A DNA stretch of 64,000 nt from the NCBI GenBank assembly GCA_945862245.1, contig CAMAXN010000008.1, positions 19,256 through 83,255 of the forward strand, given 5' to 3'. This DNA is from Prosthecobacter debontii. Lineage in GTDB: Bacteria; Verrucomicrobiota; Verrucomicrobiia; Verrucomicrobiales; Akkermansiaceae. The notes under the pieces were generated by a model. The model did no database searches. It saw only the letters and a program-made list of their open reading frames with translations, and was not told where the DNA came from. The position numbers were made by a program, and so were the translations under genes. Below are positions 1 to 64,000 of the stretch, one piece after another. Positions within the stretch are counted from its first letter, which is position 1. Each line of letters starts with the position of its first letter.

Positions 1-720
1 CAGGTCGAGCGCCTTGTGGCGGGCGAACTCGTTATCGAAACGCATGGGTTCCTTGGACATCACCTCATTGCCGCGAATGACAACAGCGCTTTCCAGTGAA
101 CCGCCTTTGATTAGGCCTTTTTCCAAAAGCGGTTTTACATCCTCGTAATGGACGAAGGTGCGAGCGGGCGCGATTTCCTTTTCGTAGAGTTCTGGAGTGA
201 CCTCCGAGGAAAAGTATTGGGTGAAACGACCTTCAAGACCAACGTTGGTAATAGAGACACGGAAGGTCTTGGATGGGACGATGGTGATAAGCGTGCCATC
301 GCCCATTTCCTGGTGGATGGGTTCGCGGATTTCCCAAACCTTGCGGATGGTGTTCTGGGATTTGATGCCGGCTTTCTTGATTAGTTCCACGAAAGGACGC
401 GAGGAGCCGTCGCCAATTGGCGGCTCGTTGGCATCCATTTCGATGATCGCGTTGTCAATACCCATACCGGTGAGGGCAGAGAGGACATGCTCGATGGTAT
501 GAACTTTCACTGAACCCTCCGCAAGCGTGGTGGCACGCTCGACAGTCTGCACCTTGTCGGCATCTGCACTGATGAATGGCTGGTCAGCAAGGTCGATACG
601 GCGAAATTTGAAGCCGTAGTTCTCCGGCGCTGGCTTGAGCGTGAGTGTGACTTTTTGCCCAGTGTGAAGGGAGGTTCCTTCGAGCGTAGCGGATTTTGCG
701 AGAGTCTGCTGTTTGGACAT
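1..720 (-). CDS. lpxC: UDP-3-O-acyl-N-acetylglucosamine deacetylase LpxC (C-terminal part beyond the left edge)
   Basis: Reverse-strand reading from ATG at 720: MSKQQTLAKSATLEGTSLHTGQKVTLTLKPAPENYGFKFRRIDL...VHTIEHVLSALTGMGIDNAIIEMDANEPPIGDGSSRPFVELI; contains the LpxC HTIEHVLSAL and GDGSS motifs. Open to the window edge. Confidence 0.93.
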   Translation of the reverse strand, partial: MSKQQTLAKSATLEGTSLHTGQKVTLTLKPAPENYGFKFRRIDLADQPFISADADKVQTVERATTLAEGSVKVHTIEHVLSALTGMGIDNAIIEMDANEPPIGDGSSRPFVELIKKAGIKSQNTIRKVWEIREPIHQEMGDGTLITIVPSKTFRVSITNVGLEGRFTQYFSSEVTPELYEKEIAPARTFVHYEDVKPLLEKGLIKGGSLESAVVIRGNEVMSKEPMRFDNEFARHKALDL

Positions 721-747
721 GAAACTTTAAAATTTAAACTTTAAACC

Positions 748-2745
748 TCAAGGAAGAGGGTCTTTGGATAGTTCTTCCTCAGCTTCGCGCACAGGTTCCG
801 TGGGCTGGATGGGCGCTTCCATGGTTTCGGATGTGGCTTCTTGGATTTCAGTTGAAGCTTCTTCAGGTTCTGAGATTGATTCGGAAACTTCTGGGGATGG
901 ATCTTCGCTAGAGGAAGGTTCTTCTGGGGTTGCTTCGGGTGCTGCCTGAGATTCCGAAGCTGTTTCCTTTGATGATATCTCTTCTGAGGAGGGTTTGGCA
1001 GGGCGGATTGAATCTGCGGGAGATGTTGGGGAGTTATTTTGTCCCGCCATTTCGCTGCGCTCGGTTGCCGCCACGGCTTTTTTCTTTGGCTGCTTGGGCT
1101 TTTTGGGTTCCTGGGGTTTGGGCGGATCCTGAACAACTAGGGTATCGTCGGTGTACAGGAGGATGTGACCTTGCTGGAGTAGCCAGAATAGATCGGCTGC
1201 GTAGCCTTGTGGCGGGGCGGTGGAGCCCTCGGGAAGCATGGCTTGCCAGAGACCTTCGAGTTTTGCGGGTGGGTTTTCGCGGATCCATTTCACCATCTGT
1301 CCAGGGCGCTCGGCTAGCACGGCGTCCAAGGCAAGGGCGTGGGGCCGGGCGGGGCCGGTGAATAGCTTGCCTTTGCGCTTGAAGACGGGCATATGCTCGG
1401 ACTCAAGGATTTTACAGACGTCTGGGATTAGGATCGCGGGGTGCTTGCGGTGATGGGAACCGGTTGCTTTTAGGCGGACCAGCAGACCGGGGGAGAGGTT
1501 ACGGGCGGGGATGGCGGCGGAAACCTTTGCTTTGCGGGTGAGTTGGTAGGCCTTGCCGAGGACTTCAGCAGCGAGTGCAGATTCAAATTCAGCACGATCT
1601 GTGAACCATTTTAACTCGGGAGCGACGGGTTCTTCCGAGGCGGGAGTTTCCTCAACGGGTTCGGCAGATTCCAAAGCTGCTTCGTCAGTAGCGAGAATTT
1701 CTTCTTTCGTCGCGGGCTCTTCAACTGGTGGAATGGAATCTTCCGTTGTGGACTCTTCGGCTGGTAGAATGGTATCTTCCGTCACGGGGGATGGCATTGA
1801 TTCGACTGGGCTGATGCAATCTTCTGCGACGGCTTGATCAGCTGCGGGTGCTGGTTCCGGTTTGGGTTCTTGGGCTTGGCGTATTGATTCAGCCACCACG
1901 GCTTTCGATTCCTCGTCAGAAAGAATACGCCAGCGGGTCTGGATTTTCATGGAGTCCATCCACGCGCCCACGGCATCTTCAGAACGCTCGGTGCGGATTT
2001 TCGCAGTGTAAGAATCAAAAGGCATTTCCGAAAAGAACTCACGGTGTATGCGGCGTATCTCTGTCTGGTAAGCGTGGTAGTTCGGCGGACCAAGGATCTT
2101 TCCGGAGATGCCGCAGCGGGCGACGGATTGGAAATTTCCTTTCGGCGGGTCAATCTCGACGGTGGTTTCCGTGATAAAGCGGTTTTTCCAAGGGGCATCG
2201 AGCAGGTGATGTAGGGCTTCTTCTTTGGTGAGGAAGAGTGCCTCATCGAGTTTGCAACGGAAGAAGGGTTCATGCTTCTCGGAGATCTCGAAAGTGGCAC
2301 GGCAGCGAACGCGCTCAGCGAGGATGATCTCGGCGATGTCGAAAAGTGGATAGACGCGGGCGACCTGTTGTATTTCCTTACAAACGAGCTGTATAGCGGC
2401 CTTATCAGGAAGTATGGAAACATTAACGCCTTCGGCGGGTGCGATGAACTCCTCGCGGCGGGCGATCTCAGGGCCGCGTCCACCGCCTTTTTGGAAATCG
2501 CGGCGGTCACCACTTTCGCGGCGTACCTTGTTATCTCTGCCGTCATCGCGCTGAACTCTGCGGTCTCCACCCTCTCGACGTCCTCGGTTTTCGCCCCGGT
2601 CATCGATGCGGCGCTGTGGCGGCACACGCTCTGGGGACTTGTGTGTATGCTTGACGGACGGCTCGAATTTCGCGCGTGCCCACGAGGGACCGAGAGCAAA
2701 TTCAGTTAATAGGCTTTCGAGGGGATTGGGAGGGTTATCGCTCAC
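748..2745 (-). CDS. Hypothetical protein with an Arg/Gly/Asp-rich N-terminus and an acidic Glu/Pro-rich C-terminus
   Basis: 665-aa ORF. N-terminus ERVPPQRRIDDRGENRGRREGGDRRVQRDDGRDNK; two non-low-complexity blocks in the middle; low-complexity tail. Sits directly upstream of lpxC on the same strand. Confidence 0.75.
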   Translation of the reverse strand: MSDNPPNPLESLLTEFALGPSWARAKFEPSVKHTHKSPERVPPQRRIDDRGENRGRREGGDRRVQRDDGRDNKVRRESGDRRDFQKGGGRGPEIARREEFIAPAEGVNVSILPDKAAIQLVCKEIQQVARVYPLFDIAEIILAERVRCRATFEISEKHEPFFRCKLDEALFLTKEEALHHLLDAPWKNRFITETTVEIDPPKGNFQSVARCGISGKILGPPNYHAYQTEIRRIHREFFSEMPFDSYTAKIRTERSEDAVGAWMDSMKIQTRWRILSDEESKAVVAESIRQAQEPKPEPAPAADQAVAEDCISPVESMPSPVTEDTILPAEESTTEDSIPPVEEPATKEEILATDEAALESAEPVEETPASEEPVAPELKWFTDRAEFESALAAEVLGKAYQLTRKAKVSAAIPARNLSPGLLVRLKATGSHHRKHPAILIPDVCKILESEHMPVFKRKGKLFTGPARPHALALDAVLAERPGQMVKWIRENPPAKLEGLWQAMLPEGSTAPPQGYAADLFWLLQQGHILLYTDDTLVVQDPPKPQEPKKPKQPKKKAVAATERSEMAGQNNSPTSPADSIRPAKPSSEEISSKETASESQAAPEATPEEPSSSEDPSPEVSESISEPEEASTEIQEATSETMEAPIQPTEPVREAEEELSKDPLP

Positions 2746-2800
2746 GTGCGTGAATAATATAGACTAGATTTTGGAAAGACAAACATGCTTTCAAACGCAT

Positions 2801-4087
2801 TCAGGCAGACGAGAGGGCTTGTTGCAAGACTGAGAGATGACGGTTTATCGCGCCATTGTGGGAGGATAAAACACGTTTTGCCATGTCAGTAAGATCCGCA
2901 GCGCAAGCGGGATCGAGTGCGGTGCGGATGACGAGTGCTAGGGAGACTTCGTCATCGGCGACAAGTGCTCCGCCGTTTTCCAAGAGGTGGCGAGCTAGCG
3001 GCTGGAAGTTGTCCATGCGCGGACCTAGGATGAGGGGCTTACCAGCTAGGATGGCCTCGGCGGGATTCTGACCACCGACTGATAAAAAGGATTTTCCGAT
3101 GATGATGACGTCCGCGTGGGCGGTCCAAGTAGCGAGTTCCCCGGTGGTATCAATCACGAAGACCTGAGGATTTTTGGTAGGTTGAGAAAAGGCACTCCGC
3201 AAAGTCACGATGAAACCGGCGTTAGAAAGAGCGCGGGCGACCTCGGCGCGGCGCTCGGCGTGACGCGGGACAATAACGGGCAGCGCAGCTGAATCCGCGG
3301 CAATGATGGCACGGGCGAGCATTTCCTCCTCGCCAGGAAATGTGCTTGCAGCAAGCACGACGGGACGGTTTTTTCCGAACGCGGCGAGCATTTCCGCAAA
3401 GGCGGGATCCAGCGCAGGCACCGGAGCGGACTCGGAATCAAATTTCAAGCTACCTGTAAGATGAATGTTTTCCGGAGCGATTCCGAGCTCCAGCCAAAGG
3501 GCGCGATGCCCCTCTTCCTGGATGCAGACGGCGGAGAGCTTCGAGAAAAACAGGCGCAGGGCGGGCGCGAATTTCAGCAGCCGGCGGGCGGACCGGGGAG
3601 AAGTGCGGGCATTGGCGAGATCGACGCGGATGCCACGATTTTCGGCGATGCGGAGGAGGTTCGGCCAGACCTCGCCCTCGATTAGGACGATGCGTTCCGG
3701 CTCGAAGCGGTCGAAGTAGCGGCGGATCATCCACGGGAAATCCAGTGGCGCGTAGGTCACGCGAAGACCGGGGATGGCGGCGCTTGTCGCGAGGTGGTGG
3801 CCGGTGGCAGTGCCGGTCGCGAGCACGAAGCGCGCGCTGGGTTTCTCAGTGGCCCACGCTTTCAGCAGCTTGAGCGCTAGCATCGTTTCCCCGACGCTGA
3901 CCGCGTGAAAGTGGATCGCGCCGGAGGGCTCGAACTCGGCCTTGCCGTAATAGATGCCGATCCGCTCGTTGAGACCCGTGCCGAAACCGCTACGCCGCAA
4001 CATTTTCAACACCCATCCAGGAAACGCGATGAGGAAAAGCAGCGGCATCAGCGCTCGGTAAATCAGGAATGCGAGGCTGCCTATCAT
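2801..4087 (-). CDS. waaA: 3-deoxy-D-manno-octulosonic acid (Kdo) transferase
   Basis: 428 aa; N-terminal membrane anchor, then IHFHAVSVGE, LIEGEVWPNLL and GGQNPAEAILAGKPLILGPRMDNF, typical of KdtA/WaaA. Confidence 0.93.
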   Translation of the reverse strand: MIGSLAFLIYRALMPLLFLIAFPGWVLKMLRRSGFGTGLNERIGIYYGKAEFEPSGAIHFHAVSVGETMLALKLLKAWATEKPSARFVLATGTATGHHLATSAAIPGLRVTYAPLDFPWMIRRYFDRFEPERIVLIEGEVWPNLLRIAENRGIRVDLANARTSPRSARRLLKFAPALRLFFSKLSAVCIQEEGHRALWLELGIAPENIHLTGSLKFDSESAPVPALDPAFAEMLAAFGKNRPVVLAASTFPGEEEMLARAIIAADSAALPVIVPRHAERRAEVARALSNAGFIVTLRSAFSQPTKNPQVFVIDTTGELATWTAHADVIIIGKSFLSVGGQNPAEAILAGKPLILGPRMDNFQPLARHLLENGGALVADDEVSLALVIRTALDPACAADLTDMAKRVLSSHNGAINRHLSVLQQALSSA

Positions 4088-4638
4088 ATCTCTGGGTGAG
4101 CGAGGATTATGATCGCACTGGAGCCGTATTCGCGGCGATCAATTAAGCGTAAGTGGGGCGACTGCGGGGTGGGTTGGGCGGAGGAAATCTCGATCACGAG
4201 ATACCCGTCAGCAGTGAGCCTTTGTGGAAAATTTTCGAATGCCATGAGCTTGGCGGCGAGGTCGGTGTCACCGTAGCCTTTCCAATAAGGCGGATCGGCG
4301 AGGATTAGATCGTAGGTAGCGGTTTCGCGACTGAGGAAAGAGAAAACCTCAGCCTTCACGCAACGGCCACCTTCGAGGCGGGCTTTTTTCAGGTTTTCAT
4401 AGGACACCGCGATGGCCTGCCGGTGCTCGTCAACAAAAACGCAGGAGGCAGCACCCCGGCTCAACGCCTCGAGACCCAGCGCACCAGAACCGCAGAAAAG
4501 ATCGAGAACTCGTGCCCCCTCAATCGTTTCCCCAAGAATGGAGAAGATCGCCTGGCGGACGAAGTCCGTGGTTGGTCGCGCAACTGCCGATGGCACTTTG
4601 ATCGCGATGCGCCCAGCTTTTCCTGAAATGATCCGCAT
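4084..4638 (-). CDS. rsmD: 16S rRNA (guanine(966)-N(2))-methyltransferase RsmD
   Basis: MRIISGKAGRIAIKVPS...RPTTDFVRQAIFSIL...VLDLFCGSGALGLEALSRGA...LILADPPYWKG; start chosen at the conserved MRIISG. Confidence 0.93.
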   Translation of the reverse strand: MRIISGKAGRIAIKVPSAVARPTTDFVRQAIFSILGETIEGARVLDLFCGSGALGLEALSRGAASCVFVDEHRQAIAVSYENLKKARLEGGRCVKAEVFSFLSRETATYDLILADPPYWKGYGDTDLAAKLMAFENFPQRLTADGYLVIEISSAQPTPQSPHLRLIDRREYGSSAIIILAHPEI

Positions 4639-4723
4639 CTGCATCAAATCTCAAATTTCAAACATAAAACTTCAAGGAAGAACGGTTGTGCGCGGCGATG
4701 GAAGGGGGTTAGAATTCCCCCCG

Positions 4724-5131
4724 ATGTCTATGGAACCGATGAAAGACGGGCTGCGGTCCCATGTCCGGATTGATTTCTACGGTAATGTCCATAAACGGAT
4801 GCGGGGCAGCGATGTGGCGAGCCGCTACGCGAAAGAGGTGGAAGTGCTCAAGACTCTAGAGCAACGAGGATGCCCTTATGTTCCTCGGGTTCTAGAGGAA
4901 CATCCGGAGGAATTTTATTTTGTCTCCACGAACTGCGGCCGCCCCGCTCCGCAGATCACCAAGCAGAAAGCGGACTCACTCTTCGCAGCTTTAGAGCGGG
5001 ATTACGGTGTGCGCCACCTCGACGCGGAATCGCGCAATATCACCTATTCTGACAAGCTGGGCCGATTCTGCATCATCGATTTCGAGCTCGCAGAAATTCT
5101 GCCTGATCCCCATCCACCGGAAAAAACCTAA
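4724..5131 (+). CDS. Small protein-kinase-fold protein (RIO/Bud32/lipopolysaccharide-kinase-like)
   Basis: Start taken at internal ATG 4724. HKRMRGS...AKEVEVLKTLEQRGCPYVPRVLEEH...VRHLDAESRNITYSDKLGRFCIIDFELAE resembles a kinase K, helix-C Glu, HLD...N catalytic loop and DFE segment. Directly followed by PP2C. Confidence 0.7.
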   Translation: MSMEPMKDGLRSHVRIDFYGNVHKRMRGSDVASRYAKEVEVLKTLEQRGCPYVPRVLEEHPEEFYFVSTNCGRPAPQITKQKADSLFAALERDYGVRHLDAESRNITYSDKLGRFCIIDFELAEILPDPHPPEKT

Positions 5132-5134
5132 ACC

Positions 5135-5944
5135 ATGCCGCAGCAACCAAAGTTCCAATGGGCAGGTGCTTCCGTGAGCGGCTCCCGCAAGCCCCGCAAC
5201 GATGACTCATGGATCGTTTTTTCATCCGATATCAACGGCGCGACGAAACTCGGCGATATCGGCGAGGAAGCTATTGCCACTTGCGACCTAGTCTTCGCCG
5301 TATCCGATGGCATGGGCGGCGGCAACGCGGGCGATCTCGCCTCCTCCCTGATCCTGGAACGCATGACGGCGATCATCCCGGAAACGTTCCGCGCGGCGGC
5401 GGCGGGCTTTTTCCCCGACTCCATCGCCCACCTCCAGCAAGCACTCAAGGAAGTCCACGAGCACATCAATGCGGTAGGGTCGGGAATGGATGATAAAAAA
5501 GGCATGGCCGCGACGCTCGCGCTGGCCTGGTTCACGCCGGAAAACTTATATCTGGCGAACGTCGGCGACTCACGCATCTACCGGAGCCGCGGCGGGAAAC
5601 TGGAGCAACTCACCAAAGACCACACCACGGCCTGGGCGCAGTGGAAACGCGGCGAGATCCACGAGATCCAATACCGCACCCACCCCCGCCGTTCCGCGCT
5701 CTATGAGGTGGTCGGCGGCGGGCATTCACAGGTCTGCCCCCATTTCGCGGCCGTGAATTACCAGCCGGGTGACCGTTTCCTCATCTGCTCCGACGGTCTC
5801 ATCGACGGCGTCTGGGAACGCCACATTTCCGAAGTCCTCGCCACCGAATTGTCGCCCCACGAGGTTTGCGGAAATCTCCTCAAACGCGCCATGGACAACT
5901 CGGGAACGGACGATACAACACTAGTCGTCATCCGCATCGATTGA
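5135..5944 (+). CDS. PP2C-family serine/threonine protein phosphatase
   Basis: SGSRKPRNDDSWIV, VFAVSDGMGGGNAGD, LANVGDSRIYR, FLICSDGLIDGV and TDDTTLVVI match PP2C motifs. Confidence 0.92.
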   Translation: MPQQPKFQWAGASVSGSRKPRNDDSWIVFSSDINGATKLGDIGEEAIATCDLVFAVSDGMGGGNAGDLASSLILERMTAIIPETFRAAAAGFFPDSIAHLQQALKEVHEHINAVGSGMDDKKGMAATLALAWFTPENLYLANVGDSRIYRSRGGKLEQLTKDHTTAWAQWKRGEIHEIQYRTHPRRSALYEVVGGGHSQVCPHFAAVNYQPGDRFLICSDGLIDGVWERHISEVLATELSPHEVCGNLLKRAMDNSGTDDTTLVVIRID

Positions 5945-6093
5945 AACCCGCAGCGGAGACAATCATGATTTACGTCATTGTTAAAATGGCATAAATCATG
6001 CTTTATTTTTGCTTGTCGGTGATGCCGGCGGCTGGATACATATCGCCTGCTCTCAGACAAAACCATCGCTAACCACAAAACAAACAGAACAAA

Positions 6094-7116
6094 ATGGCCA
6101 AATACAAATTGGAATACATCTGGCTCGACGGATACACCCCCGTCCCAAACCTTCGCGGCAAAACCCAAATCAAGGAATTCGCTAGCTTTCCCGCCCTTGA
6201 GGAACTCCCGCTCTGGGGATTCGATGGCTCCTCTACTCGGCAGGCGCCCGGCGGTAGCTCCGATTGCGTGCTCAAACCCGTGGCGATTTTTCCGGACAGC
6301 ACACGCAAGAACGGTGCCATCGTCATGTGTGAAGTCATGATGCCGGATGGCACTCCTCACCCTTCCAATGGGCGCGCCACCATCCTCGACGATCCCGGCG
6401 CATGGTTCGGCTTCGAGCAGGAATATTTTCTCTATCAGGACGGACGCCCCCTCGGTTTCCCTCAGGATGGCTTCCCTAAGGTCGGCCAAGGCCCATACTA
6501 CTGCGGCGTGGGCTACTCTTTCATGGGTGACATCGCCCGCCAGATTGTAGAGGAGCACCTCGACCTCTGCCTCGATGCCGGCATCAACCACGAAGGAATC
6601 AATGCCGAGGTGGCAAAAGGCCAATGGGAATTCCAGATCTTCGGAAAAGGCTCCAAACGGGCCGCCGACGAAATGTGGATTGCCCGCTATCTCCTTCAGC
6701 GCGTTTGCGAAAAGTACGGCATCGATGTGGAATATCACTGCAAGCCGCTCGGCGACAGCGACTGGAACGGATCCGGTATGCACGCGAATTTCTCCACCAC
6801 GTATCTTCGCGAGACAGGTGGCAAGGAGTATTTCGAAGCCCTCATGGCGAAATTCGCCGAGAACGTCGAGGAGCACATCGCCGTCTACGGCCCCGATAAC
6901 CACATGCGCCTCACCGGCCTCCACGAGACCCAGTCGATCGACAAGTTCTCCTACGGGGTTGCCGATCGCGGCGCATCGATCCGCGTTCCGCACAGCTTCG
7001 TCAAAGATGGTAAGTATCAGGGCTACCTCGAAGACCGCCGTCCCAACTCGCAAGGCGATCCCTATCAGATCGCTTCCCGCATCCTCAAGACGATCTCGGA
7101 AGTTCCAACTCCCTGA
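6094..7116 (+). CDS. Glutamine synthetase, type II (GSII)
   Basis: 340 aa; KLEYIWLDGYTPVPNLRGKT, LPLWGFDGSSTRQA, PGAWFGFEQEYF, GINHEGINAEVAKGQWEFQ and GSGMHANFSTTYLR; short eukaryotic-like GSII. Confidence 0.93.
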   Translation: MAKYKLEYIWLDGYTPVPNLRGKTQIKEFASFPALEELPLWGFDGSSTRQAPGGSSDCVLKPVAIFPDSTRKNGAIVMCEVMMPDGTPHPSNGRATILDDPGAWFGFEQEYFLYQDGRPLGFPQDGFPKVGQGPYYCGVGYSFMGDIARQIVEEHLDLCLDAGINHEGINAEVAKGQWEFQIFGKGSKRAADEMWIARYLLQRVCEKYGIDVEYHCKPLGDSDWNGSGMHANFSTTYLRETGGKEYFEALMAKFAENVEEHIAVYGPDNHMRLTGLHETQSIDKFSYGVADRGASIRVPHSFVKDGKYQGYLEDRRPNSQGDPYQIASRILKTISEVPTP

Positions 7117-7151
7117 TTGCTAGGAATCGATCAAGCTCCTCCTATTAGTAA

Positions 7152-7182
7152 GCCGTCTTCCCTTTGGGGAAGGCGGTTTTTT
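7152..7182 (+). terminator. Rho-independent terminator downstream of GSII
   Basis: GCCGTCTTCCCTTTGGGGAAGGCGG followed by TTTTTT. Confidence 0.85.
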
Positions 7183-7260
7183 CTGAGAACTGATATCGAC
7201 TTGCTAATTACCAGATCCTTGCATCCCGGCACGAAAAACCGCAGCATTACAGTTAAGCGT

Positions 7261-9027
7261 ATGCCAAAGCCCGCGACACCAAAGGAAATTACCTACTCCG
7301 GCATCCCAGCCTCACCCGGGATTGCGGTGGGGCCGATCCACGTCATCGCCCGTGGCTTTTCCGCGCCGGAAATCTTTGAGATATCCACAGAGGACATCGA
7401 TGCAGAATGTGAGCGTTTTGATGATGCGGTGGCGGTCACCAAAAAGCAGTTGGTAGAGCTTCAACAACGGCTGGATACCCTTTCAGGTAACTCCGACAGC
7501 GAGATCTTCGAGGCACACGTGATGCTGCTAGAGGATAAGAATCTGCTCGAGAAAGTCTCAGCAGCCATCGGCAGCCGACTCCAAAACGCGGAGTATGCAT
7601 TTTATGCGGTAATGCAGAATTTTCTGGAGGCGATGCGCCGCGTTCCAGATCCATACCTGCGCGAACGCACCGCTGACATCGAGGATGTATGCCAGCGGGT
7701 ATTGAGAAATTTCTGGGTCGATTTGGATAACGATCACGAAACCCCAAAAGAAACACATATCCTACTCGCATACGATTTTTCGCCGTCCGACACCGCCTCT
7801 ATGAACCGACGTCACATGCTCGGATTTGCTACAGAGCAGGGAAGCGTAAACTCCCACACGGCGATCCTAGCGCGATCCTTTGGCATTCCTGCGGTGGTAG
7901 GATTGGGAGCTTCGGTCATCCAAGTGACTACTCTCACACCCGCCGTGATCGATGGATACGCGGGAAAACTAATCCTAAACCCAACTCCCGAGACCCTCGC
8001 CGGTTACACGGCGCTGACCGAAGAAAAGGAAAAGCAACGTTCGGAACTCGATGCCAAACGTGGCGAGGCAACAAATACCCTAGATGGTCGCAAGATCACT
8101 CTTTCCGCGAACATTGAGTTCATCGAGGAGCTCAATGAGGTGACGCGCAGCGGGGCGAAAGGTGTGGGGCTTTATCGCACCGAATTCCTACTCCTCAACG
8201 GTAGCGACATGCCCGATGAGGCGGAGCAAACGGAGGCCTACACTAAGGTCGTCTCTGTGGTCGCACCAAATCTCGTGATCGTCCGCACCCTCGACGCGGG
8301 CGGTGACAAGTTGCCTGTCGAGCCGCTTACCGAGCCTGAGCCCAACCCGTTCCTCGGCTGGCGCGGCATCCGCGTTTCCCTTTCCCGCCCGGCGATGTTC
8401 AGGGATCAGCTCCGCGCCATTCTCCGTGCCAGCCATCACGGTAAAATCGCAGTAATGTTCCCGCTCGTCTCTAGCCTCTCCGAACTCCTCCAGGCGCGCG
8501 AGGCGTTGAAACGCTGCATGGATGAGCTCGATACCGAGGGTGTGCCCTTCGATCATAAGCTTCCCGTTGGGGTCATGATCGAAGTTCCCTCCGCCGCCAT
8601 CTGTGCGGATCTACTCGCACCGCACGTTGACTTTTTCTCCATCGGCACCAACGATCTCATTCAATATACCGTCGCCGTGGATCGTGTAAATCCACACGTT
8701 GCGACACTATACAGACCCACCCATCCCGCCGTGATCCGCCTGATTGGTAAAACGGTAGAGGCTGGCTCCGAACATGGGATCTGGACGGGTGTTTGCGGTG
8801 AAATGGCCGGCGACGTACGCCTCACCCCGCTGCTCATTGGCCTTGGTATTGAAGAACTTTCCGTTTCGCCGAAAATCGCCCCCAAGGTCGGCCAAGTGAT
8901 CCGCTCTCTCGATTTTGCACAATGCAAGGACACGGCAAATGAGGCACTGCTTATGAAAGGTTCATCAGCAATCATGGATCTCACCCTCGCGGTCGCGCGG
9001 GAACGCTATCCGGATCTCCTAGATTAA
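7261..9027 (+). CDS. ptsI: Phosphoenolpyruvate-protein phosphotransferase (PTS enzyme I)
   Basis: GIPASPGIAVGPIHV, TEQGSVNSHTAILARSFGIPAVVG (active His), ANIEFIEE, GVGLYRTEFL, FFSIGTNDLIQYT and VCGEMAGD. Start moved to ATG 7261 because the upstream extension crosses a terminator. Confidence 0.93.
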   Translation: MPKPATPKEITYSGIPASPGIAVGPIHVIARGFSAPEIFEISTEDIDAECERFDDAVAVTKKQLVELQQRLDTLSGNSDSEIFEAHVMLLEDKNLLEKVSAAIGSRLQNAEYAFYAVMQNFLEAMRRVPDPYLRERTADIEDVCQRVLRNFWVDLDNDHETPKETHILLAYDFSPSDTASMNRRHMLGFATEQGSVNSHTAILARSFGIPAVVGLGASVIQVTTLTPAVIDGYAGKLILNPTPETLAGYTALTEEKEKQRSELDAKRGEATNTLDGRKITLSANIEFIEELNEVTRSGAKGVGLYRTEFLLLNGSDMPDEAEQTEAYTKVVSVVAPNLVIVRTLDAGGDKLPVEPLTEPEPNPFLGWRGIRVSLSRPAMFRDQLRAILRASHHGKIAVMFPLVSSLSELLQAREALKRCMDELDTEGVPFDHKLPVGVMIEVPSAAICADLLAPHVDFFSIGTNDLIQYTVAVDRVNPHVATLYRPTHPAVIRLIGKTVEAGSEHGIWTGVCGEMAGDVRLTPLLIGLGIEELSVSPKIAPKVGQVIRSLDFAQCKDTANEALLMKGSSAIMDLTLAVARERYPDLLD

Positions 9028-9109
9028 ACGCGCACCAGTGGCCACTTTCGGCTACCAGATAGAAATAGATTAGGCTACTTAGTAGCCAAAGGTAACCCCT
9101 CCTTACTAG

Positions 9110-9283
9110 CTAATCCGCCAGTGACTGCGAGTAGATGTCTTCCCAAGAATTCAGTATAATGATCATCGGCCGGCAGCAGATTTCGCAGTCGTAATCGTAT
9201 TCAGTCGGCATCTCAGATTCATGTGGAACGGCAATCTCAAAGACCTCAAAACAGGTTGGGCAGGTGACGGGGAAAGTGTGCAT
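9110..9283 (-). CDS. CPXCG-motif cysteine-rich small protein (zinc-ribbon-like)
   Basis: 57-aa ORF absent from the supplied track (below its length cut-off): MHTFPVTCPTCFEVFEIAVPHESEMPTEYDYDCEICCRPMIIILNSWEDIYSQSLAD; CPTC...CEICCRP. Confidence 0.75.
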   Translation of the reverse strand: MHTFPVTCPTCFEVFEIAVPHESEMPTEYDYDCEICCRPMIIILNSWEDIYSQSLAD

Positions 9284-9502
9284 GGCGAAGAAATGGGGTT
9301 ATTTAGATTCCAGCAATATATAGCTATTTCGATAAAACTGCCCGGCGATAAACTCAAGGACACCTCTAACCTGTGTGTAGAAAGCATTTTTTTATAAGAC
9401 CTGATCACACTAGTAGACAAAGTCCAGCCTCTCCCCGACATCCGCAGAGAAACCGAACCTTGATCGCTTGGCGGCGAAACGCTAGACCTGCATTAGCAAA
9501 CC

Positions 9503-11284
9503 GTGCAACCGTCGGCCAGCACCCGTTCCATGTTCGGTAATCCCCTCGGCCTCCTTAGCCTGCTCGCCATTCCTGCGATCGTCGCAATCCATTACCTCCA
9601 GCAAAAATCGATCAGGCTGCCGATATCGACGATGTTCCTGTTAGAGCGCACGCAGCGTGAGGCCAACTCCGGTCGTCGCTTTGAGCGGTTGATCCCGTCC
9701 GTCCCACTATGGATGCAAGTTCTCGCTGTGCTGCTCCTCGCGTGGTTACTTTCCGAGCCCCGTTTCAAAAAAGAAAACTCCGTGCAGCGCGTCGCCATAG
9801 TGATAGACGCCTCCGCTTCAATGACTGTTTTCAAAAAGGAGACCGTCGCAGCTCTGAAGAAAATAGTGCCGAAGCTCCGGGGTAGCGCGTCCGCGATGGA
9901 GCTGACCTTGCTGCCTTCCACGCCGGGAGCGGATAGGCTTTACACGGGTACATCGGTGGATGAGCTACTCGCTGCCATCGACAGTTTTAGACCGGACAGC
10001 GGGCTGCTTGATCCTTCTTATTCGCTGCGTCTCGCGCGCTCAATCGTCTCGAAGAATGGTATCGTGATATTTCTCACCGACACCCCCGCAGAGGCACTGC
10101 CTTACGATTCACAGATCATCTCCGTCGGCAGGCCAGTGGGCAATGTCGGCTTCACGGGGATAAGCTTTGCAGAAAATGAAGGAACGCTCACCTGGCAGGC
10201 AATCATCCGTAATTACAGCGAAGAGCCAGTGAAGAGGTCATGGTCGCTAAAAACGAAAACCTCCACCACCGAGGCGCGCGTGTTTGAGATCGGTGCGAAG
10301 TCCTTTGTTACCATTCAGGCGGCTTTCCCCGAAGGTGCGGAAGACGTACGCATCGCGCTTTCACCAGATGATTTTACGCTCGATGACACCATGCCTATGA
10401 TTGCGCCGCGTCCCAAGGTGTTAGAACTTCACACCGCCACCTCCACCGCCTGCCGGGAGCTTACCGACAAGCTCCTTCGCTCTCTCGCCGCCACCCTCCC
10501 GAGCAACGACGCTGCCAGCTGCGACCTCGCAATTACTAGCTACGATCCTCTCGATCCTTCATTGCCGGAAAGTAACGCGATCCTTTTTGTAGAAGACCCC
10601 ACATCAGTCGGAAAATACCTCAAGGGTGGCATCCTCGCCGAGGCGCATCCACTGATGGATGGCATCAACTGGCAATCTCTCCTCGTCCGCGAAACCCTCC
10701 AACTCCCCCGCCAGCCCTCCGACCGCGTATTGCTCTGGCAGGAGAAACGCCCGCTCATTTTCCTCCGTGAGAACAGCGACAAGCGCATCCTCTGCTTCAA
10801 CTTCGACCTCCGCCTGTCCAACACCAGCCAGCAACCCGCCTTCATCGTGTTACTCCATCGCTTCGCGGAAATGATACGCTCAGAAAAAATCGCCTATCAG
10901 GCTCTAAACTTGGAGACCAACCAACCCATCTGCATCGCCACCGCCACCGGCCTGACTATTGAAGCTGCCGCCATCGACGCCTCTGGGAAAAGTATTACCA
11001 CCCCGCCATACGACCGCGCCCCTTCCCTCCCCGGTTTCCTAACAGTTTCTCAGGGCGAGACTCCCCTCCTCCAGGCCGCCATCCACTTCGCAGACACACG
11101 CGAAGCCGATCTGTCCGCCTGCGCGCCCACTGAAACCGAACCCTTCGCCAACATCGCAACCTTCGAACTCCATACCACGCCCGATCCCTTCGCAAGAATC
11201 TGGGTTCTCGCCCTTCTTGCGACCTTAATGGTCGCGTGGCGCTTCACCGCGCCGAAGGAACGGGCGGGTGAGGTGAAGGTATGA
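9503..11284 (+). CDS. BatA/VWA-domain membrane protein
   Basis: FGNPLGLLSLLAIPAIVAIHYLQQKS...LPISTMFLLERTQREANSGRRFERL (BatA N-terminal domain), VIDASASM (VWA MIDAS), C-terminal TM helix. Confidence 0.85.
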   Translation: MQPSASTRSMFGNPLGLLSLLAIPAIVAIHYLQQKSIRLPISTMFLLERTQREANSGRRFERLIPSVPLWMQVLAVLLLAWLLSEPRFKKENSVQRVAIVIDASASMTVFKKETVAALKKIVPKLRGSASAMELTLLPSTPGADRLYTGTSVDELLAAIDSFRPDSGLLDPSYSLRLARSIVSKNGIVIFLTDTPAEALPYDSQIISVGRPVGNVGFTGISFAENEGTLTWQAIIRNYSEEPVKRSWSLKTKTSTTEARVFEIGAKSFVTIQAAFPEGAEDVRIALSPDDFTLDDTMPMIAPRPKVLELHTATSTACRELTDKLLRSLAATLPSNDAASCDLAITSYDPLDPSLPESNAILFVEDPTSVGKYLKGGILAEAHPLMDGINWQSLLVRETLQLPRQPSDRVLLWQEKRPLIFLRENSDKRILCFNFDLRLSNTSQQPAFIVLLHRFAEMIRSEKIAYQALNLETNQPICIATATGLTIEAAAIDASGKSITTPPYDRAPSLPGFLTVSQGETPLLQAAIHFADTREADLSACAPTETEPFANIATFELHTTPDPFARIWVLALLATLMVAWRFTAPKERAGEVKV

Positions 11285-11294
11285 TAGAAGAATA

Positions 11295-13220
11295 TCACCC
11301 GCGCCCCTTCGCGTCCTTCTCAATCCATTTCCATAGCGAGGCGAGACTATCGGAGATGGCTTGTTTCACGGCGGTGAGATCACTACATGCTGCGGATTTC
11401 CCAAAGAGGTAGAACTTGATCTTTGGCTCCGTCCCGGAGGGGCGGACGGCGAAGGAGCGGCCGTCGGCGAGGTCGAAAAAAAGCATCTTTTCCTTGGGCA
11501 GGAGATCACCTTCTTGGTCGTAGATGTCCTGTGCGGCGAAGTCGCGGAAGCGGGTAACCTCGGAGCCGTCGATCACTGCGGGCGGATTCGCAGCGTAGGA
11601 ACCTACGAGCGCTTGGATTTTCGTGGCACCATCGGCTCCATACATAGTGAGGGATTTTCCAGTCTCGAGATAATATCCGAATTCAGCGAATAGATTGTCC
11701 AAAAGCTCCGGCAGGGTTTTCCCGACCGATTTCGCATAGGCGGCTACCTCGGCGAACATAAGGGTCGCGCCGTTGGCATCCTTGTCACGCACCGCATCGG
11801 AGCCGAGATAGCCGTAACTTTCCTCACCACCAAAGACAAAGAAGCGCGAGAACTCAAGGCGTAGCTTGCGGGTCTCCTCCTGGGTGAGCGAGCGGTAGTC
11901 GCCCTTTTTGTCGGCGGGGATGGCGTCCTCATATTTACGAAGTTTCGCGGCGATGTATTTGAAACCAGTGAGCGTATCGACGATGGAGACGCCGAAGGAA
12001 TTAGCAATGGCGGTCTGCAGCTCAGTAGTGACGAAAGTTTTCACAAGCATGCCACGGGTGCGATTCGCATGTGTGAGCCAGCCTAGATCGAACATAGTCT
12101 TGAGGCGATACCATGCCATTAGCGATCCGATCTGATTTCCTGTCAAAAGAACCATTTTCCCAGCTGCATCGCGCACTGCGACACCCATGCGGTCGGCATC
12201 GGGATCGGTACCGATGACGATTTCAGAACCGCTTTCCTCAGCGAGCGCGATGGCCATGGTGAGGGCGGGGCCATTCTCCGGGTTTGGAGATTCCACAGTG
12301 GGAAAACGGCCATCCTGGATGTCCTGCTCGGGGACTGTAAGAACTTCGAAGCCAAGTCCGCGAAGCATCGGCACGTTGATGTGACCGCCGGTGCCGTGGA
12401 GATTGGTGAAAACGATTTTCGCAGGGGAATTTTCTAACAGCACGGGCTGGAGCAGCAGGGTCTTGAGCAGTTCCACGTATTCAGCGTCAAAATCTGTGCC
12501 AAGCGTCGTGACCTTGCCTTGCTGGTCGGCGGGGAGTGCCTCGTAGCGCTCACTTTTGATCGCATTGACTTCCTTGATGATCGCCGTGGCATGCGGTTCG
12601 ATGATCTGGCCGCCGTCGTTGAAATACGCTTTGAAGCCACAGTCATGTGAGGGGTTGTGGCTCGCTGTGATGACCACGCCGGCTTCACAACGGAGCTGGC
12701 GCACCGCGAAGGAAAGCTGTGGAGTGGAACGCGGGCCGTCGAAGACATACGCATCGCAGCCGAGATCAGCGCAGACCTTCGCGCAGAAATCGGCGAAGTC
12801 CTTCGAGAAATGGCGGGTGTCGTGTGCGAAAGCGAGCGATGGTCGTTTCACCTCCCCTTCCAATGTTTTTATATAGGCTATCAAGCCCCGCACGGCACGC
12901 GAGACGTTGTAATAATTCATTGAAGCCGTGCCGACACAGGGAAACTCAGGTCTGCCGTCTGGCCCACCCTCACCCAACTCGGAGGCGGTGACCACGCGAC
13001 CAATCGTGCGGCCGCGCAGGCCGCCAGTGCCGAAAGCGAGGGTCTTGAAAAAACGGTCGTTCAGCTCAGAGAAATTCCCAGCAGCTACGAGTTCCTTCAC
13101 CGAGTTCATCGGCAGATCGCTGGCGGCTCCGGCTAGGAGGGAGTCGATATTCTGTATTGAGGATTCGAGTAGCTGGCCGCTGCCCACGGCGGTAGCGAGT
13201 TGTTCGGGAAGGTCGTACAT
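11295..13220 (-). CDS. Phospho-sugar mutase (phosphoglucomutase/phosphomannomutase family)
   Basis: FGTGGLRGRTIGRV, GVVITASHNPSHDCGFKAYFNDGGQI (phosphoserine loop), GTDPDADRMGVAV and FGGEESYGYL. Start taken at internal Met (MYDLPEQL). Confidence 0.92.
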   Translation of the reverse strand: MYDLPEQLATAVGSGQLLESSIQNIDSLLAGAASDLPMNSVKELVAAGNFSELNDRFFKTLAFGTGGLRGRTIGRVVTASELGEGGPDGRPEFPCVGTASMNYYNVSRAVRGLIAYIKTLEGEVKRPSLAFAHDTRHFSKDFADFCAKVCADLGCDAYVFDGPRSTPQLSFAVRQLRCEAGVVITASHNPSHDCGFKAYFNDGGQIIEPHATAIIKEVNAIKSERYEALPADQQGKVTTLGTDFDAEYVELLKTLLLQPVLLENSPAKIVFTNLHGTGGHINVPMLRGLGFEVLTVPEQDIQDGRFPTVESPNPENGPALTMAIALAEESGSEIVIGTDPDADRMGVAVRDAAGKMVLLTGNQIGSLMAWYRLKTMFDLGWLTHANRTRGMLVKTFVTTELQTAIANSFGVSIVDTLTGFKYIAAKLRKYEDAIPADKKGDYRSLTQEETRKLRLEFSRFFVFGGEESYGYLGSDAVRDKDANGATLMFAEVAAYAKSVGKTLPELLDNLFAEFGYYLETGKSLTMYGADGATKIQALVGSYAANPPAVIDGSEVTRFRDFAAQDIYDQEGDLLPKEKMLFFDLADGRSFAVRPSGTEPKIKFYLFGKSAACSDLTAVKQAISDSLASLWKWIEKDAKGRG

Positions 13221-13370
13221 GTTTGGAATTTGAGGAAAAAATGTCGTAGAAAGTAGACCGTATTTCAGGCTGAAGAGATAGGCTAAAATAAACAGCAAGG
13301 CGGAAAGGATTACGAGCAGGCCCGACGAGAAGCACCTCAAATATAGCTCCGAAAAAGGCGCTTCACTAGC

Positions 13371-14141
13371 TCAGCTCCGGACCTTCACCACCCCCCCGCC
13401 GAGCCATGTCCGGATCACCGCGGGATTGGAGGTAAAGCCACCAATCATGCGCCAGTTCGAATGGCGCAGAACAACGGCCTTGTTACCCGCTTCATTCACC
13501 ACTCCACGTTTCTGCCAGCCCGATGAATGATAGAGGCGTACGCCGTTGTCGCCATTAACGATGAAACCTACATGCGAGTCTAGCCCAATCAAATAAACGC
13601 CGGGCTCCATGCCTTCTAGCCATTTCGCGTATGACTCTAAATCCTGCCCCACTTTGAGAAGGCAGCTATCGCTTTTCAAAAAGGTGCGGAGTATGTTGCC
13701 GGAAGGTTGCTGTGCGAGCTTGAAGCGATCTACGCAAAAGCCTGTATCTCGAATCACCGTGGAAACGAAATATCCACAAGCTACCTTGCCGCCTCCCGGC
13801 TTCTCGGCGGTGCCATTAAAGTCGTACGGCGTACCCATCCAGCAGCGCATCATCTCCGGCATAACCAGCTCTAGGATTACTCTTGCATCCCTCTCAACCG
13901 CTGCCTTTTCCTCCACAGTCCGCGACTTCGCATATGTCTTGCGGAGATCTCCACGCCAGCGATCCAGCTCCGAAATCAGCGTCGCATATCGCTCGGCATC
14001 CGGTTCCGGCTTGTTCTCGCGCTTGATGATGATTTCAATAATGTCCGACGCGTAGGACTTCCATGCCAACCAACCGCCCCCACCGAGGATAACCAGCAAA
14101 AAGGCGGCAACGACTGCTTTAAGCATCAACTTCACTAACAA
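13371..14141 (-). CDS. Membrane-anchored putative NlpC/P60-like or papain-fold amidase
   Basis: N-terminal TM; PYDFNGTAEKPGGGKVACGYFVSTVIRDTGF (Cys) and GLDSHVGFIVNGDNGVRLYHSSG (His) resemble an NlpC/P60-type dyad. Confidence 0.5.
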   Translation of the reverse strand: MLVKLMLKAVVAAFLLVILGGGGWLAWKSYASDIIEIIIKRENKPEPDAERYATLISELDRWRGDLRKTYAKSRTVEEKAAVERDARVILELVMPEMMRCWMGTPYDFNGTAEKPGGGKVACGYFVSTVIRDTGFCVDRFKLAQQPSGNILRTFLKSDSCLLKVGQDLESYAKWLEGMEPGVYLIGLDSHVGFIVNGDNGVRLYHSSGWQKRGVVNEAGNKAVVLRHSNWRMIGGFTSNPAVIRTWLGGGVVKVRS

Positions 14142-14187
14142 AAAAATAGCTTACTTTACTTTACTATTCAACTGCTGAAAACACTGC

Positions 14188-14862
14188 GTGATACGAGATG
14201 GACGCGGCAGCGAAGCGAGACATTATATAATCGTGCTTAAGAAAGAACGCGCCGCCCATCTACTAATACGCTTGGAACAGCTTTACCCGCAAACCCCTAT
14301 TCCGCTCGACCACACCAGCCCATTCACCCTTCTGGTCGCCGTGCTACTCTCCGCGCAATGCACCGACATCCGCGTCAACCAAGTCACCCCTGCCCTCTTC
14401 GCGCTCGCTGACACTCCCGAGAAAATGAGGCATGTTCCTGTCGAGGAGATCCGCGCGATCATCCGTCCCTGCGGACTCTCCCCCACCAAATCGTCGGCTA
14501 TTTCGAAACTGAGCCGAATCCTCGTCGAAAAACACGGTGGCGAGGTACCCCCAAGTTTTGATGACTTGGAAGCCCTACCGGGCGTCGGTCACAAGACCGC
14601 CTCGGTCGTCATGGCACAGTCGTTCGGTGTACCTGCTTTTCCCGTCGACACCCACATCCATCGCCTTGCGGCACGCTGGAAACTCACGCGCGGCAAAAAT
14701 GTCGTCCAGACCGAGCGCGACCTGAAAAAACTTTTCCCACGGGACTCTTGGAACAAACTCCACCTTCAGATTATTTTTTATGGTCGAGAGCACTGCACCG
14801 CACGCGGCTGCGATGGAAAATCCTGCCTCCTATGCCGCGAACTATTCACGAAGGAGAGGTGA
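14188..14862 (+). CDS. nth: Endonuclease III
   Basis: LLVAVLLSAQCTDIRVNQVTPALF, LEALPGVGHKTASVVMAQSFG, FPVDTHIHRLAARW and C-terminal Fe-S motif CTARGCDGKSCLLC. Exact start uncertain. Confidence 0.94.
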   Translation: MIRDGRGSEARHYIIVLKKERAAHLLIRLEQLYPQTPIPLDHTSPFTLLVAVLLSAQCTDIRVNQVTPALFALADTPEKMRHVPVEEIRAIIRPCGLSPTKSSAISKLSRILVEKHGGEVPPSFDDLEALPGVGHKTASVVMAQSFGVPAFPVDTHIHRLAARWKLTRGKNVVQTERDLKKLFPRDSWNKLHLQIIFYGREHCTARGCDGKSCLLCRELFTKER

Positions 14863-14953
14863 TCCATCTCGCTGGCCAAAACAAAAAATCTAGGCGTGAC
14901 ATAATCACCCGGCACCTACAATATTTAACTCAACTTAGACATTCTTGCGCGCT

Positions 14954-15838
14954 ATGGAAAATAAGCCTCACAAAATAGACGAAAGCATTCGCTGTAATCT
15001 GAATCTTGGCGTGCTAACACGCCGCGGCTTCATCGCCGCCACCACCGCCACGCTCGCGAGCTGCAAGGCCGTCTCGCCTTTGAATCCGGAAAACGTTGGA
15101 AAACAGACGAATACAAACTATCGCACGCCCTACGCCTCAGGGTCGGTGCCGCGCAACAACATCGGCAATCCTTCCAGCAATTTCCCCAGTAGCGCGGGCG
15201 TCACATTCTCGCGAGTTCTCGTTTCAGGAAACTACATTGCCATCACCTTCGATGATGGTCCACACCCTCAAAACACCCCTCGTCTGCTTGATATCCTCGC
15301 CGTGCGCAACGTGAAGGCCACCTTCTATGTCATCGGCCGCAGCGTGGATCTTCATCCCGGCGTCCTCCGGCGCACTGTTGCGGAAGGACATGAAATCGGC
15401 AACCACTCCCATACTCACCGCCTGCTCTCGAAACTCAGCTCGTCCGAAGTCCGCCAAGAAATGCAACGCTGCCAGGAAGCCGTCGGGCGAGCCGCTGGTG
15501 TCGGTATGAGGACTATGCGTCCACCATACGGCGGCCTTTTGCAAAGCCAGCGCGAGCTCGTGCACAGCGAGTTCGGCTACCCAACCATCCTATGGTCTGT
15601 CGATCCTTTAGACTGGAAGCGCCCCGGCCCGTCCGTGGTCACCTCCCGTATCCTTGCCGCCACTACCGCGGGTGGCATCGTCCTCGCCCATGACCTCCAC
15701 TCACAGACAGTGGACGCCATGCCAGCCACCCTTGATGGCCTCCTACGCAAAGGCTACAATTTCGTTACTGTGTCACAGCTCATCGCCATGAAAATAGAAA
15801 CCCCCGGGGCCCAAGCTTCCCTCACCCCGACCAACTGA
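14954..15838 (+). CDS. Polysaccharide deacetylase family protein, exported
   Basis: LTRRGFIAATTATLASCKA (Tat/lipoprotein-like signal), ITFDDGPHPQNTPRLLDIL, EIGNHSHTHRLLS and MRPPYGG, NodB-domain motifs. Confidence 0.92.
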   Translation: MENKPHKIDESIRCNLNLGVLTRRGFIAATTATLASCKAVSPLNPENVGKQTNTNYRTPYASGSVPRNNIGNPSSNFPSSAGVTFSRVLVSGNYIAITFDDGPHPQNTPRLLDILAVRNVKATFYVIGRSVDLHPGVLRRTVAEGHEIGNHSHTHRLLSKLSSSEVRQEMQRCQEAVGRAAGVGMRTMRPPYGGLLQSQRELVHSEFGYPTILWSVDPLDWKRPGPSVVTSRILAATTAGGIVLAHDLHSQTVDAMPATLDGLLRKGYNFVTVSQLIAMKIETPGAQASLTPTN

Positions 15839-15851
15839 CCTATTCGCCCCC

Positions 15852-17579
15852 GTGAGCAAGGCAAACTTCGGTGAGAACTACTTTGCCAGCCGCGAGCGTA
15901 TCTCGCAAGTGGTCAAGGGAATCAAGCAACTGGCTCACGATACAGACACCCCGTTGGGCGATTCGCTTTCCTCATCCGATGGCGAAAAACATCCGGCAAA
16001 TCCTTTTCTATTCATCGTCTGCGGCGAGGTGAACGCTGGTAAATCTTCATTGCTTAACGGCCTTTCTGGGCTTGAACTCTGCAAGGTTAATAGCTTGCCA
16101 GAAACCGACCGCGTGACCTGGTATCGCTACGGCGCACCACCTCGCAATATCCATACCAGTCCCACGCTGGAAGAGCGCTTCCGCCCTATCGATTTCCTCC
16201 GTGACTTCAACCTAGTAGATACACCCGGTGCTAATTCCGTTATCGAAGGACTACATGAGACAACCCAGAGTTTCCTACCCGTAGCAGATCTCATCCTCTT
16301 CGTGTTTCCAGTGACGGACCCATGGGGAACTGCCACGTGGAATCTTATCTCCGCATTGCCACAGGAGAGCTATGAGCGTTTCGCTATCATCATCCAGCAG
16401 TCCGACCAACGCGAAGTCGCCGACCTCAAGATTATCACGGAACACATATCCGATCTCGCATTGAAAAAAATTGGTATGATCCCACCGATCTTTGCCGTTT
16501 CAGGAAAAAAAGCTCTAGAGGCAAAACGGGACGGAGCCTTGGCGGACTGGACGATCGAGGAAAGCGGCTTTCCCGCCTTCGAGGATTTCATCAGCCGCAG
16601 TGTTTGTGATTCCCCCGAGCGCCGTGCCACTCTCAAATCTTGGCGCAGCCATGCATCGGTGGCCTTGCGTAAAATCGAGTATCGTATCGAGGAACAAGCA
16701 CGCTCCCTTGCAAACCAAAACTATTTCCTATCCTCACTTGAGGATGAAATCAACGAGATGCGTGAGCAATTGGTATCAAGACTCCCACGCCATCTCGCAG
16801 GCGTAGCCGAGGTGTTTGAGACCGAGGCGGTATGGGTTACCCACACATTGTCGAAATGGCTAAATCCCTTTCGCTCCGTATTCCGCATTTTCGTAGGAGA
16901 TAACACCGGCAGCCGAATCGAATCGCTTTTCATCGATCGCCTCCGCAGCGCTGTCGAAGCCGTTGCCGAATCCGACGGCGCGGACATCGTCGCAGCTTGC
17001 CGAAGCCATTGGGACGCACTTGAAGCCCGTGTCACAGAGGCCATTGGAGCCGGGCTTGATGCACAGGGACCCATCGACGAAAACCTCGCACAAGCCCGCT
17101 CCCGATTCGTGCAGTGCATCGGTCGCGCCGCCCATCAAGCAATCAATAATCTCCACGTCCGCAAGGAACTAGAGCTCGACCTTCGCCGGCGTAACCTCGC
17201 GTTGAAATCCTTCACCACCTCAACACTTATTTTCCTTATCGCGGGCGCCACCTGCGGGATCTTAGGCTACAAATCATTACCCGTGGTCTTCTGTTGCATC
17301 GCAGCTCTCTTCGCCATGGGTGGAGCTTTCATCTCTCTGATCACCCGGCGCCTTATCACCCGCGATTTCCAATCCTCCTTGCTCAATACCTGCGGCGCCT
17401 TCGCAGATACCCTCCGCTCCGATTATGAAGATGCACTCCGCATTTTTTTTCAAGACTACACCACCTGCCTGAACTCGATACGCAAACACCTAGCCAATAA
17501 AAAACTTACCATTGAGCCGAAACTTGCCCGTTGGCACCAGCTTTTCCTCACCCTAAAATCTACTGAGCAGGATTGGTGA
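15852..17579 (+). CDS. Dynamin-like GTPase with C-terminal transmembrane segments
   Basis: GTG start; P-loop GEVNAGKSSLLNGL; G3 LVDTPGAN; paired hydrophobic segments FTTSTLIFLIAGATCGILGY / LPVVFCCIAALFAMGGAFISL. Confidence 0.85.
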   Translation: MSKANFGENYFASRERISQVVKGIKQLAHDTDTPLGDSLSSSDGEKHPANPFLFIVCGEVNAGKSSLLNGLSGLELCKVNSLPETDRVTWYRYGAPPRNIHTSPTLEERFRPIDFLRDFNLVDTPGANSVIEGLHETTQSFLPVADLILFVFPVTDPWGTATWNLISALPQESYERFAIIIQQSDQREVADLKIITEHISDLALKKIGMIPPIFAVSGKKALEAKRDGALADWTIEESGFPAFEDFISRSVCDSPERRATLKSWRSHASVALRKIEYRIEEQARSLANQNYFLSSLEDEINEMREQLVSRLPRHLAGVAEVFETEAVWVTHTLSKWLNPFRSVFRIFVGDNTGSRIESLFIDRLRSAVEAVAESDGADIVAACRSHWDALEARVTEAIGAGLDAQGPIDENLAQARSRFVQCIGRAAHQAINNLHVRKELELDLRRRNLALKSFTTSTLIFLIAGATCGILGYKSLPVVFCCIAALFAMGGAFISLITRRLITRDFQSSLLNTCGAFADTLRSDYEDALRIFFQDYTTCLNSIRKHLANKKLTIEPKLARWHQLFLTLKSTEQDW

Positions 17580-17883
17580 GTAACGTAGCTCATGAAACCA
17601 TGTGGAAAGATAAAATACCTTTGCCAATTATCGTTAAAATCAGGTAGTTGCCAAATATACGATAACAAAAAAATTGTCCCAGATGCATGGCGACAGAACT
17701 AAGTTGCGAGAGCGCTCAGTCTCTTTATTGCAGTAACTACCCTACCCTTACCCTAATGCCCCAGCAGTAATTGCGTCTTATTATCGTAATGCTTTGAGCA
17801 TAACAATAATCTATTCCAAATCGCCAAATAGGAATAGCCGAATTTCATCAAAGTATGCGTGCCTACACCAAGGACAAACCCTA

Positions 17884-19092
17884 CTAATCCGCCAACCAAT
17901 CGGATAACCGGGCTGCCTCTTCGCGCCCTCTAAGCCTGTGCACCCAAACACTCTGCACCAACCCCAACAGGAACATGCAGATCACCACAAATGTTCCCGA
18001 GTAACTCACCAACGGCAGGGGAATCCCAGTGATTGGCATCAGCAAGACACACATTCCGATATTCTCGAATATGTGAGCGAAAAACAGCGCCACCACCATA
18101 CACACAATGAGACGCCCCGCCACATCCCGACTGTAGAAGCCTATAAACAGAGATTGGATCAAAAGCAGTGTGAACCCCCCCAGCATCAGCAGCATCCCCC
18201 GAAATCCGAGTTCCTCGCCGATCACAGCCACGATGAAGTCATTGTGCGCCGTCAAATGCGGGATAAATTTCTTGTCGTGCAGGGAGCCCCTATCTGCAGA
18301 TGCCTTCCAGCCCAAGCCACTCCAACCCGCCTTCCCAAGCGCCATGGAAACGTTATGCGGCGCATAGCCATCCCCTTTGATATCCACTTCCTCCCCCTGC
18401 ACCATGCGCAGCCAGAGATCGATTCGATCAGGGCCGCGCTCGGAAACAAGCGGCAATATAACAAAATATAGGATGGGTAAAATACCTGCCGAGACGAATG
18501 CAATGAAGCCCAAGAAGCGAAACGGGATGCCCGCTATAAGTAATGCCACGATCACCACCGGAATCCAAACTAGCGCGGATCCCATGTCCCCCATTTTCAT
18601 CACCAGCAAAAAAGGCATCGCAGATACTACACCGATGATCCCAATACGAACAAAAGGATTCCCCAGCAACGGGTGCAATTTGGGCAAATCCTGTATTAGC
18701 CAAGCAATCATCACAATCCCGGAAGTCACTCCGAGCTGAGCTGGCTGGAAACTAAGACCTGCAATCACAAGCCGATGAACATCATCGTCGGCCTGCATCG
18801 CCATGATCATCAAACCCAGACTTGCGGCGTAGAGCGGCGCGCCAAGCCAGCGAATCCAGCGGTAATCGATCAACGCAGCTAAAAAATAGGCTATGCTGCC
18901 TACCACAATCCAGTTCTTTTGCATCCATGCGAAATATGCTCCTGCAGAGCCATGTTCAGTGAGTTTCGCAGGGGATATAGGCAGATGCCTTGCCGCGCTC
19001 TCAATCATGAACACGCCGAAGGTGAGTAACGCACACATTACAAACACAAAAAACCAGTTCATCCCCAGAATTTTTCGTAAAAATGGCGTCAT
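17884..19092 (-). CDS. rodA: RodA/FtsW/SpoVE-family peptidoglycan glycosyltransferase
   Basis: Multi-TM 402 aa; FIPHLTAHNDFIVAVIGEELGFRG and GMCVLLMPITGIPLPLVSYSGT. Confidence 0.9.
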   Translation of the reverse strand: MTPFLRKILGMNWFFVFVMCALLTFGVFMIESAARHLPISPAKLTEHGSAGAYFAWMQKNWIVVGSIAYFLAALIDYRWIRWLGAPLYAASLGLMIMAMQADDDVHRLVIAGLSFQPAQLGVTSGIVMIAWLIQDLPKLHPLLGNPFVRIGIIGVVSAMPFLLVMKMGDMGSALVWIPVVIVALLIAGIPFRFLGFIAFVSAGILPILYFVILPLVSERGPDRIDLWLRMVQGEEVDIKGDGYAPHNVSMALGKAGWSGLGWKASADRGSLHDKKFIPHLTAHNDFIVAVIGEELGFRGMLLMLGGFTLLLIQSLFIGFYSRDVAGRLIVCMVVALFFAHIFENIGMCVLLMPITGIPLPLVSYSGTFVVICMFLLGLVQSVWVHRLRGREEAARLSDWLAD

Positions 19093-19261
19093 TTCCTCTG
19101 ATGCTTGCTAGCCTATCCAGCACTCTCTGCTTAGCAAGCCAGCATACGAGTGTTACCCTAAGTTAGCATAAATTGTCAGAAAATGCTTCGAGGTTGTGCG
19201 TTGACGACCTCGCCTTTTGTTATCAAAGTAACGGTACGACTAATCGTAACCACAACTTATT

Positions 19262-19885
19262 ATGAAACATATCCGATATTTCTTTTGCACAGCTTTTGCC
19301 GCTTCGCTTATTTCCATGGCTAGCGCCCAAGAAAACAAGCTCAAGATCGCCACCGTAGACATGCAGGAGCTTTTCAAGCAATACTACCGCACCAACGAGG
19401 CTCAATCGCAGATTAATGTGGAGAAATCGCGCGTCCAGAAAGACAATAACGAGCGCCTCACCCGTATTCGCGAGCTGGAAACCAACCTTGGCAACCTCAA
19501 GAAACAAATTGATGATCCTGCCATTAACGAAGCAAAAAAGCAGGCTTTCTATAAGGATTGGCAGATGCAACAACAGGAAGGTATCGCCCTCGACCGCGAG
19601 CGCCGCGAGTTCCTGCAGCGCCGAAACCAGGCTCTGAACGAGAATATGGTGCAGCGCATGAAGGGCATTCTTGTTGAAATAAACAAGCTTGTCGAAGAGG
19701 AAGCGAAGATCAGCGACTACGATTACGTCTTTGACAAATCTGGCCTTAGCACCTCGCAGGTTCCCATCCTTCTCTATTCAAAGGACGCGACCGATATTAC
19801 CGCAAGTATCCTAAAAGATCTCAACAAGGACGCCCCTGCGGAATCCACTCCTGCCGAGGATGCTCCCGCGCCTGCGAAAGAGTAA
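19262..19885 (+). CDS. OmpH/Skp-family periplasmic chaperone
   Basis: Signal peptide then KIATVDMQELFKQYYRTNEAQSQIN, coiled coil, DYDYVFDKSGLS; immediately upstream of lpxD. Confidence 0.87.
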   Translation: MKHIRYFFCTAFAASLISMASAQENKLKIATVDMQELFKQYYRTNEAQSQINVEKSRVQKDNNERLTRIRELETNLGNLKKQIDDPAINEAKKQAFYKDWQMQQQEGIALDRERREFLQRRNQALNENMVQRMKGILVEINKLVEEEAKISDYDYVFDKSGLSTSQVPILLYSKDATDITASILKDLNKDAPAESTPAEDAPAPAKE

Positions 19886-19904
19886 TTCTCCAACTCCTTG
19901 CGCT

Positions 19905-20954
19905 TTGGCAAACAGCCTCAGTCTTACCGAACTCGCTGACCGCATCGATGGCACGATCATTTGCGGGCAGAAGAGTTTGTTTTACTTAGGCATAGACGCG
20001 CTCGACACCGCCGGACCGAGAGATATCAGTTTCCTTGGAAACGAAAAATACATACCGCAGTTCCTGTCTACCAAGGCCGGTGCGGTAATCGTCCCAACCG
20101 GGCATGATTTCGGCAACCATCCAGCCGCACTTGTCGCCGTTGTTAACCCTTCGCTCGCATTTGCTGAGATCGTGCGCCACTTCGCAGCCGCTCCGAATCC
20201 CTTCCAGCCAGGCATCCATCCGGCCTCATGCATCGATCCCACTGCTGTACTTGATCCCTCGAAAGTCCGCGTCCACGCAGGCGCGGTCGTGATGGCGGGT
20301 GCAATAATTGGCGACGGCACAGAGATCGGCTCTAATACGGTCATTCAGGAAGAGGTACAGATTGGAAAAAATTGCCATATCGGTGCTAATGTCAGCATCC
20401 GAGAGCGCTGCAGACTTGGCGATCGGGTAGCAATCCAGCCCGGTGTGGTGATCGGGTCAGACGGCTACGGATACGAGTTCTCCGATGGATGCCATGTGAA
20501 GATCGAACAGGTTGGAATCGTCGAAATCCACAACGATGTGGAGATCGGCGCCAACACGACCATCGACCGCGCCCGTTTCGGAAAAACCGTTATTGGCGAG
20601 GGCACTAAAATTGACAACCTATGTCAGATCGCACACAACGTTATCATCGGCAAGCATTGCCTGATCGTTTCCCAATCGGGACTCGCAGGTAGTTGCCGGA
20701 TCGGCGATTACGTCACCATCGCTGCCCAATCCGGGGTGGCAGGGCACGTCGTCATCGGCGACAAAGCTATCCTCAGCAGCCGCTGCGGGGCGACCACCAG
20801 CTTGAAGGGGGACATGATCTACGCGGGCAAGCCTGCGCTGCCGTTCCGCGAGGAATACAAGCTCCAGGCACACCTTCGTCGGCTACCAAAGCTTATCGCA
20901 AGGGTCAAGGCTCTCGAGGACGCATCGAAAGAGAAACCCTCGTCCGATTGCTAA
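19905..20954 (+). CDS. lpxD: UDP-3-O-acylglucosamine N-acyltransferase LpxD
   Basis: LSLTELADRIDGTIICG, left-handed beta-helix hexapeptides, IGSDGYGYEFSDGCHVKIEQVGIVEIHNDVEIGANTTIDRARFGKTVIGEGTKIDNLCQIAHNV. Start may be TTG 19905 or upstream ATG 19860. Confidence 0.93.
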   Translation: MANSLSLTELADRIDGTIICGQKSLFYLGIDALDTAGPRDISFLGNEKYIPQFLSTKAGAVIVPTGHDFGNHPAALVAVVNPSLAFAEIVRHFAAAPNPFQPGIHPASCIDPTAVLDPSKVRVHAGAVVMAGAIIGDGTEIGSNTVIQEEVQIGKNCHIGANVSIRERCRLGDRVAIQPGVVIGSDGYGYEFSDGCHVKIEQVGIVEIHNDVEIGANTTIDRARFGKTVIGEGTKIDNLCQIAHNVIIGKHCLIVSQSGLAGSCRIGDYVTIAAQSGVAGHVVIGDKAILSSRCGATTSLKGDMIYAGKPALPFREEYKLQAHLRRLPKLIARVKALEDASKEKPSSDC

Positions 20955-21167
20955 ACCGTTTCAATCGCACTACCCCCACTCATAATCGATTTTTACTAGT
21001 TTACCTAAACCCATGCATAGGGCGCGTTGCCAGCATTGAAGCCACTTAAATCGTTCTCGGTATCGATATTTTCTACAACTCAATAAGTTGAATCGGATAC
21101 CTCTTGTGCAGTGCAAATCATTCACATGATCTGCCTTCTACTCTCCAAGCCATTGACCACTAAAGGA

Positions 21168-21968
21168 TCACAGCTTGAAACGCGGGGACTGACTCAGGAA
21201 TTTCTCGGGATTATCAAAGGTCACTTTCCGGATCAGCTCGGGGCTGTGCTTGCGGCGCTTCATTTCCAATGCGCATTTTGGCACGGCCATTGGATCGGAC
21301 ACACCCCAGTCGCATGCAGAATTCATCCAGATGTTCTCGCTGCCATAGACCTCGAGGATATCGATTGCACGGCTTGGCGTGCACTTACTCTCCGGATACA
21401 GGGTCATGCCTGCCCAATAACCCGCATTGAGAACATGGGCGACGGTATGTTCTTCGACGTGGTCGATGATCACCTTGGAACGATCGAGTTTTGAAAAGGA
21501 AGCTAGCGAATCGAGGATGAGCTTAGTGCCTTTCAGCTTGTCCTCAAGATGGGGTGTGTGGATGAGGACTGGGAGATCGTAATCAAGGGCGATTTGGACG
21601 TGTTCCTCAAAAATTTTCAGCTCGCTACGGGTATTTTTATTCAGCCCAATCTCACCGATTCCGAGCACGTTTTCTCGGTTAATAAACTCGGGAATCAGCG
21701 CCATCACCTCGCGCGCGAAGCCGGGGTCATCTGCCTCCTTTGGATTGATGCAAAGCCAGCAAAAATGCTTGATTCCGTATCGCGCCGCGCGCTTCGGTTC
21801 GTATTCGGTGAGCTGGCGGAAGTAGTCGTAGAACCCTGCTGCAGAAGAGCGGTCAAATCCTGCCCAGAAAGCAGGTTCACACAAGGCTTCGCAGCCCGCC
21901 AATGCGAGTTTCTCGTAGTCATCCGTGGTGCGGCTGACCATGTGGGCGTGGGGTTCAATATAACTCAT
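21168..21968 (-). CDS. TatD-family metal-dependent hydrolase
   Basis: MSYIEPHAHMVSRTTDDYEKLALAG, NVLGIGEIGLNK, LPVLIHTPH and VIIDHVEEHT, metal-ligand motifs of a TIM-barrel hydrolase. Confidence 0.82.
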   Translation of the reverse strand: MSYIEPHAHMVSRTTDDYEKLALAGCEALCEPAFWAGFDRSSAAGFYDYFRQLTEYEPKRAARYGIKHFCWLCINPKEADDPGFAREVMALIPEFINRENVLGIGEIGLNKNTRSELKIFEEHVQIALDYDLPVLIHTPHLEDKLKGTKLILDSLASFSKLDRSKVIIDHVEEHTVAHVLNAGYWAGMTLYPESKCTPSRAIDILEVYGSENIWMNSACDWGVSDPMAVPKCALEMKRRKHSPELIRKVTFDNPEKFLSQSPRFKL

Positions 21969-21973
21969 AGCAA

Positions 21974-22237
21974 TCAGGATATGGGGGCTCCCGACGCTCC
22001 TTGGAACGGCGCGGTTTCTGAGAGTTCGACGCTATGGTCGGAGAATTTCTCAAGAACCGCCTTCGCGCGGTCAGCACGGTTTTCCTGCAGGATGGGTAGC
22101 GCATCTTTTAAATACCGCAGCCTTACATCGTCTGCACCCTCGTGTCGCTCTAACCGATCCAAAAACGCAGCTAGGTCGATCAGGCGCGCGCGAGCATCAA
22201 TAAACTGCATGTCCAAAAGTTCTTTTTTGCTGAGCAT
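21974..22237 (-). CDS. Conserved small hypothetical protein, co-directional with the TatD-like gene
   Basis: 87-aa ORF MLSKKELLDMQFIDARARLIDLAAFLDRLERHEGADDVRLRYLKDALPIL, no low complexity, 5 bp upstream of the hydrolase. Confidence 0.6.
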   Translation of the reverse strand: MLSKKELLDMQFIDARARLIDLAAFLDRLERHEGADDVRLRYLKDALPILQENRADRAKAVLEKFSDHSVELSETAPFQGASGAPIS

Positions 22238-22293
22238 GTGCGGTCGGTATTTTGTTTTTTCGAGAAACTAGCTACTTTCGCCTCATAAGGGAA

Positions 22294-22331
22294 AATAAAA
22301 ACCCCACTGCGGAATGATATCCACTGCGGGG
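22294..22331 (-). terminator. Rho-independent terminator-like hairpin
   Basis: Minus strand: CCCCGCAGTGG ATATCATT CCGCAGTGGGG TTTTTA; 11-bp stem with one mismatch and GU pairs plus T-run. Confidence 0.65.
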
Positions 22332-22471
22332 AAAATTCGAACCGCCATCGCTCTGAATCTTTGGAATCCCTCCGACCGCTGAGCGGTGGTCGCCCAGAAA
22401 GCATTACCAATCTACAAATATACTGCCGCGCTGATCCGGAATCTTTCAAGCTTCTTAGAGAAATTTTTGCT

Positions 22472-22999
22472 TCACGGGGATTCGGTATGAGTCTCGATCA
22501 CCTGCGAGTCGGATGCAGCGGTTTTTGTCAGCGAGTGGCCGAGACCAGGAACGACTTTCCGCATCAGCTTCGTGAACCCGCTTTCAGCCGAGGACATGTC
22601 CGTCTCGGCTTGGCGTATGGCCTTTTCCCATGCTCCTGCAAAGCCCGGTGCCTGCTCACGCATGATGCCGACAGCCATCTCTTGGATGCGGAGGTGGCGT
22701 TGCTCGGCCTTGTCCGGCTTGTTCTGCAACATGGCGAGGGTCACGCGTAGATTTTCGTTCTGCCCCTTCAACTCCTCCATCTGTTTGCCCAGCGTGTCAT
22801 TTCCAGTTGCTGTGATCTTCATCTGTGTATTTAGGTGTGATTGCATTTCACGCAACTCGCCCCCGATACGCCGCATCTCGCGTTTAAAATGAATCTTCGA
22901 TAAAATTGCGTTTTTCAGGATAAAACTCGCTACAAGCAACCCAAGTCCAAGTCCCCAAACGAATTGGCTATTTATTATATCCTGAAAATTCATGGTCAT
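22472..22999 (-). CDS. Hypothetical single-TM coiled-coil protein
   Basis: N-terminal hydrophobic FVWGLGLGLLVASFILKNAIL followed by a charged coiled-coil region; same strand and adjacent to cysK. Confidence 0.65.
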   Translation of the reverse strand: MTMNFQDIINSQFVWGLGLGLLVASFILKNAILSKIHFKREMRRIGGELREMQSHLNTQMKITATGNDTLGKQMEELKGQNENLRVTLAMLQNKPDKAEQRHLRIQEMAVGIMREQAPGFAGAWEKAIRQAETDMSSAESGFTKLMRKVVPGLGHSLTKTAASDSQVIETHTESP

Positions 23000-23959
23000 C
23001 TAGATTTCCTGCACCGGCAGCACTGCGCACTCTTCACGAAGCTTGTCGGCTAGTGGAGTGGAAAGGTAGCGTTCGCTAGAAGAACATCCAATAGTGACGA
23101 TTCGCTTGCCCTTGAACTCGGGGCGCTTCGCAACCTGCATAGCAGCCCAAACATTGGCTCCCGTGGAGATACCAGCGGGCAAACCTTCCTGCTGTGCGAG
23201 CGCCTGCGCGGTGGCAAAAGCATCCTCATTAGTGACCAAGATGGTCTCGTCGATTATGCCCACATTAAGATTGCCAGGAATAAAGCCTGCACCGATTCCC
23301 TGAATCATGTGTGGTCCTGGCTGTCCGCCGGAAATGACCGAACTGTTAGCCGGTTCGACGGCAAAAGTTTTGATATCACGGCGGGATTTGATGACTTCTG
23401 AAACGCCTGTAATCGTGCCACCCGTTCCAACGCCTGCCACAAAGACATCAATCTCACCGTCTGTGTCACGCCAGATTTCCTCGGCGGTCGTATCGCGGTG
23501 TACCTGCGGGTTAGCGGGGTTGTCGAACTGGCCGGGGCCAAATGCGCCGGGAGTCTCGGCAAGCAGCTTTTTCGCCATGGCAATCGCTCCGCCCATGCCT
23601 CTAGCACGCGGGGTAAGGACAATTTCCGCACCAAGCAGCCGCAGTAGCACCCGACGCTCGATCGACATACTCTCTGGCATGGTTAGAATGCAGCGGTAGC
23701 CTTTCGCACGCGCTACGAACGCCAGCGCGATACCAGTATTTCCAGAGGTCGGCTCGATAATCAAGCCACCGGGCTTGAGCAGACCATCGCGCTCGCCGGC
23801 TTCTATCATTGCCTTGCCGATTCGGTCTTTCACACTGAAGAGCGGATTGAAAAATTCCGCCTTCACGCAGATTTCAGCTTCTAAGCCTTTGGTGATGTGA
23901 TTCAGACGGACGAGAGGAGTGTTACCTATCGTGGCAACCATGTTTTCTGCGATATTCAT
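23000..23959 (-). CDS. cysK: Cysteine synthase A
   Basis: [34 protein letters not shown] (PLP Lys), [15 protein letters not shown] and [14 protein letters not shown]. Confidence 0.95.
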
Positions 23960-24054
23960 AATAATTGGGGTTAGGGAGCTTGTGGGTTCACATTAGGTAA
24001 GCTGATAGCCACTTGTCAGCGGAAATCGAAAGGATACCCCGCAGTCCTGTAATC

Positions 24055-25446
24055 TCAGAAAACTAAAAACTTACTTTGCTCGGCTGCCTCGGGATTAAGC
24101 TCGTATGGGCTGATGTCCTCTTTCGTTTCCGAGAGTAGTTCATCGCGGAATTTAGTGATGATCGCCTCAACGGGCCAAGAAGAAGCCTCACCGAAAGCGC
24201 AAATCGTGCGTCCGTCGATCTGGTAGGCGACGCTTTCTAGGGTCTCGATGTCCTTGGGGGTGGCCTTGCCTTCCACTAGGCGATCTGAGATTTTTTTCAT
24301 CCATGTGGAGCCTTCACGGCAAGGGGTGCACTGACCACAGGATTCGTGGGCGTAGAAGGCGTTGATGTTATTCAGAACCCAAGACATTCTGCGGGTGTCA
24401 TCAAGGACGATAACGCCACCGGAGCCGGCCATGGAGCCGCAGGCAGCAAGCGAATCAAAGTCCATAGGAATGTCCCAGAACTCGAGTTTGCGTTCGCTGC
24501 CATCGGGGTTCTTGACTTTGAAAACCTCATCAACTTTGAGGATTTTCGAGGAAGAACCACCGGGAATGACTGCCTTGATTTCCCTGCCTTCCTTCGGGCC
24601 ACCGCACATATCGTAAAGCAGCTCGCGCATCGTGACTTTACCCACCTCGATCTCAAAGTAGCCAGGTTTCTTTACATCTCCAGAAACACAGAGAATACGG
24701 GTGCCAGTATTGCGCGCGATGCCGAGCTTGGCGTATTCATCACCACCCATTCTGACGATGTGTTTCACATGGCAGAGCGACTCAACGTTGTTCACGATCG
24801 TCGGGCACATGTAGAGACCGAGGGCAGCGGGAAAATACGGCGGTTTAATGCGCGGATAGGGGCGTTTTCCTTCTAGCGATTCGATGAGTCCCGTCTCCTC
24901 GCCGCATATATAAGCACCTGCGCCGCGATGGACGTAGATTTCTAGGTCGAAGCCGGAACCGAGGATATTTTTACCAACGAAGTTTTTTTCGCGGGCGTCC
25001 TTTATGGCCTTCTCGACGATGAGTGCCGCCTCCGGAAATTCCTCGCGCAGATATATATAGGCAGTGTGGGCGCCGACGGCGAAACAGGAGATAACCATGC
25101 CCTCAATCAGCTGGTGGGGATCCTGGTGTAGGATGTAGCGATCCTTAAAAGTGCCTGGCTCGGATTCGTCGCCGTTGCAGATCAGGTAGACGGGTTTGGT
25201 GTTGTTTGGGGGGATAAACGTCCATTTCATCCCAGTCGGAAAGCCTGCGCCTCCCCTGCCCCGCAGGCCAGATTTCTTCACCTCCTCGGTGATATCCTTG
25301 GGCGCCATCGCGAAAGCCTTTTTCTGATCTTCATACCCGCCATCCTTGATGTAGGTCTCGATGGATGGATCCCAATCCACCCGGTCCACATTCCTGAAAA
25401 TAATCCGGTGTTCGCGTTCGTGAGGCGGTTTCGTGTAAGAAATCAT
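24055..25446 (-). CDS. nuoF: NADH-quinone oxidoreductase subunit F
   Basis: SGLRGRGGAGFPTGMKW, CNGDESEPGTFKDR, RGAGAYICGEETGLIESLEGKRPYPR and ESCGQCTPCREG. Start at internal Met. Confidence 0.95.
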   Translation of the reverse strand: MISYTKPPHEREHRIIFRNVDRVDWDPSIETYIKDGGYEDQKKAFAMAPKDITEEVKKSGLRGRGGAGFPTGMKWTFIPPNNTKPVYLICNGDESEPGTFKDRYILHQDPHQLIEGMVISCFAVGAHTAYIYLREEFPEAALIVEKAIKDAREKNFVGKNILGSGFDLEIYVHRGAGAYICGEETGLIESLEGKRPYPRIKPPYFPAALGLYMCPTIVNNVESLCHVKHIVRMGGDEYAKLGIARNTGTRILCVSGDVKKPGYFEIEVGKVTMRELLYDMCGGPKEGREIKAVIPGGSSSKILKVDEVFKVKNPDGSERKLEFWDIPMDFDSLAACGSMAGSGGVIVLDDTRRMSWVLNNINAFYAHESCGQCTPCREGSTWMKKISDRLVEGKATPKDIETLESVAYQIDGRTICAFGEASSWPVEAIITKFRDELLSETKEDISPYELNPEAAEQSKFLVF

Positions 25447-25650
25447 ATGTTGACGAGTTAAATATGTACGCAGTTCGAGGATTGGCAAAGTCGGAATCGA
25501 GTATTTGTGAAATTTTTCACAAGCTTCGCTCTAAGCGCTCTAGCAGACCTGCCCTCGAGAACCGCACCCTCTATATATCAGCCCAGCTCGATAATTTTTA
25601 GCCCACTTTTGTCTTGCCAAGTCGATTGAGTCCGGTAGTTTTCGCGCCCC

Positions 25651-25860
25651 ATGCCAAGAGTCGGAGGAAAAGCAAAAACACGGAAAGCCGTCGCCAAGCG
25701 CTTCAAAGTCACTGGCACAGGGAAGATCCTGCGTCGTCATCAGGGAAAACGCCACTTGCTTCAGTGCAAGAGCCGCAAGCGCAAACGCGCGCTCGGTCGG
25801 GCCGGACTCGTGTCGGACGCTGACATCAAGAGAGTCAAGGAGAACCTTCCCTTCCATTGA
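25651..25860 (+). CDS. rpmI: 50S ribosomal protein L35
   Basis: MPRVGGKAKTRKAVAKRFKVTGTGKILRRHQGKRHLLQCKSRKRKR. Confidence 0.95.
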   Translation: MPRVGGKAKTRKAVAKRFKVTGTGKILRRHQGKRHLLQCKSRKRKRALGRAGLVSDADIKRVKENLPFH

Positions 25861-26002
25861 TATAGAGTAACAACGACAGCCACGACCCCGTCCGCGTAAC
25901 GGACGGCATCCACACGGCCTGATCCGGGAAATCCGGAGACACGAACAGGTGAGACCGCGGGATGAATGACAAGAAACGACCTGCTCATAACTACAGAACA
26001 CA

Positions 26003-26380
26003 ATGCCAAGAACGACCAATTCTCCCGCAAGCCGTGCGCGCCGCAAGCGCACGATCCTGCGGGCCAAAGGCTTCCGCGGTTTCCGCTCGAAGCTCTTCCG
26101 TTACGCTAAGGACGCCGTCCGCAAAGCGCAGCAATACGAATACCGCGACCGCAAGCGCCGCAAAGGACAATTCCGCCGTCTCTGGACACAGCGTATCAAC
26201 GCCGCCGTCCGTGCCGAGGGAATCACATACTCGCGCTTCATCGAAGGCCTGAAGGCCGCCGGAATCGAGGCCGACCGCAAGATTCTCTCGGATCTCGCGA
26301 TCACCGACGCCGCTGCCTTCTCCGCCATCGTTGCGCAGTCAAAGCAAGCCCTCGAAAAGAAGGTCGCCTCCGCCGCGTAA
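26003..26380 (+). CDS. rplT: 50S ribosomal protein L20
   Basis: [70 protein letters not shown]. Confidence 0.96.
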
Positions 26381-26408
26381 GCGATATCGTATTAGAGAAA
26401 CATCAACC

Positions 26409-26441
26409 AGCCGCCCGATGGAAACGCCGTGCGGCTTTTTT
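26409..26441 (+). terminator. Rho-independent terminator downstream of rplT
   Basis: AGCCGC ... GCGGCT TTTTTT just after the rplT stop. Confidence 0.65.
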
Positions 26442-26748
26442 GTGCCCGTTTTTTATCCGGTAGGGCTGATCCGGCCCGGTCGGCCCATTTCCAAAATCAA
26501 ACGCACCTCTCACTCTGGCGGGAGTGAAATCCCGAAATAAAAAGCCCGCTTCATTGCAGTTTCACTACCTTAACAGGAAGACGCCCCTCCATTTTTGATC
26601 AGGGCCGACCGAGAATAACGCCAGCCTGATGGATTTCCAGGTGGATTTCACTCTGGGAGAGCTGCCTTAGTTTTCGCTCCAGAAAAAAATCCACATCCTG
26701 CATCTTCGGAGTTGGAGGTTGCGTCCTGCGCGTTCAATCTATCACCCG

Positions 26749-27486
26749 ATGCCAGCCACTCCCAAAGATCCTCGCCCCTTCAAACGCGCCGTCCTGAAAC
26801 TCAGCGGAGAGGCTCTGCGCGAGCCCGGCTCCACTGACAACATCTCGCCGGAAATCGTCCAACGCATCGCCGCCGAGATTAAGGAAGCGGTTGATGGTGG
26901 CCTTCAGCTTGGCATTGTGGTCGGCGGTGGAAACTTCTGGCGCGGCGCTAAAGCCTCTGCGAGGGGCATGGATCGCGCAACGGCTGATTACGTCGGAATG
27001 CTCGCCACCGTAATGAACGCCTTGGCGCTGGAGGGTGCACTTTCCCACATAGGAGTAAACTGCACGGTGATGTCCGCCATTGAGATGAAAAACGTGGCCG
27101 AGCCATTCATCCGCCGCAAAGCCGAGCACCAGCTCGACAAGGGCACCGTGATCATTTTCGCAGCCGGCACCGGTAGCCCCTTTTTCTCCACCGACACCAC
27201 CGCTGCCCTCCGCGCGAGCGAGATGGGAGCCGATGTCATTCTCAAGGCTACCCAAGTGGATGGTGTTTACGATTCGGATCCGAGGAAAAACCCGGATGCG
27301 AAACGATTCAAGACGGTCACCTTCCAGCACTGCCTAGAGAATCGCCTCAACGTGATGGATGCAACCGCATTCAGCCTCTGCATGGACAACCACATCCCCA
27401 TCGTCATCTTCGACCTCGGCCCCACCGGCAACCTCTCCCACGCCCTCCGCTCCCAACCCATCGGTACCCTCGTCCACGGGGAGTGA
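26749..27486 (+). CDS. pyrH: UMP kinase
   Basis: [47 protein letters not shown] and [21 protein letters not shown]. Confidence 0.95.
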
Positions 27487-27589
27487 AACCCTCAAAACTC
27501 AAAATTCAACCCTCAAGGAAGAGAAACGGGCGCTATTCCCTGCCAACTTGAAAGTTGAATTTTGAAAGTTGATATTTAAAACAACCATC

Positions 27590-28162
27590 ATGCCTCAAGA
27601 TCCAGCCACAGCCATTAAAGAAGTAGAGTCCCACATGTCCGCCGGGATCGATCATCTCGTTCAGGATTTCTCCGGCGTCCGCACCGGAAAAGCCTCACCC
27701 GCCCTGATCGACAACCTCGACGTTTACATCCACGCCTACGGAGCCTCGCAAAAGCTCAAGAGCCTCGCGGTGATCAGCTCGCCGGAGCCGCGCATGCTCA
27801 ATGTCCAGCCCTTTGACCCCTCGACCACCCGCGACATAGAGAAAGCAATCCGCGAGTCCAAGCTAGGTCTCAACCCCGCCGCCGCCGATCGCTCGATCCG
27901 CGTCCCTATCCCAGAACTCTCCGAGGAGCGCCGCCGCGACATGGTGAAACTCATCAAGACCCTCGCCGAAGAGGCAAAAGTCCGACTCCGTGGCGCCCGT
28001 AAGGCTGGAATCGACGAAGCGAAAAAATTGAAGACCGAGAACATCCTCACCGAGGACAGCCTCAAGACCCACGAGAAAGCCATCCAAGATCTTACCAATA
28101 AATTCACCAAAAAAATTGACGAACTCGCCACCGCAAAGGAAGAGGATCTAATGAAGATTTAA
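27590..28162 (+). CDS. frr: Ribosome recycling factor
   Basis: DFSGVRTGKASPALIDNLDVYIHAYGASQKLKSLAVISSPEPRMLNVQPFD, LSEERRRDMVKLIKTLAEEAKVRLR. Confidence 0.95.
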   Translation: MPQDPATAIKEVESHMSAGIDHLVQDFSGVRTGKASPALIDNLDVYIHAYGASQKLKSLAVISSPEPRMLNVQPFDPSTTRDIEKAIRESKLGLNPAAADRSIRVPIPELSEERRRDMVKLIKTLAEEAKVRLRGARKAGIDEAKKLKTENILTEDSLKTHEKAIQDLTNKFTKKIDELATAKEEDLMKI

Positions 28163-28355
28163 ACCTCAAATTTTAAACTTTAAACCTCAAGGAAGAATCC
28201 CGAATCGTCACGATCCGAGATTCTTCGCATCGATCTCCCTCTTCCTTAAAATTTAGAGTTTAAAGTTTCGAGTTTCTGAGTTTTTCGGCTTGCGCGCGAT
28301 CCGCGTCCTCAACTAAACCTTCCTCCCGCCACCGCACAGGCGGTCACCCTTTAAT

Positions 28356-28428
28356 GGGGCGTTAGCTCAGTTGGTAGAGCACTTGCATGGCATGCAAGGG
28401 GTCAGCGGTTCGAATCCGCTACGCTCCA
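28356..28428 (+). tRNA. tRNA-Ala (anticodon GGC)
   Basis: GGGGCGT acceptor / ACGCTCC; TAGCTCAGTTGGTAGAGC D-arm; CTTGC ATGGCAT GCAAG anticodon arm; GCGGTTCGAATCCGC T-arm; discriminator A. Confidence 0.95.
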
Positions 28429-28950
28429 CTTTCATATTTCATATAGGATTCACACCCAAAGCCCTTGCGACTGTATACTAAAGTGTATTCTATTTTTTTG
28501 GGGACTTCTTGCGTTTCTTGCCTCCACCCTCGAAACTAATTATCCTTATCCAACTACCTTGCGGCGATTCTCTATTTTTGAGCGACGGAAAGAATTAGTG
28601 GAGGGAGAAAACGATGCGAAGTGATGATTTTTTTCACATGAGTGGCGCACGGCTCACAAGATTTGAGTCCCTCTTTGCGGAAACACGCATCCAAAGGTGG
28701 CAACGCTAATCCGCGTACTCTGGACGATGGATTTCAGAGCGGGGAGAGACAGTTTGGCTTGGGCGTTCATCGCTACATCCTATTTCGGCGATTGCCATCG
28801 GATCGATTAACAGATAAGTTATACTCGATCATTAACCACTAAGACCAATTTTACGTCCCTCTAGAGCGCCATTCTATCGACCAGTCAGCAGCGTTCCAAC
28901 CACCACCCGCCTTTCCGAAAAACAATTTCCGTCATCCTCATTCCTGTCCC

Positions 28951-30504
28951 ATGAAATTAATCTTTCTCACCGCCCTCATCACCCTGAGCAGCCATGCATT
29001 AGCCGATGTGCGTCTCGCCTCCATTTTTGCCGAGCACGCCGTACTCCAGCGCGACCGACCCCTGCCCGTCTGGGGATGGGCCGATCCAAACGAAGCGGTC
29101 GTCGTGACTCTCGGCCCAGCCACCGCCAAAACCACCACCGCAGCCGACGGCCGATGGATGGTCAATCTCGCCCCCCAGCCAGCCACCACCCAACCACTGA
29201 CCCTCACCGTCACCGGAAAAAATTCCGTTCAGATCAATGACATTCTCCTCGGCGATGTCTGGCTCTGCAGCGGTCAGTCCAACATGGACTGGGCACTGGC
29301 AAACTGTCAGGCGCCAGATGATATCGCCGCCGCCACCCTGCCGCTGATTCGCCACTTCCGCACCGAATACAACTTCGCCAGCACACCGGCCACCGCTGTC
29401 AAAGGTCAATGGGCCGTCTGCAGCCCGGATACAGCATCCAACTTCAGCGCCGTCGGCTTCTACTTTGCCCGCACCATCCAGGCCGCCACCGGCGTGCCCG
29501 TCGGCCTCGTCACCAACGCCGTCGGCGGCACCAATATCGAAGTCTGGATGTCCCAAGACATCTTGCTCAATACCCCGTCACTCGAGCCATACGCCCGGCA
29601 AATGCGGGAGTCACTCGACACCTACCAGCAGCAACTTACCGCCTCCCTGCCGGCCATCGAACAATGGACCAAGAATAGCCGGGTCGCCCAACAAGCCGAC
29701 CGTCCAATTCCCATGCCCCCCGCCTGGCCAGAATACCCATTCGGTGAACGCGTGGCCCGCCCGCGCTGCGTCACCCTCCACAACGGTCACATCGCCCCGC
29801 TCATCCCCATGGCCATGCGCGGCGTGCTCTGGTACCAAGGAGAAAACAACACCAACGACTCCCTCTACTTCGAGAAAAAATCAGCCATGCTCGCCAGCTG
29901 GCGCCAGTGGTTCCAACACGAATCCCTCCCGTTCTACTTCGTCCAACTCGCCGCCTATGAAAAACCATCCGATGACCCTGCCAACCTCGGCTGGGGCGCC
30001 ATCCGCGATCAACAACGCCGCTGCCTAACTATCCCCCACACCGGTATGGCGTCAGCCATCGACCTCGGAGAAGCCGATGACATCCATCCGAAAAATAAGG
30101 CTGATGTCGGCGCCCGCCTCGCCCTCTGGGCCCTCGCTAATGAATATCAAAAACCCGAAAAAATTACCAGCGGACCACTCTTCCGAGACCTGAAAATCGA
30201 AGGCGCCGCCGCCCGCATCTCCTTTGATTCGATTGGCGATGGCTTGATCACCGCCCGGAAAACGGGTCGCAACCCAGCCGTCGAAGAAAAAAATTCGCCC
30301 TTGCGCCGCTTCGCCATCGCCGGGGCCGACCGCCATTGGTTCTGGGCCACAGCCGTCATCGAAGGAGCCACCGTGCTCGTTTCCTCTCCTGATGTCCCGA
30401 CCCCGGTCGCCGTGCGCTATGCCTGCTCCACCAATCCGGAAGGCGCTAACCTTTACAATCGCAACGGCCTACCCGCCTCCCCATTCCGCACCGATAACTG
30501 GTAA
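28951..30504 (+). CDS. Sialate O-acetylesterase (SGNH/SASA family), secreted
   Basis: Signal peptide; VRLASIFAEHAVLQRDRPLPVWGWADP, LLGDVWLCSGQSNMDW (Ser block), MRGVLWYQGENNT and DDIHPKNK (Asp/His block). Confidence 0.93.
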   Translation: MKLIFLTALITLSSHALADVRLASIFAEHAVLQRDRPLPVWGWADPNEAVVVTLGPATAKTTTAADGRWMVNLAPQPATTQPLTLTVTGKNSVQINDILLGDVWLCSGQSNMDWALANCQAPDDIAAATLPLIRHFRTEYNFASTPATAVKGQWAVCSPDTASNFSAVGFYFARTIQAATGVPVGLVTNAVGGTNIEVWMSQDILLNTPSLEPYARQMRESLDTYQQQLTASLPAIEQWTKNSRVAQQADRPIPMPPAWPEYPFGERVARPRCVTLHNGHIAPLIPMAMRGVLWYQGENNTNDSLYFEKKSAMLASWRQWFQHESLPFYFVQLAAYEKPSDDPANLGWGAIRDQQRRCLTIPHTGMASAIDLGEADDIHPKNKADVGARLALWALANEYQKPEKITSGPLFRDLKIEGAAARISFDSIGDGLITARKTGRNPAVEEKNSPLRRFAIAGADRHWFWATAVIEGATVLVSSPDVPTPVAVRYACSTNPEGANLYNRNGLPASPFRTDNW

Positions 30505-30736
30505 TAACATCATAAAAGTCGGCATCTTCAACGACGTAATTGGCCCGGTCATGCGGCCCGTCTAGTTCCCACTGCGCCGCGGCCTTACGCAACAGTCCGC
30601 CCTGCCGCGTTTCCTCTCGCCCGGGTCAGCCTCACCAAAAATTTTACTCGCCCGATATCGTTCCTCCGATATTTTATAAAGCTTAATTCCGCTGATGAAA
30701 AGTTCCAGATATGGCAGCTCTGAGAAAAAGTCATTC

Positions 30737-30868
30737 ATGCCCCGAAATCACGTTTCCCAGTTGCTTGGACTAGTTCTCCTGATCGGTTTACCCACTATCG
30801 GACGGCTATACGCCCAGACCAAAACCCTCGGAGTAATTGTAAACTACCCAGGTTCGAATCCGGGCTAG
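30737..30868 (+). pseudogene. Truncated ORF with signal peptide
   Basis: MPRNHVSQLLGLVLLIGLPTIGRLYAQTKTLGVIVNYPGSNPG*: clear signal peptide followed by stop after about 20 mature residues; next to a transposase remnant. Confidence 0.45.
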
Positions 30869-30881
30869 AATCTCTTTACGC

Positions 30882-31030
30882 CACCAGCGCTGCTGATCTA
30901 TGTGCTACTGCGATTCATGGCGCACCTGTCAGAATGGAGGCATAGCTTCACGCGGTTGTTCGCCGTCACCCGTTCGGCGCTATCGGAGAACATCGACCTG
31001 TTTGCTTTGTTGAAATCTCATGGGACAGCA
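30882..31030 (+). pseudogene. C-terminal remnant of an IS4-type transposase
   Basis: Frame reads ALLIYVLLRFMAHLSEWRHSFTRLFAVTRSALSENIDLFALLKSHGTA, aligning by eye with LLLYVLMRWQGQAAGWRLRSC in the IS4-like remnant at 48.4 kb. The rest of the transposase is absent. Confidence 0.65.
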
Positions 31031-31211
31031 TGGACAACAAAATCCAGAGATATATCAACTTACATCAAGAAAGTCGCAATCGCCATTCCTCCAAAACACC
31101 CTCAGGGCCTTAGCAAAATCAAGGCTCAGGGCGCGCCGTGCTCAGTCTGTGGGACGGCAGTGAAATATTTTCTATGTTGGACGATGCCACCCCACCGTTC
31201 ACAATCACTAC

Positions 31212-31766
31212 GTGAGCGGAAAAAATATTGTCTATTTCGACCTAGAAACCCAACGCAGCTTGAGCGATGTTAACAACGATAAGACCAAACTCTGCGTTTC
31301 CGTTGCTGTCACTTATTCCACAGCTACCAGCGAATATGTCATCTACGCGGAAAAGGACATCGACGCTCTCACTGCGCAATTAATGAAGGCGGATCTCGTA
31401 GTCGGCTGGAACCACGTCGGCTTCGACTATCCTGTTCTCCAGGCGTATGTGCTGCCGAATCTTGAGGAACAAACACGCAACCTCGACATGATGCTCGACG
31501 TTAAGAAGCGCATGGGTCGTTTCCTGAAACTCAATAACGTCGCCTCCACTTCTCTGGGCACCGGTAAATCTGCCGACGGGCTCGACGCGATCCGCTGGTG
31601 GCAGGAGCATAAAAAAACTTGCGAGTTCGAGCCGCTACGTAGGATCGCGGAATATTGCGCCTATGACGTGAAGATAACCCGCTTCGTCCACGAACACGGT
31701 ATGAAGCACGGTTTCATCAAATACGAAGATGCTGGCAGGATCATCGAACTACCGGTGGAGTGGTGA
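31212..31766 (+). CDS. Ribonuclease H-like / DEDD-type 3'-5' exonuclease domain protein
   Basis: GTG start; IVYFDLETQ (DxE), VVGWNHVGFDYPVL, YCAYDVKITRFVHEHG (YxxxD), DEDDy signatures. Confidence 0.78.
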   Translation: MSGKNIVYFDLETQRSLSDVNNDKTKLCVSVAVTYSTATSEYVIYAEKDIDALTAQLMKADLVVGWNHVGFDYPVLQAYVLPNLEEQTRNLDMMLDVKKRMGRFLKLNNVASTSLGTGKSADGLDAIRWWQEHKKTCEFEPLRRIAEYCAYDVKITRFVHEHGMKHGFIKYEDAGRIIELPVEW

Positions 31767-31931
31767 GAATCAGAAAATCATCCTCAGCACACCCGCCACC
31801 GTGAAGCAAAAAACTGTGATGAGAGCGGTAAGGAATATTTTGATCGAGATTACGATGGATGAACGTGACATTGCTGAGTGGGAATAGCCTTTATGGAGTT
31901 ATTTAGCCAAGTAAAAACCTGATCAGCGCCC

Positions 31932-32915
31932 ATGAAAAGTCAGCAACTTATTTTCGAAACTCACGGCAAGCCCGCCGATGTCCTACGCTTGAAAACTTTC
32001 AATATTCCGCCCTTGAAGGAGGGCGAATGCCTTCTTGCGATTCATGCCGCACCGATCAATCCGGCCGACATGAATTACATAGAAGGCACCTACGGCATCA
32101 AACCAGCACTACCCGCCCATGCCGGGATGGAGTGCGCCGCCACAATCCTCGAAAGCCGTTCCCATCGCTTCTCCTCAGGCGACAAAGTCATCCCCATCGC
32201 ACTGATGGGAACATGGGGCACACACGCCGTCACCACCGCTGACAACCTGATCCGCATCCCCTCTAGCATCGACCCCTTGCAGGCCGCAATGTTAAAAGTG
32301 AACCCTGCCACTGCTTGGCTACTGCTCCATCATTTTGAAAATCTATCTGAAGGCGACTGGATAGCATTCAACGCGGCCAACTCTGGCGTAGGTCAGTGCC
32401 TGATACAACTCGCCACCGCGATGGGGATACGCAGCCTCTGTTTCCTCAGAAACACTGGACTTGCCTCCGAACTCATTTCTCTTGGTGCCAATGCGGTATT
32501 CGAGGACTCATTTGCAGGTTACCAGCAAGCCCGTAAAACGCTCGGCGAAAAAAAGGCAAAACTAGCGTTTAACGCCGTCGGCGGAGACAGTGCCCTGCGC
32601 CTTATGAAGCTTCTCGAAAACGGTGGTACTCATATTACCTACGGCGCGATGGGCAGAAAACCCCTCACTATTCCCAACGGTCAACTCATCTTTGGGGATA
32701 TCCGTTTCCGGGGACTATGGTTATCAAAATGGATGCGGGAATCTCCGTGGGAGAAGGTAAATCTAATCTACACAGAACTCGCCACGCGCCTTCTTGCTGG
32801 ATCACTCAGACAAGCGGTGGATCGTGTTTTTCCTCTAGAAAACTACCGCGAGGCATTAACTCGTCTAGACACCTCTGATCGGCGCGGTAAAATCCTATTC
32901 GCGCAGCAACCGTAA
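31932..32915 (+). CDS. MDR-family zinc-type dehydrogenase / enoyl-thioester reductase-like
   Basis: INPADMNYIEGTYGIKPALPAHAGMECAATIL, NAANSGVGQCLIQLA and FNAVGGDSALRLMKLLENGGTHITYGAMG. Confidence 0.85.
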   Translation: MKSQQLIFETHGKPADVLRLKTFNIPPLKEGECLLAIHAAPINPADMNYIEGTYGIKPALPAHAGMECAATILESRSHRFSSGDKVIPIALMGTWGTHAVTTADNLIRIPSSIDPLQAAMLKVNPATAWLLLHHFENLSEGDWIAFNAANSGVGQCLIQLATAMGIRSLCFLRNTGLASELISLGANAVFEDSFAGYQQARKTLGEKKAKLAFNAVGGDSALRLMKLLENGGTHITYGAMGRKPLTIPNGQLIFGDIRFRGLWLSKWMRESPWEKVNLIYTELATRLLAGSLRQAVDRVFPLENYREALTRLDTSDRRGKILFAQQP

Positions 32916-32919
32916 TTCT

Positions 32920-33771
32920 ATGACACCGCCGCCAATGCAGTCCTGGAGTCAACTCACTCGTCACATCCGCGCTGGATTAATTCTCCTCACCCTTGCACTG
33001 ACTGCAGACACTGCTCTCTCTACACCAGCCTGGAAGGCGGAAATTTCATCGACTAAGCGCGGTCACCATCCCTCCATCGCATCCTCGACCCTCGATTTCA
33101 CGCTAAGTTGGAAAGGTATTGTTAAGGCCGGTAATCTACGCATGGAGTTCGCTCCCAAGGGTGTAAATAAGCCCGGCGTCTTCGTCGCCAAATGCTCAGC
33201 TTCCAGCCTCGGCATCGCGGCCACCCTCTTTCCCTTCACACATAGCTCTTGGTCTGAAATCGATCCCGCCACCCTCGTCTCACGCTACTTCCATGCCACC
33301 GAAAACGATAGCAAAGAAAACGTCATTACAATCAACCGCTACTCCGCTAACAGCGTAAACGTTCGAGAAGTCACCACGGACTTGGTTACCGGAAAGATAA
33401 ATACAGACCTATCATCCTTCTCACATGGTCCAGCTCGGGATGTTTTATCCGCAATCCTATATATACGCAGTCAAAAACTTGAACTCGGCGAGGAACACGC
33501 CCTCCTGCTTCTGCCCTTCAGAACCCCTTACCTGCTCAAGGTGAAAGTCGAGGCGAAGGAAAAACACCTCGATCGCGATACCTTGCGCATCAGCTTCAGC
33601 CTCAGGAAAATCGACCGCACCACTCAAACGCTCGGCCCCTACAAGAAGCTCAAGAAACCCGTCACACTCTGGCTCAGTGATGACGCCGACCGCATTCCCA
33701 TTGAGCTTCGCGCATCTGCATACATCGGAGATGTACGGGCCGTGCTCAACAATTTCTCAAAGATCCCATGA
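32920..33771 (+). CDS. Exported protein, DUF3108-like
   Basis: Signal peptide; LDFTLSWKGIVKAGNLRMEF, ARDVLSAILYIRSQKLELGEEHALLLL and PVTLWLSDDADRIPIELRA, resembling DUF3108. Confidence 0.6.
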   Translation: MTPPPMQSWSQLTRHIRAGLILLTLALTADTALSTPAWKAEISSTKRGHHPSIASSTLDFTLSWKGIVKAGNLRMEFAPKGVNKPGVFVAKCSASSLGIAATLFPFTHSSWSEIDPATLVSRYFHATENDSKENVITINRYSANSVNVREVTTDLVTGKINTDLSSFSHGPARDVLSAILYIRSQKLELGEEHALLLLPFRTPYLLKVKVEAKEKHLDRDTLRISFSLRKIDRTTQTLGPYKKLKKPVTLWLSDDADRIPIELRASAYIGDVRAVLNNFSKIP

Positions 33772-34235
33772 ACTCAATTCGACTCGAGAGCCCCGAAGCG
33801 ATGATGGCTCTGGGTGCGCAGTTCGCCGCCAAAGCGGGCGCAGGCGATGTCTTTGCATTGGTTGGAAACTTAGGCTCCGGGAAAACAAATTGGACTAAAG
33901 GTTTCGTCGCCGCTATCGATCCGGCGGTTGCCGTGACCAGTCCCACCTTCGCTATCGTTAACGAATACCGCTGCGGCATGCGTCCCGTGTTCCATTTCGA
34001 CTTTCACCGTTTGAAATCCGCAGATGAACTCATCTCCCTTGGATGGGATGAATACCTGGATGAGGGCGGAATCATCATCTGTGAGTGGGCGGATCGTTTT
34101 CCGCAGCTCTTACCGGATTACGCGGAATGGCTGGAAATTAGCCACATATCAGACGAAATCCGTGAACTACGGCGCATCGGCAGGCCACTCAGTCATTCCG
34201 GAGAAATCAATTTACAGATCCAAACGAATTCCTAG
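33768..34235 (+). CDS. tsaE: tRNA threonylcarbamoyladenosine biosynthesis ATPase TsaE
   Basis: LVGNLGSGKTNWTKGFVAAIDP (Walker A), VTSPTFAIVNEYRC, HFDFHRLKSADELISLGWDEYLDEGGIIICEWADRFPQLLP. Confidence 0.95.
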   Translation: MNSIRLESPEAMMALGAQFAAKAGAGDVFALVGNLGSGKTNWTKGFVAAIDPAVAVTSPTFAIVNEYRCGMRPVFHFDFHRLKSADELISLGWDEYLDEGGIIICEWADRFPQLLPDYAEWLEISHISDEIRELRRIGRPLSHSGEINLQIQTNS

Positions 34236-34518
34236 CTCTTTGAGTTGTGACTTGGCTAAGGCTTTGAAAGGTTCTCAGAGGGATTCAGTAATGATTTTTG
34301 ATCGGGCTATCAGCCAATCCCATGGTGCTTTATGGCACTCCTTAGGATTCAAACACTATGCACATCACGACCAGTACGATCAACTTCTTCGGGGGGGTTA
34401 TGCGCGGAAATTTCAAGATACCTCCGCCAAATCAACAAAACAATTCGATCTTTTGGCAGAATCACTCGCACATTCGCGTGCATTCACAGGGTAACTCGTT
34501 TAGTTCCTGTTCACAAAT

Positions 34519-35085
34519 ATGCTTCGTCTCCTAATTGTTCTTGCCGCACTGCCTGTTATCGCTGCTTTCATCGCGCGCTGGTGGCTGGGTCTGCGCGTCC
34601 TGTCCTCGGCCGGACGGCAGCAGTGCTCCTGCGATCTCGCGCTTTGGGAAAAAACCTTCGGTGCGGAAAATTCACCCCCTTCCAAAACCGGAGATGCCAA
34701 GATCTTTGCGGAAACCCTCCGGAAATCAGCTCTTGCCGATTGGAAAACGCGCGAACCCAAGGCCGCCGCCTCGCGCGAAGGCGTCCGCCGTTTCGGTATG
34801 GCCGTTCCTCCTCTTGCGCTTATGGTCGTTGTTCTGGGTGCCATTGTGAAGCGAGTGCCAGTGAGCTTTGTCCTCTCAGTCTTCCTAACAGCGCTCGCAG
34901 TTGCGATCATTTTCTCCTATCTCAGCATTGCTCCTGAACTCAACGCGATGCTCATCGCATCTCGTCGCCTGCGCGCCAGCGGAGTCTTCCACCGCCGCGA
35001 TGAAGAGGACGCAGTCATCGCCGCCACCAAGGCCTTAGTCTGGAAAGAAGCCACACCTCCCATACTAAACCTAATTCAGCGCTGA
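34519..35085 (+). CDS. Hypothetical membrane protein
   Basis: 188 aa; N-terminal TM and two internal TM segments, co-directional with the adjacent M48 protease gene. Confidence 0.6.
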   Translation: MLRLLIVLAALPVIAAFIARWWLGLRVLSSAGRQQCSCDLALWEKTFGAENSPPSKTGDAKIFAETLRKSALADWKTREPKAAASREGVRRFGMAVPPLALMVVVLGAIVKRVPVSFVLSVFLTALAVAIIFSYLSIAPELNAMLIASRRLRASGVFHRRDEEDAVIAATKALVWKEATPPILNLIQR

Positions 35086-35134
35086 CCCTCCTCGCTCTTA
35101 CCTATGGTTAGAAGTTTAAAATTTATAATTTTCC

Positions 35135-36388
35135 ATGAACCTGCTAGCCCTTCTCATCGTCACCTCTCTCTTCCTACTTTGGAATCTTGAGTTCATCGCC
35201 ACGCTGCTAAACTTAAAATCATTTCCGGCCACACCGCCGATAGAACTTGAGGGACTCATGGATCAGGAAAAACTTGATCGCGCCCGCTCCTATCTCACCG
35301 CGAATTCTCGCTTCGATATCATCCGTGCCAGCGTCTCACTTTTCATCCTGCTCGCCTTCTGGTGGCTAGGCGGTTTTTCCTTCCTCGATGAGCGCGCCCG
35401 CTCCCTTTCAGAAAGCGTAATCCTGGCCGGTCTGATCTTTCTCGGTGCGCTTTTCCTCGCACAGAACCTCATCTCACTACCATTTGACTGGCACGAGACC
35501 TTCGTGATCGAACAAAAATTCGGTTTCAATAAATCCACACCCACGACCTTCATCACGGATCGCATTAAAGGCCTTGCCCTCGCCGCACTGCTCGGCCTGC
35601 CCCTCGCCGCAGGTATCCTCTGGATCTTTCATGTGGTGCCCAATGCATGGCTATGGGCATGGGCCTTCGTCACTGCCTTTCAACTCATACTTACCTACCT
35701 CGCTCCCTCACTAATCCTTCCTCTTTTCAATAAATTTACCCCCATGCCAAATGGAGAATTGAAAGAAAAAATCCACGCCCTCGGGCTAAAATGCGGATTC
35801 CCTCTTGAAGGCGTTTATGAAATTGATGGCTCGAAGCGCTCAACCAAGGCCAACGCATACTTCACCGGCTTTGGTAAACACAAGAAGATCGCCCTGTTCG
35901 ATACCCTCACGGAAAAATCCACCACCCCAGAGTTACTTGCCATCCTCGCCCATGAGATCGGCCACTTCCGCCTCGGCCACATCAAGCAACGCCTCGCCGT
36001 CGGTATCCTCCAGATGGCGCTAATCTTTTTCCTAATCGGCCTCGCTACCGATCCCAACGGCATCTTCTCCCGCCAACTTCACGATGCATTCGGCGTCACA
36101 GACATTTCCCCCCACGCCGGTTTAGTGTTTTTCACCCTCCTACTGGAACCCGCCTCCAAGCTCCTTTCCATGCTCGCCAACGCATGGTCTCGCAAGCATG
36201 AGTTTGAGGCCGACGCTTACGCGGCCCAATCCACCGGCACCCCGGAAGCCCTCGCCACTGCACTAAAAAAGCTCTCCTCCGACCACCTCTCCCACCCCAC
36301 ACCCCACAGACTCCGCGTCGTTCTCGATTACTCCCACCCGCCCCTGCTTCGGAGACTTCAGGCATTGAAAAAAGCGAATGTTACTTGA
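35135..36388 (+). CDS. M48-family (Ste24/CAAX prenyl protease 1-like) metallopeptidase
   Basis: LAILAHEIGHFRLGHIKQRL (HExxH), RKHEFEADAYAAQSTG, LPFDWHETFVIEQKFGFNKSTPTTFITDRIKG. Confidence 0.93.
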   Translation: MNLLALLIVTSLFLLWNLEFIATLLNLKSFPATPPIELEGLMDQEKLDRARSYLTANSRFDIIRASVSLFILLAFWWLGGFSFLDERARSLSESVILAGLIFLGALFLAQNLISLPFDWHETFVIEQKFGFNKSTPTTFITDRIKGLALAALLGLPLAAGILWIFHVVPNAWLWAWAFVTAFQLILTYLAPSLILPLFNKFTPMPNGELKEKIHALGLKCGFPLEGVYEIDGSKRSTKANAYFTGFGKHKKIALFDTLTEKSTTPELLAILAHEIGHFRLGHIKQRLAVGILQMALIFFLIGLATDPNGIFSRQLHDAFGVTDISPHAGLVFFTLLLEPASKLLSMLANAWSRKHEFEADAYAAQSTGTPEALATALKKLSSDHLSHPTPHRLRVVLDYSHPPLLRRLQALKKANVT

Positions 36389-36422
36389 CCATTTGCCGGT
36401 AGTTCTCCAGTTCTCCCGCGGA

Positions 36423-36830
36423 ATGACTTTTGAACACAAACCCATCGAATGGGATGACGAAATCACAATGCTGATTGAAGAGCTTGAGGAGAAAGCGGCG
36501 GATGGCGTGCTCACCCGGCAGGAACGGGGGCTGATGGATGTCGTCGAAACCATGCAGCTACTCAATCCCGAAGGCGACGGCCTCCATGAATTCTGGCACA
36601 CTCCGCTCAACCACAGGCGCATCATCCATTCCTTCGACATGATCGGCGCCGATGCCATCGTCGATGCCCTCAACGCCAGCCAATGGTGCCAGACCCGAAA
36701 CGCCGACCTCGACCAATACTCCGAAACCGAGGGCGAATATCTCGCCGGCATCGAGGAAGAACTTTACGAAGCACTAGGCGAACTACCCGACCTTGTAGCT
36801 GAATTTATCGAAGACGAAATTGGGCGATAG
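36423..36830 (+). CDS. Hypothetical acidic protein (possible DMP19/DUF4375-like)
   Basis: MTFEHKPIEWDDEITMLIEELEEK...LNHRRIIHSFDMIGADAIVDALNASQWCQTRNADLDQYSETEGEYLAGIEEELYEALGELPDLVAEFIE; start assigned at ATG 36423. Confidence 0.55.
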   Translation: MTFEHKPIEWDDEITMLIEELEEKAADGVLTRQERGLMDVVETMQLLNPEGDGLHEFWHTPLNHRRIIHSFDMIGADAIVDALNASQWCQTRNADLDQYSETEGEYLAGIEEELYEALGELPDLVAEFIEDEIGR

Positions 36831-36947
36831 GAATGCTGCGGCGATATTCGCCTCATGGTAGTGGCAAAACACCATACCTACCCACAGGGCTCGTGGTTAT
36901 GGAAAATATTTTGCTATCCCACCTTCGGCAGCGAAGCGGCAGGAACT

Positions 36948-36978
36948 AAAAAAAGGCCACCCGCTTCCGGGTGGCCTT
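36948..36978 (-). terminator. Rho-independent terminator for the EF-hand gene
   Basis: AAAAAAAGGCCACCCGCTTCCGGGTGGCCTT; on the minus strand GGCCACCCGGAAGCGGGTGGCC followed by a T-run. Confidence 0.85.
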
Positions 36979-36999
36979 GGGATTCATCGTTCGGGAGTC

Positions 37000-37497
37000 T
37001 TACTCATGGACACCGGGAGCCTCGGCATCTACGCCGTCTTTGCCAGGACCCTTCGGGCTGCCGGGCCGCGGGCCTTTGCCTTCACCCTTGCCCTTGGGTC
37101 CTCTCGGGCCACCGGGACGACCGGGCGCCGCCTTGCGCATCTCAGCACGTTCGTCCTCACTGAGTTTGCCGTCGCCATCCTTATCGAATTTCTCGAGCAT
37201 CATTTTCTGCATCGCCTCTTGCGCCGCCTTCTTCTCATCTTCGCTGAGAATGCCGTTGCCGTCACTATCGAATTTCGCTAGCATTTCCGCCTTACGGGCA
37301 GCTTCCATCTCGCCTCGTGCGGCTTTGGCAGCCTCGCGCTCCGCTTCGTTGAGCTTGCCGTCGCCGTCCTTGTCGAACTTGGCGATGATTTCAGGGGGTA
37401 GCTTGCGCGGCGGGCGCTCCCTCTTGCCCTCTTCGGCATGAGCTATTCCAGAAAGGCCGATGGCAGCCGCGATCACGATAAATGTGTTGGTTTTCAT
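37000..37497 (-). CDS. Secreted EF-hand calcium-binding protein
   Basis: Signal peptide MKTNTFIVIAAAIGLSGIAHAEEG; three EF-hand loops FDKDGDGKLNEAE, FDSDGNGILSEDE, FDKDGDGKLSEDE; Pro/Gly-rich tail. Confidence 0.88.
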   Translation of the reverse strand: MKTNTFIVIAAAIGLSGIAHAEEGKRERPPRKLPPEIIAKFDKDGDGKLNEAEREAAKAARGEMEAARKAEMLAKFDSDGNGILSEDEKKAAQEAMQKMMLEKFDKDGDGKLSEDERAEMRKAAPGRPGGPRGPKGKGEGKGPRPGSPKGPGKDGVDAEAPGVHE

Positions 37498-37698
37498 GTT
37501 TTTATACTTTGGTTTGATTACGTGAGAGGTTGGTGCTCTCACGCTGTTTATCAACACTACGCACAATAGGAAGTTGCGCACGCTTTGAGCTTTTCTCACG
37601 GGGCGGTGGGATTAAGTTGCCACACAGCTCTGCGAAGGCTTGCATCTCGTCAACCTGTGCAGCCTGTAAATACAAATCCCATCGGTCCGAGCAAAGCC

Positions 37699-38562
37699 AT
37701 GATCTTCGTCCGCAGGGCGGGCAGCACCTTGCTACTGTGGGCGCTGGTCGCCGCGATTTTTATCAGCATGTTCCCCGCCGCCTATCTCGGCCTGATCGGC
37801 ATTCTCACAGTAGTCTCGACCATCGAGTATTTTCGCATGTTACGCGCAGCGGATGTGAAGTGCTTCCCTCGGTTCGGACTGCTCCTAGCACTGACCTATT
37901 GCGGCATCGCCTACTGGCATTTCCTAAAGGGTGATAAGGACATCCCGCCCGCGCTCGACGCGATTTTTATTTTTATCACCATCACGGGCGCCTTCACCCT
38001 CCAGCTCCGCTACTCAATTAAGGGTATCGAGGCACTGCTCGCCGTAGCTGCGAATCTGTTGGGCTTTCTCTACATTGCCTACTTGTTCAATTTTACGGCG
38101 CGTATCTCATTTATGCTACCGGGTGAAGGAGTGCCGGGTGCTTATTTACTGCTGTGGCTACTTGCGGTAACGAAAATGACCGATACGGGAGCCTACATTA
38201 CCGGCTCGCTACTCGGAAAACACAAAATGATACCCCACATCTCACCTGGTAAAACCTGGGAAGGCTTCGTGGGAGCCCTGTTCTTTGCGCAGCTAGCGGG
38301 CTGCGGGCTTTATGCATTGTTGCCCGATCAGCTATCGGCTCTGCACTCATGGCCGCATATCGTCGCTCTCGGTTTCCTGCTCGCCATCCTCGCGGTGATC
38401 GGTGACCTCGCCGAGAGCGTACTGAAAAGATCCCTGCACGCCAAGGACTCCGGTAACATGCTGCCCGGCATCGGCGGCGGCCTCGACCTCATTGATAGCA
38501 TCTGCTTCACCGCACCTGCGCTTTATTTTTACCTGACCATAATCATCCCCTATTTCGAATGA
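37699..38562 (+). CDS. cdsA: Phosphatidate cytidylyltransferase
   Basis: Multi-TM; TKMTDTGAYITGSLLGKHKMIPHISPGKTWEGFVGALFFA, DLAESVLKRSLHAKDSGNMLPGIGGGLDLIDSICFTAP. Confidence 0.94.
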   Translation: MIFVRRAGSTLLLWALVAAIFISMFPAAYLGLIGILTVVSTIEYFRMLRAADVKCFPRFGLLLALTYCGIAYWHFLKGDKDIPPALDAIFIFITITGAFTLQLRYSIKGIEALLAVAANLLGFLYIAYLFNFTARISFMLPGEGVPGAYLLLWLLAVTKMTDTGAYITGSLLGKHKMIPHISPGKTWEGFVGALFFAQLAGCGLYALLPDQLSALHSWPHIVALGFLLAILAVIGDLAESVLKRSLHAKDSGNMLPGIGGGLDLIDSICFTAPALYFYLTIIIPYFE

Positions 38563-39725
38563 AACGTCGTGTTATCCTCCTTGGCTCTACCGGCTCTATT
38601 GGAATCTCTACAATCCGCGTCGCCGCGAATCTCCCAGAGAAAATCGAAATCGTAGGGCTCGCCGCCGGTTCAAACGCTACAAAGCTCGCCGAGCAGGCGC
38701 GCGAAACGGGTGTCCGCCATGTAGCCATTTACGATGAAAGCAAAGCCGCTGAGCTGTCTGCCAAACTACCCGCTGGAGTGGAGGTTCATATAGGACCGCA
38801 AGGTTTGATAAACCTCACGGAGTTAGTGGATGCGGACATTGTCTTGATCGCCATCGTCGGCACGGCGGGTCTGCATCCGGCACTCGCTGCCATCGAAGCG
38901 GGCAAAGACATCGCCATCGCCTCCAAGGAAATCCTCGTCATGGCCGGCGAGATTATCACCGCCCGCGCCTCAGCAAAGGGAGTCCTCATCCTTCCTGTGG
39001 ACAGCGAGCACAACGCTATTTTTCAATGCCTCGATGGACACCGCGGCCCAGACTCCGAAATTTCCCGCCTAATCCTCACAGCCTCTGGCGGCCCCTTCCG
39101 CACAACACCCGCCGCCGATCTATGGCACGTCACCCCTGAGATGGCGCTCAAGCACCCAACCTGGGACATGGGTCCGAAAATCTCCATCGATTCCGCCACT
39201 CTTTTCAATAAGGGGCTAGAAATGATCGAGGCGCGCTGGCTGTTCGGAATCGATATGGATCGCATCGAGGCGGTGATACATCCCCAGAGTGTCATCCACT
39301 CCATGGTTGAGTTCACTGATGGCTCCGTGCTTGCCCAGCTTTCGAAGACAGATATGGCGTTTCCCATACAATACGCCCTCACCTATCCAGCCCGCATGAA
39401 AGGCGCACTGCAGCCACTGGATTTCACGACAATCTCGAAATTGGAATTCGCCCCTCCACGCCTTGATGATTTTCCTGCGATCAACCTCGCACGCGAGGCA
39501 GGCAACATCGGCGGCACCATGCCCGCCATCTTCAACGCCTCCAACGAGATCGCCGTCCAGCGTTTCCGTAACGGCGAAATCCATTTTCCCGAAATCTGGG
39601 GCTGCGTGGCGCATTGTATGGCAGAGCACGTAACCGTGCTAAATCCAACGCTCGATCAGATTATCATCGCTGACCGCGAGATTCGCGCCGTAGCAGCGGA
39701 TTTCATCCGCCAAAGTACACCTTAG
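38559..39725 (+). CDS. dxr: 1-deoxy-D-xylulose-5-phosphate reductoisomerase
   Basis: VILLGSTGSIGISTIRV, IASKEILVMAGEII, ILPVDSEHNAIFQCL and MGPKISIDSATLFNKGLEMIEARWLF. ATGA overlap with cdsA. Confidence 0.96.
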   Translation: MKRRVILLGSTGSIGISTIRVAANLPEKIEIVGLAAGSNATKLAEQARETGVRHVAIYDESKAAELSAKLPAGVEVHIGPQGLINLTELVDADIVLIAIVGTAGLHPALAAIEAGKDIAIASKEILVMAGEIITARASAKGVLILPVDSEHNAIFQCLDGHRGPDSEISRLILTASGGPFRTTPAADLWHVTPEMALKHPTWDMGPKISIDSATLFNKGLEMIEARWLFGIDMDRIEAVIHPQSVIHSMVEFTDGSVLAQLSKTDMAFPIQYALTYPARMKGALQPLDFTTISKLEFAPPRLDDFPAINLAREAGNIGGTMPAIFNASNEIAVQRFRNGEIHFPEIWGCVAHCMAEHVTVLNPTLDQIIIADREIRAVAADFIRQSTP

Positions 39726-40348
39726 CCTCGTCTCCGTAAAAACGCCGCCATCCCCCAGAGAACGGCGGGCACGCCAAGGCTAAAACCCAATCCCCACCCC
39801 GGGTAATCGGTGCCCAAAGCCCCGATCCATGCAAACATGAAGCCCATCGGGATAGTACCACACGTCAGTGCGATAACGAATTTTCTGAACGGCATTCGCA
39901 GGAATCCCGCCATACAAGAGAGCACCTCTGGCAGGATCGGCAATGCCCGGCTCATCGCCACCACCCAAGCCCCACCGCGATCAAATAATGAACAGCCTTT
40001 TTCAAAATCCTTCTCCCCTAGCCACCTCTTCGCTGTGCCTTCGTTAAAAAACCTCCCTACACCGTAACCGGACATCCCCGCCAGCATCGAGCCCGCGGCC
40101 GCGATGAACCCGCCGAGCCAAACCCCATACACCGCCCCAAGCGCCGACATCACAATCGTTCCCGGGATCGGCAACAAAAGATCCGCCAGCAGCAGCGCGA
40201 TCCCCACCAGCCAGGCCCAGCCCTTTACCTCACGGAACCTCCCAGCCAACGCCTCCACATCCCAAGTCCCCTCCAACCCCAGCCCGAACGCCCACCAACC
40301 GAGTAGGAAAAACACGCAGAGCGACAACATCAGACCGATCAACCTCAT
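39722..40348 (-). CDS. DedA/TVP38 (VTT-domain) membrane protein
   Basis: LLPIPGTIVMSALGAVYGVWLGGFIAAAGSMLAGMSGYGVGRFF and WVVAMSRALPILPEVLSCMAGFLRMPFRKFVIALTCGTIP. Confidence 0.83.
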   Translation of the reverse strand: MRLIGLMLSLCVFFLLGWWAFGLGLEGTWDVEALAGRFREVKGWAWLVGIALLLADLLLPIPGTIVMSALGAVYGVWLGGFIAAAGSMLAGMSGYGVGRFFNEGTAKRWLGEKDFEKGCSLFDRGGAWVVAMSRALPILPEVLSCMAGFLRMPFRKFVIALTCGTIPMGFMFAWIGALGTDYPGWGLGFSLGVPAVLWGMAAFLRRRG

Positions 40349-40401
40349 CTACATTTTCCTCTCCAGTCGTTGAAACTTGAATTTTAAAATTTGAATTTTC
40401 T

Positions 40402-42405
40402 TCACACCACGATTTCCACTGGCGCATCTGGCAACGCCTTCAAAAACATGCTTCCATAGCGTTTCGCTAAAATGCGGTTGTCTAATATGCAGACCAGGCC
40501 GCTGTCGCGTTTTGTGCGGATCAGGCGACCGACGCCCTGGCGGAGTTTCAGGATCGCCTCGGGCATGGAGTATTCCATGAATGGGTTCCCACCTGCGGCC
40601 TCGATCGCCTCCAACCGCGATGCAGTGAGAGGATGATCCGGCACCGCGAAGGGCAACCGCGTGACCACCACGTTCGAGAGCGCCTCACCCGGCACATCCA
40701 CGCCCGTCCAGAAGCTGTCAGTGCCAAATAACACACTGTCCAGATCCTCGCGGAAATCCTCTAGCATCTTATGGCGCGGCATCCCCTCGCCTTGCATGAT
40801 CAGGCGCCAGCGCTTGCTCTTAAAATACTTTTCGCACCTCTGCGCCGCATCGCGCATCGTACGATAGCTGGTGAAAAGCACGAAGGCCCGGCCGTCGCTT
40901 TCCGTCACTGCATCCATAATCCCCTTCGCCAGCAGCTCGTCATATTTCGGCGCATTCGGCTCCGGCACCGACTTGTAGATGCGGATCTTCATCTGGGTTT
41001 TGTAATCGAAAGGGCTGCCCACGCTCAACGCCCGCGCGGATTCCCCACCAACACGCTTGCGGAAATATCCGAGTTCCGGATCGCCCACTCCGAGTGTCGC
41101 GCTTGTCATCACAATGGATTTTTTTCCGGAAAACAAAAGCGGGCGCAGGCGGTCGGCCACGTTGATCGGCGCGCCGTGGCAACTGAAACTCGTTTCGTCG
41201 CGCCCGCTCCGCTCCACCCAATATACACAACCCTCGTCCTTCTGTTCGAGAAACTCGCCAATCGCTCCGTGCGTCTCGCGCAGCTTGCGGGCGGCGTCCA
41301 TTAGCTCGTTTTTTGACGACTCGTTCTCGGTATCATCCGCCAGCGTAGAAAGCTCTTCCCACAGCTCGCGTAGCGGTGCGGCGAGATGGTTATCAACCAA
41401 CTCGGGTCGCCTCACGCGGAACTCCTTGGACCACTCTCCGAACTTCGCCGCATTACCCACATCACCGAAAAATTTCTCCACCGCCACCAATCCGCGTTCC
41501 ACCGCCAACATCGGCGCGGCCTTGCGGTAGGCTTTCAGCAAGCCCTTGCGCGTTCGCGGATTGTAGAGCCGCTGGAGATCAAAGCGCAGCCCCGCTTGCG
41601 AGATCCGCAGACCGAGCTGCACGGCCGCCACTTGCTCCACGGTGTGCGCTTCGTCCATCACCGCGAAGTCATTGGGAAAAAGGAAGCCCGCCATCTTCTC
41701 AGCATCCGGGTTCTCCTCCATCTCGCCGGTGTTGAGCAGCGCAAAGAAAAGGGTGTGGTTCACCACCACCAGCTTTGCGTCCGCCGCCGCCTTCCTCGCC
41801 TCCTGGAAAAAACAATTCCCCTTCGGCCCGCAATACCGCTGCGTGCAGGAATGCGCCTCGCTGCAAACCTGGAGCCAGACCTTGTTCGTCGGCTGGAAAG
41901 GCATCCCGCTCAGCGTGCCGTCTCGCGTGCTTTCCGCCCACGTCCGGATGCGGCCCAGCTCCTCGCTCTCGGTGGTCGTAAAGAGATCCGCCGCCTGCTC
42001 CCACGCCCGCCTCAGCCGCGCGGGGCATAGGTAATTCTGCCGCCCTTTCAAAAGCACCGCCGGCAATTCCTCGCCCAGAATTTTCCGCACGATGGGGATG
42101 TCCTTTCTGACAAGCTGCTCCTGCAAGTTGATCGTATGCGTCGAGATCACACCCTTACGCCCCGTCTCCAGCGCGAACTTGGCGGCCGGCACCAGATACG
42201 CCAGCGACTTCCCCACCCCCGTCCCCGCCTCCGCCACCAGCGGGCTACCCGACGCGAAACTCTCGGCCACCGCCACCGCCAAAACCTCCTGTTCCTTGCG
42301 GTATTCGAAATCCTTGGAAACCGAAAGAGGCCCCTTCGCGGAAAATATCTCACGAACCCTCTCAGCCAATTCCACACACCCACCACTTTCAGAAACCGAA
42401 ATCAT
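40402..42405 (-). CDS. dinG: ATP-dependent DNA helicase, DinG/XPD family
   Basis: LVAEAGTGVGKSLAYLVPA (Walker A), VISTHTINLQEQLV, VMDEAHTVEQVA (DEAH), SIVMTSATLG, VLFGTDSFWTGVDVPGEALSNVVVTRLPF and KLRQGVGRLIR. Confidence 0.92.
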   Translation of the reverse strand: MISVSESGGCVELAERVREIFSAKGPLSVSKDFEYRKEQEVLAVAVAESFASGSPLVAEAGTGVGKSLAYLVPAAKFALETGRKGVISTHTINLQEQLVRKDIPIVRKILGEELPAVLLKGRQNYLCPARLRRAWEQAADLFTTTESEELGRIRTWAESTRDGTLSGMPFQPTNKVWLQVCSEAHSCTQRYCGPKGNCFFQEARKAAADAKLVVVNHTLFFALLNTGEMEENPDAEKMAGFLFPNDFAVMDEAHTVEQVAAVQLGLRISQAGLRFDLQRLYNPRTRKGLLKAYRKAAPMLAVERGLVAVEKFFGDVGNAAKFGEWSKEFRVRRPELVDNHLAAPLRELWEELSTLADDTENESSKNELMDAARKLRETHGAIGEFLEQKDEGCVYWVERSGRDETSFSCHGAPINVADRLRPLLFSGKKSIVMTSATLGVGDPELGYFRKRVGGESARALSVGSPFDYKTQMKIRIYKSVPEPNAPKYDELLAKGIMDAVTESDGRAFVLFTSYRTMRDAAQRCEKYFKSKRWRLIMQGEGMPRHKMLEDFREDLDSVLFGTDSFWTGVDVPGEALSNVVVTRLPFAVPDHPLTASRLEAIEAAGGNPFMEYSMPEAILKLRQGVGRLIRTKRDSGLVCILDNRILAKRYGSMFLKALPDAPVEIVV

Positions 42406-42531
42406 CCGCAGTGAGCATCACCAGAGGCGTGGAGCCATGCAATCCACTTATTCAAACTGGTCATAGCAAATAACTATTTTCCCAAATCCCACGCTTGCCC
42501 GCCGCCACTGTCACGCCTACATCCTCTCCAT

Positions 42532-43764
42532 ATGGCAACAATCAATTCTAATTACCTAAAACTGAAGGCGGGTTACCTTTTTCCTGAAATCGCCCGGCGC
42601 GTGAAAGCCTACACCGAGGCAAACCCCGACAAGGCCACCCGCATCATCCGTTGCGGCATCGGCGATGTGACCGAACCCCTTCCCTCCGCTGTCCGCGATG
42701 CGATGCACGCTGCCGTGGATGAGCAGGGCGACCGCGCTACATTCAAGGGCTACGGTCCGGAACAGGGATACGAGTTCCTACGCCATGCAATCGTAGAAAA
42801 CCAATACTCCGACCTCAAAATCGCGGCGGACGAGGTTTTCATCTCCGACGGCTCAAAGTGCGATACTGGCAATATCCTCGAGATCTTCGGCAAGGGCAAC
42901 GTGATTGCGATCACCGATCCGGTCTATCCCGTATATGTTGATACCAACGTCATGGCCGGAAACACGGGAGATGCTGATGAAAAAGGAGCTTACGCCGGGC
43001 TGCTTTACCTCGAATGCAATGCTGCTAACGGTTTCGTCGCAGCCGTGCCGTCTCAAAAGGCCGACATTATCTATCTCTGCTTTCCCAATAATCCCACCGG
43101 CGCCGTCGCCACCCGCGCGCAGCTTGAGGCATGGGTCGCTTACGCGAAAGCGAACGACGCGATCATTCTCTTCGACTCCGCCTACGAGGCGTTCATTCAG
43201 GATCCAGAAATCCCGCGCTCTATCTTCGAGATTGAGGGTGCGAGAGATTGCGCGATTGAGTTCCGCTCTTTTTCCAAAAACGGCGGCTTCACCGGTATCC
43301 GCTGCGCATACGTTGTAATACCTAAATCCGTCACCGGCGTATCCGATACCGGCGATCGCATCCCCATGCACCAACTATGGAGCCGACGACACAGCACCAA
43401 GTTCAACGGCGCGTCATACCCCGTCCAAAAAGGCGCGACGGCGGTCTTTTCCGAAGAGGGAAAAAAACAGGTCGCCGAACTCATCGAGCATTACATGGGT
43501 AACGCCAAACTTCTTCGCGAGGCCTGCCTAGCGCTCGGGCTTGAGGTTTTCGGTGGCGTCAATGCACCCTACGTCTGGGTCGGATGTCCCGATCGCATTA
43601 CATCATGGGAAATGTTCGACAAAATGCTCGGCGAGGCGCAGGTGGTAATCACTCCCGGCTCTGGCTTCGGATCCGCAGGTGAGGGCTATTTTCGCATCTC
43701 CGCGTTTAACTCACGCGCTAACGTCCTAGAGGTTTGCGAGCGACTCAAAGCACTAGTCGCATAA
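42532..43764 (+). CDS. dapL: LL-diaminopimelate aminotransferase
   Basis: [78 protein letters not shown] and [10 protein letters not shown]. Confidence 0.96.
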
Positions 43765-43901
43765 TTACGCAGAAAATCCGGAACCGTAAAGGCGCAAGCA
43801 ACGCCTCACGAACCGTGAAAAACGCGCTGTGAACCCTGCGAAAAGTATGATTTTCCTATCTTATCTGGCTTTTTTTACGCCCTTGCGGGGGTAACCGGAA
43901 A

Positions 43902-44426
43902 GTGTCAGAAAAGAGCATGTTAAATATCAAATTAGCGGCATTGCCTGCCATGTCTTTGCTGCTCTGCCAGTGCGCTATTAGCTCCTCGGCACGTGGCAGC
44001 GGTGGCCCGCCAAACATGGGTGGTCCGACCATGGAAGAGCGCAATGCCACCATCGCTAGCGAAGATATAGGGAATTTCTATTATGGGCGGCGCTATTACG
44101 TTCAGAATACTCGGTTCTGGGGGTACCTTCGTAGTCCCCGCCAATCCGCCGATAAAGCGGAACTCGTAATCATGCGCGAAGATCGCAAACTGAATCCCGA
44201 CCGCCTGTCCGAAGACGGACCACTTGGAAAAAATTACGGGTTCGATCAAAACTACGAATATCAGATCACCGGCAAATACACGGGCGAAACCGCTTATGAA
44301 CCCAACAGCAACCAATTCCTACCTGTATTCCTTTTAATGGAATACGAAGTGATTGATACTAATCCCGGCTGGTTCTTCAGCCCTGCGGATCACTACAACC
44401 CTTACAGCATTACATTACTCCCCTGA
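43902..44426 (+). CDS. Hypothetical lipoprotein
   Basis: Hydrophobic N-terminus with Cys (LPAMSLLLCQC); no recognised family. Start codon uncertain. Confidence 0.55.
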   Translation: MSEKSMLNIKLAALPAMSLLLCQCAISSSARGSGGPPNMGGPTMEERNATIASEDIGNFYYGRRYYVQNTRFWGYLRSPRQSADKAELVIMREDRKLNPDRLSEDGPLGKNYGFDQNYEYQITGKYTGETAYEPNSNQFLPVFLLMEYEVIDTNPGWFFSPADHYNPYSITLLP

Positions 44427-44440
44427 AAACCCATTCAATT

Positions 44441-45433
44441 ATGAGTATAAGAAGAATCCAACCAAAAGCTGATAAACCCAGCTATAAGAAAATAGTCGAC
44501 GTGTCAGCGACTGGCAATCTGCATAGGGCTTCAAATGATAATGAGGATATCTTAAGATCAAGATCTATACGCTCTCGTAAAAAGAAAAAAAATCCAAAGC
44601 ATTTTATAGCGCGGATTTTACTTATATTCTTTGTAACCATATCTGTCTTGTCCGTCTCCATAGTGTATAACATTCGGAGCAAGGTGTTGACACATCCCGA
44701 TTATGGGAACGAAAATCTAACCGATCTCGATAAAGCTTTTGACGATTCGGAGAACTCTGATGAAACCAATCTAAAGCCGAGCGAGGCGATCGAAATCGTT
44801 ACGCAAGCTCTTGCAAACCGTGAGCCAAGCCTGATCCAAGACTTTTTTATTATCGGAGAAGGTGATAATCCGGCTGATGTGATGGTGGAACTGCTTCGCA
44901 TCCGTGATGTGGAGGGGAAAATTGCCGGTACGGAATGGCTCGGATCGAAGTTCCCTACTATGAGCAGTGCCCAGCAAGCCGTAGTTCGCACGACTAAGGA
45001 TGAAATCGTACGAACCCGTCGCGCGCAACTTGCGCTTGGGCCAGATGAAAAATGGCGCATCGACCTCGATGCTTACCTTAGAAAATGCGACCCACCCCTT
45101 GCCGAGGTCGCGGCAGCCGAATTAGGCACGTTTGTGGTCAGGGTATTCGTCACCGAAGAAAACTCCTATAGCGGGATTTATTCCGAGAAAACCGAGTGGA
45201 GTGCCTACTCATTGACCTCACCAGATATCACGGATTCTCTCTACGCCTACGCCAAGAGAGAATCCAGCCAAGATAAGGCCATGAGGCAAATCCTCATTTC
45301 CGATGAAGATCTCAGCCATGCGACCCTAACCATCATAAAACAACCGAACAGCGGCCCCCGACAATTCGAGGTTTCACGCGTCATGGCTGATGATTGGATC
45401 ATCAGAAAAAAGGATTTCGATGAATCATTTTGA
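44441..45433 (+). CDS. Hypothetical single-TM protein
   Basis: 330 aa; basic N-terminus RSRKKKKNPKHFIARILLIFFVTISVLSVSIVYNI then extracytoplasmic region; 15 bp after the preceding gene. Confidence 0.6.
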   Translation: MSIRRIQPKADKPSYKKIVDVSATGNLHRASNDNEDILRSRSIRSRKKKKNPKHFIARILLIFFVTISVLSVSIVYNIRSKVLTHPDYGNENLTDLDKAFDDSENSDETNLKPSEAIEIVTQALANREPSLIQDFFIIGEGDNPADVMVELLRIRDVEGKIAGTEWLGSKFPTMSSAQQAVVRTTKDEIVRTRRAQLALGPDEKWRIDLDAYLRKCDPPLAEVAAAELGTFVVRVFVTEENSYSGIYSEKTEWSAYSLTSPDITDSLYAYAKRESSQDKAMRQILISDEDLSHATLTIIKQPNSGPRQFEVSRVMADDWIIRKKDFDESF

Positions 45434-45478
45434 TTCAACATCACTAACTGGCTAGGAAATTAAATCGATCATTTACGC

Positions 45479-45739
45479 TCAAAGCTTTTCATAAACACCT
45501 TGATCGCGTTTCTCGAGCACAGTGAACCCCGCTTTCTTTGCGTCCGATACTGACAACGGCTTCGTGACTCGCGGTGTATTCACGCGGGAAAGTACCTTCC
45601 GCACCGGATGTTTGCAAATCAGGCATTTTACCAATGCCTCCCGTTCAACTGGTCTTCGAAGCTCAAATCCCCTGCGACAAACACGGCACGATCTTTCTGG
45701 ATCGTCAGGGGCTCCTGATATGTATTCGTATATCGGCAT
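45479..45739 (-). CDS. FmdB-like zinc-ribbon protein
   Basis: MPIYEYISGAPDDPERSCRVCRRGFELRRPVEREALVKCLICKHPVRKVLS; CxxC...CxxC. Confidence 0.7.
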   Translation of the reverse strand: MPIYEYISGAPDDPERSCRVCRRGFELRRPVEREALVKCLICKHPVRKVLSRVNTPRVTKPLSVSDAKKAGFTVLEKRDQGVYEKL

Positions 45740-45805
45740 ATGAAATGGCGCAAATTCGGGTGATAACCCAGCGCCTGTGGAACCTCCGTGAAAGCCCTAT
45801 AAAGC

Positions 45806-46075
45806 TTACCAGCTCGACTTTGTCACTCCCGGAAGCAGTCCTGCAGAGGCGTACTCGCGGAAAGTGATACGGGAGAGGCGGAAGCGGCGCAGGAAAGCAC
45901 GGCGGCGACCGGTCACCTCACAGCGATTCACCACACGGGTGGGGCTGGCATCGCGGGGAAGCATCGATAAACCGACGTAGTCCTTCTCTTCCTTGAGCTT
46001 ATGCCTCAGAATAGCGAATTTATCAACGGTGCTTTGTTTGCGCTTATTGCGGGCGATCCAACTTTTTTTAGCCAT
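45806..46075 (-). CDS. rpsN: 30S ribosomal protein S14
   Basis: [14 protein letters not shown]...[51 protein letters not shown]; long, Zn-free type. Confidence 0.95.
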
Positions 46076-46235
46076 AATTTGGGGGCACATTTGATACCTC
46101 AACCACCCCACGGCGCAAGCCTAAACTTGCTTTTTTCGCAAAAAAAACCAGCCATCTCTGGATTCTTCATAATGGATGCAATTTTACACCCCCTTTACGG
46201 ACAGTAGATTCATTTGCAGGCGGGATGGTTAGGTG

Positions 46236-46491
46236 ATGAAAACGCAAAATATCACCACGCTCGTGGCGCTTGCTTTGTTCAACTACTTCTCGTTCGTAAT
46301 CCCTGCTCCAGATACCCGTATCAAAGCCGATAATCCTAAGATCGATCCCCCCCGCTATCATCAATGGCGAGGCGGAAAACCCGACACAGATCGTCATACT
46401 AATCGACACTTCCAGTAGCATTGATAGTCGAATCGATCAGGCCAAGACGCCGCTCCTTGACCTCAATCGTCCAAAAACTTCCCGGGATTGA
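46236..46491 (+). pseudogene. Frameshifted, 3'-truncated remnant of an exported VWA-domain protein
   Basis: MKTQNITTLVALALFNYFSFVIPAPDTRIKADNPKIDP, then C7 run, then in the next frame AIINGEAENPTQIVILIDTSSSIDSRIDQAK (MIDAS DTSSS) and stop. Confidence 0.6.
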
Positions 46492-48007
46492 GTATGTTGT
46501 TGGGATCTAGAGCGTGTTTTAATGAATGATGAACTGCAAAGGAAGCCCCTCCGAGCGCTTGCTTGATCCATGGTTTCTTGGCGAGTCCGACGCCATGTTC
46601 ACCGGTGATGGCGCCTCCTTTCGCGAGAACCCATTCTAACAGAGTATCAAGCGCAGCGTCGGCGCGCGCCCTGTTCTCTGGATCTTCATAGTTATCCACC
46701 ATAAGATTCGCATGGATATTGCCATCGCCCGCATGGCCAAAGCATGCGATTGGAATACCCGTTTCTTCCTGCAACGTCCTGGTAAACTCCACGAGCTCGA
46801 CCAATTTACTGCGGGGCACCACAATGTCCTCGTTGAGTTTCGTCAGGCCGGTGTCGCGCAGCGCATAAGAAAATCCACGCCGCATCTGCCAAATCGCTTC
46901 GCAGTCCTCTTCGTTCAGCGCCATGCGTATCTGTCCCGCACCAGAGGCCACGAGGAGATTGTGCAACTCCTCCAGTTCGGCGCGCACCGCCGCAGGCCGC
47001 CCGTCAATTTCGACGATAAGGTGACCATCGCCCGGAGGGAAAACCTCATTTCCATGTATTTTACGCGAGGCCTCGAGCGTGAAGGCATCGGTGATCTCAA
47101 GGGCGGAGGGCAAGTGCCCAGCTTGGAAGATATCATGCACTGTCTTCGCCGCTGCCGCAAAATCTGGAAAAATAGCGGCCAGCATACCCCGCGCAGGCGG
47201 CTTCGGGATGATGCGCAGCGTAATTTCAGTAACAATACCAAGCATCCCCTCCGAGCCTACGAACAGCCCGATCAAATCAAAACCGGTCTTGTTCTTCAGC
47301 GCCCGCCCGCCGCAGCGCATCACCTGACCGTTGCAAAGGACGACCTCCAAGCCGATGACATAATTTCGCGTCACGCCGTACTTTAGGCAGCGCGGTCCGC
47401 CGGCGTTGGTGGCGATGTTTCCGCCGATCGAGCATTCCTTGAGGGAAGCAGGATCGGGCGGATAGTCCCAGCCCAAGGCGCGGGCGGCTTTCTGCAAATC
47501 TCCGGTGATCACGCCTGGCTGGGTGACCGCCACCCCGTCGTTTGTGTTGATCGCGAGGATCGAGTTCATACGTGCCATGGAAAGCAAGATGCCGCCCTTT
47601 ATCGGAACGCACCCGCCGACATAACCGATACCCGCGCCGCGAGTCGTGACTGGAATCTGCTTCTGGTGCGCGAAAGCGAGCAGTTTGGAAACATCCTCCG
47701 TGCTTTCCGCAAACACCACCACCTCGGGCAAATGGCTGGCAACCCATTTGTCCTTCGAGTGTGCCTCCCTAACCTCATCAACCGCGCTCACCTTGCTTTC
47801 ACCCAATATCGCGGTGAGAGCGTCCAATAAGGGCAGCTCCAGTTCCCGAACAGTCACCAGCCTATCCTGGAAATCCTCAACTTTACCTGCCGCCTGCTCG
47901 CCATCCTCCTGCAAATTATCATGCTGATTGCGAAACCCTACGATCTGCGAAGGTTTAACCCCTGACTTGTCCTTAAAAATCCTTATTTTTTTTGGCTGCA
48001 GATTCAT
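46463..48007 (-). CDS. FAD-binding oxidase, GlcD/D-lactate dehydrogenase type
   Basis: PVTTRGAGIGYVGGCVPIKGGILLSMARMN, CSIGGNIATNAGGPRCLKYGVTRNYVIGLEVVL, FGHAGDGNIHANLM and GAITGEHGVGLAKKPWI. Confidence 0.9.
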   Translation of the reverse strand: MNLQPKKIRIFKDKSGVKPSQIVGFRNQHDNLQEDGEQAAGKVEDFQDRLVTVRELELPLLDALTAILGESKVSAVDEVREAHSKDKWVASHLPEVVVFAESTEDVSKLLAFAHQKQIPVTTRGAGIGYVGGCVPIKGGILLSMARMNSILAINTNDGVAVTQPGVITGDLQKAARALGWDYPPDPASLKECSIGGNIATNAGGPRCLKYGVTRNYVIGLEVVLCNGQVMRCGGRALKNKTGFDLIGLFVGSEGMLGIVTEITLRIIPKPPARGMLAAIFPDFAAAAKTVHDIFQAGHLPSALEITDAFTLEASRKIHGNEVFPPGDGHLIVEIDGRPAAVRAELEELHNLLVASGAGQIRMALNEEDCEAIWQMRRGFSYALRDTGLTKLNEDIVVPRSKLVELVEFTRTLQEETGIPIACFGHAGDGNIHANLMVDNYEDPENRARADAALDTLLEWVLAKGGAITGEHGVGLAKKPWIKQALGGASFAVHHSLKHALDPNNILNPGKFLDD

Positions 48008-48362
48008 CGTCTAAAATACTTTTATACGCGGATAGTCCGAGGTCAATCCCGCCTTAATCACCAGATCTTCACAAATAAACTCGCAGCATGCCAAAACAAC
48101 CCCTGATGAAACATCGCAAGCCGGGCGTGTCAAAGCATCAAAAAATGGAGTAGGCGAAGGGTACGAAAAAACGTCCCCCCACAATAAGGTCATGTTGTCT
48201 TGAAGATGAGTATATCTAAGCAGTCATCCGATAGGCGCCTAAATGGCGAGTGGTGATGCTGTTAGCATGGGTGATTGAGGGCTTGGTTGGCGATTCTGTT
48301 ATTTGACTGATTACGGTTTCGTTGGATTCGCTGGGATTGATGCCATGTGCTGTCCCATGGCT

Positions 48363-48973
48363 TTATGGCGAAAAGCCCGGCAGATACGTGTCTTCGCAGC
48401 AACTTCGCAACCGCCAACCCGCCGCCTGGCCTTGCCAGCGCATCAGCACGTAGAGTAACAGCACGGCCCAGAGCTGCCAGCTGATCGCCTCTTTGCTGTG
48501 GCCGAGGAAGTCGTAAATCTGGAGGGTTTGCTTCAACTGCTTGAAAAACACCTCGATGCCCCACCGCGCCTGATAGAGTTCGCCGACGCTGGAGGCGGCC
48601 CATTGGGTGTTGTTGGTGATGAAAGCCATGACAACTTCCTTGCCGTCAACCTCGACGAGCATTTCCAAGCGTCGGAAGGTTTCGGGATACTGGCCGCGGC
48701 TTTTGTTCGTTTTAAGTAGGATGAGGTCGTTGCGGAGAATTTTCCGGTGGGCTATTTGAGGAGCTTTTTCCTGACGGTGTAGGCCATGTTGTCCCTGGCG
48801 CGGGTGAGCTGGGCGAAGAACCGACTGACGACATGGCTCCACGCGGAAAAGGTGCGCGCCTGTTTATCGATGCCGTGCTTCTTTGCGAGGCTGGCGGTGA
48901 GATGGGAAGAGATCAGCTTGCAAAGCTGGGTGAGGACGGGCAACGCCGCCCTAGCTGGTTTGTGATTAGTCAT
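48363..48973 (-). pseudogene. IS4-family transposase with internal deletion
   Basis: N-terminal piece (48752..48973) LPVLTQLCKLISSHLTASLAKKHGIDKQARTFSAWSHVVSRFFAQLTRARDNMAYTV and C-terminal piece (48363..) VMAFITNNTQWAASSVGELYQARWGIEVFFKQLKQTLQIYDFLGHSKEAISWQLWAVLLLYVLMR in different frames; central catalytic portion missing. Confidence 0.8.
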
Positions 48974-49038
48974 CCGGGCGATCCTGAGTGGAATTGCCCG
49001 CCAGCCAACCTGAAATTTAGTGAGCCGAGTTCATTCTG

Positions 49039-50175
49039 TTAGATGCGGTCGCTCTTCTTGCTGTTACACTCACGGCAAAGCAGTTGTATGTTATTCACGG
49101 TATTTCCACCGCCTTTTGCAACGGGGATGATATGATCGAATTCCAGATAAATATTCGAATCGCATTCGACGCAGGCGGCGCCGTCTCTGATCCACACTGC
49201 ATTGCGGACTTCTTTCGAAATGCGGCGGCGTTCTTGGCGGGAATCATCCACGGTGACGCTGGCGGTGCGGTTACTAGCTCGCAGTAAGCAAAGAATGATC
49301 GCGACAGTGGTTTCCGCCTCCGCCATGACAAACTCGCGTCTGCCTTTTGTATCGGTGAGGATAAGTTGCCGACCATGACTTTGGGCTTCTCTGATATTTT
49401 TGAGAGCGATGCTGGCGCCACCCTTTGGTGCGACGTATTCCACGCGTGAATTGGTCACCCAAAAAATCCCTATGGAAACGATTTGTCCTGCAGAGCGTAA
49501 CTCCGCATTTTGTTTCGTGTATACCGCTTCGCCGCTTTGTATCCAAACTGGCTTTATCGTCAGTGCGGGCGGCAGCCGATTCTCACGCAGGTTTGCGAGA
49601 AGCCGGATGCGGGGTATCGTAGTGTTAACCTCTTGCTTGATATCACCGTCGAGGTTGAACAGTTTCACGTTCGCCATAATTGCTTTTTCCTCTTCGGTGG
49701 TTAATTCCCCGTCGGCAATCGCATCGGCGAGTTGGTGGCGGATGAACATCTCGGCGACGGGTTGGCACTCGGCGACGATTTCGTCCCACTTGCCGCCTGC
49801 TTCCGCGACCATTTGGCGTAATGCTTCCAGCTCTGCAGGTTCGAGTTTGCCATCCTCAAGCATGGCGGCGAGTGCTTTAGAAAAGCGGTTTTGCAGGGTG
49901 ACCTTGCGGAAGCATTTTGTGGCAAATCCCGCCAGACTAACTCCAGCTTTGGCGAGGATACCTCCGGCAACCATCGCCGCGCGCATGGTGGGATCGGGTT
50001 GGATTTTTGCGGGTTGTTCGGGGAAAAGTGACTTCACAGGCACCCACTCGACCATACCCTCCTGCCATGCCCATGAGTCTCCGTGCAACGTACCATTGCC
50101 GAGCGCGGCGGCGACATCTGCGAGTGACTCGGCTGAGTAGCGCTGACCATCTGGGTCTTGGAGCATGTAGGTCAT
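49039..50175 (-). CDS. Multidomain protein: GYF_2-like N-terminus, TerB-like helical domain, PH-like domain, C-terminal HNH nuclease
   Basis: DPDGQRYSAESLADVAAALGNGTLHGDSWAWQEGMVEWVPVKSLFP; LEDGKLEPAELEALRQMVAEAGGKWDEIVAECQ...IADGELTTEEEKAIMANVKLF; SGEAVYTKQNAEL...FWVTNSRVEYVAPKGGASIALKNIREAQ; RDGAACVECDSNIYLEFDHIIPVAKGGGNTVNNIQLLCRECNSKKSDRI (HNH). Confidence 0.8.
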   Translation of the reverse strand: MTYMLQDPDGQRYSAESLADVAAALGNGTLHGDSWAWQEGMVEWVPVKSLFPEQPAKIQPDPTMRAAMVAGGILAKAGVSLAGFATKCFRKVTLQNRFSKALAAMLEDGKLEPAELEALRQMVAEAGGKWDEIVAECQPVAEMFIRHQLADAIADGELTTEEEKAIMANVKLFNLDGDIKQEVNTTIPRIRLLANLRENRLPPALTIKPVWIQSGEAVYTKQNAELRSAGQIVSIGIFWVTNSRVEYVAPKGGASIALKNIREAQSHGRQLILTDTKGRREFVMAEAETTVAIILCLLRASNRTASVTVDDSRQERRRISKEVRNAVWIRDGAACVECDSNIYLEFDHIIPVAKGGGNTVNNIQLLCRECNSKKSDRI

Positions 50176-50436
50176 GATTTTAAAAGAATTAATGTGACAC
50201 CTCTCTTATTAGACCCGTGGTGAGGTTCGTCAATGCATCGCTCCGAGTCCGAGTAGGCGGTTGTCTGGTTAATTAATGCGTGGCGGGGGTAGAAGGCCGG
50301 GGACATTAGGTATTGCCAGTTCCCTAAGCCATGAAAATCTTAATGAAAAAGTCCGATGGGTGTAATGGAATGCCCTCCGCAATGGTTCAACACAAAGCCA
50401 CACGGCAAGATAACCGCGATTCTTAGCCCCATATGG

Positions 50437-50509
50437 AGCCGGCTAACGGATTCGAACCGTTGACCTACTGATTACAAATCAGTTGCTCTACCAACTGAGC
50501 TAAGCCGGC
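50437..50509 (-). tRNA. tRNA-Thr (anticodon TGT), encoded CCA at 50434..50436
   Basis: Minus strand: GCCGGCTTAGCTCAGTTGGTAGAGCAACTGATTTGTAATCAGTAGGTCAACGGTTCGAATCCGTTAGCCGGCT(CCA). Confidence 0.95.
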
Positions 50510-50637
50510 CTTGCCTTACAGCAAAGACAGTGAGGGTGTATCTGGCTTGTAGGCGGAAGGCAACGGAAAATCCGGTAGTGTAATGACTTATCCTAGATAT
50601 CCGCCACACCGCTAAGACACGCTTGTGCGTAGTGAAA

Positions 50638-52614
50638 TCAGCTTTCGAAATAAGTATACCCACTGAGCCCGTCGCGATAGAGATCCATGATTTCTTTACG
50701 CTCCTTGGGAGAGATGCGACCGTCGTTCACCGCTTTTTCAGCGAAGCTACGGAATTTGGAGACGAGCTCCTTGGGGTCGAACTCCACGTAGGAGAGGACA
50801 TCCGCCACAGTGTCGCCCTCGACCTCGTGGGTGTAGACCGGTTTACCCTTTTCTAGATGAACACCGACAACGTTGGTGTCACCGAGGAGGTTGTGGAGGT
50901 CACCAAGGGTTTCTTGGTAGGCTCCGACAAGGAATACCCCGAGGTAGTAAGGCTCGTCTGGCTTAAAATCGTGTAGATGCAGGGTTTTCGCGACGTCATC
51001 CTTATCGATGAAACGGTCGATCTTGCCATCACAATCGCAGGTGATGTCGGCAAGAACGGCACGGTGTTTTGGCCGCTCGTCGAGGCGGTGGATGGGCATC
51101 ACAGGGAAGAGCTGATCGATAGCCCAAGAGTCGGGGAGGGATTGGAATAGGGAGAAATTCCCGTAATAAAAATCCGCAAGACCTTGCGAGAGTTCGACAA
51201 GATCCTCGGGCACGTCGTCCATATCGGAGATCAGATTCGATATGCGTGTAAGGATATGCCAATACCATGCCTCGGCGAGGCCGCGCTCGCGAAGGCTGGC
51301 CGCTCCGTAGATGAACATAGCGCGCACTTGGTCGCGATAATAGACAGCGTCGTTGAGGGATTCTTGGAGGTTCTTGCGGCTGAGGGTTTTGTTAACGTGA
51401 AAAAGGTTGATGAGATTCTGTGGGGCTTTTTCCGGCATCACAGGCTCATCGTCAGTAGTCTGCGCAGAGGTCACATCGAGTATATTAAAAACGAGCACTG
51501 AGTAGTAGGAAACCACGGCGCGGCCGGATTCAGAGATGAGGTTCGGGTGTTTCACGCCGACCTTGTCACATTGCTGAGCGATGACCTCGACGATGTCTGT
51601 GCAGTATTCCTGAATTGAGTAGTTACAGGAGGAGGCGAAGTTCGTGTGCGAGCCGTCGTAGTCCACGGCCATGCCGCCACCAATGTCGAGCACACCCATG
51701 GGTGCGCCTTCCTTGACGAGATCACAATACATACGGATGGCCTCCGTCGCGCCCTCGCGGATCGCGGCGATGTTTGGTATCTGGCTGCCTTGGTGATAAT
51801 GGAGCATTTTCAGGCAAGCGAGGTGGCCGGACGCCTTTAGGGAATCGACCACGCCGATGACCTGCGCTGCGTTGAGACCAAAGACGGATTTGTCGCCGGC
51901 GGATTCCTGCCAGTGGCCAGATCCTTTTGTAGAAAGGCGGATGCGGATACCGAGGTTCGGCAACACACCGATGCGGCGGGAGCGCTCAAGGATGAGGTCG
52001 AGCTCGCTGGGCATTTCCAAAACCAGCATGACCTTCAGACCCATTTTCTGAGAGTGCAAGGCAAGGTCTATAAACTCTTCATCCTTGTAGCCGTTACAAA
52101 CGATATATGCCTCGGTGTCGTGCATGTGCGCAAGGGCGGCGATCAGCTCGGGCTTTGATCCAGCCTCGAGGCCATAGTGGTATTGTTTTCCGAATTCGGC
52201 GATCTCCTCGATCACTTGGCGTTGCTGGTTTACCTTGATCGGGTAGACCCCACGGTAATCGCCGGTGTATTTCATGACGCGGATCGCCTCTTGGAAGGAT
52301 TCGTTAATCTCGGTGATACGAGAGTGCAGCAGGTCGCGGAAACGCAGTAGCACAGGCAGGTGGGTGCCGCGGTCGCGCAAACCTTCGATCACGTTGTGAA
52401 GGGAAACATGGGCGTCGCCATATTTGTCGGCGAGTTTTACGGTCACATGGCCGTCATCGTTCACACCGAAGAAATTATGCCCCCACGTATCCACGCTGTA
52501 GAGATCGGCGGATTTCTCGGTGGTCCAAGACAGCCCAGTTTTCGGCTTGGTGATCTTGGCTGGTAGTGTTGCGGCAGGCGGAATCACGCAGGATACTTGC
52601 ACGCGTGTGCACAA
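50638..52614 (-). CDS. speA: Biosynthetic arginine decarboxylase
   Basis: YSVDTWGHNFFGVNDDGHVTV, GVYPIKVNQQRQVIEEI (PLP Lys), GLEAGSKPELIAAL, LDIGGGMAVDYDGS and WAIDQLFPVMPIHRLDE. N-terminal start uncertain. Confidence 0.94.
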   Translation of the reverse strand: MCTRVQVSCVIPPAATLPAKITKPKTGLSWTTEKSADLYSVDTWGHNFFGVNDDGHVTVKLADKYGDAHVSLHNVIEGLRDRGTHLPVLLRFRDLLHSRITEINESFQEAIRVMKYTGDYRGVYPIKVNQQRQVIEEIAEFGKQYHYGLEAGSKPELIAALAHMHDTEAYIVCNGYKDEEFIDLALHSQKMGLKVMLVLEMPSELDLILERSRRIGVLPNLGIRIRLSTKGSGHWQESAGDKSVFGLNAAQVIGVVDSLKASGHLACLKMLHYHQGSQIPNIAAIREGATEAIRMYCDLVKEGAPMGVLDIGGGMAVDYDGSHTNFASSCNYSIQEYCTDIVEVIAQQCDKVGVKHPNLISESGRAVVSYYSVLVFNILDVTSAQTTDDEPVMPEKAPQNLINLFHVNKTLSRKNLQESLNDAVYYRDQVRAMFIYGAASLRERGLAEAWYWHILTRISNLISDMDDVPEDLVELSQGLADFYYGNFSLFQSLPDSWAIDQLFPVMPIHRLDERPKHRAVLADITCDCDGKIDRFIDKDDVAKTLHLHDFKPDEPYYLGVFLVGAYQETLGDLHNLLGDTNVVGVHLEKGKPVYTHEVEGDTVADVLSYVEFDPKELVSKFRSFAEKAVNDGRISPKERKEIMDLYRDGLSGYTYFES

Positions 52615-52843
52615 GTATCAATGGGATTTAAGAAGACTATTGCAGTTACCATGCCAAACGTAGCCAGCTCAATTTTTGATAAAACAAGCTGGTCATAAGA
52701 TGGGCTATGAATCCAAAAAATGATCATGTTCGATTAATTGATCGCACGTCGCTTACTCAAACTACTGCACCACATGGCTTGATGGTTGCCATCACTCTTC
52801 CAGCATAAGACGGCATCCCAGCAGGATTCCGAAAAGCGGGCGC

Positions 52844-55800
52844 CTAATTTCCGGAAGGCGGTTCGTAGTCGAGTCGGAGAAAAAAACGGTCGCTGGTGGC
52901 GGGAATTTCGAAAATCGCGGAGTCGGCTGGGGATTCGACCTTGAGGTCTTGAAATCCGCTCCATCCCGATTCGAGCGAATCCGTTGTGCGAAGACGATAT
53001 TGGCCAATCGGAACGGCGGGGAATATTTCGATTTCGAGAGCCCCGGCAAGGCGAGCGACGATGCGGCATTCGAGCTTGGAGGTTGGATCGTTAGGATCGG
53101 TGCCAAGGTGAAACTCCGCAAGGTTCGGTGTACCGTCGTGGTCGGGATCGGCGGCAGATTGGGCGTTTGGGTTTTCATCGAAATTTTCTCCGAAATTATC
53201 AAAGAGCCAAGACTGGAAGGCAGTGAATGGCGGCGGGGTCACGGTGACGATCGCGGTTTCGGAGAGCGAATCGCTGGTAGCGATGACGCTGAAATTTTCC
53301 CCGGCCGTCGTGGCGGTGAAGAGTCCGAGCGCATCGATCGTTCCGCCGCCGGAACTGGACCAGACGAAGGCGGCTGGTTGCGTGAACATCTCCTTATTGA
53401 ATTGGTCGACCACCTTGGCGGTGAAAGCCTGGGTGGCGGAAATCGTTAGCGAGGCTGACTCAGGAGTAACCTCAAGTGCAGTGGGGGCAGGAACCACGCG
53501 GACTTTCACTTGGCTCGAGGTCTCGAGTCCGCCGGCGTCTCGAGCTGTAACGGAGAGAGTGTAGTCGCCTAGCCTTTCGAAACTGGCGCTAGAAACCGCT
53601 GATGCGTTCGAGGCATTCGGAAGGAAAAACACGGGCGCTGGTCCGGAAGCCGTCCAGGTATAGACAAGACCCACCTCGCCTGCGTCATCCGTGGCATCAA
53701 CGCTCACATCCACACTGTCGGAACGTACGATTTCATAAATTGTGGTATCCTCGCCAACGGTTTCAGAGATCATTTCTGTTGATGCTGTTTTGGTAGGTAA
53801 AACGATCGTTGGGGGTTGATTAGCGAAGTCTCCGTCACCATTGAGGAGAATGCTGTCGACAAACCAGCCAGAGCTAGCAGTGTTCCCATCGGTCGCCATC
53901 ACCCAGGCGAAGCGCATACTTTTACCGGCGAATTTCGCTGTGTCGATCAGGTTCAAAATACTCTCAATGAATCCCTCGCTGTTGCCGGTCCATGCGGATT
54001 TGTTTTTAAAATCGCTAGGATCAAAGCCTAATTTTATTGTGGCTGTGTAGCCGTTGCTGGCGAAGCTGACACCTGAGGTTGCGGCATCCGTGAACACCCA
54101 TGCTGCGTTATTAATCGAATAAGCCAGGCGCCCGCCATCCCAACGGTTTTCCAGATTGTAACTGTGCCGGAATTTGAGTTGGAGCTTAGTGGCGTTGGCG
54201 GGTATGGAAATGGATGGAGAAGCGAGGTAGGTAGTGGTTTTTCTGGCGGGTGCGGCAATAAAATAGGATTTCGGCGCGGTGTGGGATTGACTCGAGGAAA
54301 GCGACCAACTGTTTGACCCGGTGGTGGCAGTCGAGGTCCAGTCTGTGACAGTGCCATCAAAGTTTTCGCTCCAGATGGCGCCGATCACAGTGAAGGCAGC
54401 GGGAAGCGTGGAGGTAGCATTTGTACTGGCGACTAGTACGCTCCAGAGGCCGGGTTGGGCGTTGGCGAGGTTGAGGTCGGCAAGGAGTTTATCGCCCGAC
54501 ATCCGGAGGTTCGTAGCGACGATTTCGGAAAACGAGTTGCTTACGAGCTTAACGGAGGTGGCTGTGGAGAGCAAAAGGCCTCTGATTTCCAAGGTCGCGG
54601 TGGCTCCCGCAACGGCGCTGGCGGGCGAGATGGATTCCACGGTGAGCGCAGGTGGAGGTGGTTCCTCGGCGGCAGATCCGTCGATCAGCAAAGAGTAGAA
54701 CTGGTCGGCCGAGAGGGTGCCTTGATAGCTGACAACGGCTCGATAGGTACCCGGGACAGACGGTGTGGTGATGATAACCTGTTCGACATTATCCGTGTTG
54801 TTGATGCCGCGGGTCGCAGGCTGGGACATGGATGCAGGGGTCCATAGGCCGACGAAGGGCATCGCCCAAGGCAGATGGGTGGTGCCATCGTTCGTGATGA
54901 TTTTAAGATCGAGATTGTGGCGAAGTCGGACGGCGCGCGAATCGTTTGATGTGGTGGAGGTACCCGCGGGATCGGCCCAGACCAGGGTTGCGCGTATCGG
55001 TGAGACGCCGTCCCACACAAATTCGGTAGTCACGGTCGGTCGGCTTGTGGCGACCTTGTCCTCGGCGAGGCGTTTTTTAATTGGATTTGCGGCGTGGTCG
55101 CGGAGGAGGTCGGCGGCGGCTTTTCCATTGAGCAATCCCCAGCCGAAGGTGTAGTCGGGGCCAGTGTTTCCGCGGTCGTCGGCGGTGTGGAGGAGGAGGG
55201 CTTTGAGGGTGCTGGAGCGCATGTCCGAGCCGGGAAAGAGGCGGCGGTATTCCTCGATGATCTGGGCGGCGGTGCCGGCGGCGTTGGGCGAGGACATGCT
55301 GGTGCCGCTCAGGCTGCCGTAGGCCGAGTTGCTGCCGTTGAGCGCGGAGTAGACCCCGTCGCCGTTGGCCACAAGGTCGGGCTTGATACGGCCGTCGTCG
55401 GTCGGTCCCCAAGAGGAAAACGAGCTGAAATTGGCTTTTAATTGATCACGCAAGCCATTGGTCACTGCATCCGTAACCGATCCGATGGTGATGACATTTT
55501 TTGCCACGGCGTCAAAGCCGATGGTTTCAAATCCGGAGCGATAGATGCCGTCACCTTTGGGGTGGAGGGAACTGTTGTAAGTAACCACGGTGGAGCTTCC
55601 GAGCGAGAGGGCTACAGTCTCTCCGTTAGATGGATTATTGTTGCGATCGTTGCCCGCGCTGCGGAAAATGAGGTAATATGGAAGACTGTAGGCAAGCGAA
55701 TCACTGTCGCGGGCCTGCGTATTGTAGCGGCCGAAGTCAAAATCGTATCCGGTAGCCGTGGTGCCGTCGCCGTTCCACTCCCAGACGCGGGATGGTGTGC

Positions 55801-56605
55801 CGGTACCAACATAGGTCCAGCCTATGAGAAATCCGTAGCTATGGTTCGAGAGAAGAATTTTTCCGGAGTCGCGAGGTAGCGCAGCACCCATTGCGGTCAT
55901 TTCGGTTTTATCGGAGTTCCAATCGTAGGAATCGATCAGCGCGGCGGTGGCCATACCACGAGCGGATGCGACCACTCCGGAAGCAGCAAGCATACCACCG
56001 ATGTGCGTGGCGTGGTCGATCGAGGCCGAACCGTCCTTGACAACGAGACGACCACCGAATTCCTGATGGGTGGCGCGGCCTGATCCGCCGTCCCACATTC
56101 CAATGGTGAGATTGTCGGCAGAGAGGTTGTAGGGGGCGACGCGGAGGAGATTCGAGCCGCTGGAAATGGCAGCGTTGGCGTTGTGGGTGGTGAAGTAGAG
56201 CGGGTTGCCGTGATCGTCGAGACCCGCGATCTCGCGCACGGTGCCGTCGGGAAGTTCGACACGCGTCGGCAGCCCGAGATCGCGGGCGCGGGTGAGACCA
56301 GCGGCACGGCGTGCGATTTCTAGTTCTCTGATTTCGAAGACGGCGCGTTCGCGTTGGGATGGATCGGAAAGGTCGAAGGATTCTAGGATATCGGCAATTG
56401 AGCGCTGGGGCGGCGGCGGCGCGGCGGCGGGAATCGCGGACGGTGCGGACGGGGAAGGCGAACCGGAGATCGACGCCGGCGAAGCCGTTGTAGATTGATC
56501 CGGTGGAGCCGGAACAGCATCCTGAGTCTTGTAAATTACGAGAAGCACTGCAGTAAAGGCCGACAGCAGGACTACCCCGATGACGACGTACTTACCCCAA
56601 TGCAT
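52844..56605 (-). CDS. Secreted subtilisin-like (S8) serine protease with C-terminal Ig-like/beta-sandwich region
   Basis: N-terminal TM/signal; LTIGMWDGGSGRATHQEFGG (Asp), SIDHATHIGGMLAASGV (His), SAGNDRNNN, FSSWGPTDDGRIKPDLVANGDGVYSAL, LSGTSMSSPNAAGTAAQIIEEY (Ser); Ig-like modules toward C-terminus. Confidence 0.9.
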   Translation of the reverse strand: MHWGKYVVIGVVLLSAFTAVLLVIYKTQDAVPAPPDQSTTASPASISGSPSPSAPSAIPAAAPPPPQRSIADILESFDLSDPSQRERAVFEIRELEIARRAAGLTRARDLGLPTRVELPDGTVREIAGLDDHGNPLYFTTHNANAAISSGSNLLRVAPYNLSADNLTIGMWDGGSGRATHQEFGGRLVVKDGSASIDHATHIGGMLAASGVVASARGMATAALIDSYDWNSDKTEMTAMGAALPRDSGKILLSNHSYGFLIGWTYVGTGTPSRVWEWNGDGTTATGYDFDFGRYNTQARDSDSLAYSLPYYLIFRSAGNDRNNNPSNGETVALSLGSSTVVTYNSSLHPKGDGIYRSGFETIGFDAVAKNVITIGSVTDAVTNGLRDQLKANFSSFSSWGPTDDGRIKPDLVANGDGVYSALNGSNSAYGSLSGTSMSSPNAAGTAAQIIEEYRRLFPGSDMRSSTLKALLLHTADDRGNTGPDYTFGWGLLNGKAAADLLRDHAANPIKKRLAEDKVATSRPTVTTEFVWDGVSPIRATLVWADPAGTSTTSNDSRAVRLRHNLDLKIITNDGTTHLPWAMPFVGLWTPASMSQPATRGINNTDNVEQVIITTPSVPGTYRAVVSYQGTLSADQFYSLLIDGSAAEEPPPPALTVESISPASAVAGATATLEIRGLLLSTATSVKLVSNSFSEIVATNLRMSGDKLLADLNLANAQPGLWSVLVASTNATSTLPAAFTVIGAIWSENFDGTVTDWTSTATTGSNSWSLSSSQSHTAPKSYFIAAPARKTTTYLASPSISIPANATKLQLKFRHSYNLENRWDGGRLAYSINNAAWVFTDAATSGVSFASNGYTATIKLGFDPSDFKNKSAWTGNSEGFIESILNLIDTAKFAGKSMRFAWVMATDGNTASSGWFVDSILLNGDGDFANQPPTIVLPTKTASTEMISETVGEDTTIYEIVRSDSVDVSVDATDDAGEVGLVYTWTASGPAPVFFLPNASNASAVSSASFERLGDYTLSVTARDAGGLETSSQVKVRVVPAPTALEVTPESASLTISATQAFTAKVVDQFNKEMFTQPAAFVWSSSGGGTIDALGLFTATTAGENFSVIATSDSLSETAIVTVTPPPFTAFQSWLFDNFGENFDENPNAQSAADPDHDGTPNLAEFHLGTDPNDPTSKLECRIVARLAGALEIEIFPAVPIGQYRLRTTDSLESGWSGFQDLKVESPADSAIFEIPATSDRFFLRLDYEPPSGN

Positions 56606-56704
56606 GATCGAATAATATTTAGCACATTCATGTGACTTGCGCAACGAGAAAAGTTGTGAAGGAAGTCATCCCAGCCGTGTTCAACGAGCTGCCAAAGTGG
56701 CGTG

Positions 56705-56780
56705 AATGCTAGGAATTTGCTGTTTCACCTAGGGCGGAGAATTCACTGGAGAGCCGGTCTGGGAAGGGGAAAAGGGGGTT
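56705..56780 (+). repeat. 76-bp direct repeat, copy 1
   Basis: aatgctaggaatttgctgtttcacctagggcggagaattcactggagagccggtctgggaaggggaaaagggggtt; matches 58621..58696 with 7 mismatches by hand alignment. Confidence 0.85.
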
Positions 56781-56810
56781 GCCTGCTGAGTTTGATGTCA
56801 AAATTCCTAA

Positions 56811-56969
56811 GCCGGGATGGAAATCCATGCTACCGTGTCAATGCCTGCTGCGAGGGCGGTCGTGCATGCGGGCCCCAGCTATGTATGCCCGGAGCAATTC
56901 GTAAAAATCAGCCTGAACCCAGGCGAGAGCAGAGAGTGGGTGAGAACCTACAAGTTTCAAATCAACTAG
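56811..56969 (+). pseudogene. C-terminal gene remnant downstream of repeat copy 1
   Basis: Open frame ending AGMEIHATVSMPAARAVVHAGPSYVCPEQFVKISLNPGESREWVRTYKFQIN*: protein-like tail (NPGES.EW.RTYKF) with no upstream gene body. Confidence 0.4.
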
Positions 56970-57059
56970 CGCTTATAATCACCGGATGAATCCTCAGCAT
57001 CCGGCGTTACCTGGAACTCTGTTGCCTCCCCTTTTGTTCATGCTCCGCAGGAAGGGGAG

Positions 57060-58241
57060 TCACCGGGTCGTCCCAAGAGGATCGAAACGGACTCTGAGGA
57101 AATCGTATCCGTGTATTCGCTCGAAGCCGGGTTCGCGCTCTTGATGGCTTTTTTCTGAGAGAATCTGGATACCATCGAGGCGGGTTACCAGTTTTTCGAT
57201 GAGGGTTCGCGTAATCAGGCGGGCGTGGAGGGCCCCGAGGCATACATGGGGTCCACGGCCGAAGGCGATATGGGGATTTGGTTTACGGTCGAGCTTGACC
57301 ATGTCAGGCTCGGGGAATGCCTTGGCATCGCGGTTAGCCGAGGCCCAGCATAGGGAAACCCGTTCGTTTTCGCCGTAAATGCGGCCGCCCACTTCAGTCT
57401 CTTCGGGCAGCACGCGGCCGATGTGGGTGATTGGCGAAAGCACGCGGAAGAACTCTTCGGAGGCGAGGTTGAAAAGGTCGGGGCGCTCGCGCAGACCGAG
57501 CAGGGCATCGCGGTGTTCGCCAAAAAAGCCGATGACACCAGTGATTGTGTGAATGATCGTGTCGCGGCCTCCAGCGAAGACGATGTTAAGATAACCCAGT
57601 TGCTCCTCGCGGGTGAGCGGGCGGCCTTGGATTTCCATTCGGGTGAGAGCGGTGAAGAGGTCATCGCGCGGATTTTCCAAAGCGCGGTCGAGGAGTTCGG
57701 CGCAATAGTGCTCGAGAAAAAAACCCTTCGACTTTCCCTCCTTGTCGCGGAAGACATGCGTTCCCCAGCTGATCCAGAGGTCGGCATCGCCCTCGGGGGC
57801 GTTTGTGAGAATGGCCAAGGCGCGGGATTGCAGGGGAATAGCGAAATCGTGCACGATTTCCAAATCCGTCTTGGCGAGGCCCCCGTCGATGAGGCTATCC
57901 ACCAACGCCTCGACGGCGGCGATCATTTGCGGGTCTTTCGGGCGGTTGAAGAATGGCTCTATGGTCTTACGGTAGTCGTGGTGCTCGGGAAGATCCACCT
58001 CGAGAGGATACTGGCGCACGGTGCGCACATCCTCCTCGGAGGGAATCGGGACGCGCACAGGGGCGTCACTGCTGAAATGTTGCCAATCTTTTGCTGTGGC
58101 GACGACTCCCTCGTGGCTGAGAATCATTGGCACGGCACGGCCTTGGAACTCGGTGTGGAGCACCCCAGTAGATTCGCGAGCCGCCTTGAAGGGGTCGCCC
58201 CCCTCAGGAACTGGTTGATGGAACGGGCACTTATTAGACAT
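57060..58241 (-). CDS. Cytochrome P450
   Basis: FAGGRDTIIHTITG (I-helix), EEFFRVLSPITHIGR (ExxR), HIAFGRGPHVCLGALHARL (heme-Cys loop). Confidence 0.93.
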   Translation of the reverse strand: MSNKCPFHQPVPEGGDPFKAARESTGVLHTEFQGRAVPMILSHEGVVATAKDWQHFSSDAPVRVPIPSEEDVRTVRQYPLEVDLPEHHDYRKTIEPFFNRPKDPQMIAAVEALVDSLIDGGLAKTDLEIVHDFAIPLQSRALAILTNAPEGDADLWISWGTHVFRDKEGKSKGFFLEHYCAELLDRALENPRDDLFTALTRMEIQGRPLTREEQLGYLNIVFAGGRDTIIHTITGVIGFFGEHRDALLGLRERPDLFNLASEEFFRVLSPITHIGRVLPEETEVGGRIYGENERVSLCWASANRDAKAFPEPDMVKLDRKPNPHIAFGRGPHVCLGALHARLITRTLIEKLVTRLDGIQILSEKSHQEREPGFERIHGYDFLRVRFDPLGTTR

Positions 58242-58419
58242 AAGAGTATTTTTTTGATGGTGGGCGGGTCACTCGTTTGGAAATTTAGTGCAGTGCAGAA
58301 TTTCAAATGAAACTCGAACAGATGCAGTAGATGTCATAGACTGCAGACTACGAGATCTCCACTACCTACGGCAGGGGGCTTCGTGCAACGCTGACCGTCA
58401 AACCAAGAAAGAGCATATT

Positions 58420-58619
58420 TCATTGTGTTTTGGAAATCCCAAAAATTCCGAAGGAAACGCCTCCCATTTTTAAAGTTGAAGCGCTTTTGGTCACCGATAA
58501 ATTACAGTCCAGCACCTCAAGTGCTTCTGCAGATGCAAGAGCCGGCAATTTGATAGACAGCTCTTTTTCGGAAGGATTGATGGCAATCCAATAGCACGCC
58601 CCATCGAGGCGGCGTTCAA
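58420..58619 (-). pseudogene. C-terminal fragment resembling a GH13-type glycoside hydrolase
   Basis: Minus strand FERRLDGACYWIAINPSEKELSIKLPALASAEALEVLDCNLSVTKSASTLKMGGVSFGIFGISKTQ*, like the C-terminal beta-domain of alpha-amylase-family enzymes; cut exactly at repeat copy 2. Confidence 0.5.
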
Positions 58620-58620
58620 A

Positions 58621-58696
58621 AATGCTAGGAATTTGCTTTTACACCTAAGGCGGAGAATACACTAGGGAGCCGCTCTGGGAAGGGGAAAAGGGGGTT
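58621..58696 (+). repeat. 76-bp direct repeat, copy 2
   Basis: aatgctaggaatttgcttttacacctaaggcggagaatacactagggagccgctctgggaaggggaaaagggggtt. Confidence 0.85.
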
Positions 58697-59224
58697 AACA
58701 CCTTCTTCACCGATATCGAAATCCCGCTTCTTCATCCGGACGAACTCTACGGCAGCAAGTTGTTGGCGGCTATGGATCGGCAGCATCCACGCGATATCTT
58801 TGATATCCTCAAGCTCTACGAGGAAGGAGGACTGACCGAAGGAATGATCGAATGCTTCGTTTGCTACCTCGCCGGACACAACCGGCCGATCCATGAAGTC
58901 CTGTTCGCGAACGAGATCGACATGACGTCATCCCACGCGAACGAGTTCGTCGGCATGACGAAGGAACCGGTTCCGCTCGAAATCCTGCTGGAAACCCGCA
59001 GGCGACTGTTTGCCGAGATCCCCTCTATGTTAAGCGGCAATCAGCGCTCGTTTCTGATAAGTCTCGCCGAGGCGCAACCCGACTGGTCGCTCATGTCCTG
59101 CCCGCATCTTGCGGAAATGCCGGCGCTTCGCTGGAAACTCTCCAATCTCGAAGGCCTCAGAAGCAGCAATTCCATCAAGTTCGCGCAGCAATCCAGCGAG
59201 CTGAAGAAGCGCTTTGGAGTCTGA
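58697..59224 (+). pseudogene. 5'-truncated AbiEii-type nucleotidyltransferase toxin
   Basis: In-frame with the repeat end: NTFFTDIEIPLLHPDELYGSKLLAAMDRQHPRDIFDILKLYEEGGLTEGMIECFVCYLAGHNRPIHEVL...; AbiEii central/C-terminal segment without the N-terminal nucleotidyltransferase motif. Confidence 0.7.
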
Positions 59225-59300
59225 GACGCACATGATTCCAAATCAGCGAATACGTTCTGTGGAGGTCTTTGGAGGCTTGAAAGCCGAGCTTCCGATTAGA

Positions 59301-60362
59301 TCAGGAAGCACCTGATCCCGTTTTCCGGTAAACAAGCCACCGCAATTCGATCGGCGACGCCTCCCGTGGAACGTCAAAAACATCCAGCCCGCTCACCCAG
59401 CTCTCATACCAGCTAGTCGGCGGCCAGGCGGTCGCGGGTAGATGGGCCTTCTCGTATTCGTGGACGGAGTCGTCAGAGACGAGCACGAGAGGCAGTCCCG
59501 CGGCTGCAACCGCGATCTCTTCCCGGGTAAAGATCGCCGAGTAACATTGCTGTGAAAGCTCCCGGGCGGCGACGTCTGGTGTGTAGCCTTCGCTGGCCAG
59601 GAACGTGTTCAAAACAAGCACCCCACCGATAGCGAGGCGCTCGGCAGCCAGCATGAATACAGCGCGGAACTGATCGATGTTGCGAAAGTCGGAGACCACT
59701 TCCGAAAGCAAAATCAGCCTGTAATCCCGACGAAGATCCTGGGAAGAGGAGAAGACGTCGCGCTGAATCACCCGCACGGCAAGCGATTCCCGTTCGACTT
59801 CTCCGCGGATCATGCCGGCAAACTTGGGTGCCAATTCCACTGCGTCGACTGAGTGTCCGCGCCTTGCCAACGGCAGCGAATTGCGGCCCGTGCCCGCGCC
59901 GACGTCGAGTATCGGGAAGTCGGCCGAATTGTTTACCTCGGCAACTAACGCCATCACCCGGGCATCCGGTTCAGTGCCAAAATACGGTGGATGGCGGGTG
60001 GCCACCCAATGATCATAGGCAGACTCGAGGCTCGCCCACTGAGCCTTGACGTGATAGTTCACCGTCAGGCCCACTGGCGAATCGTAGGTGATCACAATCT
60101 CCGACCGTGGGGAGGCTGCGTAGGCGGCGGCGAGCTGCCCCTCCAGTACCACGCGCAGGTGGCTGAGCTGATCGTCATTGAACGGCACGCCGACCCCCAT
60201 GAACACGCGTGCGCACATTTCCACATAGTCGTCGATCATGGCGGGCACGGCTGGCAGCACGATGGAACCGCTGGCAACCGTACGTCGATGAAGTCGACGA
60301 AGCATGCCCGGTCGCAATGCCGGGTCAAGCGGTAGAATAGTTACGTCTCCTTTTGGGTTCAT
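59301..60362 (-). CDS. SAM-dependent class I methyltransferase
   Basis: FPILDVGAGTGRNSLPLARRGHSVDAVELAPKFAGMI (motif I), DYRLILLSEVVSDFRNIDQFRAVFMLAAERLAIGGVLVLNTF. Start assumed at Met 60362 (MNPKGDVTIL); the ORF extends to 60431. Confidence 0.8.
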   Translation of the reverse strand: MNPKGDVTILPLDPALRPGMLRRLHRRTVASGSIVLPAVPAMIDDYVEMCARVFMGVGVPFNDDQLSHLRVVLEGQLAAAYAASPRSEIVITYDSPVGLTVNYHVKAQWASLESAYDHWVATRHPPYFGTEPDARVMALVAEVNNSADFPILDVGAGTGRNSLPLARRGHSVDAVELAPKFAGMIRGEVERESLAVRVIQRDVFSSSQDLRRDYRLILLSEVVSDFRNIDQFRAVFMLAAERLAIGGVLVLNTFLASEGYTPDVAARELSQQCYSAIFTREEIAVAAAGLPLVLVSDDSVHEYEKAHLPATAWPPTSWYESWVSGLDVFDVPREASPIELRWLVYRKTGSGAS

Positions 60363-60582
60363 TGGCACGGGGCAAAGTCTCGGCAGCACAAAATCGACTT
60401 TTTCTCCGCACGTCGAGATAACAATGCCCATCCTCGCCCCGCTCCCGGAGACGGGAGCCTCTTTTTTAGCCTCTTCATCGAGAGTTAAATTTGAACATTC
60501 AAGCCCACGTAGGAATCTCCAGCTGGAACTCCGGGATCCTCGCGAAGACCCAATCGCACACCCCGATCCTGCCTAAGCACAC

Positions 60583-60613
60583 AAAAAAGAAGGCCGGGTT
60601 CACCCCGGCCTCC
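60583..60613 (-). terminator. Rho-independent terminator after the autotransporter gene
   Basis: Minus strand AGGAGGCCGGGGTGAACCCGGCCTTCTTTTTTGT: GC hairpin plus T-run. Confidence 0.8.
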
Positions 60614-60637
60614 TTGATGCAATTTCTTTCGCAGTGA

Positions 60638-63600
60638 TTAGAATCCCGCCTTGTAGCCAAACGAGAGACCACTATTGCTCAATCCTCCCTCAGCCTGTCG
60701 AATGTATCCGTCCAGCGTCAGCGCCTTGGACTCGTCGATCATGTAGCTGAGACCCGCCGAGGTATTCAGACTCCAACCGTCCAGCTCTGCGCCGGAGTCG
60801 TAGGAACCGGAATCCGTGGAAGCACTCAGCCTGAATGTATCCATGTCTCCGCTCAGAACGTTCTCCAGACCCACGCTCAAACGATAGTTGACCTGCTTGG
60901 CCGCGGGTCCGTTCAGACGAACTCCGAGCGCTCCGATCGTATAAGCCGCCGAGTAGGAATCGTAACTCAAGGAATCAATCGCCACAGCTTCCTCACGGTA
61001 GTCATCACGCGTCGATTTCACGAAGTTAAGACTGACAAACGGTGTCACCACCTGCTGGTCTTTCAGGACGATTCCCCAACCGGCGTCAGCACCTAAGCCG
61101 TAGCTTTCGATGTCCGCCTCACTCATGACCGGATTCACCCCTCCGTGGAGATTGACACGGCTGAAGTCCGCGTCACCTTGCTGATAAGCGGCGGCGACGT
61201 GAATTTGCAGGCCTTCGCCATTCTTCATCTGTGAATAGCCCGCAAAGGCGCCCATGATCGGAAGGCGGTCAAGATTCTCGACACCCTGGTAATCGTCACT
61301 GTCAAATTGCCAGCTCAGGAAGCCGCCGACCCGCACTTGCTCGTTGATGCGTTTCGCGCCGACCATCGTTCCGGACAACTCTGAATGACTTCCACCATCG
61401 AGATTGCTCCGTTCATAGGCGTCGTATTGCCCCAACCAGGCGAAGCCCAGGCCTTTCTCATCGAACAGGTCGCAGTCATGCGTGAGCGCCTGACGGATGG
61501 ATAGCGTTTGCTGATTCAGCAGGAAGCTCTGTGTCTCGGCAAGGTCCAAGCCGTAGTTCAGGACGCCGAGATCCCAGTCGTTGGCTAGACCGCCGGGGCG
61601 CAGCGTTGCATCGATCAACACCGAGAGCATCCCCGGCTGTCCAAAGGTAAACAGCCCTTCGTTGGCGATGTCCGCAGCGGCCACCCCGGAAACCACCTTT
61701 GCATAGAATCCCGAAGGTCCGGTAGGCGCACTGCCAAGCCCCACTACCATGGACTGATTCGGATTGGCGTTCATCGCGGTGAGTTGGCCGAATCTTGTCG
61801 GGGAGTCCACGAGCACGTCGTAGAAGTCCGGTAGATCACCCCAATAGATCAGTGCCGCCACATCACCGCCCTGCGAATTGCTGAGGCGGGAAATACTCCC
61901 TAGGTTTTCAATGCCATAAGCAGCTCCACCGCCTCCGTTCTCACCACCCGCGATGATGCCGCGATTTGTGATCTCCGCAGTGGCACCCGCCTGAACCAGG
62001 ATTCCCGAGCCAGCCAAACTTGTGCCGCCACCGGAATCACCGCCAAGGATACTTCCCCGGTTATCGACCGAGTTATCCAAGCCGCTCAGCTCGATGCCCG
62101 CGCTGCCGTTGCCGGCTGTGCCACTTAGACCACCAGCCCCGCCCAGTCCCCCCATACCACCAGCGCCACCAGCGCCACCAGCGCCGCCCGTTCCACCATT
62201 GCTGCCCGAGGCTGCACCAAACGGCGCGAAAGCCCGGAACAATGAAATCTCCTCTTCCAACGCAGAAGCGCCGTCTTGGCTTTCGGCGTTTTCAGTGTTT
62301 TCTTCGGTGGGACTTTCGGAAACGGGAGGCAGCCCGATTGGGAAACCAACACCGCCACCCTCATCACCCGTTGGTGCGCAGTCGGCCAAGGCCGTCTCTG
62401 GCAATTCCCCAGGGGCGCCACCGTCAGCAGGAAGCATGGCCATCGCCAGATCGACACCGATGGGTGCGGTCGTGGAGAATGTAAACGCTCTCGGAGCGAA
62501 TGAAGCACCGTCAATTCCGGAGCTTCCGTTGGTGCTTGAGGATCCCGCGCCTGTGGCGATTGCTTGACCTCCAACGCCACCGATCCCGCCGGGATTCCCT
62601 CCATTGCCGCCGTTGCCGCCGACAGCCACTGATGCCGTTCCAAATGCGTCTGCAGCGCCTCCCGCTCCGCCGGCACCGCCGTTGCCGCTGGTGGAACCTC
62701 CGTTCCCCCCGGCACCGCCATCCCCGCCTATCCCAGACCCACTTCCCCCGAAGCCGCCATTCCCACCGTTGCCGAGGGCACCGCCATCGCCCCCGGCTCC
62801 AGCAAATCCACCGGCACCAAAAGGATTGTTAAATCCATTGCCGCCGTTGCCGCCATCACCGCCGAATGACGCGTCGGATCCGTTCGTGCCGCCGATCCCA
62901 GCCGTACCTGCAATTCCACCAATTCCGGCAGAACCACCCTTACCACCAGCTCCTGCGGTTCCAGGATTCCCGCCATCACCTCCGGCTGCACCATCGGGGT
63001 TCGCAGAATCACCCGCGCCCCCATCACCGCCATTGCCGGCAACTCCGGCCGAGCCGCCGGAACCTCCATCGCCACCGTTGCCGCTGGTGCCCAAAGCGCC
63101 AGCGCTGCCGCCCGAGCCGCCTGCGCCACCCAACCCGCCGCTGCCACCATCACCTCCGATGCCACCGGCCTGCGCTGGACTTCCACCGCTGGCGTCCGCA
63201 CCAGAACCACCACTGCCACCGAATCCACCTGTGCCCGCTGTGCCGCCGAAGCCACCATTGCCTGCATTGCCCGTGATGGTCGTACCACCCGCGCCGCCGG
63301 CACCTCCGTGTCCACCGTTCGACCCGGCTAATCCATTAGCCCCGCTCCCCGGCGCGCCATCAGTTCCATCAGCACCAGCACCACCAAAGCCTCCGTTGCC
63401 GCCATCACCGGCAAGGCCGCCCGTGGAGTCACCACCAAAGCCCCCACCGCCGCCATTGCCGCCATCGACACCTGCGGTGCTCGACGCAAAACCATCGCCG
63501 CCCTCTCCACCCGAGCCTCCGTTGCCTTCAAGTCCATTAACACCGGCAATGCCGGTCAAACCGCCGCCAGAACCGCCGACGCCGCCGAGGCCACTGGCAC

Positions 63601-64000
63601 CGCCGGAGCCGCCTGCTCCGCCGTCCGGGGTCGTCGCGTCTCCAGCGGCACCATCGCCACCCCAGCCACCGTCGCCACCAAATCCACCCGAGCCGCCATT
63701 GCCGTCGGCGCCGTTTGCCGCTGTCCCACCACCAACGCCACCTGCTCCACCGGAACCGCCTGCGCCGCCATTGCCGCCTGACTGGCCATTACCGCCAGCT
63801 TCGCCAGATTTCGCACCCGCAAACCCAGCTGCGCCGTCAAAACCCATGCCGCCAGCTCCGCCGTTGCCCGCGTCACCACCTAAACCGTCCGCCCCAGCCG
63901 TCGCGCCCGTTCCGCCTATGCCTCCCGCCCCGCCATCGCCACCGGCGCCGCCGGTCTGACCGTCTGGAGAAAAACTCGACCCATCCGCACCGGCGGCGCC
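60638..64000 (-). CDS. Giant Gly-rich (PE_PGRS-like GGxGG repeat) autotransporter with C-terminal beta-barrel; N-terminus beyond the right edge
   Basis: C-terminal about 280 aa: alternating beta-strand barrel, GLGADAGWGIVLKDQQVVTPFVSLNFVKSTRDDYRE, terminal LSFGYKAGF. Upstream: hundreds of residues of GGxGG repeats. Frame stays open past 63847 to the window edge (GAAGADGSSFSPDGQTGGAGGDGGAGG). Confidence 0.85.
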   Translation of the reverse strand, partial: GAAGADGSSFSPDGQTGGAGGDGGAGGIGGTGATAGADGLGGDAGNGGAGGMGFDGAAGFAGAKSGEAGGNGQSGGNGGAGGSGGAGGVGGGTAANGADGNGGSGGFGGDGGWGGDGAAGDATTPDGGAGGSGGASGLGGVGGSGGGLTGIAGVNGLEGNGGSGGEGGDGFASSTAGVDGGNGGGGGFGGDSTGGLAGDGGNGGFGGAGADGTDGAPGSGANGLAGSNGGHGGAGGAGGTTITGNAGNGGFGGTAGTGGFGGSGGSGADASGGSPAQAGGIGGDGGSGGLGGAGGSGGSAGALGTSGNGGDGGSGGSAGVAGNGGDGGAGDSANPDGAAGGDGGNPGTAGAGGKGGSAGIGGIAGTAGIGGTNGSDASFGGDGGNGGNGFNNPFGAGGFAGAGGDGGALGNGGNGGFGGSGSGIGGDGGAGGNGGSTSGNGGAGGAGGAADAFGTASVAVGGNGGNGGNPGGIGGVGGQAIATGAGSSSTNGSSGIDGASFAPRAFTFSTTAPIGVDLAMAMLPADGGAPGELPETALADCAPTGDEGGGVGFPIGLPPVSESPTEENTENAESQDGASALEEEISLFRAFAPFGAASGSNGGTGGAGGAGGAGGMGGLGGAGGLSGTAGNGSAGIELSGLDNSVDNRGSILGGDSGGGTSLAGSGILVQAGATAEITNRGIIAGGENGGGGAAYGIENLGSISRLSNSQGGDVAALIYWGDLPDFYDVLVDSPTRFGQLTAMNANPNQSMVVGLGSAPTGPSGFYAKVVSGVAAADIANEGLFTFGQPGMLSVLIDATLRPGGLANDWDLGVLNYGLDLAETQSFLLNQQTLSIRQALTHDCDLFDEKGLGFAWLGQYDAYERSNLDGGSHSELSGTMVGAKRINEQVRVGGFLSWQFDSDDYQGVENLDRLPIMGAFAGYSQMKNGEGLQIHVAAAYQQGDADFSRVNLHGGVNPVMSEADIESYGLGADAGWGIVLKDQQVVTPFVSLNFVKSTRDDYREEAVAIDSLSYDSYSAAYTIGALGVRLNGPAAKQVNYRLSVGLENVLSGDMDTFRLSASTDSGSYDSGAELDGWSLNTSAGLSYMIDESKALTLDGYIRQAEGGLSNSGLSFGYKAGF

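What the first reader, a model, noticed from the sequence alone, without database searches (positions are those of the whole stretch)
49039..50175. Four-module GYF-like / TerB-like / PH-like / HNH nuclease protein in an accessory patch beside tRNA-Thr
One ORF seems to fuse a GYF_2-like sensing module, a TerB-like acidic helical domain, a PH-like beta domain and a C-terminal HNH motif (CxxC...LEFDHIIP...GGGNTVNNIQLLCRECN). TerB domains and HNH nucleases each occur in stress-response and phage-defence proteins, so the fusion looks like a single-protein sensor-effector. It sits between an IS4 remnant and tRNA-Thr(TGT), a typical acquired-gene location. Domain calls are by eye; the defence role is inference.
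Basis: partly seen in the sequence, partly recalled or inferred. Interest (0 to 1): 0.75.

Follow-up and report, generated by a model that had tools for sequence, protein, structure and literature searches.

The report
Sensor-fused HNH nuclease, Ter-related
A freshwater Verrucomicrobia genome carries a rare protein that joins a peptide-binding (GYF) domain, a TerB-like helical domain, a PH-like domain and an intact HNH DNA-cutting domain; its last three parts are shared, in the same order, with Deinococcus tellurium-resistance (Ter) proteins, so it is most likely a stress- or invasion-triggered nuclease, although its function is untested.

Summary
The ORF is real: minus strand, 378 aa, under purifying selection, with six full-length relatives (53-74% identity where computed) in freshwater Akkermansiaceae-like genomes. 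All four modules hold up with unequal strength. HNH: Pfam 7e-13, zinc and DH residues invariant. GYF_2: 7e-5, slightly under Pfam's cut-off, GYF folds recovered. PH: fold matches. TerB: weakest on its own, but residues 79-378 align end to end with Deinococcus proteins that are TerD-Zn ribbon-TerB-PH-HNH, one of them inside a ter operon. A distant relative has a Zn ribbon in place of GYF. The stable unit is therefore TerB-PH-HNH with an exchangeable N-terminal sensor.

The gene is accessory: 6 of 73 genus genomes, mostly without shared synteny; three copies lie just downstream of three different tRNAs. Neighbours are housekeeping genes; I found no defence genes or integrase, so the specific phage-defence claim is unproven. 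In the genus, carriers and TerD carriers overlap more than expected (3 of 6 versus 2 of 67, p = 0.003, not corrected for ancestry), although the loci are unlinked.

Best reading: a Ter-linked sensor-gated HNH nuclease, a new variant of a known kind.

The parts
49039..50175 (-). 378-aa protein gene, GYF_2-linker-TerB-like-PH-like-HNH (P0001)
50020..50175 (-). GYF_2-like domain, residues 1-52, with conserved W37-x2-G40-x3-W44
   Evidence: Pfam GYF_2 6.6e-5, just under the cut-off; GYF folds by Foldseek; conserved in the relatives
49906..50019 (-). Ala/Gly/Lys-rich linker, residues 53-90, partly helical, low confidence; no stretch as hydrophobic as a transmembrane helix
49576..49905 (-). TerB-like helical domain, residues about 91-200, with conserved acidic DG...E and D...EE motifs
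   Evidence: alignment to the Deinococcus TerB region, which hits Pfam TerB at 1.4e-4; own direct hits weak
49276..49539 (-). PH-like beta domain with C-terminal helix, residues about 213-300
   Evidence: seven strands plus helix, pLDDT 84-92; PH-fold matches
49042..49224 (-). HNH nuclease domain, residues about 318-378; zinc cysteines 335, 338, 367, 370 and D347-H348, N362, N371
   Evidence: Pfam HNH 7.2e-13, HNH_5 6e-12; residues invariant in eight sequences including Deinococcus
50434..50509 (-). tRNA-Thr(TGT), upstream of the gene in the same direction
48363..48842 (-). truncated IS4-type (DDE_Tnp_1) transposase remnant downstream

Best explanation
The gene encodes a sensor-gated HNH DNA endonuclease that belongs to the wider Ter (tellurium-resistance-type) stress-response world. 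The core is TerB-PH-HNH; the N-terminal module is exchangeable (GYF here, TerD plus Zn ribbon in Deinococcus, Zn ribbon in G537). Proposed mechanism: in unstressed cells the TerB and PH modules hold the protein at a sub-membrane or protein scaffold and keep the HNH domain inactive. The GYF domain docks on a proline-rich partner, and a stress or invasion signal sensed by TerB or relayed by that partner releases the C-terminal HNH domain to cut DNA. Shown here: architecture, intact catalytic residues, purifying selection, homology to Ter-operon proteins, accessory distribution. Inferred: DNA as substrate, autoinhibition, partner, signal, and whether the outcome is defence against mobile DNA or a DNA-processing step of a stress response.
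For: HNH residues are invariant across window, relatives and Deinococcus. Residues 79-378 align with D. radiophilus and D. radiodurans TerD-family proteins (E = 3e-25 and 4e-21, 30% identity), which score for TerD, TerB and HNH in Pfam. The D. radiophilus gene stands directly before TerD, VWA, TerD, TerD and DUF475 genes and beside ATP-grasp, PRTase-domain, HAD, StiP and aldolase genes, the layout described for Ter systems in PMC7824862. Genus-wide, TerD is in 3 of 6 carriers and 2 of 67 non-carriers, and those TerD loci read as TerC-TerD-VWA-PP2C-kinase-TerY where the contig is long enough. A TerB-containing three-gene system, Shango, blocks phage (PMC10250203). The gene is under purifying selection.
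Against: The gene is not next to any ter or defence gene in the Akkermansiaceae-like genomes checked. G015, G017, G712, G256 and G537 carry the protein without a detectable TerD. The co-occurrence test ignores ancestry, and G000 and G008 look close by arginine decarboxylase. TerB is weak by direct search. There is no substrate or membrane evidence; no transmembrane-like stretch was found.
Confidence: 0.5

Rival explanations
1. Stand-alone single-protein anti-phage system: GYF/TerB/PH sense infection and HNH destroys phage or host DNA, with no partner proteins.
For: Accessory gene, solitary, at different sites in different genomes; three copies beside tRNAs; PADLOC candidate PDC-S48 matches the TerB-like part weakly, E = 2e-4; HNH effectors are common in defence (own knowledge).
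Against: No defence-island neighbours; no full-length PADLOC model; neighbours housekeeping; no phage challenge data.
Confidence: 0.22
2. A DNA-processing or repair nuclease of a general stress response (metal, oxidative or radiation damage), not aimed at foreign DNA.
For: The closest relatives outside the phylum are in D. radiodurans and D. radiophilus, radiation-resistant bacteria, one in a ter operon with biosynthetic genes.
Against: Very patchy distribution (6 of 73), unusual for repair; no repair genes nearby; the D. radiodurans copy is not in an obvious repair cluster.
Confidence: 0.18
3. A selfish or homing-type HNH element, or cargo of small elements that insert at tRNA 3' ends.
For: Three of eight copies start 190-335 bp downstream of three different tRNAs; one (G256) is flanked by a diverged 30/38 copy of the tRNA 3' end.
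Against: No integrase seen nearby by eye; no att-like repeat at the window or G001 copies; the N-terminal three domains are conserved under purifying selection, unlike simple homing endonucleases; no viral contig carries it.
Confidence: 0.08

Closest known systems
Deinococcus TerD-family proteins WP_162177623.1 (D. radiodurans) and WP_126352148.1 (D. radiophilus)
   Same: TerB, PH-like and HNH regions in the same order and spacing, 30% identity over 300 residues, same catalytic and zinc residues
   Different: N-terminus is TerD plus a Zn-ribbon-like segment instead of GYF; the D. radiophilus gene lies in a ter operon, this one is solitary
Ter-dependent stress response systems (TerB/C/D/F, TerY-P triad; Anantharaman et al. 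2012, cited in PMC10250203 and PMC7641849; original not readable here)
   Same: TerB-like module; the host genome has a TerC-TerD locus elsewhere
   Different: no ter gene adjacent; no TerD domain in the protein
Shango (TerB-like protein, ATPase, helicase) anti-phage system, PMC10250203
   Same: a TerB-like domain, there in a defence setting
   Different: three genes; no HNH, PH or GYF mentioned in the passages read
Ltp-family lipoprotein WP_181718255.1 of Psychrobacter plasmid pA18BP2
   Same: matches the PH-HNH half, residues 233-378, 28% identity
   Different: no match to the GYF or TerB part; on a mobilizable plasmid

Membership tests
HNH endonuclease (PF01844) | HNH motif with catalytic DH and zinc cysteines, score over cut-off | tested here: met
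   48.9 bits against 21.4; residues invariant
HNH endonuclease (PF01844) | metal-dependent DNA cleavage | not testable with these tools
   needs purified protein
GYF_2 domain (PF14237) | score over Pfam cut-off | tested here: not met
   23.0 bits against 25.8; 17-24 bits in relatives
GYF_2 domain (PF14237) | GYF fold | tested here: met
   GIGYF2 and GltJ GYF domains, Foldseek probability 0.98-1.00 though E 0.1-0.2
TerB domain (PF05099) | direct significant profile match | tested here: not met
   no TerB hit for the window protein; E = 0.056 for G001
TerB domain (PF05099) | homology to proteins that match TerB | tested here: met
   aligned Deinococcus region matches TerB at 1.4e-4, slightly under the cut-off; best PDB profile hit is tellurite-resistance protein 2ou3, E = 0.08
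TerB domain (PF05099) | TerB fold | tested here: inconclusive
   helical bundle predicted; 2ou3 and 2h5n only at E > 1
PH-like domain | seven-strand barrel capped by a C-terminal helix | tested here: met
   (for example 4tyz, TM by target 0.62; CARMIL PH)
Ter system | operon with TerC/TerD/VWA genes | tested here: not met
   window neighbours are not ter genes; the TerD locus is on another contig
Anti-phage defence system | defence-gene neighbourhood | tested here: not met
Anti-phage defence system | protection against phage | not testable with these tools
   needs an experiment

The most novel reading that the evidence does not exclude
TerB-PH-HNH is the nuclease arm of Ter systems with interchangeable sensors (TerD, Zn ribbon, GYF); the GYF form is a trans-acting effector that works with an unlinked TerC-TerD-TerY-P locus as an anti-invader system.
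Probability: 0.2. Interest if true: 0.75.

Novelty: new variant of a known kind. Interest (0 to 1): 0.45.

Why it matters
Ter genes are widespread, yet what they do in nature is unsettled; PMC10250203 notes that they were hypothesised to be anti-phage. A compact nuclease with the same TerB-PH-HNH core as a Deinococcus ter-operon protein, but separated from the operon, offers an easily tested effector. If active, it would show how a Ter signal could be turned into DNA cleavage and that the sensor part is modular.

Tried and rejected
Defence-island reading: neighbours of the window copy and of four others scanned with PADLOC and Pfam, no convincing defence gene. Weak PADLOC hits to IetS/subtilase (an S8 protease), mad2 (a methyltransferase), LmuA and C3a186 (a Rossmann oxidoreductase) look like generic domain matches. 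Viral origin: two viral-contig scans found nothing and a phage tblastn found only the HNH part. att sites: no repeat of the tRNA 3' end at the window or G001 copies; one in G256. Transmembrane linker: maximum hydropathy is 1.6 and it falls in the PH helix, so rejected. Literature for the D. radiodurans gene under my guessed tag DR_A0057: nothing relevant seen. The 2012 Ter survey is not held, so I could not check whether it already lists this architecture. The first genome-contig scan with the single protein found nothing.

Full report
Observation. The minus strand of 49039-50175 is a single 378-codon frame starting with ATG and ending with a stop; the plus strand is interrupted. It is not a chance ORF. 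Full-length relatives exist in G008 (74% identity), G001 (58%), G015 (55%) and G017 (53%), in G712 and in another genus of the family, G256 (54%). Synonymous differences greatly exceed non-synonymous ones (window/G008 pS 0.73, pN 0.14; G256/G712 0.68, 0.15). Record titles of the same contigs label the hosts Prosthecobacter, Luteolibacter and Akkermansia MAGs, so the source is an Akkermansiaceae-like Verrucomicrobia MAG, probably freshwater; the genus itself was not named by the tools.

Modules. HNH is secure: PF01844 at 7.2e-13 and HNH_5 at 6e-12, with the four zinc cysteines, D347-H348, N362 and N371 invariant in eight sequences. GYF_2 scores 6.6e-5, a little below Pfam's cut-off, and the predicted fold recovers GYF structures including the GltJ GYF domain. 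The PH-like domain is not seen by Pfam, but the model has seven strands and a helix at pLDDT 84-92 and Foldseek returns PH folds. TerB is the weakest by direct tests: DUF533 at 0.05, 2ou3 tellurite-resistance protein at 0.08 as the best PDB profile hit, and the structures 2ou3 and 2h5n only at E > 1.

The key relative. A tblastn search of plasmid records found Deinococcus radiophilus and D. radiodurans proteins aligned with residues 79-378 at 30% identity, E = 3e-25 and 4e-21. These proteins score as TerD, TerB (1.4e-4 in D. radiodurans, 0.009 in D. radiophilus) and HNH, and they carry a Zn-ribbon-like pair of CxxC between TerD and TerB. The D. radiophilus gene stands at the head of a run of TerD, VWA, TerD, TerD and DUF475 genes, with ATP-grasp, PRTase-domain, HAD, AIM24, StiP and aldolase genes divergently beside it. 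This matches the description of Ter systems as signal-making PRTase/HAD enzymes plus TerB/TerD ligand sensors, TerC and TerF (PMC7824862). The D. radiodurans gene is not beside other ter genes. A third form, G537, has a Zn-ribbon-like N-terminus followed by TerB-PH-HNH. So the stable unit is TerB-PH-HNH, and the first module is swapped.

Distribution and context. In the genus 6 of 73 genomes have the TerB-PH part, and in a phylum-wide sample only five of 388 have any match, of which three (own, G256, G537) carry the HNH core. Neighbouring genes differ between most genomes and read as housekeeping: MiaB-like, glycogen-synthase-like, glutamate-synthase-like, Sua5, class-III aminotransferase, ornithine-cyclodeaminase-like; only G015 and G017 share the upstream side. 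PADLOC finds no convincing defence neighbour. In ten relatives DNA similarity to the window ends at the arginine decarboxylase stop codon, 50638. In five relatives checked, tRNA-Thr(TGT), with about 65 bp upstream in four of them, lies elsewhere, and similarity stops at or near the tRNA 3' end. The arrangement in the window is therefore lineage-specific. Three of eight copies lie 190-335 bp downstream of a co-oriented tRNA, and the three tRNAs differ (Thr, Ala, Val; none near the other five). A rough binomial estimate with an assumed tRNA density gives p about 4e-4, but it was computed after the pattern was seen. Only the G256 copy has an att-like repeat (30 of 38 bases). No integrase was seen.

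Link to Ter genes inside the genus. TerD (PF02342) occurs in 5 of 73 genomes, three of which (G000, G001, G008) also carry this gene; Fisher p = 0.003. G000's TerD genes are on another contig. The G001 locus reads TerC, TerD x3, two VWA, PP2C, kinase, VWA-TerY_C, and G008, G703 and G707 show matching stretches; G000's contig ends inside the third TerD. The test ignores ancestry: G000 and G008 look close by arginine decarboxylase (94%), so perhaps only two independent coincidences exist, and five carriers lack TerD. I treat it as suggestive.

Mechanism. Most likely a sensor-gated HNH nuclease with a TerB-PH-HNH core. The nuclease activity, the gating and the signal are inferred. Whether the result is phage defence, plasmid exclusion or stress-related DNA processing cannot be decided from sequence. 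A TerB-containing system (Shango) protects against phage (PMC10250203), which makes defence plausible, not shown.

Novelty. The individual domains and the TerD-TerB-PH-HNH relatives are sequences already on record. I found no held paper that describes a GYF-TerB-PH-HNH protein, but the main Ter survey was not readable. I rate it a new variant of a known kind.

Noticed in passing
G015:C162 (L048 4590-5729) against G017:C14 (L029 10001-11140): The two genes differ by about 3% up to codon 300 and then by 18% across the linker and HNH tail, and their downstream flanks are unrelated. This suggests exchange of the HNH end by recombination between copies, or a chimeric assembly.
   Followed up: partly
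L047 (G256) 8600-10243: The gene lies between tRNA-Val and a diverged 30/38 copy of that tRNA's 3' end, like an att-flanked single-gene insert.
   Followed up: partly
window 50577-50638: Lineage-specific junction: arginine decarboxylase is joined to tRNA-Thr(TGT) only here; in five relatives the tRNA follows a different gene.
   Followed up: yes
G001:C2 (L075), G703 (L077), G707 (L078), G000:C32 (L074): Rare Ter loci of the genus: TerC, TerD genes, VWA proteins, PP2C, kinase, TerY-C protein; TerD in 5 of 73 genomes.
   Followed up: partly
L052 1406-3070 (Psychrobacter plasmid pA18BP2): A plasmid 'Ltp family lipoprotein' matches the PH-HNH half and lies beside a PH-domain gene and mobilization genes.
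   Followed up: no
window 52844-56644: 1266-aa S8 protease with an InhA-like MAM region and weak PADLOC subtilase/IetS matches; probably a secreted protease.
   Followed up: no
window 59301-60431: Methyltransferase-domain protein with weak TehB and PADLOC mad2 similarity.
   Followed up: no
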